DNA of 64,000 nt from Paramecium tetraurelia (lineage: Eukaryota; Ciliophora; Oligohymenophorea; Peniculida; Parameciidae): assembly GCF_000165425.1 (NCBI RefSeq), contig NW_001799400.1, forward strand, positions 310,001 to 374,000, written 5' to 3'. A model generated the notes under the pieces. It did not search any database. It saw nothing but the letters and a program-made list of their open reading frames with translations, and had not been told where the DNA came from. A program made the translations under genes and the position numbers. This document shows positions 1-64,000 of the stretch, in pieces (the first letter of the stretch is position 1; the number at the start of each line of letters is the position of its first letter).

Positions 1-1664
1 CACTAGAGGTGAATTTAGGTTGCATTCTTTAGGGTACTTTGAAGAATGCAAATAATTATCAAAGAAGTAATTGGAGTTAAAGAATTAAGTTAATCTCCAT
101 TATTCGGAATTTATGCTCCAAACTTTAAATTGGGTACTTCTTAAGGTTCCTTTGAAAACTCAGTAGTAAAATGAGAGAAAGTTCACAATGAGATTTCTTG
201 TTTTAGCATTTATAAGGATCCCTCACTTTAAGGACTAATTGTTGAAGTGTATAACTAAGTCCAATGATCCTTAATTAGTAGAGTGGAGAGGGAATGAATT
301 TTAATTAGAGGAGTAAGATGTATTTGTTAATGAATAAGTGGCTATGATATTTGATTGGCAGACATACTTTTACAACTATCTTTCCTATCAATCATAATAC
401 TAATTTAGCTAAAGCACGAGTGATGATTAATGGATGTAAACTTTTAGCAAAAGGAGTTTAATTTATCAGTATTTTATAATGGACTTCTGTGCTTACATAC
501 AATATATATTGTAAAAGAACAACATCCAATGGTAGCATGTGCCAGGATACAAGTTGTTATTGAAATCCTTTCTTTGTGAATTGAAATTAAAAGAATAGTA
601 CACAATATCGTTTTTTGATTGTGTAATGGCTGTGTCTCGGAATAACAATATAATAAACATTATCGTAATGATATTATTTAATAAAACAAAGTAAGATCCA
701 TAATTATTATTAGATTGTATTAATCTGATTAGGTTATTTAGGTTTTTGATTTATTGAGTTTAATAATAAATTAATGTCCAGAAACATTAACAGTTTTCGA
801 TTACCCGTTCTTTTTAAATGGGATAAGAATTGTCTTAACATAATCAGAACATGCAATAGCAATCGCTACAGTTTTGGAGTTAATTTACACTAATTTTTTG
901 AAATTTCCGATAGAGTTCCGAAAAGCAGTGATCGATTTATTATTTGAGCCATTGAGTTTTGAGTTGTTTCTGCATTGGTCAAAGAGTGTGAGGACAGTTT
1001 TTATGAGTTTCTTGCTTTATCGGATCTGCCATCAATATAGGAACAATAAGATTTCAGTTATGGATGAAGAATTATTCGAGTAGCAGTATTTGATAGCATC
1101 GAAGCCGAGAAAGAATTTCAGTTTTTATGAGAACCGGAAGGAGGAGAAATAATTGATTGTATTAATCTCTAAATAATATCTAGGCAGATTACATTTACTT
1201 AAAATACACAAGATTTATGATGAATATAGAGTAGGTCAAGATTCAATTGAAATAGTTTCAGATTCATTAAGATCTAAGTGTTCTATAGAATCTGAAGGAG
1301 AAACTGGCTCAGAAGAATCAGTATCATTAGGGGAGTCAGAATATAATTATTTAGGAGTAGAAATAGGATGATAAGGAAGAAATTCCGTCGGAGAAATAGA
1401 TGGTTTTTGAGAGAAGAAATGAATATAGAAATCCTACTAGAAAAAGAACTATCATCTTGTCAGATAACAAGTATAAATATTTTGAAAGTGGCCTTAAATG
1501 AGTTTTCGGAATTGACTAAACAATATACGAAATGGAGACAACAATCACTGAACAATGGAGACCAGATGAGTCCGGAAGAGAAAACCTAAGCGTATATGAA
1601 CTTTTAGGTTCCACAAATTAAGATATTGGTGCATTATGATTAGAGAGAAGGGAAGTAGGATTGA
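1..1664 (+). CDS. 3' part of armadillo-like protein, DUF1765/UPF0592-type
   Basis: The 5' end lies outside the window; the reading frame begins at base 2. Two introns (733-758, 26 nt; 1357-1379, 23 nt) leave 538 codons ending at TGA 1662-1664, with TAA/TAG read as Gln. The central part carries a block around 780-1060 with the pattern L-F/E-LFLHWS-x3-VR-x2-F-x3-LLYRI. This resembles the conserved core of the fungal/protist DUF1765 (UPF0592) family, whose function is unknown to me. The C-terminal third is acidic and serine-rich, then basic and helical. Seen: one continuous ciliate-code frame with two good short introns. Inferred: the family name, from recall of the LHWS-VR motif only. Confidence 0.6.
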
Positions 1665-1717
1665 TATATTAACTATTTATGCTCTTGATTTAAAGATTTA
1701 ATTTAAATAAATTAATT

Positions 1718-3465
<1,748 letters not shown>

Positions 3466-3535
3466 TAAATAATAATAACATAAATATTTAAAATCCCAAT
3501 ATATAAGAATAATTCTTATAAATTAATACATTTTA

Positions 3536-6488
3536 TCAATTTATCATTAGTTTCTCCCATTCCACAATAGTTTGTTCAAGATTATCAACACTCTATTGCA
3601 ACCTGTCTTCAGCAAACTTGGACATAATGGACCAAAGAGGTCGTACTATGAATTTGAAAAACCCAACTTCCGATTTGGCCATAATAGGTAACTAAGATTA
3701 TCATTTATCATACTTAATCTAAATCCTTCATGTACGGCAGTTGGGGATATCCAAATTTGCCTTCCAAACTGTATTATTCCTAGAATTCCATATTCACTCT
3801 TGTACTCCATTCCCTACTCAATTTAAATGGTTTGGCTCCTCCAGTGAAGTCAGATGTATGAATAATCATACCTGTCATTAATTTGATGTCATCTTCAGTT
3901 CCAAAGTTCAGTTCCTTCATTCTGGCCTCAAAGTTTTTCATTAAATTGAAATGCTCTGTTATATCTGTATATAGAATATTAGAAATGAAGAGTTTACGAA
4001 ACTCTCTGAATTCAGATGATGTAAAATTAGGGATAATGTTTGTTGCAGGAGCACATAACAATTTTATTGAAGTGGCTGCATGATGTTATTCTAACACACT
4101 TCTATCATGATATCTAATAGCCAAATTGGATAAGCTATTGATCTCAAAAATGTTTGTTCTTCCTGTATGAGATACATCGTGACACAGTCCAGAGAGAATC
4201 AATGCAAATCTCGTGAATTGATTCAATAAATGTGCATATTAGGTCTTCATTATTTCCAAACTGATAGCATGTGTACATTACATAACTGTTACTCCATGAT
4301 CATAATTATGAAATTAATTGCCTCTCTTATTATATTTATATTCCAATGCACATAAGAAACTGCATAAGGCATCCTCACTTATCTTGTAGTCTTCAATGAA
4401 ATTATTCCTTCTCAATATTGAAAATACCACTTTCTATTTCTCTAACCAATCCGCACTATAAGGGAGTATATTAAATTCAAAGTTATCTATATTCTCAATA
4501 CAAGTCTCTGTGATTGTATCTGGATAAAAATGATTAATCCCTTTAGTTTTTGGAATCAAACGAATGCTCTCACTTTCTTAAAGCGAATTTCTTTAATCTA
4601 GATGTCTAGGACTAAAACTTGGACTGAAATTTTTGAATTAAGATTATTTCTGAGTTGCCTTGGGTTTAAACATTTACACTACAGAATTCTTTAGTTATGG
4701 ATGTTTTTATTCTAACTTATCCAAATATTGTCTAGTTTCTTATTAAAGAAAACTCTTTCTTAGTTTTTACCACTAATTTGCATCAAGTGATTTCTAGTTA
4801 TATCTGAACCACCCTTATTAAAATATCACAAAAAAGCCTTTAAAATACTTCTCCTCCATTTTCATAAACACTTCATAGGTTGCATTACTATCTGTTAATT
4901 TCCATTTATTTTGATCCTGTAATTGATTCTCAATATGCTGAATCAGACTCTTATTCTTGAATATGCTTGTGTAGGACGCATTATAAAATTAAGGGTTAAA
5001 ATTAATGTTGAATTCTTCTGCCAATTTACTGGTAATTGGTTATGAGACAAATGTAATTTATCCTTGCTTATCAAACTCAAATATCAATGAATCTTGAGAT
5101 TTCACAAAAAATTTGTAGAATGTTGTTCTATCGTAGCATTGCTTAATGAACTTCAGATATTTATTGAAACTCAAATTGAGTTATTTATAAACATTCATAT
5201 CTTCCTTTTTATTTAAATCAAAGCATATATGAATGCTTAAGTTTAAGGAATCTCTAAAATCGAATTCAACAAATGGATGCATACTTATAAAAGATGTATT
5301 GTCCTTGCAGACTTTGTATCTTTCACTCAAGATGGAAATCGATTTATGAATAAAGAAATATTTAGAACATCTGATAAAAGCTATTCCTATGTCTTGAATC
5401 ATATGAGACAGTTGTAATGGATTAAAACATTGAACTCTGGCTTGTTTTAGGGTTTCAAGTAGAAATTAGGCCAATTGGTTGACTTCTTCAAAAAACTGGT
5501 ATTCATTGCAAAGGGACAGAAAAGATTCAATAATAATTTTGTGTTCTCCTTTGGAATGAAAGCAAAATAAACAAGTGGAATTCTGTATTTTTAGTACATA
5601 ATTTCTTTTGAATTTATTAGTTTAAAATAATGAAGCTATTTCTGGGTATGTTTCTGAAATTTCAATAACATTACCCTCTAGAATAGATTGAATTTCTAAT
5701 TTCTACTGATCAGTTAAATTTATTTCATTAAATTACCCATCTTCCGAGCTGTAAACTTCATTGTTAAATATAAATGATATTTCATCAGCATCTACCAAAT
5801 TTTTCATAAAAGCCCTTAAAACATTATTTAAATGTTCGGTAGATAATTTATCATCCATTAAAAGGAGATGGCATCTCAAATAGTCATTAAAATGTTACTG
5901 GAATAAGAATAAATAAAATTACTTTCATATCCTTATATAGTTATGAAAGATTCTCAATCACTTAATTGGAATCAGTTATGTTTGTTACCTATTTCTACGA
6001 ATTGCTGGGAGTTGATGTTGCTGTTTTGGTTATAAATTCTCCTACTTTCCTGAGCTTTTCATTGATTTCTTGGTTTAAGTACTTTATATATAAGGTAGAA
6101 TGATTACAAATTATGAATCGGATTGCCAGAGAGTCATTAGTTGATCATTCAGTTCATCTAACTATGCTATTAATTTAGACTCATTAAATTACGAAACCCT
6201 TGAGAGTGAGTTTCCTCTCCTTCTTTATCTTATGGGACTGTCATTTTCCCCTGAAGATTGGTACCTTATCTTCGGTTATGGTTCAATAGTTTGTAAATAT
6301 TAAAGAATGGCACTTTAGTAATCTTATTCATCATAGATGGCGCAAATAAGATTATTCAATTGATACTCTTTGGTGGTCAGATTCACCTTCAATAAATGCT
6401 TTTATTTAGATGTAATAAATCCTCTCTACTCTAGATCATTTATTTGGTTAAAAAACTTGATGTAGTTGCTTAAGTTTTATTTTGGCAT
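3536..6488 (-). CDS. 3',5'-cyclic nucleotide phosphodiesterase with PAS-like region
   Basis: Predicted class I phosphodiesterase of 959 residues hydrolysing cAMP and/or cGMP. The C-terminal third holds the HD-type catalytic domain: a histidine pair in HNYDHGV, the metal motif HDVSHTGRTN (HDxxHxGxxN), LEQHH, and a further metal ligand in HTSDF. The C-terminal signature QEQYSLEGKFGYPQLPYMKD includes the conserved purine-binding Gln region. Upstream, around residues 450-560, lies a PAS-like stretch (QDSLIFEFDKQGQITFVS). The first 300 residues are Q/S-rich. Three introns (26, 25 and 22 nt) leave an exact 960 codons. The start ATG at 6488-6486 is only 18 bp below the stop of the acylphosphatase gene. 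Nucleotide specificity cannot be told. A cyclase and a CNBD channel occur elsewhere in the window. Confidence 0.92.
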
Positions 6489-6506
6489 AAATATTATATT
6501 ATAAAA

Positions 6507-6903
6507 TCACTTCTATTTTTTATCATCCCTCACCTAGAAATCTTTATATTATAATTTATCGATTTCTCTCTCATTTGTTTTAATCATCTTCTCAATTCTA
6601 TAATTAAAATTAACAATTCAAAATACTTGCTTTTTGGAGATCCCACATTCGTTAACCAATGGATCCTAAGAAAGTTAAGAATCGCTAAATATTTTACATT
6701 TCTTCACACTTCTTATGATCACCTTAAGCAACTCCCTTGACTGACCCATCTTATTGATTCTCAACCCATCCTACCAATCCCAAATTAGTTCCTTGCTCTT
6801 TTGTAAATTTTCTAAAGTATACTCCTATTTTAGATTCAAGATCTTAATTACCTTGTACTTTTCCAAAAACCTGAAAATCAAAGCTAAAATACTTTTTGAT
6901 CAT
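6507..6903 (-). CDS. ACYP: Acylphosphatase
   Basis: Small cytosolic enzyme hydrolysing acyl-phosphates such as 1,3-bisphosphoglycerate. After removing three introns (27, 32 and 29 nt) it encodes 102 residues, the normal family length. The catalytic loop reads FGKVQGVYFRKFT; its Arg binds phosphate. The catalytic Asn sits in LGLVGWVENQQDGSV. The family C-terminal block is also clear: HWLTNVGSPKSKIEKM. The first intron falls exactly between VQG and VYFRK. The gene is squeezed between neighbours: its stop is 18 bp from the phosphodiesterase ATG, and its ATG is 9 bp from the divergent ATG at 6913. Confidence 0.95.
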
Positions 6904-6912
6904 TTTAATATA

Positions 6913-8101
6913 ATGTTATAAATGAATAAAACTGGAACAGGCTTTAAGACTCTTAAATTAAGATCATCTCACTCCTTTCGTCCATAGAGTGCTTATTAGG
7001 AATAAATAGTGAGTATAATTCCATTTGAAATGAGTGAACAAGCCTACTCAACCTCGCTTAAGATGGACCTATTAAATATTGAAGATGAAATCTCAAAACT
7101 CAATAAATTAGGCATTCAGTAATCTAGATTGAGTTCAACTCACACCTAAAAAATAAAACAATGGATTTCAAATATAAAAATGAATGATAAATGTTTGGAT
7201 CCTCAAAGAGTTATTCAAATTTGCAATTGTTCTGATGCCAATGAGGCTGTTGTTAAATTGTACAATATGATCTAAAATTTTGACTTCTACGTCAATAAAA
7301 TAACAGAACTTCAATGTATTCATTACTTATAATACGAATAATGTTTTTCTAACTTCTAATCAAACTACTTCTAAAAAATAGCATCTCAAGGGATATTACC
7401 AAATAGGTTCTTGATGAGTCTATTGAATTTAGAGATAATTGAATATTTAGTTTAGAAGAAGGGGGATCTGAGTCAATCAAATGGAGAGAGTATTTTACAA
7501 AAAAAGTTGTACGATTTAAAAGATGAGAACATTAAACTATTGACTGAAATCAAATCCTTGTAAAACCAATGCAAAAAACTATAGGATTAACTATCAAATT
7601 CAACTACTTTAAGTCAAAGTCAATTGAGTCATATCACTGTAGAATTGCCTCCTAATCCTGCATCCTATTATAACAAAGTAATTGACGAAGTCAAAGATAG
7701 TTACCAAAACCTCGTAACTATGTTAAGAGATGTAAACATTAATTGAATAATTAAATAGGACAATTTATAGCTTGGATTGAAATTAAGTGAAGTGCAATAA
7801 AAGTTTACAAATGCGAGCAATGAAATCATCGAATTAAATAAAAAGATTGATAACATGAAGAGTCAGAAAGTGAGATAACTTATCTATATTATAGGATGAC
7901 TTGTATAAAAGGTTTGTGGCTAAATACAAAACTACAGAGGAATTTGAATAATCATATGAAGCTGCCTTAAAGGAGGAATATTCTTCTATGGAAATGTCAT
8001 TCAAACAAAAAATCTAATAGTTATAATATAGAATTGATTAAAAATTAACAGAGATTATTAAAAGAAATTAGTAAAATTATCTTTCTATAAAATTAGCTTG
8101 A
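6913..8101 (+). CDS. Coiled-coil protein, unknown function
   Basis: Encodes 378 residues after removal of two introns of 27 and 25 nt. The N-terminal 60 residues are Ser/Arg-rich. Two long heptad-rich segments follow, roughly residues 60-230 and 260-370, with many Leu, Lys, Glu and Gln. No enzymatic motif is visible. The start could also be ATG 6922 or ATG 7028; the first Met begins only 9 bp from the divergent acylphosphatase start. Structural or cytoskeletal roles are likely, but that is inference from composition only. Confidence 0.8.
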
Positions 8102-8169
8102 ACAAAAGTAAATTATCGATTAATAGAGTGATAGAGAAAGAATGCTTATTAAGAAAATGAGTTTATATT

Positions 8170-8890
8170 AAAAGCTTTGAATTAATATTTCAATAATTAT
8201 TTTGATAGGTCAACCTTTCTTGCTCCTGCTCCACTAAACGTTACTTCTCTTCTTATTTAATCCTCAAATCCTAGATGTTCACACATCCATATTACTTCAA
8301 TACGTTTCTTAATTTAATAATCATTCTCAGATTTTGGGACTCTCAAACTCATTAAGGCCAACTATGATTTATTTTAAGTGCACAGTGATGATATGGCAAT
8401 CATGATTTCACAAAAGTATAAAACTGTTTGAATGATTACTAATCCTAATTACATTGGATAATTCAAAGTTGGAATAATATACTGCATCACTTAAAGAGCA
8501 AGAGATACAATGGTAATGAGCACAAATGAAAATAATTCTGGAAACTTAAGCTAATTGACAGTTAATACCTATTCTTTAATATTCCCGCTATATCCATTTG
8601 ACAGGCGAAACCCTTCTAGCACAGCCCATATGAGCAACAATACTAAATTCAACGTATCCATCAAATTTGATTTGACTATCCAAAGCTAAATATGATGAAA
8701 GCGTAAATTTTACTCTTTGTATATTAATACCTAAAGTGACATACAGGAACAATAAGGAGAAATATGCATTGAAGTAGAGTAATTTCTGTAATAACAAACT
8801 AGCAGTAAGTTAGGATTCTAGGAAACGAGTTGCTCTTGGACGAGGATAGGAAGTCGATCCGTAAATAATGTGTCTTACACTTTGTTTATT
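8170..8890 (+). pseudogene. Decayed coding stretch, family not recognised
   Basis: Between two healthy genes, the + strand keeps protein-like segments of beta-strand character (for example FNVSIKFDLTIQS) in one frame. They are broken by TGA at 8429-8431 and a TGA TGA pair at 8693-8698. The reading then looks better one frame on. No set of short introns that I could find removes these breaks. It may be a relic of a secreted or surface-type protein. Alternatives are noncoding sequence with chance open frames, or a gene whose introns I missed. Confidence 0.3.
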
Positions 8891-8908
8891 ATTTTACATA
8901 TTAAAAAA

Positions 8909-11122
8909 ATGTAATAAGAAGATTTCACTCCTTGGCTAATTTAAATGTTACAGCCTGTATATCAATAAATTCTATTGTTAGTATTCCTCCATCTTTGAAA
9001 CTATGTACTCAGTCGGTTTTAAAATATTTGACACAATTATCTTGAAATAAGGAGAACCAAAATAATGGTTCTACACGGATGATAAAGTAATCATAATGAT
9101 AAATTTCGAAAGCACTGCATTAAGACACATGATGATGAGTGGCTAAAATGGAGAGTTTTTGGAACCTATTGTAGAGCCAAGAATGTCAATAGATTAGGTG
9201 AGTATATTTAGTCCGACAACTTGGATTAAGTACAATTACAAACCCCATGCAAATGTGAGGAATTAAAAATTACATGCAAATGTTACATATTCCATTTCGA
9301 ATAGAAATTACCATAAGGTAACATAAAATCATCAATTCTAATAGGACGTATTTATAGGGCAGTTTCATAAGAAGTAGCAAATGAACTTTTTAAAAATCCT
9401 AATGAGAAATCAGAAATCATTACTAATTGGACCAAGATTATTGGTTGTGGAGTAACAAAATCACCTAAACACATATTTTAAGTAACAGTTTCTAAAGAAT
9501 AAATTGATGATCAACCTAAATTTAGAGTTAATAGAAAGAGATTTGCCTAAACTCCCTTATAAAAGGAAGAATTCTCTAAACAAGAAAATATAGTCAAAAA
9601 ACCTGTCTATCTAAAAGAAGAATATGACAAATCTTTGGCAGCACAATAAAATGTGAAATGTGAACATTTTGCTTTTAGTTTGCTAAGATTTTTAGAAGGG
9701 AGACTCTAAAGATCCATTTAACTTCTACAAGTAGAGTTTTTTATGACTGAAGGAGATCTATAAATATATTTGACAGGTTTAGACAATATTCAATTTCATT
9801 CTGATGGAGAACCAGTAGAAATAGCTACCTTATATCCTGTGAAACAGTAGGTTCATAACTTCGATAAATGTGCTGGTTTGTATTGCCATTATGCGACCAA
9901 TAACATTTTTTATGATGAATTTGATGAACAATTTTCGTTATTCATAATGGCAGGAGAGAAAGAAACACATAAGAAAATTACTTATAAATCTATATTTCTA
10001 GATATGATTGAGAGATTTAAAACCATTAAAATGTTAGAACCCTATCTTAATAAGCCACCAACTGAATAATTGATATTCAAATTAAGGATATGTAATTTAT
10101 ATTATAATTTATAGATTATTCATTGGGAGATATTACAAATAGTGCTTTTTTTAAGCATTTAAAGATATCCAATTTCTATAAATAAGAAACTGTTTGTTAG
10201 TTTTGTTTTCATGTTTATAATAAAATAGATTCATTAAGGAATTAGTATTTAAAGAATAAGAGAACAATACTAAATTCTTAATAAATTGAAGCAGAAGTTT
10301 CCAAATTTATGAGTTAAAGTAATAGAATCATTAATTTTTAAAGATTATGCCTAGAAGGAAGCTAAGGTGTAAATGAGATTTCATAATAAATTCTTTGATA
10401 AACTCAAACAATTCGATACAGATCAACTAAAGTTCTTTTAGGAATTTACATTGTCAAGTGTTCAAGATGATAAATACTTTTTGAAAAGAGGGAAGACGAC
10501 TAGATCACTTTAACAGCATTAATAGGCTGGATTTTAATTGCCTACCATTATCAAGGTTCAAGTGAATGACAAAGATAATATGATAAAGAAGACAAAATAT
10601 TTGATACCAAAGGAGTAGGCCGAATCTTTAGGTTTGAAGCACTATTTGGGTCATGCCAAGAATTTACCTTTTAGTGATTAAGGCTTGGCTATTAGTAAAA
10701 GTTCACTTGAGTTAAATAAACTTCAAGATAAGATAAGGGAAATATAAATGATAAAAGAGAGAATGGATTTAGAGAAAATTAAAAGAGTGAGAGAGGATAT
10801 CTAAGTGATTATGTGTACATATTATGGGAAAGGAAAAGAAGAGAAGGACCGTTTGGTTGATTTTGTTGAGACTCTCAAGAAAAGAGAATAATAATTAGAA
10901 TTTTTAGAAGAGACATCACAATAAATAAGATCTCCTGCGATTCAGATTGTAACTGACAAGAATGACTTTTTATCTGAAAATTAAAGGAAAATTAAATAAG
11001 ATAAAGAGAAAAAAGAATAAGAGATATTGTAGACTAAGAAAGACTTTTTAGAAGTTAATAGTGATCTTGCCTTCTCTGTATTTAGAAGAGATTATGTATC
11101 TGAACGCAATAGTGAATATTGA
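8909..11122 (+). CDS. Uncharacterised Cys-containing protein of 695 residues
   Basis: Five introns (25, 26, 27, 23 and 25 nt) bring four shifting frames into one 696-codon reading, strong support for a real gene. Visible features: a compact cysteine cluster PCKCEELKITCKCY around residue 110, a second Cys/His pair KCAGLYCHYATNN near residue 310, and CQFCFHVYNKID near residue 420. The last 250 residues are charged and helical with coiled-coil character. I recognise no family. Spaced cysteine pairs could bind metal. The next gene starts 24 bp downstream on the same strand. Confidence 0.8.
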
Positions 11123-11146
11123 TTTTATATTTTAATTTTTTTGTAA

Positions 11147-12196
11147 ATGGCTTCCCATCTGATTCGGTATGTTTTAGTAATTCTATTCATAGTAAAGATT
11201 ATGAAACTGGCAAATTTTTTCTGATCAATAATGTGAATGGGGCAACATAAGAGATTACAAAAACAGGGGATTTTATTAAAAAGTTTAGCTTGGATTATAC
11301 TGGCAAGTTAGGATTCAAAAGTAGAATTCAATAACCAGATCCATGTCATTACCCTTGTGGAATTGAATCATTATCTCAGTTTCCCCAATTCTATATTCCT
11401 TAGCCAGATAAATTTGATGGTTATGCTCAATTGCCTCGTACTTTACAAAAGCCTTTTTATAATAATGATAGGAGGTAGAGATCCGATGCTACAATTGAGA
11501 GTGCTCTGGAATTGGTGAAATAACAATCTTTTAATAACAAATACTAAATAGATAAACCTATTAAACATATAACAGGAACTCTAAATGATTTTAATTTTGT
11601 ATAAAATTTGAAGAAAATTAAAATACTCGAACATCGTAAAAGTACAAAACAGAGAAATTTTACCAATCATATCAATAGCGTCAAAGTGATAAATAAAGAA
11701 GAAATCCAGCCTCCAAATCTCACCTTACTTAGAAGAAGCAGAATCAAATCTTAATTATTACCTAAAACTCTCCCTTTTTGCAGCAGTAATTCTAGAGAAC
11801 CCTCAGAAATTAGAAATATTGTCCCCTTAGAAGATAGAGAAGTTCAAAGTATAAATCAATTCCAATAATACTAATCTGAACATAAGGAAAGTGAAATCAT
11901 GTACCAGTCTAGAACCTTTGTTAAATCACAAAGCCAATCTAAAGTAACTAGAAATGATCTGCATAATTCTCATCTTACATTAAATCACTTCAAGGAAAAG
12001 GTAGAGGTTGCCCAAAAAGAAGAAAATGCATACATAATACCATAATAAAAGGAAAAGATTTCAATCTCTTCAAAAGGAAGGTTTAGTGCGATTAAGACCA
12101 AAAGTAATGGGGACTAATATGTCACAGATCGAATTATAATGAAATTATGTATTATTGTTAAATATTATATTAGTTTAGCCAGACCTATTTAAATGA
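11147..12196 (+). CDS. Uncharacterised basic, low-complexity protein
   Basis: 332 residues after removing a 26-nt intron just behind the start and a 25-nt intron near the end; the coding length divides by three. The N-terminal 100 residues include DYETGKFFLINN and a Pro/Cys-rich patch (PDPCHYPCG). The rest is Ser, Lys, Arg and Gln-rich and looks disordered. It is convergent with the roadblock light-chain gene (17 bp between stops). Function unknown; nothing points to an enzyme. Confidence 0.75.
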
Positions 12197-12213
12197 TATA
12201 AATATATATTTCA

Positions 12214-12566
12214 TCATTAATCATCTTCTCCTTATTTTTTAGGTCCTTAAATAACAATTAATAAAAGGTCTTTGTCTGGTGCAATGAGGATTTCATTTTA
12301 CTTTGATTTTATCCGCAAAAATGCTAAATCATTTGTTGGGTCCAAGTCACGCACCAAAGATCTTGCTTTTTAAGCCAAAATAGGTATAGATTTAGCTATA
12401 GTGTCACCTTATTTTACAATCAAATATAACAGTTACCTTCCTCTTTTTTCTCATTCAAATATGTTGTTCTTGTAATTGTCCCTTCATGATTTACTATTAC
12501 TATGCCTTAAACTGATTTGTGATTTTTTATTCTGTTAATCGTGTCCTCGATGTCGACGTCTGACAT
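12214..12566 (-). CDS. DYNLRB: Dynein light chain roadblock/LC7
   Basis: Light chain that dimerises and binds dynein intermediate chains in cytoplasmic and axonemal dyneins. One 29-nt intron leaves 107 residues. The family is unmistakable: an N-terminal helix DTINRIKNHKSVQGIVIVNH, a central RSLVRDLDPTNDLAFLRI, and NEILIAPDKDLLLIVIQGP. The length matches the family with a short acidic tail. It sits between the convergent 11147-12196 gene and the RCC1-like gene on the same strand. Confidence 0.96.
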
Positions 12567-12666
12567 TTTATTATAATATATATTAATTATTAAATATATA
12601 AAGCCTTAATTAAATTTTTGCTTGTCTCTCATTAGTATATTCAATTAGTAATAAAAAATAAAAATA

Positions 12667-14684
12667 TCATTTTCCATTCTACTATTTCAAATTAAACATA
12701 AACTCCAATTTAATAAGTTTAACTTGAATATCTAATCTAAAGAATAACTTTCTTAAAATAATGTCTTGTTGTCTTTTTTTCAATTTTAATGACTCATCAT
12801 TATCACTCTTTGAAGATGGTGCATTTTTCATATATTTTTAAACTTTTACAGGAGAGACTTCAGTTTTTTTACTGCTTGGCCCTACGCTGTTGGTTCGTAG
12901 AGAAGGTGGAATTTAAGAAGAAGAAGCAACTCTTATTAGTTATGGTTCCTTCAGTATTTTTTAATTAGATTGCTAGTTGACATTAATCACATCAAGAGGT
13001 TAAGCAACTGGAGTACGCTTTGTTGTATCTTCAATAAGTGTTTAATCAACGTGATACATGGCATTACTTAAATCTAAAGCTTCAAAATTATTTATTAATG
13101 GCGTTTAATTTTATTTTGTTTCTGGTACTGCAACTTAAGTTTCAATTTACAATTATTTAAATCTATTAGTTTCAACACTTGATCCTCTTGCAGTGCTATT
13201 TCTTCTGCTCCTTAGAGGAGTGTATATTTTTTCAGGTCTAATAGCATTGCAATTTAAGGGTTGAACTCTAACACGAGAAGATGACTATTTTTAATCAGGA
13301 GGATTTAGCGATATTTTAACATCGAAACTTGGTTGTCTTACATCGGCACTTTAGTTAATCTTAGTCAAGACTTTCTATTCACTTAATTAAAGTGAATGGT
13401 TTTTGCTTGATGAAAAATTATTTTCTTTAACAGGAGATTTTTATTTTATCGGAGAATGCTTATGGGATAAAGTTTATAGATTTTAGTCTATTTTAACAAC
13501 TTACATAACTCTATCCTCAACTTCTTCTTGTGATATATCTTGAGAAAATGTAACTAAAGTTTTATACAACTTCACATTTTGTTTAAGTGGTGATTATTTT
13601 TTTTCAATTATTTGTTAGTTTTTTTCTTTCAAAATATTTTTTATTTCAGTTAAATTTTCATCTAATTATCCATCAAAATCTGATATCATTTCAATTTTTT
13701 TTATTTTATTTTCTTAATCTTATTTTTTGAATATATTCAATTTTTAAGGACTACTTTTTTTTGGTTATATTTATATTTAATCAAAAATTGACATTATGTT
13801 TTAAATCTTATTACTTTCCTATTGTTTTTTTTCTGTTTGTAAAATCTGCATAAAACTATCATGCTATTAATCAATAAAATCACTGTTGTTTTAATAATCA
13901 ATAGCAGATTATTGATCCATTATCTCTACGGCATTCTTTTATTTTTAATTTTACATTTATTCTGGCTTTAAGAATGACCTTATCTTTTTTGTTTACGTAA
14001 TTTCATCTTGTGATTTTAATTCACTTGGATTTGAAGATAGAATATTTTCATTGATTTCTTCTTTTTAAGTCTATGATTTGAGAATTTAATCTATTGTTTT
14101 TTCTGGTTTTAACTATAATTTACTAAAAAAACTATTCAATGAAGATTAAATCGGAGGCAATTATAGCTCTGTCAATTAGATTGTATTTTCCTGAGATGCT
14201 ATAGGCAAATTAAAATCTTGGGATAAACTCTATTATTATAAATTTTCGTAATTTTTTGATTATGGCTTACAATCTGTCTAGTTATCGAAAATATCATAGA
14301 TTTGAAGTTTTTATCTTTAATACTTTCCTTTCTCTTCTTCTTAGCAAATGCTTTATTCAACTGAACTTTCCTCATCCAATGTATACAAACTATTATTTTA
14401 TGTTTTAAATTTAGGTTGATCATAAATTTCTCTAATTGACTGCAATTTTTGGCTTATGATATTTTATTATGAATAAATGGTATCTTAATCAATTTATTTT
14501 ATCTTTTGAAGATTTTCACAATTATTATTATTATTATCAATTTATTACTCTATATTTTATTCGTATCTTTATTGTAAAATTAAATCAAATTATTTTTTGT
14601 ACTAATCCAACAATTTTGAAGATTATCTTATTTCTTCAGAACATTGTTTAGGCGAGTTTATTGAATTTACTAATTAATCTAAAC

Positions 14685-14717
<33 letters not shown>

Positions 14718-16362
14718 GTTGCTGTTGTTGTTGTTGTTGTTGTTATTATTATTGTTGTTGTTGTTGTTATTGTTATTACTATTGCTACTACTACTTCTAT
14801 TATTATGATTTTTATTTTTGTTTTAATATTTACTCTTCTTCTGATACTTATTATTCTATTTTTTATTATATTTCACTCATTTTGTTTTTTAAATCTTATT
14901 TCTTCTCCTCCTATTATTATTAGATTAATAATTCTTCAATTAAATTTTATTATTTTTATTAGATTGATTCAACTTAATTTGGTTGATTATTTTTATTTTC
15001 TAATAATAAAATTTCTTATTGTTATGTTTTATTCTTTAAATTAAATTTTGAAATTTCAAGAGGAGCTAAGATGTCACACTTTTTTTTTTAAATATTGTTG
15101 AAGTTAAAGTTTGCATCAATTTGTATACTTTTTTATTCTTATTCTGAAATAAAATTATCTTATTTAGTGGATTTTTCAATAGGGTTATTATTATTTTATT
15201 ATCTATTCTTTTATTCTTATAATTATTGAGTAACATCATCTTTTCTATCCATTCTATCAGTTTATCGATTACTAGCATCAGATCTATCTGTTTTATCTCC
15301 TCGAAGAAATTTGCTTTGTCTAACTTCTTGAGCTTTCTTTTTTGAAGGTGGATCCCATTAATCAAATAATTATTATTTCAAATTTTAAACAGTGCTTCTG
15401 CTGAAAGTCCTTTCAAGAACTGAAATAGATTAATCATTTTAATTCTATTTGGAGATTTATTATATGGATGCGCAACAATATTAAGAATATTGATTTGAAA
15501 AAATAAATTTGACCTCTTAAAACTCTTTCTTTTTGCAATTAATTTGTAATTCATGACCATAGTTCATCTTTTTAAATAAAGTCTAATTAACAAAAAATTA
15601 ATGATTTTAGAAATCATCTAGATTCCATTACAAAATATATTTTCCTTAGATTCCAAAAATAAATCTACTACTTGCTTAAATATCCTCTAGATTAGATGTT
15701 TTTAGTTTAATCATTTTAGTATTATAGCAATAAGCATCGCCATTCTCTGTAATAGCAATACCACCAAATTAGAACAATAATGACTTCTTAAAATACCCAT
15801 TAACCCCCAGACCATTTAATTATTGAATAGGAATTTGATTGTTATTCTCTATGTTAAAAATCTTTCCACCAACTTAATTAATCAATTAAAATTATACTTG
15901 TTATTAATGTCATTTTATCTTGATAGGTACTGATATGTTTACAATGAGAATAGATAGGTTTATTATTTTTCCAAAAAAATCCTCTTCCAGAATGATCAAT
16001 AGCAGTTGTAGGTGTAATGTTCATGAAGTTCTTTCCAGAAACTAGCAATTTTGGCTATTAATCAATTTAATAAAGGTCACCATTTGCTTAAAGAATGAGA
16101 TAATATTATACTCTGTAAACAAAACAAAGTTTTACTATCAGAACATATCTGCGAAACGTTTTATAAAACATTTATAGCTTCAGACTCGTTATATGATGCG
16201 ATTTGATTATCAGTGACTATTAGTCTTTTTAAGTTGCAATTTTCAATGTAATATAGAGAGACTCCCAACTTGATTGCCTAAGTAAATCTAAATCTAAGTG
16301 ATTAGATATTCTAAAGTATTCATTAATAAGCATACATCCAACTAATCGAATATAACAGACAT
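12667..16362 (-). CDS. RCC1-like N-terminal domain with coiled-coil and polyglutamine tail
   Basis: Large protein of 1206 residues; three 25-nt introns lie in the first 400 bp of the gene. The N-terminal 260 residues show short repeats typical of RCC1-like beta-propellers, such as GDLYQIDQQ and GGIAITENGDAYCY. Then come a basic linker (WDPPSKKKAQEV), a Gln/Glu/Lys coiled coil, a run of 36 Gln codons (14793-14686) and about 550 Ser/Gln-rich disordered residues. Stop TGA is at 12669-12667. The propeller call is inference from repeat rhythm. A role in scaffolding or the cytoskeleton is possible but unproven. Standard-code tracks miss this gene almost wholly, because Gln is mostly TAA/TAG. Confidence 0.8.
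14686..14793 (-). repeat. Trinucleotide tract encoding 36 consecutive glutamines
   Basis: On the minus strand, in the frame of the surrounding gene, all 36 triplets are CAA, CAG, TAA or TAG, that is, all four ciliate Gln codons. The other frames would mix Asn with Ser or Ile with Val. Only the Gln frame is uniform, so selection or slippage has kept the amino acid while the codons changed. A Lys and three more Gln codons (14797-14805) extend it. Confidence 0.9.
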
Positions 16363-16390
16363 ATTTTATATACGTTAATATTATAATTTA

Positions 16391-17741
16391 TCAAACCAAT
16401 AAATCAAACAATTCCTTTGAATCATTTACAACTTCATATTATAAATGCATTTTCGTCATGTTCTCCATGACCTTTTTGATGTTCTCCTTTTTAGCTACTT
16501 CTATAGCCACCAAACATGGTCCCCTTTCTCTATTGGTTTTTTTCTAGAATTGGATATGGCTAATTTCATCATCTGGCCCCAAACATCTAATATTAGAATA
16601 TTAATTTACAAACTAACAAAGCTCTTGAGAATGCCAGGTCTGAATGGAATTTGAATCAAAAAGAAGTATTTCAATCCTTCAAACAATAATGAATGCTCCT
16701 TAAATTCATCAAATCTTGAAAGATCGACTGTTCCTCCTGAAATTAAACAGACAACATTTTTATCTTTTATTTTTGATGCATATTGATCCAAAACTGAGAC
16801 TGCCAAAGCCTAAAGGTCTTTACAATAATATTACTCCTGCTGGTTCCACTGCTATACCCTGATTATACAACTCAAGTATAGTTGAACTAACTCTTCCTTC
16901 AGGTACTACTACCAAATCATCTAGATTATGTTAACAAATATCAAATGTAATTTAAGGAACTGTTTTTACAGCTGATCCATCACAGAATCTAGACATACTT
17001 TCTATTCTCACAACTTTTTTTGCATCAAATGATGCTTTCATAGATGCTGCTCCATCTGGTTAAACCCCTATGATTTTGGTATTTGGAGACATTGCTTTGA
17101 AATAGGTTGCTATTCCAGCTGCCAATGCTCCTGCTCCAACTGGCACAAAAACATAATCAACTTCTCCTGGAAAATCTTCTATTATTTCTATGCCCTTTAT
17201 AATCAATATAATTTATTATACAATTGTGGCATTTCCTATGATTGCCTTAACATTATCACATGGATGTATCATTATTCTATCATGTTATTTTATATATTCT
17301 TAGGCTGCTGCTTCAGCTTCATCAAATGATTCTCCAACACTTCTTATCTCAACATAATCCTTCCCATACTTCTAAATTATTTCTATCTTCCATTGGAAAC
17401 ACACTTCAGGCAAAAAGACAGTTCCTAGTCTTTAATATAATGGATGTACCTTTGATTTTGAAATGATTGCAAAAGAAAGCAAAAGCCTCTGCAAAATTCC
17501 CATCACTAACAGTGACTAAGCCTTTTGTTTTCTGTTCTTGGGTTAAACTCATAAATGAATTGAATGCACCTCTCATCTTAAATACTCTGATTTGTTATTG
17601 ATCTTCTCTTTTCAGATGAATATTGCAATGATATTTTTCAGACAATCTGATTGATTTCTGCAATTTTGTTCGAAAATTCAAAGTGCTGTCTTTTTGAAGA
17701 CGATGAGCCTATGTTATCATAGGAATTGTTATTGATGACAT
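16391..17741 (-). CDS. Threonine dehydratase / serine racemase-like PLP enzyme
   Basis: Fold-type II PLP enzyme related to threonine ammonia-lyase. Four introns (25, 27, 25 and 23 nt) leave 416 residues. The PLP lysine motif is [12 protein letters not shown], the glycine-rich phosphate loop is [12 protein letters not shown], and the C-terminal catalytic-domain signature is [10 protein letters not shown]. About 110 residues beyond this resemble the ACT-like regulatory domain ([18 protein letters not shown]). Oddity: the usual SxGNHAQG asparagine loop reads [12 protein letters not shown], so substrate or activity may differ. The stop lies 28 bp from the start of the downstream RCC1-like gene. 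Biosynthetic and catabolic forms cannot be separated here. Confidence 0.88.
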
Positions 17742-18187
17742 TTATGATATATTATTTAATTTGTTTCAATAAGATACTCGCTCACAAAATTATATAAAGT
17801 TTATTTATTCTCAAAATATTTCCAAATACATCAAGTTGCTAAACCATTAATTCTAACTTTTTGTGATTCTTAAATAATTACACAATCACTCATAATTTTA
17901 GACAAACAATTTCGACATTAGATAATTTTATTGTGTTTTATAAATAATTATTTCATCATTTATCATACAGCACCACTATCAGGTTATAATTATTAGTATA
18001 TTAAATTAGCTTTAATATTCCTACTCTTACAAATTTTATGATATGAGTTTTTAATTACAGCATTTTCTATATTTTATAAATTGTAAAGACTCAAAACATT
18101 GAGCTTTTCTATTTTGTTATATATCAATATTTCTAATATTCAATAAAATTCTTAATATATTCAACATATTTTTAATTAAAAAATAAA
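17742..18187. other. Intergenic, AT-rich, divergent promoter region
   Basis: 446 bp between divergent starts. Very AT-rich with poly-T and TAAATAATTA-type runs. I see no coding frame, RNA gene or repeat. It must contain both promoters, but no motif stands out. Confidence 0.6.
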
Positions 18188-18494
18188 ATGCAATACCATA
18201 ATTATTTTTTCAAACCTTCCAATGATATTTATATAAAGAGAAAATAGGCTGCAATGAAAAATTAATTCGGAAAGAATTGTAATTTAATTAGTTGATTTAA
18301 TAGTTTTAACTGGAATTTCAATAGCATTCTCATGTTACTATCTTTTTAGTTTGTATAGGGATTGGTTAATAGAGTTACCAGTTTGGTAGAAATGGAGATA
18401 AGAGAAAATGACTTCTAAAGAATCATATGAATTTGTAATTTAAGGATTTCATCCAATGAGAAAGACTTTAATACAATAGTTTAGTTAATTTTGA
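18188..18494 (+). CDS. Small single-pass membrane protein
   Basis: One 25-nt intron leaves 93 residues. A basic N-terminus is followed by one hydrophobic segment of about 20 residues (ISIAFSCYYLFSLY), then a charged tail with WLIELPVWQKWR. The size and layout resemble small subunits of mitochondrial inner-membrane complexes. That is only a suggestion: no family was recognised. Confidence 0.7.
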
Positions 18495-18693
18495 GTAAAT
18501 TAAATTTATAAAAGGTTATTATATTAACAATTCATTCATTACAATTTTGTGATCTCTTCTTCTGTCAACCATCTTTCATTTATTCTATTGTAAGAAGATT
18601 CCTTATTAAATAATAATAGCAGTATAATAAAATCTTTTTTAGAGATATTAAAATTATTAAAAAACAAATTACATCTACATAAATACAAACTAA

Positions 18694-20368
18694 TCAAATT
18701 AATTTCTGCTTTTTTCTATATTCCTATTCATTATTTGCGGATTTAAACTATTTGTTAGTTGGATCGATTGCATATTCAGGCTTAGTGTGTATGGCTTCAA
18801 ATCTAAAATTATTTACAACATTTTCTACCTTTTATCATGAGGATTGAATCCAACTTTTGGCTTTTTATCATCTTCAACTAATAATTTTAATTATGCTTAT
18901 TCTAATTTCTTTTATTTTAATTCTTATTTTTTAAGTTTCTTTTTCTCTAAATATTTTAAATGCTCTTTTGGTCTTCCCTCATTATCATCCTCTTCTTATC
19001 CTTAGAATCCAACAAAGAAATCATCAATTCTGCCTTCTTTTGGCACATGGAAATTTTTTTACTTCTAACCCATTCTTTCAATAATCGAATTTTAACCATT
19101 TGGATTAAATCCACTTTGGAATGTAACTTTTAGATTGCTTTTAGATTCTAACAATTAGAAAATTAATACTTTTTTTAAATGAATTTCTCCAATCCTCCTC
19201 TTCTTCATTTTTATCTTCTTAAACTTAATTTAAAAGATCTTTAACTTCATTCTTAATCTTATCCTCATCTTCACTTTCATAATTTCCTACAATATCTTCA
19301 AAATCTTCTTTATTAAAATTTTTAATGTTTTTATTCCAAAAATTGGTTCTAGGCTTACTATCCTCCCAAGTTAGTTTTACGTCTGTGTGTCCAACAGCTC
19401 TATTGATAACATTGTTTGATGTAATATGAGATGGTAATGTATTACATTCCTATTTGAGATTCTCCTTTGGTAAGACAACATCATTAGGAATGAATCTCAA
19501 ATCAATTTTGATATTAGTTAATTCAAATTCCTATCCATTAATTTGTTAATAGATTTAATCTGCTGTTTTAGCTGAATCGCATTCAATAACTGCATAATAG
19601 TATTTAAGTCTATCTTTTTCATATTGTCTTAATTTTACAGGATCTACATCTAAATCCTCTTCATGTCCTTTTACTATCAATTCATTGACTGCACTGACTT
19701 CGTCTTTTTATTTTTTTGGTCTAATAATTGAATTAAAATATTTACACATAGTTATCTTTGAATATTTGTCTCGGTCCAAATTCATTCTCTTCATCCAATT
19801 TTTACTTTCCATATTCGCTTACAAAGACTTATACTTACTATATAGATGAGCCTGTGGGTGCAAATGAAGAAAAAAGGACGAATAAATCCTTTGCCTTCAT
19901 TTATTACCAATCATAATTTTATAATGCCAATCTCTTAGTAGCTTATAAAATGATTGGAGCATTCTTTTAATCTAATTCTTCATCTTCCCAATTATCAACT
20001 CCTGATGATATAGAAATATCTTCCTCAGAATTTAGTTCTTCTTCATTTTGATCAGATTCATTTTATGATTTTTCTTAAGAGTCCTCTTATTAATCTTATT
20101 CATTTGATTAATCCTCAACTTAACTTTCTTCATCTTCTTCATTCTGAGCTACTTATTCTTCCTCTTGATCATCCAATTCATAATGATCCTTGAATTCTGA
20201 TTCTTGTTTTCTCTTATTTCCATATATGTCAAATTTAGGCTTAGTAGAAAACTTTGGGTCCCTTAGAATGGAACTGAATTTTTTGTTTAGTTTAGTTTTG
20301 AGTTGTTTCTTTGGTAATGATTTAAATCTTGGATCTTTCTTAATACGTGCAAACCTTGGATCGTCCAT
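18694..20368 (-). CDS. ESF1: Nucleolar rRNA-processing factor ESF1
   Basis: Factor required for early 18S rRNA processing in the small-subunit processome. It begins MDDPRFARIKKDPRFK with the DPRF repeats typical of ESF1. A strongly acidic Glu/Asp-rich stretch follows. Then comes the RRM-like core containing LFVLFSSFAPTGSSI, then acidic and basic linkers. It ends with the NUC153 motif NNFRFEAIHTKPEYAIDPTN before a short Lys-rich tail. Almost the whole gene is one open frame. The genomic length (one base over a multiple of three) implies one small intron that I have not placed. Confidence 0.92.
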
Positions 20369-22778
20369 AAATTAAATAATTTAATTAATTTCTTAAAGTT
20401 TTTAATTCTTTAAAGCAATATTTATTATCATGTTTTTCTAATACATTTGTATATTTATTATGTATTTCTATGACAAAAAAAGTAAATAGATTCAAAATAA
20501 TATAATAATGAAGAATAATGAATATACTTAGCATTAAGAGTTTCGTCTAATTGAGATTTTGTTAAAAGGTCAATTAACTTTAGCCTCTATTATTTGAATA
20601 TTGGGGATGTCATTGATTCAGTCATTTTCCTTAGAGTAGAATATTAAATGAGTTTATAAAAAAAAGTTTTAAAAGTGAAAATTCAAAAACTCTTAAATAA
20701 AATGTAATTTCATAAAAATTATATTAATTTTTAAAAAAACATAGTTTCTAATAAATGCACCTTGATTGAATCTACTTAAATTTGCAAACTGTTTATAAAA
20801 ATAAACAATTTTAATAAGATTGAAGATATCTACTTTCTTAAATTAAGTAGGGTTGTTAAAAATATAGAATCTAAATTAAATAATAGAAAAGTAAATGTTA
20901 GTAAATTTGATGTTTAAGGATTGAAATGAATTTTCATATTTGTATTCTTATACAGTCTCAAGTTGGTAGTGGTTTAATTGGTAAAATTAAAATATTTTTT
21001 GAAATAATTATTAAGTTCCCAAGATTCAAGATTCAAGAGGATAAAATCAGATCTAAAACATTGCATCTCTAAGAATGAAAGAAACAACATTTAATTATTA
21101 TTTAGTTTGCAATAAAATTACTAATTTATTTTCATAAAATATATTTTCTAATCATAGTTAACAAAATAAATGATTCAAATAAAAGGACCTAAGATAAACT
21201 TTAGTATGCCTATTAAAATATAAGACTTGATGGAAGAAAAACCATATTTATAATTTGATCTTGAAAGCACGGACTGCTTCAGAAATTAAAAAATTTCTAA
21301 ATATGTAAAATTTGCCCCAACAACTACTATTTTTCTGAGATACTAAGATGAAGATATTTATAGATTCAGAGATAGACTTAAAACTTAAGTTTAAATAACA
21401 AAAGAAATACATAATCTTAACCCAACCCTTGAGGATTCCCCAAAAAAATAACAACTTAAATCATGCATGAAAATTCCAACCGATTCAGATTATTGAAGTC
21501 TTGATTAAATAATATCTTTTGCTTTACTTAATACTTTTCTTAAAAATATTCTTTTATTCACTATTATTTAAGTGTTTCTTCAATATTTTTTTGGACAGTA
21601 AAAAATTTGTAATTGATTGAAAACTCACTATGTTTCTAACACTAAATGACCTCTATTACCCTAATCTATAAGATAAATAATATAACTAAAATTTCACCCA
21701 CACATTATTATTTTGATATTTTCCTCTTACTCAATGACAAAAGCTTGCAATGTTTACAACAAACTAGAAATTGTTATTTAACCAAAAAAATGATTTATTA
21801 ATTTTCTGCATTGATACAAATCTTATTAATCAATATGACCAAACAATAAATTTTAAAGACAAACAGGAATAAAACAATTCTCTATAATAAAATAAATTAT
21901 TAAAAAGTTTCTTAATTGTGCGATAGCGACCTAACAATATTGGTGTTGGTATAGTGTTAAGTTATTAATGTTTGTTGGTGATGTTGAGAAACTAAAATCC
22001 ATATTAATTTATTCTTTTCTTATTCTTCATTATAATTTATCATGACTATTAATTGTTAATTTTTACATCTTAAAAAATTAAGTAATTCGAAAATAATTAC
22101 TAATATTTTTACAATTCCTCTTAAAAGATTTACAAATTAAATTATTTGATTAGTATTGCATTATGAATTTTTCATCGGGTTTTTGAACAATAAAAAGAAT
22201 TATTAACTTTCTGCTTCAAAATAAGAAAATTTTTTATAAAGTTTGCAAATAAAAAGTATAATTTGATAATTTAATAAGAAGTTTGAGAATTATCTTTGTT
22301 TTAATTTAGTGAGTAAATGGGAGAATTTCTATTATTTAATTTATGCTTGATAGTAGATTAGATAGTATGGAAATCGATAGGAAGAGAATTACGAGCATTT
22401 GAATTCTAATTTTGTTATATGGTAAGAATTTAAATTCAAAAAAGAAATTGTGTTTAGAATTGGTAAACGAATGCAATATATGTGAATATTCATTTTTTTC
22501 TAATAAATAATAAATGAATAGATGTATCATAAAAATGTTAAAAGCTTCTCCCTCCTATGTTAAGTGAATTGATGAGTTTGCATTATTCCTAATATAACTA
22601 AAATTGCAAAAAGAAACACCATAACTCTGTAATAATTTTTGTAATTTAATTGATCCTCTATTGGGTTATGATATCCATTTTATTGTTATTGAGATTATTG
22701 TCCTTAGTTCATTTTTTTCAATAGTTAATTTATTAAATAAATAATAGTTTTTATGTATATATATATTTATTAAATAAT
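20369..22778. other. Gene-poor AT-rich region
   Basis: 2.4 kb with no confident gene. A 29-codon + strand frame at 20509 (beginning MKNNEY) runs into TGA. Minus-strand frames at 21180-22002 are listed separately. The rest is poly-A/T rich with no repeat or RNA signature that I can defend. Confidence 0.5.
21485..22002 (-). CDS. Possible gene or relic, Gln/Ile-rich
   Basis: Starting at ATG 22002, a TGA-free minus frame of about 100 codons (beginning MDFSFSTSPTNINN) leads into a GT...AG interval of 38 nt, longer than usual. After it a further 60 codons have protein-like composition (FSVRNIVSFQSITNFLLSKK) and end at 21485. The total divides by three. No family recognised. Since only TGA stops, open frames of 100 codons can arise by chance in AT-rich DNA. 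Below 21485 another long open frame follows, so this may be a decayed larger gene. Confidence 0.3.
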
Positions 22779-23369
22779 ATGCAAACTCCTTTCAGGAAGC
22801 AACCTAAAAGCGTCAAATAAATTATCAAGGAATTAATACTTAAAGAAATGGAAAAGGAGGCCAAAAAAGCTAACTTTAACATAGTAGTAATTCCCACTAG
22901 AGTTGGATAATCATGTTGGGGGACTACTAATTTAAGAAGAATATCACCTACAAACTATTAAAGAGTTGATTAAGGCCCAGTATTTTCTCCGATTAATTGT
23001 ACTCAAATCTCTCCAATTACTTAGACTTAAGGAACTCCAAAAAACAGCAAAACTAAATAAAAGTCAAAGTATTAAAAATTATTAAAAATGACCGATGAAT
23101 AACCTTATTAATATTAGAAAAGGTAGGAGAGATATAAAACTGAGGCCCGTTAAAAATCTTTATCTCTTAATACTGCAAAAAATATCCATTAAAGATTGCC
23201 TTCCTTGCCGAGAAAGATTAATTATTTGACAGAGGAAGCAAAAAGTCTATAAATTAAATTAACAGACACAATTGAAGGATATCAAGTACATGAAGATGAT
23301 ATGTCATTTGAGATTGATGAATATGTTAAAATGAAATATATTAAATAGATAAAATATTAAGGAAATTGA
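22779..23369 (+). CDS. Uncharacterised basic protein of 196 residues
   Basis: Single intron-free frame of 197 codons. The N-terminus is basic (MQTPFRKQPKSVKQIIKE), the middle is Ser/Thr/Pro-rich with several SP/TP sites (FSPINCTQISPITQTQGTPK), and the tail is acidic. It looks largely disordered. It lies 77 bp upstream of the chromodomain gene on the same strand; no functional link can be shown. Confidence 0.65.
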
Positions 23370-23446
23370 AGAAGATGTATTTTCTTTAATTAGAGTGCTT
23401 TTAAAATTTAAAAGTGTGTTTTTGGAAAAATTATTTATACAAAATT

Positions 23447-24165
23447 ATGAACAAAATTAAAAGAAAGCTTTTCTCTATGGAGGCTATCTTAGATTCTAGA
23501 ACTATAAATGACTAACTCTATTTTTTAGTAAAATGGGCTGGCTATCCAATCTCATAATCCACATGGGAAAAAGCAGATAAAGTTCCAGCTGATTCAAATA
23601 TGATTTCAGAGTATAAGATGAGTGTTCAGATGCTTGGAAAAACCTTCTATTTTGATCCATTAGATTAACCTCCTTAGATTGAAGATTTTGTAGATATTCC
23701 ACCTGAAAAAAGTGAACTTTCCACTTTTAACACAAAATTAAGTGAATTTCAGCATCAGATCAATACTCTTAGAGACGATGTTAGGTTTATTCTATAATCA
23801 CAATTGAAACTCATTAAAGAGCTAAAAATGTCGAAAAATGCTATTCAATAATATGACATATTAGGTTCACCTGCCTCTCAAGAAAAATAATAATCTGTTT
23901 AATCTGATATGATGCAATAAAGCGCTTCAATAAATTATGATGGTTCTTTTGATTAAGGTGACAAAGTTGAAAAAATTGGTAGAGCTGTTTAAATTAAAAA
24001 AAGTAAAACAAAGATGTATTATATTTTATGGAAAAGAAGAAACAATGGTACAATATTGATTTAATATTAGGTCAAATTCCAAAAAATTCATGGGTAGAAA
24101 GTGAATAAATGATTGAAAATGATCCTGCTAAAGTTTGTCAATACTTATGGAATAAATTAATTTGA
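23447..24165 (+). CDS. Chromodomain protein (HP1-like)
   Basis: 231 residues after one 23-nt intron. The N-terminal chromodomain begins at residue 8 (LFSMEAILDSRTINDQLYFL) and continues VKWAGYPISQSTWE. The aromatic cage that reads methyl-lysine is present as Phe, Trp and Tyr. After a 120-residue linker a second chromo-like segment begins DKVEKIGRAVQ. It runs through YYILWKRR, is split by the intron, and continues NSWVESEQMI, as a chromo-shadow domain would. Expected role: heterochromatin recognition, which in ciliates includes developmental DNA elimination. That role is inferred from the family. Convergent with the coiled-coil gene, 41 bp between stops. Confidence 0.9.
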
Positions 24166-24206
24166 ATGATTATTTAATAGAATATTTAATTTAGATAAAG
24201 TATTAA

Positions 24207-25896
24207 TCAATTATGCTTACCTTTTGGATTGAAGTCTTTTACATTTACTTCTGTTGCAAATGTTTTCTAGCTTTTAGGACTACTCATTTATTTTTTGTGA
24301 TTTTCCAAAAGTTGCTATTAGTGTATAATTTTATCTTATTATTATTTGATCTATTTAAATTAATATATGTACGATGAGGTTAAGCTTATTGATTTCTTAG
24401 GATTAAGAAGGGCTGCTATTTTCTTTAATATTTATTTCTAGTATATTACACCTAATAGAAATTATCAATAATACTTTTATCTTAATATTTCATTTTCTTA
24501 TATAAGTTAATCCAAAAGTTATCTATTTTGTTATGAACTGTTTTCATAACATTTATTCTTCCATAATTCTATTTCATTTAATCTATTTTTCAACATCACA
24601 GTTAGTTTTTCTATTTTATTTTATTATTCTAAATATTATTTCTAAGCATTGTGTTCTGAAGTTGAATATTATTGATATTATTCTTTAATGCTATTATAAT
24701 TTTATAACAATTATTAATATTAAATTTCTGTGTTTTATGAATTTTATAAGTTTTATTCAAGAAGACTTATTGTTTTTCGTTATTATGCTAGTTGTGTTGT
24801 CTGATGTTCAACCAGACTTTATAAATCTTTCTCCTATTATTCTAATTAACTTATTTTCCAAGAGTACTAGTTCATCTAAGAGGATGTTGATTAGGTTTCT
24901 TAAATCTTAGATTCTAATTAAGAGGTGGCATTCTATAATTCACGGATCTTTTATTAATATTAGTTTTAGAGCTATTGTTTTTCTATCTATTCCTTTTTTA
25001 ATTACTAAATTATTTATTCTTAGGAAATATTGAACTCTTCTTTCATTTTATTTATATTCTCTAACAATGCATTATTTTCTTATTGAAATTGTATCAATTC
25101 TATTTTATATGCCTCTAACTATTAAGTTAAATCTTTTTGGAGATCGATTAAATATTAATTTTCCTTGTAGTGCTTATTGCATTCTTCTTCATAATATTTA
25201 TTTTATTCTTCCAAACTTTTTATAACTTCATTCAGTCTAATCATTTATTACTTTATTTATACGATTTCCAATTTCTACTATTTTTAAGATGGGTCATCAA
25301 TTATATCCCCCATTTATGTAGAATTTAGCATCTAAAACTTTCTTAGTTATTCCCTTAATTAATTGTTTTCTATATTTGTTTGTTCAACAAGTAAATTATA
25401 CTTATTTTTTTGGGATTTTAATTGATTAATTTCATTAATTAAATTTGCATTCTCCTATTATTTCTCTCTTAATTAACTTTGTGTTAATTGGATTTAGTAA
25501 AGATGCTGTGTTTCCATCTCTTCAATCTTTAACCCATAATGCAATTCAAGTTGACTTATTTTTGATTAGCACTCCTATATTTATTGTGTCTTCAATTTTA
25601 TACAAATATTTTGTTTCTCTATCTCTTAAATTAGTGCTCCTATCTGCTTTAGGTTATTTTAATATTTCTACCTAGTCAACATTTTTGATATTTGGTTATC
25701 CATTGATTCCTTACTTATTATCAATACTCAATTCATTCGGACTTCGAATGGGTGAAATAGACTGAGATTGATGAGAAGAATTGACTTGTTTGAGAGTAGG
25801 TTACAAATGTCCAGTTTCATATTACTTGCTTTACTCTGTTCGAAGTGCCCTTTAAGATCTATTATTTTAAAATAGATTATCCTGCTGCTTCGACAT
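24207..25896 (-). CDS. Long coiled-coil protein
   Basis: 539 residues after three introns (25, 23 and 22 nt). The first 75 residues are Ser/Gln-rich and probably disordered. From about residue 80 to 490 it is an almost unbroken Gln/Glu/Leu coiled coil with heptads such as LEEQNKYYEEECNKHYKENQ. The tail ends with KTFATEVNVKDFNPKGK. Likely a cytoskeletal or basal-body component by analogy, but no family was recognised. Most Gln codons are TAA/TAG. Confidence 0.8.
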
Positions 25897-26168
25897 TAAT
25901 TTTAAATTAAATTCTAAATTTATTATAAATAAAAAAGAAGAATAATTAAATAATTATTATACCATAAAGTTAAGTAGCATTAGAGATTGCTTCCTTAATA
26001 AAACATTATTAATTATTTTAGAAACAATTGTGAAACTAGGTTTATACTTAATTATTTTATATTTGCATTAAAAATTAAAAGGCTTTAGATAATAATAAGA
26101 AATAATTAATTTTAAATAAATAACAAATGTTATAAATCAAAAATTGTTAGTCATATTTAGTGTGAAAT

Positions 26169-28194
26169 TCATTCTAATTTTAAACTTCTTCTAAAAGCCA
26201 AACATCTTTCCACTTAATCATATAGTTTTTATCCTCCGCATTCCATGACTGCATTAATCATATCAGCGATATTTTATTTGCCGTTTAGAACAGCCTTCTC
26301 CAATTATACAATTTAATGTTCCAGAGAGCTACATCTTTGATCACTTAGTTTAACTATTCGCTATCACATTAATAATGATAATTACTTTTGTTATTTCTAA
26401 TTCTTTTTGATTGCTCTCAAGTCTTATTTAATCTTTCTTTGAGTTAAGTACTTAGAATAATATTGAATCTATACTTAATTGTTGATTTTCCTTTTAACTA
26501 ATTTATAATTCATTGGAATATTCATATACCAATTTTTGTAATTCTGATCGTGATAATTAGTTAAATCTAGGTGTAAATTGTATATTATTTTTACTTTCCT
26601 TCATTTTTTAATAAATTATCAATCTAATTTTTAGAACATTTTGTTCTTCCTTTTTCATCATTAACTTAATAGATAGTTTCTACACAAATATTTGTACTAT
26701 ATTAAAATTTATCTCTGTTTGCTCTAAGTTCTTCCTTTTACAAACAAATACAGTATTCTTTGTTATTTTAAGAATCCTTACGAGATTCCACATAGTTTTA
26801 GAGTGAAATCTTTTCTTTTTATAATTCAACAATAGTGTTTTTTATTTTAGTTAGTTCTTCTTTCAATTTTGATATCTCTTGAATATATTTTTGTTATTGT
26901 GTATCCTTCTCATCTTTCAAAATATCATTCTCTTTTAGAAGGATTTCATTTTCTTTTTTAAGTATTTCAGACTCCTTTTTGATCTACTGAATTTCCTTAC
27001 TATTCTTATCAGGTAAATTATATAATTCATTAATAAATGAGTTACTAAAATTACTGTTGAAACTTTGAATCTACATTTTTTTATAATCTGATTGAAGAGC
27101 AGAATAAGTTTCTGATAACAAATTAAAAGCAGCTTCGGATTTCTTGATTTACTCCAATAACTTCTCATTTTATTGTTTCATTAATTTATTCTAATATTGT
27201 AACATCTAGTTTTAAATTTGTAATGAATTCTCATCATACTCTCCCTTCTCTAATTATCTACATGATAATAACAATGCTTGTTCATTTTAAGTTGGTCTTG
27301 AATTGAAATTATCAAATTAATCTAACTTTTTTGGATTTGCTTTAGGTTTAGTGGAGCCTCTCATAATTTCCTCGTGATTCTATACATTTTTGGTCCTTCT
27401 CTTGCCTGGAACAACAAATTTATTTTCTCTCAAAGCAACAGGGCCATCAAAATCTGATTTTTCTTCCTTGGATTTTTATTATAATAAACTAACTTTCTAA
27501 ACTCTTACAGTTTATTATCTTTTTGTATTTACTTCAGGTTCATTTAGCTTATCAACTTCAGAATATTTTAAGTGATTTTCAAAATTACTTGGTTATTCAG
27601 AATATTTCTTTAATGTTTCTTCTCTATTATGATTCAAAATTTCTCCTCTTTCTTATACTGGGGAATGCTGACATTCTCGCTTTTACCTAAGCCACTCTTC
27701 ACTTTTTTTAATTTCCTAGTTAATTTTACTAAATTCGATATATAATTATACCATCTATTGTTTCCAACTCTTTTATATTCACTTTAATTTGATTAGTTCC
27801 ATGCCAATCCCACCTAAATATAAGCTTCTTGATCTTATCTATTATGTATAGGAATTTTATCAATAACCAATGGTAAATGATTTTCAATATAAAAACCTAG
27901 ATTCAGAATTGCTTCTCCATAGCATACTTTGCAATCTTGAACCATTATTTTTAACTAGATAAGATATATGGAAGTTACATATCGGTTTTCAGTATAATAA
28001 AAATCAAACTCAACAACTTCATTTATATCTTAAACACTCGAACATTGACTCAATATTTTAGACGTCAAAATTTTAGATTCATTTGCTATTAATAAGAATT
28101 GTATATTACCATCATGAATGACTATTTTGCACTATTCTGAATATTTTTCAATAAAAAACTACAAAGATTATACTTCGATTTCTAGATGAAGCAT
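26169..28194 (-). CDS. NT-C2-like domain plus coiled coil
   Basis: 649 residues after three introns (23, 28 and 25 nt). Residues 1-150 look like an N-terminal C2-type beta-sandwich: EVVEFDFYYTENRY, then YGEAILNLGFYIENHLPLVI, as in the NT-C2 family, which lacks calcium ligands. A Ser/Pro/Lys linker with RRTKNVQNHEE follows. The rest is coiled coil, ending in MINAVMECGGQKLYDQVE. Such proteins are often membrane or cytoskeleton tethers. The domain call is by pattern and should be treated as tentative. Confidence 0.7.
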
Positions 28195-28314
28195 AAGCCG
28201 TAATAAATTATTATTATTATTTATTAAAATATATCATTAATAGCATCTGAGTAAATAAGCAAGCGATGTATATATGGATGAATTAATCACTTTTTATAAA
28301 TCTATGGGCATTTA

Positions 28315-28761
28315 TCAATTCCTTTACTGTAACTTAGACATACTCCTTCAAATTATCAAATTTAATTGCAATTAAATATTTAAACATTTCTTGAAAAACC
28401 GCCATTGTCATCATTCTATGTTTTTTATATTCTCTAAATTTCTCATATTCTAACATCCTCAAATACTTAATTATCGCCTCATTCATTATAATCTCTCTAA
28501 CTATTTAGAATAGAAACTCAAACATAAAATCATCATAGGATCTTTACTAATATCACAAATAATATGGTAAAATGCACTTATTTTGATTTTGTTTATCAAG
28601 AATAGAGTTTCTCATTGTCTTTTGTAACTGGAACTTTTAGATTTAATTATTAACGACTAAATCTGTAGAATTCAAAAAGAGTTTAAACTTAAAGACAATT
28701 AAATACCTTTTATGAAATTTACCTGAATCATTAACAAAACTGTAACGATTTAGGAGTTCAT
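28315..28761 (-). CDS. Small helical protein, boundaries uncertain
   Basis: A model with introns of 35, 36 and 22 nt gives 117 residues and divides by three. Its best part is YDDFMFEFLFQIVREIIM, followed by the helix LRMLEYEKFREYKKHRMM. The helical start loosely recalls LisH-type dimerisation motifs, but I cannot confirm that. If the last intron is wrong, the frame runs into the start of the downstream gene. The 5' end could also lie further up. Confidence 0.45.
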
Positions 28762-28997
28762 TTTCTAAAAGGTGAATCAGTCGGATAAGATTGTATTCTA
28801 TAAATATAACAAATAAGTATAGAATCGATTGGATTTGTATAGAACAATAAGTTATAATTTATAGAATAATAGTGATATCTTAAAAAAACTAAAATATATG
28901 AAAATATCAGTTGGCAGTTAAGATAATTTTCAAATTAATTTTTATAAAAAAGTATATATTCTTTTAAATTAACTTCAGATTATGTAAAAGTATATAT

Positions 28998-30835
28998 TCA
29001 ATCGTCCAAATTTGGAAACTATAATACTCCAGGATCTCTCAAAATTGAATCTAATTTGATCTTTTTCACTTGATTGATAATAGGAGTAACATCCCTTGGT
29101 TTCTAATTTTTTGGGTATGTTTGCTTATTATAGAAATCAATGATCTCTTATTTCTTCAGTTATTTTGATTTATTTAAATTACCCATAAGTTTGGCAAATA
29201 AGGATGTTAATTATTATATGAGATCATCACCAGTTGAATTAGTAAATTATTTTTCAAATTAATTTTCATCAAAATTTTATGATTTCTTTAATAATTAGTC
29301 TGCATATTCTGTAATTCTTTGGAGAGGCTTGATATATCTGACCATGTAAAAAACACACAAGATGATATATAAGATGGGTATAGATAAAGCTAATGGAATT
29401 AATTTTTGATTGAAACTATCAACTTTTTTGGAATATGTTCTTTTCTAGAAACCAATTTCTTGTTTGGGCAAGAAAGTTGGTTAAAAGCTAAAAATGTAAA
29501 ACCAAAATTTACATTCCTAAAAAGATTCCTTTATAATTAATATATGCTAATATAAAGCATTAATCTTAAAGTTCTCCATAATAGAGTTCGAAGTATGATG
29601 AAACACTTATTGAGTCAAAATGAAATTTTGAGATGTTCATTTTCTTTAATTTTGAATCTTCTGTGTTAATTGTTTTAATTAGTTCTTAAAATTCCTCTAT
29701 ATTTATCTTATATTCTCTTTCCTCATAATGGAGTATATCATTTTCTGATGAAAGCAAAAATAAAGTGTAATTATACTGATTGTTGATGGCTATTTAATTG
29801 AATAGTAAAAACAACATAATGGGCATTCTTTCACAAAATATCAAACCAATTTAGTTATTATTGTCATCATTTATTGGCAATACTTCCCTTTGCAAAATCG
29901 AACCCAAAATAGGATCATAAGTGTGCTCAATAGGAATATTGGTGAGATACCTTCTACTATTATACATTTTTAATCGATGTTCATTAAATAATTTGACATT
30001 AGTTACATTCAAACCTGGATATTGCATCATGAATCCATCATCAAAAATCCAAAAAAAAGTGGATCCCAGAGTTTAATAATTATAATACATGATGTTATTG
30101 ATGGATAAGTATTTTCTGATTTAATTTTCAGATACCTATTAGTCTTTTAAAAGTGAATAGGTGGCAACATCAAGAGTATATTGATCTATGATGCCTTCTT
30201 TAGAAATTTGTTTTTTAGATGATTTTGGTATTTAATTATCAATACTATACAGAACATCTTTGTACCTTAAAGTTCCCGATTAAATTAAATTTATTGTTAC
30301 ATTCATGAGCTATATTTCATTTTCTCTAGTTTTTATTAAAATTTAAACAAAATCTATCGTGACTTCGCAAATTTATTTTTGTAAAAGTGATGATACATTG
30401 TTATTAGTCCATTATAATACAGTATCAAATAATATATTTTATCCTATTTATTAGACTCCAACAAATAAGGAGAATGACGTAATGGCGATAATTATTTATG
30501 CAATTGTAACCTATATTTTTAGTGGCCATCTGGAAGGTATAGGCAAGAAAAATATTGATCCAATCCTTTCATTTAATAATAAATGGCTATGACCAAATCC
30601 AATATATGCTTTGATTTTTTCAAGACAAGTCTCTTTTATCTAATATAAATGTGATGACTACATCTTTCTTCTTAGTCTCATCCTTGATAACCTGTTATTC
30701 TGGGAATGTAGAACCTTAAGATTCTTTTGGGTTAATTTCTTATTCTTCTTCATTTTGAATTGAATCATCATTAGAATTATCATCTTCTTTAGAGGAATCA
30801 CTTTGAAATTATTCTCGTTCATTTCTTTCAGACAT
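28998..30835 (-). CDS. Two-TM membrane protein with large ectodomain
   Basis: 596 residues after introns of 22 and 25 nt. An acidic, Gln-rich N-terminus (70 residues) leads to a first membrane helix (QIIIAITSFSLFVGVQ). About 300 residues of probable extracellular or luminal domain follow, with several Asn glycosylation sequons. Near residue 480 is a second helix (LIPLALSIPILYIILCVFYM). The sequence after it, RYIKPLQRITEYADQLLKKS, resembles a HAMP linker. The layout matches Cache/HAMP sensory receptors. No kinase or cyclase output domain follows before TGA, so it would signal through partners. Confidence 0.7.
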
Positions 30836-31100
30836 TATTGCTTCATCCTAAGCATTTGAAAAGAGCTCAATATTTTACATTAAATTAGAAAATTATAGTA
30901 ATTGTAAGAAAAGTTATTTTAGTAATCTTTTAGGTTCTTTTATTTCATTTAGAATTAACAATAGAAATGTTCAGAAATAAATAAAATGCCAATAGAAGCA
31001 CAATAAAAGTATATAGATATATTTATTTCTTATCCCTTATATTGAAACATGAAAATAAGGAATATAATCATTAAAATTTATGAAGCTGAAATCATATTTA

Positions 31101-31739
31101 TCATTTTTTTTTTTTTTGAATTCCAAATTTTTTAATCCATTCCTATGGGAGATTTAAGACTATTTTTTAGGAGTCATCCATTTCAGATGTGTATTATTTT
31201 ATTTTTTCTTCGAATATTCTAATATCTTCATTTACTAAAGAACAATATTTGGTTTGTTTGGATGAATTCTTTGAATCAGAGATTTATTTTGATTTTTCAA
31301 CTTCTGATTTTGGTTGAGATTCATTGTTTTTTGGTTTTTACTTTTTCTTTTTTTTTGTTTCTTTTATTGTTGGACTATTAGCCGAAGTTGAATGTGTAGA
31401 ACTCACAAGTCTAAAATTGGTGTCACTATTAATAAACATTTTGGAATGCTAAATTGAGAACCAATATTACATTTGAACAATCAGTATTTATTTCAAGGAT
31501 TTATTTGAAAGAATTCTTATCAATATTCTTACATGAGATCTAAGACATTAATCGAATTATTTAATTATCATTATCACTACTATCACTAAAATCATAACAA
31601 CCTTGAAATTTACAGATAACGTTTTGTTTGTCATTGCCTATCCATGAAATATACAATAATTACAAGCTTAAAAAACTACATTATCGTCTTTTATTGATAT
31701 AATTAAGTCTTTTGATGTATTTTTGCAAATGCATTTCAT
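31101..31739 (-). CDS. Cys-containing N-terminus, Lys/Ser-rich protein
   Basis: 196 residues after introns of 26 and 22 nt. The N-terminal 55 residues carry Cys at regular places (MKCICKN, FQACNDKQNVICKFQGCYD), perhaps a small metal-binding fold. An acidic Ser/Asp patch follows, then a Lys-rich disordered stretch, then a helix ending KIVLNLPQEWIKKFGIQ and four Lys. The exact count of a 14-base A run fixes the stop at 31101-31103, so a one-base error there would move the end. Family unknown. Confidence 0.6.
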
Positions 31740-31920
31740 TTTATTAATAATAATTATTATTTAAAACTACTCAAATTTTGACAACATTTTAAAAGTTCTT
31801 AGATTAATAACTAACATATCTTACATTCCAATAGTGAAATATGAAACTATGAAATATGAAAATAAATTGAAAGTTAATTATTAATTTTTTAGTTTAATAT
31901 TAAATTTTACTCATTTCAAA

Positions 31921-33086
31921 ATGGGCAATGCCTGTACATGCTAATGTTAAACTAAACCAAATGACGAAAATGAACTCAATACAAATTAAAAACAATAAAG
32001 TTAATCAAAACTAACAGCTAAACCTGATAATGCTTAAAATTAAGACCCTGATGTATTAAAAGGAATAAACTATTAGGGTAAAGAAAAGATCAGCAACCAA
32101 TTAAAGGATGAAGATGTAGCTCAAATGGCAGGGGCTCGAAACAATTCTATTGAGGATAGTTCTTCCCCAAAACTTATGAAAAGAGAAAATGGTAATATGT
32201 GTTGAGAAGTTTAGATGATAACAAACCTGAAGAACAATATATCGCATAAGTTTAAGCAACGAAAAATAAAACAACAAGAACTAAACTGGGAGCTATTGAA
32301 ATGAAAAATGGAGGTGTCTATGAGGGGGAATGGAAAAATGCAACGAGAGATGGTTCAGGAAAATATGTGTGGCCAGATAGAAGTTTTTACGAAGGGGAAT
32401 GGGTGGAAGATAAAGCAAATGGATTTGGAAAATTAGGTAACTCCTTATAATACTTATTCAGTTCATGTTGATGGGGATATTTATGAAGGGTAGTGGTTAG
32501 ATGATATGGCAAATGGCCGAGGCGTTTATATTCATAGTGGTATGCTTTATAAATACATTCAAGGAGGTGCTAGATATGACGGAGAATGGAAGAATGATTT
32601 GTAACATGGATAAGGAGTGGAAGTATGGCCAGATGGAGCCAAATACGAAGTAAACCTTTAATTTTGGATATATATTAGGGTAGATATGAAAATGGTAAAA
32701 AGCATGGACAAGGAACTTTGACCTTTGCTGATGGCAGTTATTATAAAGGAGATTTTGTTGAAAATGATATAACTGGATATGGAGAGTATTATTGGAAAGA
32801 CGGTAAGTCATATAAAGGACAATGGAATAATAGTAAAATGAATGGAAAAGGAGTGACTTAATGGGCTGATGGCAAGAAATATGAAGGAGACTATAAGGAT
32901 GATAAGAAACATGGATTTGGCATATTCTAATGGGAAAATGGTAGAAAATATGAAGGGTATTGGATTAATGGAAAATAACATGGAAAAGGTATGATTACAC
33001 TTCCAAATGGAGAAAAAAAAGAAGGTATATGGGAATATGGAAAAAGAATTAAGTGGTTAAATGCTGATGAATCACCAAATGGATGA
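31921..33086 (+). CDS. MORN-repeat protein with N-terminal acylation signal
   Basis: 354 residues after four introns (23, 25, 24 and 29 nt). It begins MGNACTCQC: Gly2 is suited for myristoylation and Cys5/7/9 for palmitoylation, predicting plasma- or ciliary-membrane attachment. After a Gln/Asn/Lys-rich linker, about ten MORN units follow, with the YxGxWxxxxxxGxG rhythm (YEGEWKNATRDGSGKYVW, YEGQWLDDMANGRGVY, YKGQWNNSKMNGKGV). No kinase domain is attached. MORN arrays bind lipids and scaffold membrane-cytoskeleton junctions; that role is inferred. Confidence 0.92.
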
Positions 33087-33793
33087 TTTATAAATTCTTT
33101 TATTAAATCATATCTACTTAATGTTAAAAATATCATATGAAATGCTGTTTGCATCACTGTTAATTTAATTCAAATGATAAAATAAACTATCTTATTAATT
33201 TTCAACAAAAGTTTTAAATTGTTGACTAATCAATTAATTATTCTAAGATAAAGGTTTATAAAAAGAGTATCTATCGTAAACATTATCTTAAGTTCTATAT
33301 CGAAATTTGAAGAAGAAAACCAAACAGCTTTAATAAATTTAACATATTCATATTATAATAGATTATTATTTTTTTTTAATTTGATCCGATCTCGTTCATT
33401 AGCAATTATTTAATATTTTACATACATATCCATAAATAAACAAATGAGATGTTTTTATATCAGCAATAATTAGATGAATCGAGAACTAAAATTTAGCTTT
33501 GAAATGTTAAAAAACCCCTAGATAAATTAAAATTCATATTTAAATATGAAGAACTGCTCAAATAAATATCAAATAGCCGTCCAAAACCTACTAATTGATG
33601 CTATTCTATCATTGTTATGGATTACCCATAAATAAAAACTTTTTAAGTCTTAGTAAAAATAGCTGTTTATATATTTTAAATACTGGTAGAATTTTATTAC
33701 TATACGGATATATTAATTTAATAGATGATTGGAGTATGTCAAAATTAAATCATTAATATTGAATAGTTTTAATTAATTTAATTATAGATTTTA
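33087..33793. other. Intergenic AT-rich stretch
   Basis: 707 bp between convergent genes (MORN gene on +, 33794-34960 gene on -). No open frame with protein-like composition, no repeat, no RNA signature seen. Confidence 0.55.
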
Positions 33794-34960
33794 TCAATTT
33801 TATATATGTGATTTAGCGAATAGAGATAAATTTTGCTCCCATAATGATACTATTTTTTCTTTCAAGAGAATCGAAAAAGTGCTCATTTTCTATATGTTAA
33901 AGAATTATATACCTTGATCATAACTGATTCATTTTCCACCTAAGGATAAAGCTATTCTGCTAACTAAAAAAATGTGTGTAGAGGAATGGTTAATGTTTCT
34001 TTCCAATATTAGCTAAGAAAGCACTTTGCTTTACACAAAAAATGGCTAAATGATACCTGAATTAAGAATTATAGATACTTTGCCTATTCTTGAGTGTTAA
34101 TTTAGATTCTTATCAAAGTGAGATTATTTTGTTAACATCCAAATTTATATTGCTTTCTTATAAAAGAGCACTGCAGGTTAAATAAATCTAACCTTTTCAA
34201 TTGTTTTCATATCGAAATCTGATTAGACTGTGGTTTCAATGATAATTACTACGAATTATCCCGCAATTTGCCATTATTATTCTTGAGAATTAAATGTAAT
34301 CAATTCTTAAAAAAAATTTTCGCTCATTTTTTCCATTTGCTTAGAAAACTTTCTCATTTTATTAGATAGAACGATCGCTGTTATTTCTTTAGTATCGGTC
34401 TTGCTTCTGCTGATCTCTTTTTGATAGGAATTTTGAGAATTTTAAGAAGATGTCAAAGTTGAATTTTTGCTATCGTCATCGATGTTTAATTCATCAATTC
34501 TTTTAATAAGACATAAATGCTCAAGTGGGCACTTTTCTCGAAAGACGAAGAGTGGCTTTATGCAGTTCTTATTATAATTCAACTAGTATTCCCAAGTATT
34601 GGTTTAAACGAGTTCTTTTTATATAAAAGTCATCTCCTAAGAAAATATGTCAATTAGTCGATGAAATTTTTCCATTTCTATGTTAAGTTTACTCATTCTA
34701 TTTAATAACTGTTATTTCAGGTCTTATAACTCCTTTGATAACCAACTGTATACAAAAATGTCTAAAATGAAGTTTGAAGTCACAAACTTCTACTGGTTAT
34801 CAATGGTTAAATAAGCAGTTGTTTTAGCCATTATAAACCACACTTTAGGTAGTTAAGATAGTAAAAGCTTTTTAATTTTTGAACATACGATTAGGTCATC
34901 AATAATGTCATTTGGTAATGGTTTTGCTACTGAATAATAATAAATATTTTGTCCTTCCAT
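33794..34960 (-). CDS. Uncharacterised protein of 373 residues
   Basis: Introns of 22 and 23 nt leave 374 codons, a multiple of three. The N-terminal part is hydrophobic/helical (MAKTTAYLTIDNQQKF, FVYSWLSKELQDLKQQLL). The middle is Ser/Thr-rich and basic. The C-terminal part has KYLQFLIQVSFSHFLCKAKC and ends with STFSILLKEKIVSLWEQNL. No family recognised. Exon choice in the last third is less certain than in the first. Confidence 0.55.
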
Positions 34961-35061
34961 ATCAAAAGTAAATGACTATCGTCTGTTGCTGTCTTATTTC
35001 TATAGATAACTTTACATAGTAAAAGTAGCTACTGAATAAAGTTTATTTTTATTAAGAATAA

Positions 35062-35421
35062 ATGGTGTAATTAATAAGTGGTTTAAGATTAAAAATAAAA
35101 TCCTTACCAACAACTCTAGAACTAACTAATATATCTATATATTATTTTGAAAATGACGATTTATTTTCATTTTATGAAAGTGAGAATTACAAATGGAAAT
35201 CAACATTATTTGATTTAAATGAATAATAAGGTAAACTAGAAAAAAGACTAAGAAAATAATTTAAATTTATGTTTTCTGCTTACAATATTAATCTAAATAA
35301 AAACATAAAATTATATTCATTTAAAGCATAAATATTAATTAATGATTAAGAGCTTAAGATTAGTATTTTAAAATTATTTGATTTCTAAAGGAGTAGTGTG
35401 GCTACTTCTTAAATGCAATGA
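35062..35421 (+). CDS. Small protein of 119 residues, unknown
   Basis: Intron-free frame from MVQLISGLRLKIK to SVATSQMQ. Alternating hydrophobic strands and a basic helix (GKLEKRLRKQFKFMFSAY) suggest a compact alpha/beta or C2-like fold, but I do not recognise it. A rival overlapping frame starts at ATG 35152; its composition is less protein-like. Convergent with the K+ channel gene, 31 bp between stops. Confidence 0.55.
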
Positions 35422-35452
35422 AACCTATCGTTTAATTTTATTCTGTTTAAAT

Positions 35453-37909
35453 TCAAATGAACTTTACTTCTTTTGTAGAAATTTTTCTAACTAGGAACGA
35501 GATGTTGATCTTTTAATCCTAAATTAATATAGATGTCAAAATACTTACAATAATTATTTCTACGTTTGAATGTCTAGAAGTCTTTTACCTCTCACACTTT
35601 TTTTGGTTAACAAATTATAAGATGAATGAGAACTCGAAGAATCTTCAGAAAATATGATATGCTAGATGTCGGATGAAAAAATCTTCTGAGCATCAAATGA
35701 CAATTTAGATTATCGTGGAGGAGCAATCTACAACTATTTTTATCTTCTGCTATTCATCCAATTTTATCTGAATCTATTTGCTATTTATTCTTTTTCTTCT
35801 CTCATTTCTTATAATTTTTATTCAGAATATTTATTTATTTCAGAAATTATTTTAGTTGGATTAAATTCAGTGTAGAATTCTGAATAATCTCGATGTCTAT
35901 CAAGACAAAAATTATTATCATCAATCTGTGTTGATAACTTTGAATAATCAACAGCTGATTCATCAAGATTTTCAATTTATTATGAAGTTTTTACAATTTA
36001 TTTCAATTATTAAAATCTGTATCTAAAAACAGCATCTGATTTTGAATAGATAATTTAAGATGATGATATTAAGGATTTTCCATTTCTTCTCTTAAATTCT
36101 TTTATTCTGGTATTCTTTTACTTCAAATACTCTTCTATTACTTTCAACCTTCTAACTCTAAAATGCATAATAGTGCAATTCCTTGCAATATGATGTGGCC
36201 TATCACAAATGTAACATCTCAATCGCAATGGCTTTAATGAATTCTCAACATCCACACAATTCTTTATATAGAAAAGCTTTTCCAAATCTGAATTTAAATC
36301 CTGAGCTTGTTCCCACAAATCTTTTCTACTTAAACTCATCAAATTAACAAAATCAAGTGTTTTTGCACTTGCTGTCCTAGGACTTTTACTAAAAAAACTT
36401 ATCTCCCCAAAGTAATCTCCTTTATTTAATAGTTTTAGTGAAAACTCTCTTCTTGTTAGACAAATATCCACTTAACCATTTTAAATGAAGTATAATAAAT
36501 TACTGTCCACTTAATTTTCTTTGAAAACATATTCTTCTGGTCCTAAAAGATGTTCTTTTAAAACATAAATTAGTTTGTTTGTCAATTAAGAGGAAAATTC
36601 TCTGCTGATCAAATTAACTTATTTTAAAATTCTGCCATGTAATAAAGTCAATACTTCTGTGTGCAGATTTGATGATAAGTTATTTAAAATGACCATTTAT
36701 GAGTTTTTGGCTACTTAAGCAGATCCTTCTAGCCATTCTAAATAATTCTTAACTCTAATTTATAATGTTTTTGGTATGTTTTTCTATTTAATATATCTAA
36801 CTGAATTATTGAAGTATTTACTTAACTATTTTTTAATTTTATTCTTTTATCTCAGCAATGTTCTAATCCTCTCCTTGTATAATGAAATTCAAACTAGACA
36901 TACTGAATCCAAAAACTCCTGATGAAAGAACCATCACAATAATCCCAAAAATCATTTCTAAATTTGTGTTTGGACTGATATCACCATAACCCACTGTTAT
37001 CATTGTAGTTATACTGAAGTAGAAGGCTGTTATATATTTAACTTCCCAAGGAGCGTCATGGATACCATATTGTGTCATCCATGTTAGTTCTACTTACTCA
37101 TCCACAAATTCAATTATATTCCAAATACATGCTATCCAATGTGCTATACATAAAATCATAGCTGTTATTTTGAGGAATTGTATTATAGCCTAGAGAGTTT
37201 ATTCTATTGAGAATGTTTCTAGAATCTATTATTATCCTTTATATACCTTCTATTTTTATCAAAATTCTTCCCAATTTCAAGACTCTTAATAGGCGTATAA
37301 TCTTCACAAATTTAAACAATCTCACAAATTTTAATATTTGTGTTGATTAATTACTATCAGTTCCTATCATTAAATCGAAAGGAAGAACTGCTATCGCATC
37401 TATCCAAAACCACAATTTTAGATAATTTAATGCTATATATTTTAAGCGATACTCCAATTTTCCACTTATAATATAAGATTTTTGGTTACTTTTCATAATA
37501 TGCCAATCGAAAATTAAGCAGCATATCTACAACAAAAAATATATCCATTATATCATTAATGATCTCCATCTCAAAGGAGCTATCAATTGAAAATGATAAT
37601 GCCATTGGAATGTATATCATTTATACAAAAATAAATAACATGCTTATTGATTCCCAAATTATTCTAAAGGTAGAGGTCGGATTAGATACTTCCATAATTG
37701 TTTTTATGAATATTGAAAAAACTTCAGTCTTAGGCAATTATTATTATTCTTCCTGTTCTCTTTATTTCAAAAAATATAAATAATCTCTTGCCTCTTTATT
37801 AGTTTCACATATGACACTGATTAATTTCCTTTAGTTTAATCGATCATTTGAGTCATAGTCTTAAGCTTTATCTATGCAAAATTAAATAAGCATTACCTAT
37901 CAATTTCAT
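35453..37909 (-). CDS. Voltage-gated-type K+ channel with cyclic nucleotide-binding domain and zinc knuckle
   Basis: Six-TM channel of the EAG/HCN/CNG superfamily, about 780 residues. S1 starts near residue 85. S4-like arginines/lysines occur in VRLFKFVKIIRLLRVLKLGR. The pore is FYFSITTMITVGYGD with the K+ filter GYG, then S6 FGIIVMVLSSGVFGFSM. After a helical C-linker comes the CNBD, with the cassette NKGDYFGEISFFSKSPRTAS. Directly behind is a CX2CX4HX4C zinc knuckle, CYICDRPHHIARNC, then a Gln/Ser-rich tail. Introns: 25, 25, 28 and 26 nt. Oddity: between S6 and the C-linker (about 36800-36885) the frame shifts by one base inside A-rich sequence; no intron explains it. Confidence 0.9.
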
Positions 37910-40074
37910 AAATTAACTATAAGAATTAATAAAAAATTATTGAATTTATTTTTATATCGATAGCATAAGCATAATAAATTAATACAATAGCCTATACCTA
38001 CCAAATATATTTAACCATTTATATTTGGATTCATTATGAATTATGAATTTATTATGGTTGAATTTGGAAACTAACCCTCTCTCTCTTACTATCAAATATT
38101 CATTTTAACAATAAAGACATTATTTGGATATTTCATTAAGGAATTACCTTTTAGTATAAGAGAGGATATCAATTTGTGCCCTATAATTACTTATATTATT
38201 TAATTGTGTTTGCAAACTAAATTGAAAAATATTATGATTAAACAAATATGCTATCAAGAAGTAACACCTTTTTATTATGTAAAAATATGTAAACTGACAT
38301 TGATATTATGTTGTTATCAATAGGTAAAAGAAAGCATTAATTTATTCTCATAGCAATAAAATATATACTAGTTTAATATTTAAACGCCCCCAAATATTGA
38401 GTTGAATTTATTTTTAATAAATTGAGTTTTAGTAAATTTTTGAAATTAATTATACAGAAATTTGATTAATATTTTTAAGTTAAAGATCTGTTTAAAATCA
38501 AGATTTAAATAGCAATGAAAGAGTAACAAAATTATAATCATAAGAAAATAAAAAGATATTTATTATTTATAAATATTTAGAAGGATTGATTAAAATTTAT
38601 AACAGCTGAATTCTCATTATTTATCCATTTTAATTTTCAATAAAAAAATATGATTAAATCAGCAAGCAAGGCAGGATATCCACTTTATTAAAAATCTCCT
38701 TTTTTTAGTAAATTATCCAAATAAATACAGAGGTCTTTCATTTGCTTTTTTAGCTTTTACAATTCTAAAATTTAATGACCCTTTATAAAGTCTATCTCTA
38801 CAAGTGAACTTAAAAGAATTATATTTAAAAGAGATACTAATAATTTAAAAAAATTCCAATTGACCTTAAAGTGAACAAAAGGTATATAGATTTGACTCAA
38901 ACTCTATTTTTGTCGCAAATATCAATATTATTTAAGATGATAGATTCTCCTAAATTTGAAAGGGTAACTTACTTTCAAATTTAAGTGAAATTATTTTATT
39001 ATTATTATTAATATATGGTTAATCGTAATAAGATTATTAATTTAATAATCAAAACATACCAAATTCATTGAACAAATATATTTCAACTAAATCTTTGCTG
39101 TTTTTTAATTATCAAATTCTAATAGCTTTATGATCAATAGTTTTCAAAAAATAAACTCTTAAAAAATAATTTAGATCTAATGAGGTATATTATATTTTTA
39201 GATTAATTAGTCTTAAATGCGCAATTCTAATTGAACCCTCACTCTTTGAGCAAATAAAGATAATTGAAAATTTTTTATGCTATTATTATTATGAAAAAAT
39301 TTTTCTTCAATTTAGTTATCAACTTTTTAATCCATTAAGGGATTGTATATATTTTCTTTATATAAAATTTATATTGAAGGATATTCTAATTTTGCAAATA
39401 GAATCTCCATTATGAATTTACATATTATCTAAACTTTTATTTTTTTAAAGCAATTGCCTTCATTTATAAAGAGGTTCTGCTGCTTATTTTTGCCTCTTTT
39501 GTCTTTATAGGATCCTTTACATTCTATCTTAGCTTTATTAACTCATTGTTGCATGCTACCATGATGCATTATAAAGAAATGTGCGATTAAAATATTTGTC
39601 TTATTTAAGGATTCTCATACAAGATTAAATAGGATAAATATTTAAGACCGATACATTGAGAAGTAACTTAAAATCTTTTTTTTGTCTAGGCACAGCTTTT
39701 ATCAACTGGCGATGAAATTAGGAGAAAAGTAAAAATCATATCGTAAGCTTTTAAAATTCAAGCAACTTCATCTTAATTAGAATCTAAATTAAATACACTC
39801 TAATTTAAAAATAAATTATGAACCTTCTTTAAAATATGAATATATACTTTAGCCATCTCATATGGAAGTAGAAAAAGAATATTACACTAATTTAATTCTT
39901 CTTTTATCCATTTGCTTATCAATTAACACTTGTGAAGTTTAATGATATATATGTTTTCTAAAAACATTTATAAAAAAAGATGAATTGAATACCAGAAAAT
40001 ATCATTATAGATGAAAAAATTGTATTAAGACAGTTTTTGATCCTATTTAATATACATTTATTTAATGAAGTTAT
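37910..40074. other. Gene desert, AT-rich
   Basis: 2.2 kb without a supported gene. Open frames exist but are rich in Asn, Ile, Lys and Tyr and broken by TGA. A short minus-strand piece at about 39470-39570 reads protein-like on both sides of a TGA and may be a relic. No repeats or RNA genes recognised. Confidence 0.5.
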
Positions 40075-43000
40075 TTACTTGTTAAGACACTGCGCACAAA
40101 GGAGAAGCTATAAAAGGATTTTGTTTAAATTTGGGATGCCAAGAATCAAGACCTGAGTTCTGTCAATAATGCGGATGTGACTCTAAAAAGCATTTGAATT
40201 GCAAGAAAGACTTAAAAGAATTTGGTGAGATCTAAAGTTTTATAACAAAATTCAATCAGAGTATCCATGAATTAACAAACTAATTGAACCAATCATTTAC
40301 ATAAGTCAAAATAAAATATCAAGAATATTTAAAATACATGGAGGATATGAAAATATCAATAGTTAAGATTTCTGAATGTTTAAGTCAAAAGGATTATAAA
40401 TAAATGGAAAACAGTTTATAGGTGATTAAGGAATGGCATCAATATATAAACAATTAAAAGGAGTTTATAAAGGAGGATTTTATTAGTATTTTTTTTTAAG
40501 TAATATTTGTAGGTTCATAATTAGCTAGTATGAAGAAATTTATCCAGGCTATGGAATTTGATAAAGAATAATAATAATTTTCAGATATTCACTATGATTA
40601 TGAAAATTCACTTTAGTAAGGTATTCGAGTGTTAAAATGAAATTAGGAATACAATTACTAAATTAGTAGAAATGGCAGGAGGCTAATGAAAAAATTACTT
40701 AGTACATAAAATTATCAGCGAAACAATAAACATTGGCAACACTTTTTTAAAGTATTTCGATGATTATTTATATAATTAGTTATAAAAAAAATCGAAATGA
40801 ATTAACTTGGATAGGCAATAATTATGAGAAATTAGGCCGAAAAAATTAATAATAACTTTTATAGAGATCTACTAGACTATTCAAATGAAGAATTAATGAA
40901 AACCCCAAATAATATGGTTATGTTAATTGCATAAAGTTATTATAATATACAAATTAAATAGGTTATGCTTTATGTGAGTTAAAGTAATTTAAATAGGCTA
41001 TTGAGCAATGCGAAAAGGTTTTGATATAGGAATCTTAACATCTTCACGCTTTGAATAGAAAAAGTAATGAATGGTATAACATAAACAGGCGTTGCTTTAT
41101 AAAATTTGAGTGAACATTTAGATGCGATTTAATGTATTGATGTAGCTCTTTAAAAGAATCCAGAGTATTCTGTTGGTTATTTTAGAAAAGGTAATTTAAT
41201 GGTAAAATTTTAAGGATATTCCCTATGGTAATAGGGAAAAAATTAGGATGCAATTTTTATATTTGACAAAGCAATGCAAATAGATCCAAGTTATGCATCA
41301 ACCTATAATTATAAAGGTATGATTTCTCTAATTTGTAATAGGTAATGCCTTAAACGATCTTAAATAATACAATGAAGCTATTGTTTGTTATGATAAAGCA
41401 ATCTAAATATATCCAAATGACGAAGTAGCTTATTTTAAGAAAGGTATGAAATCTAGAATTTGTAATAGGTAATGCCTTAAGCGATCTTAAATAATACAAT
41501 GAAGCCATCGTTTGTTATGATAAAGCAATCTAACTAGATCCAAATGATGCATCCTTCTATAATAATAAAGGTATGAAATCTCTAATTTATAATAGGTAAT
41601 GCCTTAAGCGATCTTAAATAATACAATGAAGCTATTGTTTGTTATGATAAAGCAATCTAACTAGATCCAAATGACGAAGTAAATTATTTTAATAAAGGTA
41701 TGAAATCTCTAATTTGTAATAGGTAATGCCTTAAATAATCTTAAATAATACAATGAAGCCATTGTTTGCTATGATAAGGCTATTCAATTTAATAAAAATT
41801 ATTCAGTTGCCCATTTTTCTAAAGGTATGAAATCTCTTATATGTAATAGGTTATGCCTTACATAATCTTAAATAATACGATGAGGCCATTGTTTGCTATA
41901 ACAATGCAATCAAAATAGATCCAAATTATACATCAGCCTATTTTAATAAAGGTATGAAATCTCTTATTTTTAATAGGTACTACATTACACAATTTTAAAT
42001 AATACAAGGAGGCCATTGTTTGCTATAGTAATGCAATCGAATTAGATCCAAGTGATGCATCAGTCTATACTCATAAAGGTATGATATCTCTAATTTGTAA
42101 TAGGTAATGCCTTAAGCGATCTTAAATAATACAATGAAGCCATTGTTTGTTATGATAAAGCAATCTAACTAGATCCAAATGATGAAGTCGCTTATTTTAA
42201 GAAAGGTATGAAATCTAGAATTTGTAATAGGTAATGCCTTAAGCGATCTTAAATAATACAATATAGCCATTGTTTTTTATGATAAAGCAATCTAACTAGA
42301 TCCAAATGACGAAGTAGCTTATTATAAGAAAGGTATGAAATCTCTAATTTGTAATAGGCAGTGCTTTAAACGATCTTAAATAATACAAAGAAGCCATCTT
42401 TTGTTATGATAAAGCAATCTAATTAAATCCAAATTGCTAAGTAGCTTATTTTAATAAAGGTATGAAATTTTGTTTTTGTAATAGGTAATACCTTACAAGA
42501 TCTTCAATAATACAATGAATCCATTGCTTGCTATGATAAAGCAATCGAAATAGATCCAAATCAGGCTGAGTTCTATTTGTAAAAAGGTATAAATCTTTTT
42601 AATTTTACTAGGTAAGGTCTTACATGATCTTAAAAATTATAAGGATGCACTTGAATGCTATGACAAAGGAATCAAATTAGATTCAAGTTAAACATTAATC
42701 TATAATTATAAAGGTTTGAACCCTCTTAATCTTATTAGGTAGGACATTACATAATCTGAAGTCATACAATGAGGCAATATTTTATTATAATAATGCAATC
42801 AAACTTGATCGAAATTACGCAATGGCCTATAATAATAAAGGTATGAAATCTCTAACTTTTTATTAGGTAGGGCCTTACATGATCTTAAATAATACAATGA
42901 GGCCATTATTTCTTATGATGAAGCAATCAAAAAAGACCCAAGTCTTGCAATAGCGTTTAATAATAAAGGTCGGAATTCTATGAGTATTATTAGGCAGAGC

Positions 43001-43627
43001 CTTACACGATCTTTAAAAATACAATGATTCACTTTAATGCTATGATACAGCAATTCAAATTGATTAAAATTTTGCAATAGCCTATAATAATAAAGGTATG
43101 AAATGTATTAATTTAATTAGGTAGGGCATTATATAATCTTAAATAATACACAGATGCAATTGTTTGCTATGATAAAGCCATTTAAATAGATCCAAATTTT
43201 ACAATAGCCTATAATAATAAAGGTATGAAGTCTTTCTATTTTATAAGGTAAGGCCTTACATAATCTTAAATAATACAAAGATGCCATTGCTTGCTATGAT
43301 AAAGCAATTCAGATAGATCCAAATTTTACAATAGCCTATAATAATAAAGGTTAGAAATATTTAATTTAATTAGGTAATGCCTTATCGAATCTTAATTAAA
43401 ACAATGATGCCATTGATTGTTTTAATAAAGCAATTAATATAAATCCCAATGATACAACAAATTATTTTTAAAAAGGTTTGAAATATCTTATTGTTTAAGG
43501 TTAATTTTTAACAAATATCAAAAACTACACGTAAGCTATTGAAAATTATGAGCAGGCAATTTTAAATTGCAAATCATATTAGAATTAATTTTAATAATTA
43601 ATTATTGACTTAAAAACAAAGAAATGA
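40075..43627 (+). CDS. TPR-repeat protein with N-terminal Cys/His motif
   Basis: The N-terminus has a zinc-like cluster (CLNLGCQES, FCQQCGCDSKKHLNC) resembling a B-box. A coiled coil of about 200 residues and some 20 tetratricopeptide repeats of 34 residues follow. A typical unit contains LKQYNEAIVCYDKAIQI then a Pro-Asn/Asp turn and a hydrophobic YFKKG end. From 41317 on, each TPR is one exon followed by a 24-27 nt intron at the same codon phase (after the first base of Gly). TPR solenoids bind peptides and proteins. Such B-box/TPR proteins form large families in Paramecium. Stop TGA 43625-43627. Confidence 0.9.
41317..43500 (+). repeat. Tandem array of about 17 TPR exon-plus-intron units, 127-bp period
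   Basis: Each unit is about 102 nt of exon plus about 25 nt of intron. Intron starts occur at 41317, 41444 and so on. The introns themselves are alike (many begin GTATGAAATCT and end TTTGTAATAG), especially among units 2-5 and 8-10. Exon and intron have therefore been duplicated together, some copies recently. Later units (after about 42600) have more diverged introns. Confidence 0.9.
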
Positions 43628-43689
43628 ATTTAGTTAAATCCTTTAGTATATAATTCATAATTAACTTAAATTCTTTTTTAAATTGATTA

Positions 43690-44480
43690 TAATTTATTTT
43701 CTTCAAAAGTAATCTTTTATTTATTACCAAATTAATGCCAATCATTATCTATTTTCTAAATACCCTTTCAATCCAAGTCATTCTTAAGTTCCTTATTTCA
43801 TTTTTCATTTCACCATTTAATTAGATTTGGCTTTTCTTACAAATCTGCTATTATCTGTATTTCAGATTCATTTACTTGCAAAAAGATCTAAAAGGTGATT
43901 ATATAATTGTTTAGTGAGCAATTTATTCAGAATCTTTTTGCTGCCTTTATGCTATAACATCTTAACGTATCTATATCTATTTACTCTTTGATAGTTACAG
44001 GAGCGAAAGACTAGGATGAGAATCTCTAATATCATCTCATGTATTATTTGCGCTTTTTTTCTATTCTGATAGCAAATTTTAATTTAATATATAGATTCTA
44101 TATATTTGAATCAAGATTTTCTAACCTACAGGGTCAATTTTTAACTTTTGGTAATCATTACTCAAGCTTAAATAGAGTACTTATAGTTGAAATGAATCGT
44201 ATTTAAAATTGACTCACTCTACAGATTAGTTAATATTAATAAACTATCACAATCACAGTCATGAATAAATCGGTATTGGATTTTTGAATTGTATAAAGTG
44301 CTTGCTTACACAAATCTATTAAGTGTATTTGTAATTTTCAAGATTTCATTTCTATAAATGTAATGAGTGCTTTTTTAATTTTCTTAATATTAAGGAATTC
44401 AGTTTAGCGAAGTACCTGGTCTTGTTTTTGATGTAACTACTTTTTGATTTGATCTTGCAATATAAATTTATATTTAGATA
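43690..44480 (-). pseudogene. Decayed gene of unknown family
   Basis: The minus strand holds protein-like pieces in shifting frames: LQDQIKKQLHQKQDQVLRQT near 44430, KYDSFQLQVLYLSLSNDYQK near 44160, and near 43780 a stretch reading NKELKNDLD with TGA codons at three spots within 20 codons. Some joins could be introns, but the dense TGAs near 43780 cannot be removed by short introns. Best read as a degraded member of a ciliate gene family. Confidence 0.4.
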
Positions 44481-44699
44481 TTTTGACTGGAAAGTTTAAA
44501 TTTAATGAAGTTTAGTTTTTATAAATTAATGAAAAACTATTCGTCCTTATTTTATTTACTCCTGATTCGAAAGTTAATATTGAATTCTATTTACAATTAA
44601 ATTTAATAATTAATCTTAAGTTTGAGTTAAATTTGAAATAAGTAAATACCTATATAAAAGATATTTATATATGTATGCATAGTTAGTCTTACAATTTAT

Positions 44700-46190
44700 A
44701 ACTTAGTAAAGAATATTCAACTTAAAGAATTTTATTACAAACTACGGAGGAGAATCGAGAATTATTCGAACTTATACTATTCTATCTATCATAATATTCA
44801 TCTAAACACTTCTAGATGCATATGCTAAATAAATTGGATTAATTTGTAATAGGATCCCAAGATAATTAAAATGTTTCTCTATTCACATAAAATCGGTTAT
44901 TTAGAAATATTAAGGAATTTTTTCATGAATACCACTCAAATATTTAATAAAATAATTAGTATAAATTTTGCAAAAAATTTCATTTATGATATCTTTATGA
45001 TATTATGTTACCATTGGCTATTTGGAGGGAGATATTTAAAATGGAAATATATGAACTTCTCCATCTATTAATAAATTGGATCTATTCAAGAGAATCAAAT
45101 AATTTTACAATTGTATTTTCTCAAGAAAATCCATGCTCTTTATTCCTCTCCAGAAGGAGAATATTATTTAAGTAGAGGAAACAAAATTTCAGTTGTTAAC
45201 CTAAAATACATAGGCTTTGGCTAATTTTAACAGGTATATTTATATTAGGATTTTTTCTGTAATAGTCGCTTGTAAAACTTTAGATGATCATATAATTCAA
45301 TATCTTAAATTTGTTTATATTTATCAGGTTTAAAAATGGTTTGAAAGAAATTCATTAAATTACTGACCTCATTAGAAATCGCTTAAGGGATGCAAAAAAT
45401 TTAATATTTTTATCTCATTTTTAATTTATCAAATCTATTGCTGAATTATTTGAATTCTTAGTATAAGATTGGCTTATAATTCTATTTTGGAAGAATTATC
45501 GGTGCCTCCTTTGAGGACAGGTAAATTCAGTTTTCTTTGAAATAAAAATCTGAAAAAATAATAATCTAACATAATCCTTTTAAGTTACAACTTGCAGAAC
45601 ATAACTTTTTCCCTTATTAAATACAACTAGATATCCATGGTGTTGGAGAAAAGGGATAATGCTGACCCAAATGATTAATTTATTCATAACCAAAAATGAA
45701 ATAATGGAGGAGAAAGGAGGAAGAAGGCTTAGGAGAAAAAAATATTTGAAAGATCTATTAGAAAAGTTCATCGAAGAGAATGGAATCTACACGGGGTAAA
45801 AATACATTAATTTAAATCTAAGTTGTAGATATATTGGAACATTTTAAAAAATTTCTAGGGAGTAATCAGTAAATGTGAAAAGATTAAGAGCGCATTAGAA
45901 AGGATTAGAATTTTGGATACATAAATTAAAGAAAACTATAATAAATCTTTAAACTATTGCTGAAATTTTCATATTTATTTTGGAGAGAATTCTGAAAATG
46001 GAAAGAGGATGATGAGAGATACAAAATCAATAAATAGAAACACTTATTTGGATCTAATGGTAGTAAGAGACAAAATTTTAAATTCATCATATCTTTAGAG
46101 ATAAATGAATTCTAGAAAAAGCTATACTAAAATGAAATAATCCAATACTAAGTATTATTTTAGTATCTAATAATACCTAATTGATTGATA
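44700..46190 (+). pseudogene. Decayed coding region
   Basis: A 170-codon TGA-free frame covers about 44757-45300 (it includes HALYSSPEGEYYLSRGNKIS). Further coding-like pieces follow at 45330-45460, 45660-45797 (MLTQMINLFITKNEIMEEKG) and 45880-46190, in different frames and separated by TGA. I could not join them with canonical 20-35 nt introns. Family not recognised. It may instead be a real gene with unusual introns. Confidence 0.35.
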
Positions 46191-46496
46191 GCTTTTTATT
46201 TGTTTAATGATTCTTTAATATGTTGTCAATCGTATTTAAGAGTCATTTTTTTTTTAAATAATTAGATCTCAATATATGAGAATATAATAATATTGTATGC
46301 TTATTATAATTAATCTTGCTTTTAGATACTAAAGATAGATTCAATATGAATCCATTTACATATTTACTAAATATATAAATATTTTAATGAAGGCTGATGA
46401 TAGTTATTAAGGTATTGGTGATCATTTTTGAAAGATTATTATAATATAATAATAATTAAAAAAAATAATGAATTATGAAGGGATATGAAAATTTAA

Positions 46497-47052
46497 TCAT
46501 TTTTTTTTATTTCCCTTTTAATCCTTTTCTTTTTCTTTCTAATTTTGTTTTTATTTTTCTTTTTCTTTTTCTTTTTCCTTTTCCTTAGTTTCTTTTGTCT
46601 CTTTTTAGTCCTTCTTTTAATTTTTATTTTTAATTTATTAAATTCTTTATTCATCTTCATCTTCGCTTTCCTCATCATCTTTAGAAGCCTTAGTGACTTT
46701 TTTTGATCCTTTTTTGTGTTTTTTCTTTTCTTATTTTAATTCCTTCAAGCAAGTTTTAACTTTTTCTTCATCTAATTTATATTTTTTGATCCAAGCCTCA
46801 TAATCTTTTTTATATTAATTTTAGGCCTTCTCTTTTTCATTTTCGTATTTCTAAATAAATATAAAATATTACCTCTTTTTTTTTTTTATCTAAATCATTC
46901 CACATTTAGGAAATAACTTAAGTTAATTCAGTCATGCTTTTCTCTTAATTTTTCTTTTTTACTTCATCATAAACTTCACCTCTATATATCATATATGCAT
47001 TTTGAGGTTTTTTTGGCATATGCTACATTGCATCCTCTGATATATAGTCCAT
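46497..47052 (-). CDS. HMG-box protein
   Basis: 177 residues after one 22-nt intron. The HMG box opens with PKKPQNAYMIYRGEVYDEV, continues through MTELTQVISQMWNDLDKKKK and closes with YKKDYEAWIKKYK. It is one HMG box of the sequence-non-specific (HMGB/FACT) kind. A long tail follows: acidic DDEESEDEDE, then Lys/Glu/Gln repeats. It probably bends DNA in chromatin. The count of a 12-base A run next to the intron matters for the frame and fits as written. Start chosen at MDYISEDAM; a later Met at 47019 is possible. Confidence 0.92.
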
Positions 47053-47143
47053 AAATTTTAAATTTAAATTTATATAACAAAATAGCGCTCAATCAAAGAT
47101 TTATTGTTTAATTATTAATGAGTGTTTAACTTAGAAATTCATT

Positions 47144-49118
47144 TCATATATTAGGGACATTAAAAGAATGAAAATCCCACCTCTCTCGTAATATATTGTT
47201 TGTATTAACACAATTAAAATAATCAAACTATTGATAGAAAATGGTTCTCTATTTTTTAGATCCATTTCTATTACCCAAGATAAAGATACGTTAACTAATT
47301 GATGTCTCTAATTCTAATTTGATTGAAAGTAGCTAACAAATATATTCAAATTTACTTGTTCCATCACAAAATGACCATCCCCATGATCTGGCTAGAGTAA
47401 AAGCACAGATAATGGCCTCAAAAATGGAAACCTCCTTGTACATTGCCAAACCACCAAGACGCACAACTCGATGGAGAGTAGTAAAAATACTATCTGTGTA
47501 TCTCATAACCTTTGTTGGTAGATTTGCAATTATTTTGTTTTATAAGAAGTCATCTTTGATATTATTAGAGTAAAAGGTTTCTTTTTTCGGTATTTACAAC
47601 CTATATATATTTAATTGATATACTCCTATTATTATAGCTTAAAATCATTATTCTATAGGGTAAACATACTCAAATTGTATCCAGTTCCAAATACAAGTTA
47701 AGTTGTTTAACCATATACGCAATACCCCATAGATGCTATTTGTTCAGCTTATTGTTTAAAATCATTCAAGGTAACTTATTTAAACTGTGTAGTTTATTTT
47801 TTAAAAATTATAAATGCTGAAGCTCTACATGAATCTGTGCCATCTACAGCTCGAAAGGCAACAATATATTTGGATTATTGATTATCTGCCTACAAGGTCT
47901 ATTGATTATCAAGGATATAGAGTATTTGGCAATATTATGTTTTAAGGAATGACTCATTTAAGTATTGAATAGCTTTCTTTAGACCTGTTAGAGAATATAC
48001 GAATTTAGATATGACTCTCATTTATTCAACAAGATATTTAACTAATTAAGTGAAATCACCCGATGCTTCATTGTGTTTTAATTGTTCTGCTTCAATAAAC
48101 TTGTTAAATGATTGTGTATTTTCTGGGATATTGGAATAAAAGTCATCTGTAAATTTTTCTAATTTTAATCTAATTTGAGCCTAATGATCATAACGACCAC
48201 AATCATAGATAACAATATCAGTGTGTGATTCCTATTTCAAAACTTTTAGTATTTATTTCATGCCTCTTATGATTTTACCGAAAGCCACTCTTTTATAATC
48301 AAAGAATGGCATAGGTGCCAAAGTAATATAGAATTAGGAATGGTTTGTATGCTAAAATCCATCGTTTGCAAATCCAATGATACCTTCGCAATCATGTTTC
48401 AATGCATAAGATTCATCTTCAAAATATCCTCCATAAATAGATATCTTTTTATCAAACTAACCTCCTTAAATGAACCCTAAATTTAAATTATATTACAACC
48501 ATTAGGTTTGTATTTGGTGAATTTACTATTTTTATAAGTATAAAATTTGCCTTCAATATTGACACCTTCGCAGAATTTGGTGAAATTTTCACAAGCCTTA
48601 GGTGCAAAGTCATTAAATAATTCAATAACAACAGGATGGAGTTAATCATCGATTGACAACATCATTTATACATAAGCTAAAAGTGATTAAACATAAATAC
48701 TATTCTTTCTCGAATTAAAAAATCTCAATTACGATTCATAGGCTTAACTAATCATGGTCTGAGTAAATTTAATTCTACGACTTGCATGTACAGTAGGTGT
48801 TCCATTCTAAATCAATAACAATGGTCTATGATATTTCTATTTTATAAACCTTTTCACTGTTTTAGACATAAATGAGTCATCCATAGTAAACGGTTCTTAA
48901 TTGCAAAGAGGTTGTAATTTCTTAATTTAAATTCTCAATGAAGCATCCCTTTTCAGCAGTTTCACTTGGTGATCATATTCAGACTGATTTTTTATTAATG
49001 TATTTACCTCATGCATTTCTTAGATCTCATAGGTCTTTTTTCGTTCTGTCAATTGCAAATTTTTGAAGTGCAATAAATCTGGATTACCTGTTACGCTCAT
49101 CACTTTAATTTTGCTCAT
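47144..49118 (-). CDS. Cyclophilin domain fused to a fructose-1,6-bisphosphatase-like domain
   Basis: 642 residues after two 23-nt introns; the length divides by three and there is no TGA between the two domains. Residues 1-150 form a PPIL6-like N-terminus. Residues 150-300 are cyclophilin: HPVVIELFNDFAPKACENF, GFIQGGQF, YGGYFEDESYALKH, HSQFYITLAPMPFFDYKRVA. The catalytic Arg of cyclophilin A is Lys here, and its Trp121 and His126 are Phe and Arg. From about 330, class I FBPase homology starts (SFNKFIEAEQLKHNEASGDF). It runs through YIVAFRAVDGTDS and QIASMGYCVYGQTTQLVFGT to MRYTDSIFTTLHRVVRLGG. Metal ligands in SEE, KKLD and the first Asp of DPLDG are gone, so it is probably a catalytically dead FBPase fold. 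Confidence 0.85.
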
Positions 49119-49200
49119 TTTTAATTTTATGTAATAAAATGAGATGATTTAGCTACTATAAAAAACTGGTGATAAATTAAAGAATAAAAAATTGGAGAGA

Positions 49201-50555
49201 ATGATAGCAGTGAATCCTTCAAATACACAGTTCACTTAATAATTCTTGTAGTAATAACTTGATAAAAGCAACACTTAAAAAAAAGGTACCTTACTCACCT
49301 AAAATGAATTGAATTAAGCAATAAAAAAGTTTCAAGAATATATAACCAAAAATCAGGACGCACATTCTCTACAGACTTATTAAAAATCCTAAGAAAGTGA
49401 AAATATGTAAGATAAGTCCAGGTTTAAAACAATAAATTTTGACACTTCCTCCTCAAAAAAAGTCTAATCAAAGCATTCGCATAAATTATCTCATGCCATA
49501 CCGACAATTGCAAACGACAAACCACAACCTCAACATTTTAGACAATCTTCGGATATTATAAGAAATGATGGCATTGTGGACAAACTCTATGATTCTCTAA
49601 TGAGCAGAAATGCTGGAAATTCTAAACCGATAACACCAAAATGTGGGACATTTCAATTTCCTTAATTTTCAGATGATAATCAAGAATTAACAAATGCCAA
49701 CTTAGAAGAAATATACTATATTCAGAAAGTTAAATAAGCCATAATATTATAAAATTAAAATGATTATTTTACTAGATTATATCGAAATCATTTTAAACAA
49801 TTATGTCAAGAATTAAGTATTGGCATCAAATTAAAGCCTGCCAATTATACAGACATTAAGACAAAGGGAGTTAAATTAGACAAACAAAATAAATATAAAG
49901 GTATTTCTTTAAAATATTTAGATTCAATCACTCTTATATTTGATTTAGATGAGACATTAATACATTGCAATGAACGAGATCATAAATTATATGATGCCAT
50001 TCTTACTGTCAATCTTAATAAAACATAGCAAGTATAAGCTAAAATTAATGTACGACCAAATGCAGTTGAAATACTGAGAAAGTTATCAGAGAATTTTGAA
50101 TTAATAGTATTTACAGCCTCTAATAAAATATATGCCAAAAGCGTAATTGATTATTTAGATCCAAATAAGGATATATTTGCTCATAGGCTTTATCGAGAAT
50201 CTTGTATCTTAACATCAGGTGGAATTCACGTTAAAGATTTAAGAATACTTAACAGAAATTTAGAAAAAGTAGCTATAATTGACAATTCCGCTTGCAATTT
50301 TTCATGGCAAATAGATAATGGAATCCCTATAATCCCTTTCTATGACAATTAATTAGATGATGAACTTAATCACTTATACAAATATCTATCTGGCATGAGA
50401 GAGTGTAACGATGTTAGAGAATATAATAGGTATTTCTCAGTTTTATTTTTAGGAAACATCTTCAATTATATAGATACACAGGCAATATTAACTAATATCA
50501 AAACATTAGCAGATAAATGAAGGAATAGGATTATGTGATTGAGGATAAAAATTGA
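49201..50555 (+). CDS. CTD-type (NIF/SCP) phosphatase
   Basis: 443 residues after one 23-nt intron near the 3' end. The N-terminal 240 residues are Gln/Ser-rich. The HAD-fold phosphatase domain then begins with the nucleophile motif TLIFDLDETLIHC (DxDxT). It continues with INVRPNAVEILRKLSENFEL, IVFTAS, and the motif III region VAIIDNSACNFSWQIDNGIP. It ends with LDDELNHLYKYLSGM. Members dephosphorylate Ser/Thr, for example on the RNA polymerase II CTD. The true substrate is not visible. It is divergent from the cyclophilin-FBPase gene (82 bp between starts). Confidence 0.92.
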
Positions 50556-50945
50556 TTATTTCTATACTGAATTACTATATTTTATTATTACAGAGTGATT
50601 GGTCAAACTAAAGAATTTCAATTAGTTTTATATCTCCTAATTCTTTCAAATTGAGCTATTTTTCTCTTCATTTTTCAATATGCTTCTAAGTTGAAGTTTA
50701 TCCAATTATTATTTCACTAACATCAATTAGACTAATAAGAGTGGTATCTTCAAATCAGCGTTAGCCTTCTTTGTAATAATTTTGAAGGAGAAGTATTTCA
50801 ACAGTGCTAATGATGATATATAGAAATCATAAAGGAACCATCATTAAATAGATGAGAAGCAAAGGTGAATCAATATGAATTTCAAATTATACTTCTCTAT
50901 CTATATTTTATATTGCATATTAAGAGTATTAAAATTTTGATATTG
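50556..50945. other. Intergenic, possible minus-strand relic
   Basis: 390 bp upstream of the kinase gene. On the minus strand about 50600-50830 one frame reads IISTVEILLLQNYYKEG and continues protein-like past TGA codons near 50755 and 50667. This may be a small relic. No promoter motif identified. Confidence 0.35.
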
Positions 50946-52565
50946 ATGAGCTCGTTAAATCGAACAGTTAAATAGATTGGTCAATATTAATACAATGAGA
51001 GACATTGCTTAGGAGAAGGAGCGTATGGAAAAGTGTATTAGGGAATGGATATTAAAACAAATGAAATAGTTGGAATCAAGAAAATGGATTTAGTATTATT
51101 TGAGAGGGATACTTATCTAAGGAATTAGATTGTTAGTGAGATTGAGATATTAAAGAAGTTTAATCATCCAAACATTGTCAGATTTATAGATCTGATTACT
51201 ACTCAAAGATCTCTTTACATAATTACTGAGTTTTGCAAGGATGGGGATTTGAAGGAATTTCTTCAAAAAAGGAGGTTGACAGAAAAAGAGGTAAATATTC
51301 TATCTATTTTTGAAAGGCTCAAGGCATCATGTTATAAATTGTAAATGGATTCAAAGAATTAGTTAAACAAGGAGTTATTCATAGAGATCTTAAGCCAGCA
51401 AATATATTAAATCATGAAGGCATTGTCAAAATAGCAGGTAATTGACTATTCAAAAAACTTAGACTTTGGATTTGCCAAGTACGTAGACAATTACACATCA
51501 TAATTATTAAGATCATGCGTTGGTTCTCCATTATATATGGCACCTTAAATATTGCAAAGGAAGAGCTATTCAACGAAATGTGACATTTGGTCAATTGGAG
51601 TTATATTTTATGAGATGGTATTCCATGATGTTCCTTGGAAGGGAAGGGATGAGTAGGATTTGCTCAAAAACATCTTAATAAAGCCCTTAGTGTTCAAGGG
51701 CAATCAACCAATCACTGATTTTACTCGAGACTTTTTGACAAAGGCTCTGATTGTAGAAGAATCTGAAAGGATTTCGTGGGATCAAGTCTTTTAGATGTTT
51801 GAAAGTATGGAAAAGGGATTAGTTTCCAACAATCCCACTTTATAAAAGCTATATAATGATTAAAATTTGAGTTGGATGCAAAAACAATAATAAAAAATGA
51901 CAGGTGACTAACTAGTTAAGTAATTATTATTTTTGTAACAAATGAAATAAAATATAGCATTTCGACACTTTGTTAATTTCGAGTTGTATTAAAAATCAGA
52001 TTAATTGAAGTTACTATTTAGAAGAGATTAATCATTAGAAGAATGTATTGCAATTCTATCAAGGCTTGTTCTTGCATATAGCAATTTGTTGATATAATTG
52101 ATAGAGGAAACCTGTGATTCTGGAGAAGATATTCTGATGAAAGGAACTAAGTGGAATATTTTAAATTTCATCAAGAACGAATAGGAATATTATAAAATTT
52201 TCTTTTAAAATTGTAAAGAGCAATTTTGTAAAGAAACACAATATGAAGCTGAATTATCAGATTCTGATAGAAATAAATTAGAAGATAGTTTGACAACAAA
52301 AATCATCAAATTGATTGGAGATAATATTGATGATCTTAAAAAGAAGATATCTGAGGGAATATTGTATTAAAATTTGTTAATTTTTAGTTAAGATAGTTTG
52401 ATTGCCATAGAATTATTGTTGGATTAATAAATTGCTCATAAAAATATTGTTAAAACAACAGATTTAGACTTTCAAATGCTATTGATAGAAAAGTAATAAA
52501 GAGAGGATTGGAGAAAAATACTAGATCGCATAACAAATAAATGGAGATAACTTTAGAAATTATGA
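50946..52565 (+). CDS. Ser/Thr protein kinase, ULK/Aurora-like
   Basis: 522 residues after introns of 26 and 25 nt. Complete kinase domain: glycine loop LGEGAYGKVYQG, ATP lysine in VGIKKMD, catalytic loop VIHRDLKPANIL, DFGFAKY, and activation segment end GSPLYMAPQIL (APQ in place of APE, as in several ciliate ULK-like kinases). CDIWSIGVIFYEM follows. The second intron splits the DFG region. The C-terminal 240 residues are helical without a known domain. By similarity it belongs near the ULK/ATG1-type kinases; an autophagy or ciliary role is only a guess. Confidence 0.92.
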
Positions 52566-52602
52566 TAATTCAATTTGCAATATTATATTTAAATGTCTAA
52601 TT

Positions 52603-53521
52603 TCAATCATTTTGTAATGTTTAATCTTTTTCCTTATTCTATTCATCTTTTGTAATCTTTAACTCTGTATAAAAGTTTAGTATTGGGTCAATTATATGCT
52701 CTTTGATTAAAAAATTGTTATGACTCATATTTTCTTGTATTGACAAATACGATTATTCTTTAATGTGGGCAGGGAGACTTTAATTATCATGACTCTTTAC
52801 TTATTGTACAAATCTTAAATTGGTTTTAGGAATGTAAGGTTATCTTTTTGTCCATGAATAAATAAGCATTTGCATTTGATTTTTTGACTATTCTCTTCAT
52901 TATTGATATGATTTTCGTTTAATAAGTAGTGCGCTCTTTTTGGAACAATGTCATTAACCAACTTATATAGAGTTATATAAGCAGACAAAATTATTAAGCC
53001 TGCACAATTTCTGTTAGCTCCTAAATAAAATGCAGGACCAGTCCCAATAGATCTTGGTAAAATCAATATATATATACCTCCCAAATACGTAAATTTGATT
53101 ATCATTCACTGCAAATTTTTATTTTATATAATCAAACACTACCAAAGCATCCTTCTCTATTTACTCAGCAGTAGTAACAATTGTACTTTAGTAATTTCCA
53201 TAACCTGGATATTCAACAAGAATAAAATGAGTTTTAAGATAATCTGTAAATCTTTACAACATATTTAATGAATTCTCTCTAGAATGTTTAAAAGCATTAC
53301 ATATTTTCACCATTTCCATGGAAGTAAATTATATAATTATTAGTAGATTTATCTTCATTTTCTAGGAAATAATATGGAATCCTATTTGCTCCTTCGAATT
53401 CGACAAATTGAACCTATTTAGCAAAATCACGATAATATTTCGAATTCCACCCTGGGAAAATAGTCTTTGCTATTTCTTATAGCTAATCATAGCCTTCGAC
53501 ATTATCATTCTATTATTACAT
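52603..53521 (-). CDS. Alpha/beta hydrolase, ABHD/Bem46-like
   Basis: About 290 residues after introns of 22 and 25 nt. The oxyanion region is YIIYFHGNGENI. The nucleophile elbow is VFGRSIGTGPAFYLGA (GxSxG), split by an intron before RSIG. The Asp loop is CLFIHGQKDNL and the catalytic His is in MSHNNFLIKEH. These fit the ABHD17/Bem46 group of serine hydrolases, some of which depalmitoylate proteins. The model begins MQQQNDNVEGYDQ. Oddity: between the Asp loop and the His block (about 52795-52804) the frame slips by one base, seemingly a lost A in an A-rich run. The 3' end is convergent with the kinase gene, 37 bp apart. Confidence 0.85.
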
Positions 53522-53773
53522 TATTTATTATATTAAAAATAGTCCTTTACTATAAATCTAAATTAACATGAATATTTAAAAATTGAATCTATAAATTTTT
53601 TAAATGAATGAATTAAGTAATTCTTTCTTAGAATTGCAGATATATTTAATCAAAACTTATTTTAGAAGAACTAAGTTAACTAGAATATTTAATTTAAATG
53701 TTGGATCTATCTAAAATATCCTTAAATTTCTACAGATCTTTGCGTTAGATTAAAAAATATAAAAAATAGGATT

Positions 53774-56556
53774 TCATTTTTCTGTTAACTCTCTGTATCC
53801 TTTCCAGTCAGATGGAGCCTTAAAATTAGATTCCCCCATCACAGAAAATAAAGTTGCAATAGGTCCATCATTTGGCTTCAATAATTTGGCTCTTTCAAAC
53901 CACATTTGGGCTTCTTTCCAATTTCCCAATAAGTATCCCTAAAATCCTTGACTGAATTGAGCCTTTTTATATAGAAGTATTTTACTTGGAACTCAGGATT
54001 ATAATTCTTCATAATTAATAAAAGATCTTTGTTTCTATTTATGTGATTTTCAGATTTGAATTCTCCTGCTTCAATTTAATTCACAAAGATTTGCCTCTTT
54101 TAGTCCATAACTTAAAACCTTTCCTCTTGAGGATAGTCTTCCTTACTAGGAGGAAGATTATCACCCTCAATATCAATAGTGTAGAGTCCAATAGGTCTAA
54201 CACTTCCTTTAACAGTTACCATATCAATTTGTCTTTGATACTTTTTGAGACCTGGAGAGAAAAGTAGATAAAGATCACTAGAAATGAGAAGTGAGACTCC
54301 ATATTATTTGGTGGCAGCCTCCAATCTAGAAGCCATATTGACATTGGGACTAAGATATGACGCATCAATTTTAAACTCAGAACCAATTGCTCCCTCAATC
54401 CCCCATCCTATATGCAATCCAAAACCCATCTTTACTTTGTATCCAGGCAGTCTTTGTGTCAATCTTGCATCATTTCGATACTCCAATATTTTAGGTTCTC
54501 TATTAATTTTAGCGAATATCTTCATAAAGGAAAGCAAGGAGCAATCGGCGATCATATTGATTTGTTCATAGTTTTTCCTTAGAAATAAGAAAAATAAAGT
54601 TACCATTTGATTTTCCCATTCTCCTCATACCAAGAATGATCAGAGACCTTCCAAACTAATAGAAAGGCATCGCCTATATTTTTATTGGCTGAACCTTAAT
54701 ACCTATTTACCATTGCATGAACGATCTCAGCTATGCTATTAACAAAAACCATGACATCTTTCTATAAGACCTCAGTGGCATCAGTAAAGTTTCTTATGTC
54801 ACAGAATCCATAGATAGCCAATTTCTTTTTGCCAGGTAACATAGGATTTACGTCTCCTGATGATGCCATGTTAGTTCCTATGATAGCTGATCCTGCATCT
54901 CCAAATCCAAGGGCTAACAAAGCTCCTATCTTAATTATAGCATTTTCAATTTAAGTAGTCTCTCTTTGCAGTTATTCTACTTCCAGTTTCATCTCTTTTG
55001 CTTCTTGAGGATTCTTCGCTATAACATTAACTTTTGCGATCATTCTCTCTATTGGAGCTAATGCCACATTTTTTGCATCATTCGCAAAGGCTAAAGCTCC
55101 AAATAGTAAGACACAACTGACAAAGAGTGTGTTTACAATGTTTATTATGGAATTTAATTTCTCTATCTATGAATTATCAGATACAAATAAAATAATCGGA
55201 TCTCCTATGTAGTTTAACCCCACCAATATTGGATCCACATATTTGAAATAATAACTCTTTGCACTTTCTCTTAAATACTCATAATTCTCTCTTTCATAAT
55301 CTGGTATCTCTGTAAATGGATTTCTTATGAATCCCACTGGTGTGTCGAATTAATCGTGTTGGCTTATTACAAAATTCAAGGTTTCATTTATTTCTGAGAT
55401 CTTAGTATTTGGAATTTCAGCCACAACTTTAAAATATTATGCTGCATACTCTAAACTTGAGGATGAGTCAAAATAATAATCTGAACTAAATAGAGGCATT
55501 ATCAGTAGCAGTAATATCACCAATAGTATTACTTTCTTTGTTGTTGCATCAGATAATCTTTTACTAACTCTAGATTCCTTCTTGTGTGTTTATTCTTTGT
55601 GTTCTTTCTCTTACATCTTTCCTGCAATATCCTCATTGTGTTGTTGCTATTGAAAGTAATAATTTTCAGGTAAAATCTATTTTAAACTACGTCGCTATTC
55701 ATAACTATTCCCTTGATCAAAACCCTCAATCACACTTGTCATATTATTAAGTTAATCTTTAGATTAAACTGCCTGTCCATTCATAGTAGTGAAGTGAGGA
55801 ATCTCTCTTGATTGGTTTTGGAGAGGAGTATCCCCACCTCCATTTTATAAAGGATGAATCTATGCATGATTTGGATTTTTAATTAGTACAGTAGAAAGTT
55901 TCTTAGTGAGAGTTTTTTGAAAATCGACTTCTTTCTAATAATTTACTGCTTTGTACAGTTTCACAATTCTAATCAACCTCACTAGTCTAACTACTCGAAC
56001 TGCTTTCGAACTTGTTTTTGAAGCCTTATTTGCTTAGGATAAATCAGATCCTGTTTTAGCTGATACTGAACCTCTACTTTTAATATATTATTTACTCTAA
56101 TCCTACGGCCATATTAAATAAGGTAATATCAAGGATCTGCGAAACTGTAGATATTATATCGAGCCAAAAAAAAAATGAATTAAAATAACCCTATCGTACT
56201 ATTGATGTGATAACAATTTCAGTAGAAAATATTATCTATATTTTCATTATTTCTAATATTTTACTATGCAAAATATTGTTATGCCATCAAAAGTACTGTC
56301 TGCCCGTTTATCAAAGCATATTATTCTGATATCATCTCCATATAAGGCATACAATGTCAATAGGTTAACTAACAATTAACTTATCACATTTTCCAATAAC
56401 CTATTAAGCATCGGATATTTCTCTCTTAAATTCATTGATAAATAACTACTTTTCTTCCTAATAATGAAACACATCTAATTCCTCATCACTCGACTATTCT
56501 GAAAGTTCCTATTGCTCTTAGATGTTGTTCTGACCTTATAATTGTTAATCTGTCAT
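53774..56556 (-). CDS. Class III adenylate/guanylate cyclase with N-terminal voltage-sensor-like domain
   Basis: About 895 residues; introns of 19, 29, 26 and 23 nt. The N-terminal region has S1-S3-like helices (SFFFWLDIISTVSQ) and an S4-like helix AVRVVRLVRLIRIVKLYK with arginines every third residue. No pore loop or GYG filter follows. After a disordered linker come a TM helix (KVILLVILLLLIMPLF), about 200 extracellular residues, a second TM (LFVSCVLLFGALAF) and a HAMP-like linker. The cyclase domain has metal aspartates in FCDIRNFTD and IGDAFLLVW, and the VNMASRLE Asn/Arg pair. A TPR-like tail closes it (WKEAQMWFERAKLLKPNDGP). One base seems inserted in S3 (about 56116-56131). Confidence 0.85.
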
Positions 56557-56948
56557 ATAAATTTAATTATTCTGTGTTGCTTTTTTAACAAACAAATGTA
56601 ATATATTTATTTTTCATAAATAATTTTTAACCTTTTTTTATCTCATCATTCTTACTGTAATTTAATTAAGTTAATAATTAATTCCGAAGAAATAATTTTG
56701 GGCATTCATTCAATTTACTCTTTGAATAAATATCTTGCTATTTTAATAAACAATTTAATAAATTTCAAATCGATTCAAATAAATTAGTTTCAGGATTCTG
56801 AGTGGATTAGGAAACTTAATTTATTTATAAATATAATATAATCATTTGATAATTAAAGCAATTAAGAAATATAACAATATAAAATTATTATTAAAGTAAT
56901 TAAATAGCAACAATAAAGTGGCTAGGTCAGTCTATAAATAGATAAATC
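56557..56948. other. Intergenic AT-rich stretch
   Basis: 392 bp between the cyclase start and the Myb gene end, both on the minus strand. Poly-T and TAATTAATT-type runs; no coding or RNA feature seen. It should hold the cyclase promoter. Confidence 0.5.
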
Positions 56949-57405
56949 TCAATTTAATCTTTTGTGTTTAGTTTATTTCTTTACATATTCTTGATCATTT
57001 TGAATGTTGTCCTTTATGTAGCGCAGTTTTTTATAATATCTATTTTTTATCATATTCATAGTTTTGCCAGGAAATGATTTTACTATCTTATTAAAGTTAG
57101 GACCGACCTATTGCACTAATTCTAGGATTCGCTTATCCTCTTGGAATGTGAATCTAAAATGCAATGGTTTATACAATCGATTCATACCTTTAATCATTAA
57201 TCCTCCTTTTAGCAATTTATTATTTAAATTAATCATCTTCGCCTGGTTGTTGATTTTAGATTAAAGAGTTTACCAGATGTTCTAGGGATTCGTCATTTTA
57301 TACAAATTAGGACTATCTTATAAAATAAAATATTTTCTTTTACTTTTCTGATTGATCGTTCTACTCATCATTCATTGGCTATTTAATGAATATTTCATCA
57401 TCCAT
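56949..57405 (-). CDS. Myb/SANT-domain protein
   Basis: 131 residues after introns of 27 and 34 nt. An acidic Gln-rich N-terminus precedes a single SANT/Myb repeat. This begins RFTFQEDKRILELVQQVGPN and continues FNKIVKSFPGKTMNMIKNRY then YKKLR. The third aromatic position is Tyr, as in many SANT domains. It is a likely DNA- or chromatin-binding protein. The second intron separates the linker from the SANT domain. Whether it is a transcription factor cannot be told. Confidence 0.88.
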
Positions 57406-57614
57406 TATTTTTAATATTTTATTTTATAAGATTCTTCAATAATCGATCATTATATAATTCAAATAATTTCTCATTATAAATGTAGTGTAAATTTGAGATG
57501 AATTCATAATCAATAATATTAATATATTTTTTAATTCTTATAAAATTTAGAAATTAATATTAAATAATAAATAGCAAATTCGATGTCGATTCAAATTATT
57601 AATCTACGTTTAAT

Positions 57615-58535
57615 TCAATTCCAAATTTATAACTTTTATAGCTAAAACCTTTAAACATATTTAGTAAACATTCCGATTTCCTGATTTTTAACTTCCTCAA
57701 CCCTTTACCTAGAAGCTAAATTGATTTTGTTATTATTCTTATAAAAAGAATTTCGAAATCCAATATGCCTCTCAAATTAGCTCATATTAACAGGCGACTT
57801 GTGAACAGTCTACTACCTCTTCCTTGTTTTTATCAATGGTTTCAATTAAGCTTTTTATTGGGTTGGCGATATTTGCTTCGGTTAGTCAGGTATTTGTTTA
57901 TCGGAATCTAAATCTTCATCAGCCTCATTTATTTGAAACGGATTAGTTCCTTCCATTTCAGCATAAAGTAATGGCACCCTTTTGAAATTACATCCATAAA
58001 TTTAATCAAGAGTTATTGTGTCTGAATCTATCATGAAGAAATTTCTAATAAATTCAATAATAAATATATTAAAGAGATAAACTAAATAATCTGAAACCTT
58101 TCAATTTCCCAAAAAATAAACTCTAAATCAATTCGTCCTGTCCAATCTAAATTTTTAATTATGGCCCTCAAGAAACCTCCTTCGTTTTTATCAGAATGAT
58201 TTGTTCCTCCAGTAATTCTATTTTAAATAGGGGGTTGCATTACATCCTAATACAATTATAAACCATACAAACACATCCATTTTTCATCTCCTTGTTGCCT
58301 AATTTACTTATAAAATCTTATTTTCAGCCATTTTTTTGATAACAATTAGCGACGAAATTTGACTAATTTCCCTTCACTTAAAGAATGTCCCCCCACAAAT
58401 TCATCGCGAACACTTTAATCGTTTTCAATTTTAAATAAGACCAAAGACCAAAGTAATTATTTCCTATAGAGGACTAAAGTCAATTTTATTCAGTCTACTT
58501 AGATCTTAAGAAGGAAACTTTTCGGAAAGATTCAT
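57615..58535 (-). CDS. Uncharacterised protein of about 300 residues
   Basis: One 25-nt intron near the 5' end. The N-terminal domain is helical and basic (LYRKQLLWSLVLFKIEND, KLVKFRRQLLSKKWLKI). The conserved-looking middle reads GGTNHSDKNEGGFLRAIIKN, then LDWTGRIDLEFIFWEIE. A hydrophobic stretch follows (DYLVYLFNIFIIEFIRNFF), then an acidic, Lys-rich tail. At about 58094-58102, after WEIE, the frame slips by one base next to an AAAGG run; reading on either side is clearly coding. Family not recognised. Confidence 0.7.
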
Positions 58536-59105
58536 AGAATTAATTTTGATTTTTGATAATCTTGCTAAATATGTCTTTAATCGAAGAGGCAAAGAGGCAG
58601 TCTAATAAAAAAATCCGCAATTATCAAGCATAAATCTGAATAGCACACATAGATATCAGATGCTATCTTCTATAGCATTTTGTAATCAGATTAAAAGAAA
58701 AATAGAAACAATGAAACTATTTATTTAATATTAAAGCTAGATTAATATTTAGTCAAGTAGTAAACCTTAAGGGAGCTTTAATAAATGAATTTGCTGATAT
58801 AAATTAAAAGTTTTAAGATTAATGTTTTTAAGCATCAAGAAAATATCCAAAGGTTTATTATAAAAGGATAGTTCTATTAACAGTGGAAATCGTCATTTTA
58901 ATTAAACGAACTTCCTTTTTTTTTCAATCTTCTATGAGCATGAACTAATATTTATTAGACTCAGATCATACCTAGAAAAATTGAATACCATGAGAGAAAA
59001 GAAATAACAGATCAGATGGAGTCTTTGGAACTTATCCATATTGATTACAATATTTATTCTACACTTTTTTTGATAGGTAATAAAACATCACAAATTACAA
59101 TCAAA
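58536..59105. other. Intergenic AT-rich stretch
   Basis: 570 bp between two minus-strand genes. A short + strand frame at about 59011 (MREKKQQIRWSLWNLS) has one hydrophobic segment and ends at TGA after 27 codons. Not convincing as a gene. Nothing else seen. Confidence 0.5.
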
Positions 59106-60969
<1,864 letters not shown>

Positions 60970-61300
60970 TATTAAAAGTATATCAAAGATTTAAATTTTT
61001 ATTCTCACTCTATATGATTATTATAAAATCATGATATTTTTTAATGTAAGATTTAATTTACTTCCTAAGGATGATTCTCAATAGAAAAATCTAAATCACC
61101 TGAAAATTAAGATAATTTGCAATTTTTATATACTATAATAAATCCCAAATGTATTATTTGAATTGATAAACATTTTGGTTATTAAAACTCTTTCTATTAT
61201 ATATTTTATTTAATTAGACTGATTCGTAGGATCTATTTGTTTGATTATTTATCAGTCTATTGTAAACTTTAATATTAATATATCATATATATCACACACC

Positions 61301-61318
61301 CCGCGGGGGGGGGGGGGG
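61301..61318. other. Poly-G run, likely sequencing artefact
   Basis: A run of 13 or so G preceded by CCCCGC in otherwise AT-rich DNA. Such runs are typical of failing base calls at read ends. It stands at the left edge of the low-quality duplicated segment before the N gap. Confidence 0.7.
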
Positions 61319-61645
61319 CTATTATTATTAATTATATACATTCCTAATAATTTCCCGCCATAATTCTATTTTCCTTACAAAATATAAAATTTAAACTTAT
61401 TTTTCTCTTATTTTAACTACTTTCTATTATATCGTTCATTCATCCATTCAACTTATTTGCATTACTTTATCTATTACTCCTATTATAAATATCTTTTTGC
61501 AAAATTGCACCCTCATACTTTACCTTAATTATGCAAAATTATGGCCAATACACCAGCTTTCTCCTTAGAGTGACGGCGGGGGCTTGGGTTCAAAATGTAT
61601 GTCACCGAAGAGATAAATAGTTAGGAATTCGTTTGATTATGCTCT
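61319..61645 (+). repeat. Left copy of direct duplication flanking the gap
   Basis: Matches 61849-62170 in order along its length. Shared anchors include ATTATATACATTCCTAA, TATATCGTTCATTCA, AATACACCA and CGTTTGATTATGCTCT. Many differences are extra G or C in this copy (for example a GGCGGGGGCTTGGG patch near 61575), and spacing between anchors is roughly kept. Looks like a noisy version of the right copy. Confidence 0.75.
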
Positions 61646-61795
61646 NNNNNNNNNNNNNNNNNNNNNNNNNNNNNNNNNNNNNNNNNNNNNNNNNNNNNNN
61701 NNNNNNNNNNNNNNNNNNNNNNNNNNNNNNNNNNNNNNNNNNNNNNNNNNNNNNNNNNNNNNNNNNNNNNNNNNNNNNNNNNNNNNNNNNNNNNN
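61646..61795. other. Assembly gap of 150 N
   Basis: 150 unknown bases. The flanks are copies of each other, so the gap may be false (an unmerged overlap) rather than missing sequence. Confidence 0.95.
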
Positions 61796-61848
61796 CTTTG
61801 GACTCGAGGTATCATATATATTATATATATTATATAATAAATTATATC

Positions 61849-62170
61849 TATTATTAATAATTATATACATTCCTAAGATTTTAAAGCCATAAATCTATTT
61901 GCTTGACAAAATTAAAATAAAAACAAACTTTTTTTATTTATTTTCTAATTTCGAATATATCGTTCATTCAACCAACCAATTTATAAGCAAGAATTTTGTA
62001 TAAATACTGATGAAAATACTTGTGATAATTGCTACTTCATAATTTAAATTAGATATACTAAAATTATGACAAATACACCAACTTTTTCTATAGAATGAAA
62101 TGTAAAGATTAATTCAAAATAAATGAAAAGGAGGAGAAAGATAGTTAGGAATACGTTTGATTATGCTCTT
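61849..62170 (+). repeat. Right copy of direct duplication flanking the gap
   Basis: Diverged direct copy of 61319-61645, with normal AT-rich composition. Both copies contain a short frame beginning M-A/T-NTP and a TGA ten codons later. Confidence 0.75.
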
Positions 62171-62422
62171 CAAATTTAGTTTTCCTAGAAAAAGTTATAT
62201 AAGCATTTGGCAGAAAAACTCTGCAGTGCATCTAAGAATAAGCTGAAACCTCAGTTTGTTGATTAATTCTAAAACAAAAATTTGAAATCGTTTACTAATA
62301 CTCATTCACGGTTTACTCATCGAAATTTGTCTTATAGTCTTATAGTAACTAAAATTTTAGTCTTATTATTTAAATTCTTCTTAATAATTAGACGTTTTCT
62401 AAAAAATTTTTCTGTTATTTGA
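62123..62422 (+). CDS. Possible short gene or 5' relic
   Basis: Open frame of 99 residues: basic start (MKRRRKIVRNTFDYALQ), helical middle (KKLYKHLAEKLCSASK), and a hydrophobic segment near the end (LVLLFKFFLIIRRF). Upstream in the same frame is a TGA preceded by MTNTPTFSIE. It could be the first exon of a decayed membrane protein. The frame length alone is weak evidence in TGA-only code. Confidence 0.3.
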
Positions 62423-63092
62423 TCCTAAACTTTTTTTGGCCTATTTTATATAAAATTTTTCCGAAGTCTCTTAAAATCTTATTATTATGGTTCAATAAAA
62501 TACATCAGTATAAATCTTATATCTCTCTATTTATTAATGTATAATGCTAAGAGATGTTTTTATAAATAAAAGTAATATATAATTTAATTTATACTTGAAA
62601 AAAAATAAGCTTAAATATGATTATCACATATCAATAATTCAGGTTTCAATATTATATCTTATTACTTTTTGATCCATTTAAACTTTATTACACTATTGTT
62701 TATCACTACGATTAATCAAACTCTTTTGATGGAAGACAAGAGTTAGAGTCTCATTTAAGGAAAATAACTCTCTATTTGGTTTTTTTTAATATATATTATA
62801 ATGATAGCATTTTCTGAAAAGAAGATTTTTTATCAAAAAGTATAAGTTAAAAATATGGAACTAATAATGTGTTAAAATTAGAAAGCCTAGTCATCAATTA
62901 AATTTCTAGTTAACAATCAATTTATCTTAATTGATGTGCAAACTAAATAAAGTTTATTATTTAAATTGATTCTTCATATCAATCGTTTTAGCATAAATTA
63001 AGAATTGCGTTTTATAAATCTTGCAAGGTATTAAGATCCATGATTCAAATATTAGCTATATATTTTTGGGAATATATTATTAATATAAAAAA
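62423..63092. other. Intergenic AT-rich stretch
   Basis: 670 bp of AT-rich sequence upstream of the second MORN gene; no feature seen. Confidence 0.5.
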
Positions 63093-64000
63093 ATGGCACT
63101 AATTGCAAATGATACTAAAAGCTTCACCCATTTTGCAGATATAAATACAAGTGAATATTCCCACAAATTCCTTGATAATAGTAATTAGAAAAAATATACA
63201 CCTAGATATTCTGTATTAAGGTTAATTGTTGGATGATCAAGCTTTTCACGGTTATGGCAAGGCAATCTTTCCTAATGGTATCCTTTTCATATTTGATCAT
63301 AGGGGATATATATGAAGGAAACTGGAACAATAACTAATTGGATGGTTATGGAAAGTACACAACAATAGATGAAGAAATTTATGAAGGTTATTGGGAAAAA
63401 AATTAGCTGTTGATATCAGAAATGGTGATTGATTTACCGAAATTTGAGACATAGTTGTTGAAAAAAATGATTGAACAAGAGATTTATAGTAAATATAAGG
63501 AAACAGATATTATAATTTTCGATGATGGTATAATTTAAACACTATGTAGGTTCATCATATAGAGGATAATTAACAGATAACATATAGGATGGTTGGGGAG
63601 CTTAAATTTATTTGAGTGGTATGAATATTCTAAGAAAAAAATAGGTTAAATGTATTAAGGTCAATGGAAGAACGGAAAGTATGATGGGTATGGAATCAAA
63701 TATTTTTTAAATGGGGATGTATACATTGGACATTGGAAGAACGACGAAGCAACTGGTTATGGGGAATACAAATATTTCGAGGGAGCATTTTATCGGGGAT
63801 ATTGGCTACACAGCTTTAAACATTATTTTGGGATAGAGTAATGGAATGAGACAGCTAAATACATTGGAGAATTCTAGAAAGGATTTAAACATGGTAAAGG
63901 AATATTGACATTTAATGATAATTCAACTTATGATGGAGAATTTATTAATGACGAAATCCAAGGTTATGGGGAATATCGTTGGGTTGATGGTCGAAACTAT
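63093..64000 (+). CDS. MORN-repeat protein, 3' truncated by window end
   Basis: Starts MALIANDTKSFTHFADINTS. Introns of about 22-26 nt at 63159, 63279, 63513 and 63613 restore one frame. MORN units follow: LYQGQLLDDQAFHGYGKAIF, YEGNWNNNQLDGYGKY, YQGQWKNGKYDGYGIKYF, YIGHWKNDEATGYGEY, YDGEFINDEIQGYGEY. After the second unit there is a 45-residue helical insertion (LKKMIEQEIYSKYKE). Unlike the 31921 MORN protein it has no Gly2/Cys acylation signal. The frame is open to the last base. Confidence 0.88.

Follow-up and report, generated by a model that had tools for sequence, protein, structure and literature searches.

The window, the 64,000-nucleotide stretch of Paramecium tetraurelia DNA analyzed here, carries on its minus strand a gene that encodes a cyclophilin domain and a domain resembling fructose-1,6-bisphosphatase (FBPase). 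Further copies were sought across this genome, 69 Mb in 231 contigs, and the query was the C-terminal half of a two-intron gene model. Two more were found, on contigs C164 and C172 (loci L012 and L013); the window copy is on C178. The gene model below takes its splice sites from a comparison of these three paralogues. All features are on the minus strand, and residue numbers are those of the window copy.

47223..49118, minus strand: whole coding sequence, 7 exons, 584 residues, TGA stop (splice comparison of the three paralogues)
48672..49118, minus strand: N-terminal region, residues 1-125, comprising exons 1-3 and the start of exon 4
48984..49007, minus strand: intron 1, 24 nt (24 and 28 nt in the paralogues)
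48826..48849, minus strand: intron 2, 24 nt (23 and 25 nt in the paralogues)
48677..48700, minus strand: intron 3, 24 nt (25 and 24 nt in the paralogues)
48477..48499, minus strand: intron 4, 23 nt, within the cyclophilin domain (paralogue comparison)
47601..47623, minus strand: intron 5, 23 nt (paralogue comparison)
47333..47355, minus strand: intron 6, 23 nt, which fixes the C terminus (paralogue comparison)
47624..48476, minus strand: exon 5, 853 nt, with most of the cyclophilin domain, the linker and the N-terminal half of the FBPase-like domain, unbroken
48187..48671, minus strand: predicted PPIL6/RSP12-like cyclophilin domain, residues 126-279
48064..48186, minus strand: linker, residues 280-320 (41/41 identical to L012 and 28/41 to L013)
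47223..48063, minus strand: FBPase-like domain, residues 321-584, apparently degenerate in its catalytic site

The start is the ATG at 49118 on the minus strand, and it opens a frame in the ciliate code. Six introns occupy identical positions in all three copies, and each has the form GT...AG. Introns 1-3 of the window copy have 24 nt each and introns 4-6 have 23 nt, and those of the two paralogues range from 22 to 28 nt; these calls rest on the three-copy comparison. The ciliate code, the intron sizes, and the duplicated genes point to a Paramecium. The corrected proteins have 584, 584, and 585 residues, and TGA ends each of them. The sequence-only reading had described an uninterrupted frame with only two introns that ran to 47144 and encoded 642 or 643 residues. 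This does not hold, because there are six introns and the stop is the TGA at 47223. The first three introns had been overlooked and translated as protein because their length is divisible by three, which left the frame unbroken. Intron 6 (47355-47333) was also overlooked, and therefore the C terminus of the earlier model was out of frame; the three-copy comparison rules that C terminus out. The corrected C terminus completes the FBPase homology, and FBPase models match up to residue 579 of 584. An AlphaFold prediction for one stretch of exon 5, made without an alignment, had a mean pLDDT of 34.4, too low to be informative.

Both domains were recognized by family models. With the two-intron model, Pfam Pro_isomerase matched at an E value of 1.2e-27 and Pfam FBPase at 3.9e-11 (43.4 bits, against a cutoff of 34.8). 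This bears out the earlier claim of one protein that joins a cyclophilin to an FBPase-like domain, as does the presence of the fusion in all three copies found, on three contigs. Because those contigs carry divergent copies, an assembly artifact is ruled out. The window copy is identical to L012 at 565 of 584 residues, and the ratio of nonsynonymous to synonymous changes (dN/dS, NG86) between them is 0.029. By region, the ratio is 0.028 for the N terminus, 0.036 for the cyclophilin domain, and 0.028 for the FBPase half. Purifying selection is thus strong in both halves, with a dN/dS of about 0.03. Identity to L013 is lower (442 of 584 residues; 103 of 125 in the N-terminal region), and synonymous sites are saturated in that comparison. 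Outside the gene, positions 46463-47123 match the L012 flank at 84 per cent and positions 50967-51193 match the L013 flank at 83 per cent, as expected for copies that arose by whole-genome duplication.

The domains might instead belong to two separate proteins of neighboring genes that had been joined by error. In L013, Met287 and Met329 fall between the domains and could be offered as a start for the second protein. However, a single exon covers both domains in all three copies, and the three divergent copies show the same layout. Between residues 241 and 421 of the window and L012 copies, methionine occurs only at 255, in the cyclophilin domain, and at 335, in the FBPase half, with none between those two. 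L013 lacks Met335 and has additional methionines at 287, 329, 336, 368, and 414. The interdomain methionines are not shared among the copies, and therefore no start codon between the domains is conserved. The shared exon and the lack of a conserved internal start rule out the two-gene reading, which we regard as barely credible. The cyclophilin-FBPase fusion is real as judged from these gene models, which predict one protein.

The relationship of the C-terminal half to FBPase was seen with several models. Pfam FBPase (PF00316) matched all three copies, at best with an E value of 3.7e-13, and the corrected half of the window copy scored 46.4 bits (cutoff, 34.8). Pfam FBPase_C (PF18913) matched all three weakly (best E value, 0.0054), and the window copy scored 15.2 bits, below the cutoff of 27. 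The NCBIfam class 1 FBPase model matched the window copy at 9.5e-17, and its score of 60.7 bits is far under the cutoff of 368 for true enzymes, as for a divergent relative; other NCBIfam class 1 FBPase models also extend to residue 579 of 584. When a profile of the three FBPase halves was searched against the PDB, FBPases matched at 3.8e-11, and all 39 matches up to an E value of 10 were FBPases. The similarity to class 1 enzymes (human FBP1 and FBP2 and the pea enzyme) spans approximately residues 372 to 579, and the alignment to pea FBPase reaches nearly to the C terminus. The class 1 landmarks retained are the DG of DPLDG, GYxxYG, RY, GG..Y, and Glu280.

Elsewhere in the genome there are four conventional FBPase loci with DPLDGSS. 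The fused half is identical to the pea enzyme at 48 of 156 positions, to human FBP2 at 41 of 161, and to the host conventional enzyme (a C-terminal piece, L003) at 36 of 191. Since it is closer to pea FBPase and human FBP2 than to the host enzyme, it probably does not derive from a recent duplication of the latter. A further locus, at 101000-104500 of contig C192 (L043), holds a C-terminal remnant of a conventional-type FBPase with an in-frame TGA and is apparently a decayed copy.

The metal and catalytic acids of class 1 FBPases are Asp68, Asp74, Glu97, Glu98, Asp118, Asp121, and Glu280. The first Asp of DPLDG (Asp118) is Arg in all three copies. Glu97, in the SEE motif, is hydrophobic in all three (Ile in the MAFFT and PDB-profile alignments, Leu in another). 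Glu98 is Leu in the MAFFT and PDB-profile alignments but pairs with Asp in another alignment. Asp68 lies opposite a Lys and Asp74 opposite a gap; these two positions were judged only against the host conventional enzyme because the human piece begins at residue 84. Conversely, Glu280 aligns as kept in all three copies, and Asp121 is Asp, Asp, and Glu. The alignments therefore sustain part of the earlier claim that the acidic ligands are replaced: Asp118 and Glu97 are gone from every copy, but not every ligand has been replaced. Compared with class 1 FBPases, then, the fused half has Arg for Asp118, lacks Glu97 and any acidic counterpart of Asp68 or Asp74, and has a cyclophilin attached. In these alignments, the metal and catalytic acids of the FBPase half are mostly lost.

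The cyclophilin half has also been altered. Pfam Pro_isomerase recognized it as given above, and a corrected three-copy profile matched PDB cyclophilins at 2.8e-28. The Arg of FHR and the His of WLDGKHVVFG are the cyclophilin catalytic residues. An alignment of the window copy has FTK in place of FHR and KRVAFG in place of KHVVFG (FFDYKRVAFG versus WLDGKHVVFG), and the loss extends to all three copies. The earlier claim that this Arg and His are replaced is therefore correct.

These substitutions bear on whether the protein could still be a working enzyme, an unusual phosphatase, prolyl isomerase, or both that uses the substituted residues. The purifying selection on both halves is compatible with that possibility, as are Glu280 in all three copies, the Asp, Asp, and Glu at position 121, and the pairing of Glu98 with Asp in one alignment. 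Set against this are the Arg at Asp118 and the hydrophobic residue at Glu97 in every copy, the Lys and the gap opposite Asp68 and Asp74 in the alignment to the host enzyme, and the replaced cyclophilin Arg and His. We consider a working enzyme very unlikely. Because key catalytic residues of both halves are lost in all three copies, the proposal that the halves are binding modules rather than enzymes appears to be the better reading.

A binding module might have a small ligand. The FBPase half could bind a sugar phosphate or nucleotide through the 6-phosphate subsite, so that the spoke or another complex senses energy state without catalysis. All three copies retain counterparts of human Arg243, Tyr244, and Tyr264 and also of Lys112 and Tyr113, and Lys274 is kept by gap placement; Asp118 and Glu97 are lost in the same copies. 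However, Tyr215 is opposite a gap, and Asn212, kept in two copies, is Asp in the third. Four of the six 6-phosphate residues are thus kept, for which the binomial probability is 0.038 at 25 per cent identity or 0.070 at 30 per cent, a calculation that is generous because these residues exceed average conservation in real FBPases. Also, Arg243 works across a dimer interface. A sugar-phosphate-sensing role, for which the evidence is this set of retained 6-phosphate-site residues, seems improbable to us.

The sequence-only reading had called the cyclophilin PPIL6-like. To place it, a profile of residues 101-190 of the three copies was compared with the PDB. Among the best 60 of 69 matches, PPIL6 (8j07_S and 9fqr_HZ), RSP12 (7jtk_W), and 9e5c_3h, a putative cyclophilin from a trypanosome axoneme, match from position 10-16 of the profile. 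None of the other 56 begins before position 23, a contrast weakened by the fact that many of those chains start near the domain and so offer little sequence for alignment to the extension. The N-terminal extension is less telling alone: phmmer with residues 1-127 did not retrieve PPIL6 up to an E value of 10, and a family match for residues 1-125 was not found.

Motifs separate the fused genes from other cyclophilins of the organism. The genome has at least 27 cyclophilin loci, three of them fused and 24 others. Three motifs, G[VI][LI]G[MFQ].N, H[ST]N.SQF, and SQFYITL, are shared by the PPIL6 segment and all three fused loci and are absent from the 24 others, although they were picked after the alignment had been viewed and a six-frame scan of unspliced DNA can miss motifs cut by introns. 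One such motif is NG[FW].QGG, which an intron interrupts in the fused genes; NGF[IL]QGG is visible in all three spliced proteins. VAFG, also a PPIL6 motif, is present in 3 of the 24 others. The fused copies are, by the motif test, the sole PPIL6-like cyclophilins among the at least 27 loci.

In a tree of 26 tips, which included 18 of the 24 other loci (two short and four later-fetched loci were omitted) and no RSP12 sequence, the fused proteins and PPIL6 formed a clade with an SH-aLRT value of 91.2 and a UFBoot value of 67, and the fused branch was long (1.19). Overall scores are less discriminating. Ordinary cyclophilins (e.g., 1qng_A) slightly outscore PPIL6 when the fused protein is searched against the PDB, and eight other loci outscore the best fused copy when the genome is searched with the PPIL6 segment. 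The shared motifs and the upstream extension nevertheless support a PPIL6/RSP12-like cyclophilin half, as predicted from sequence, and the tree does so moderately.

Two other loci, L027 and L028, are a divergent cyclophilin pair without the QGG loop, and L027 may have a leader peptide. They were considered as the real RSP12 and rejected: the L027 domain best matches ordinary cyclophilins, and among the best 60 of 115 matches PPIL6 is low and RSP12 is absent.

Published work places PPIL6 and RSP12 in radial spokes, a machine of motile cilia that the sequence-only reading did not name. In the mammalian axoneme, PPIL6 is reported in RS1 and RS2, near AK8, DNAJB13, CAMK4, RSPH1, and DYDC2 (PMC11779644). 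A published table lists RSP12 and PPIL6 together as one spoke protein (PMC6367277). In Tetrahymena, the spoke-neck proteins Rsp12A and Rsp12B both decrease upon RSP2 knockdown, and the authors of that study count Rsp12 among the spoke proteins whose orthologues are hard to find (PMC12399478). Because PPIL6 and RSP12 are radial-spoke proteins and, of the cyclophilins found, the fused genes alone are PPIL6-like by motif, we infer that the fused gene is most likely this organism's RSP12 with a pseudo-FBPase added as scaffold. Specifically, we favor a ciliate PPIL6/RSP12 with a C-terminal FBPase fold, in which both domains lack most catalytic residues and probably act as a protein-binding scaffold in the radial-spoke neck. 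The location is predicted from homology. Like PPIL6/RSP12, the cyclophilin half would dock on the spoke, whose contact surface the FBPase half would extend in a lineage-specific way.

The resemblance to PPIL6 and RSP12 lies in the same cyclophilin motifs, an extension that can be aligned upstream of the domain, and the altered catalytic His, which PPIL6 shares. The region before the domain is also of similar length, 115 residues in the fused protein and 133 in PPIL6. There are also differences. PPIL6 retains the Arg of FHR where the fused protein has FTK. The fused protein also adds an FBPase-like half of approximately 264 residues; PPIL6 chains of 307-311 residues and RSP12, with 181, are too short to have room for such a domain.

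The protein might not be ciliary at all. A divergent cyclophilin with a pseudo-FBPase could act in the cytosol, for example by regulating conventional FBPases through mixed oligomers. The ciliary placement is based on homology, and the four conventional FBPase loci are in principle open to regulation by a dead relative. However, the PPIL6-type motifs and extension argue against a cytosolic role, and identity is lower to the host conventional FBPase (the L003 piece) than to the pea enzyme, so a mixed oligomer is not favored. We regard a nonciliary role as unlikely. A variant of the spoke model itself would make the protein a metabolite gauge, in which the RSP12 pseudo-FBPase binds fructose phosphates or AMP at the phosphate subsite and makes beating responsive to energy state without catalysis; this we think quite improbable.

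Under the favored spoke-scaffold model, the fusion has partial precedents. Enzyme-type folds named in the relevant parts of two radial-spoke papers include AK7, AK8, AK9, CAMK4, PKA with MDH1A/MDH1B, and the NDK domain of RSP23, and those parts do not name an FBPase fold (PMC11779644 and PMC12399478). At least CAMK4 is reported to be probably active, whereas the fused FBPase half looks inactive. A point against the model is that "phosphatase," "fructose," and "FBP" are all absent from the main text of the paper on Tetrahymena radial spokes (PMC12399478). Joining a cyclophilin to an unrelated domain is likewise known in ciliates, from the alveolate protein CSY1, but there the partner is the splicing factor SYF2 and not an FBPase (PMC3143110 and PMC2713222). 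Recruitment of enzyme folds to radial spokes is known, and an FBPase fold joined to a spoke-type cyclophilin appears to be new.

The pairing had been put forward as undescribed, and our literature search agrees: the titles, abstract openings, and passages listed from openly searchable articles yielded no description of a cyclophilin-FBPase fusion. The cyclophilin-SYF2 fusion appears in a survey of Tetrahymena gene fusions, whose authors state that their program missed two known fusions (PMC3143110). Neither "fructose" nor "FBPase" occurs in the main text of that survey, a further point against the model (PMC3143110). According to another report, a PPIL6-like cyclophilin of Toxoplasma resembles PPIL6 in size and architecture, although its gene model and orthology are doubtful (PMC2713222). 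Since that protein is PPIL6 sized, the fusion may be limited to ciliates or even to a narrower group. No relatives were confirmed in prokaryote genomes or viral contigs.

Radial spokes hold several nucleotide and metabolic enzyme folds. A gluconeogenic fold that lacks key catalytic residues, sits on a spoke-type cyclophilin, and is strongly selected would clearly exemplify the conversion of metabolic machinery to a structural use. An old metabolic enzyme has probably been reused as a structural part of cilia. The fusion may also help to explain the difficulty of recognizing Rsp12 that is mentioned for Tetrahymena (PMC12399478).

Three other regions of the window were noted. An open reading frame at 49063-50520 on the plus strand resembles FCP1/SCP phosphatases and, by eye, has a DLDETL motif. 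Its possible ATG, at 49129 by hand count, is approximately 10 bp from that of the fused gene on the opposite strand, so, provided that both starts are correct, the two genes would be head to head and nearly without a spacer. Two open reading frames at 40715-42798 on the minus strand contain repeated similar stretches (by eye) and look like frames over a DNA repeat rather than genes. Finally, an open reading frame at 61260-62069 contains a run of undetermined bases, which appears as X in the translation.
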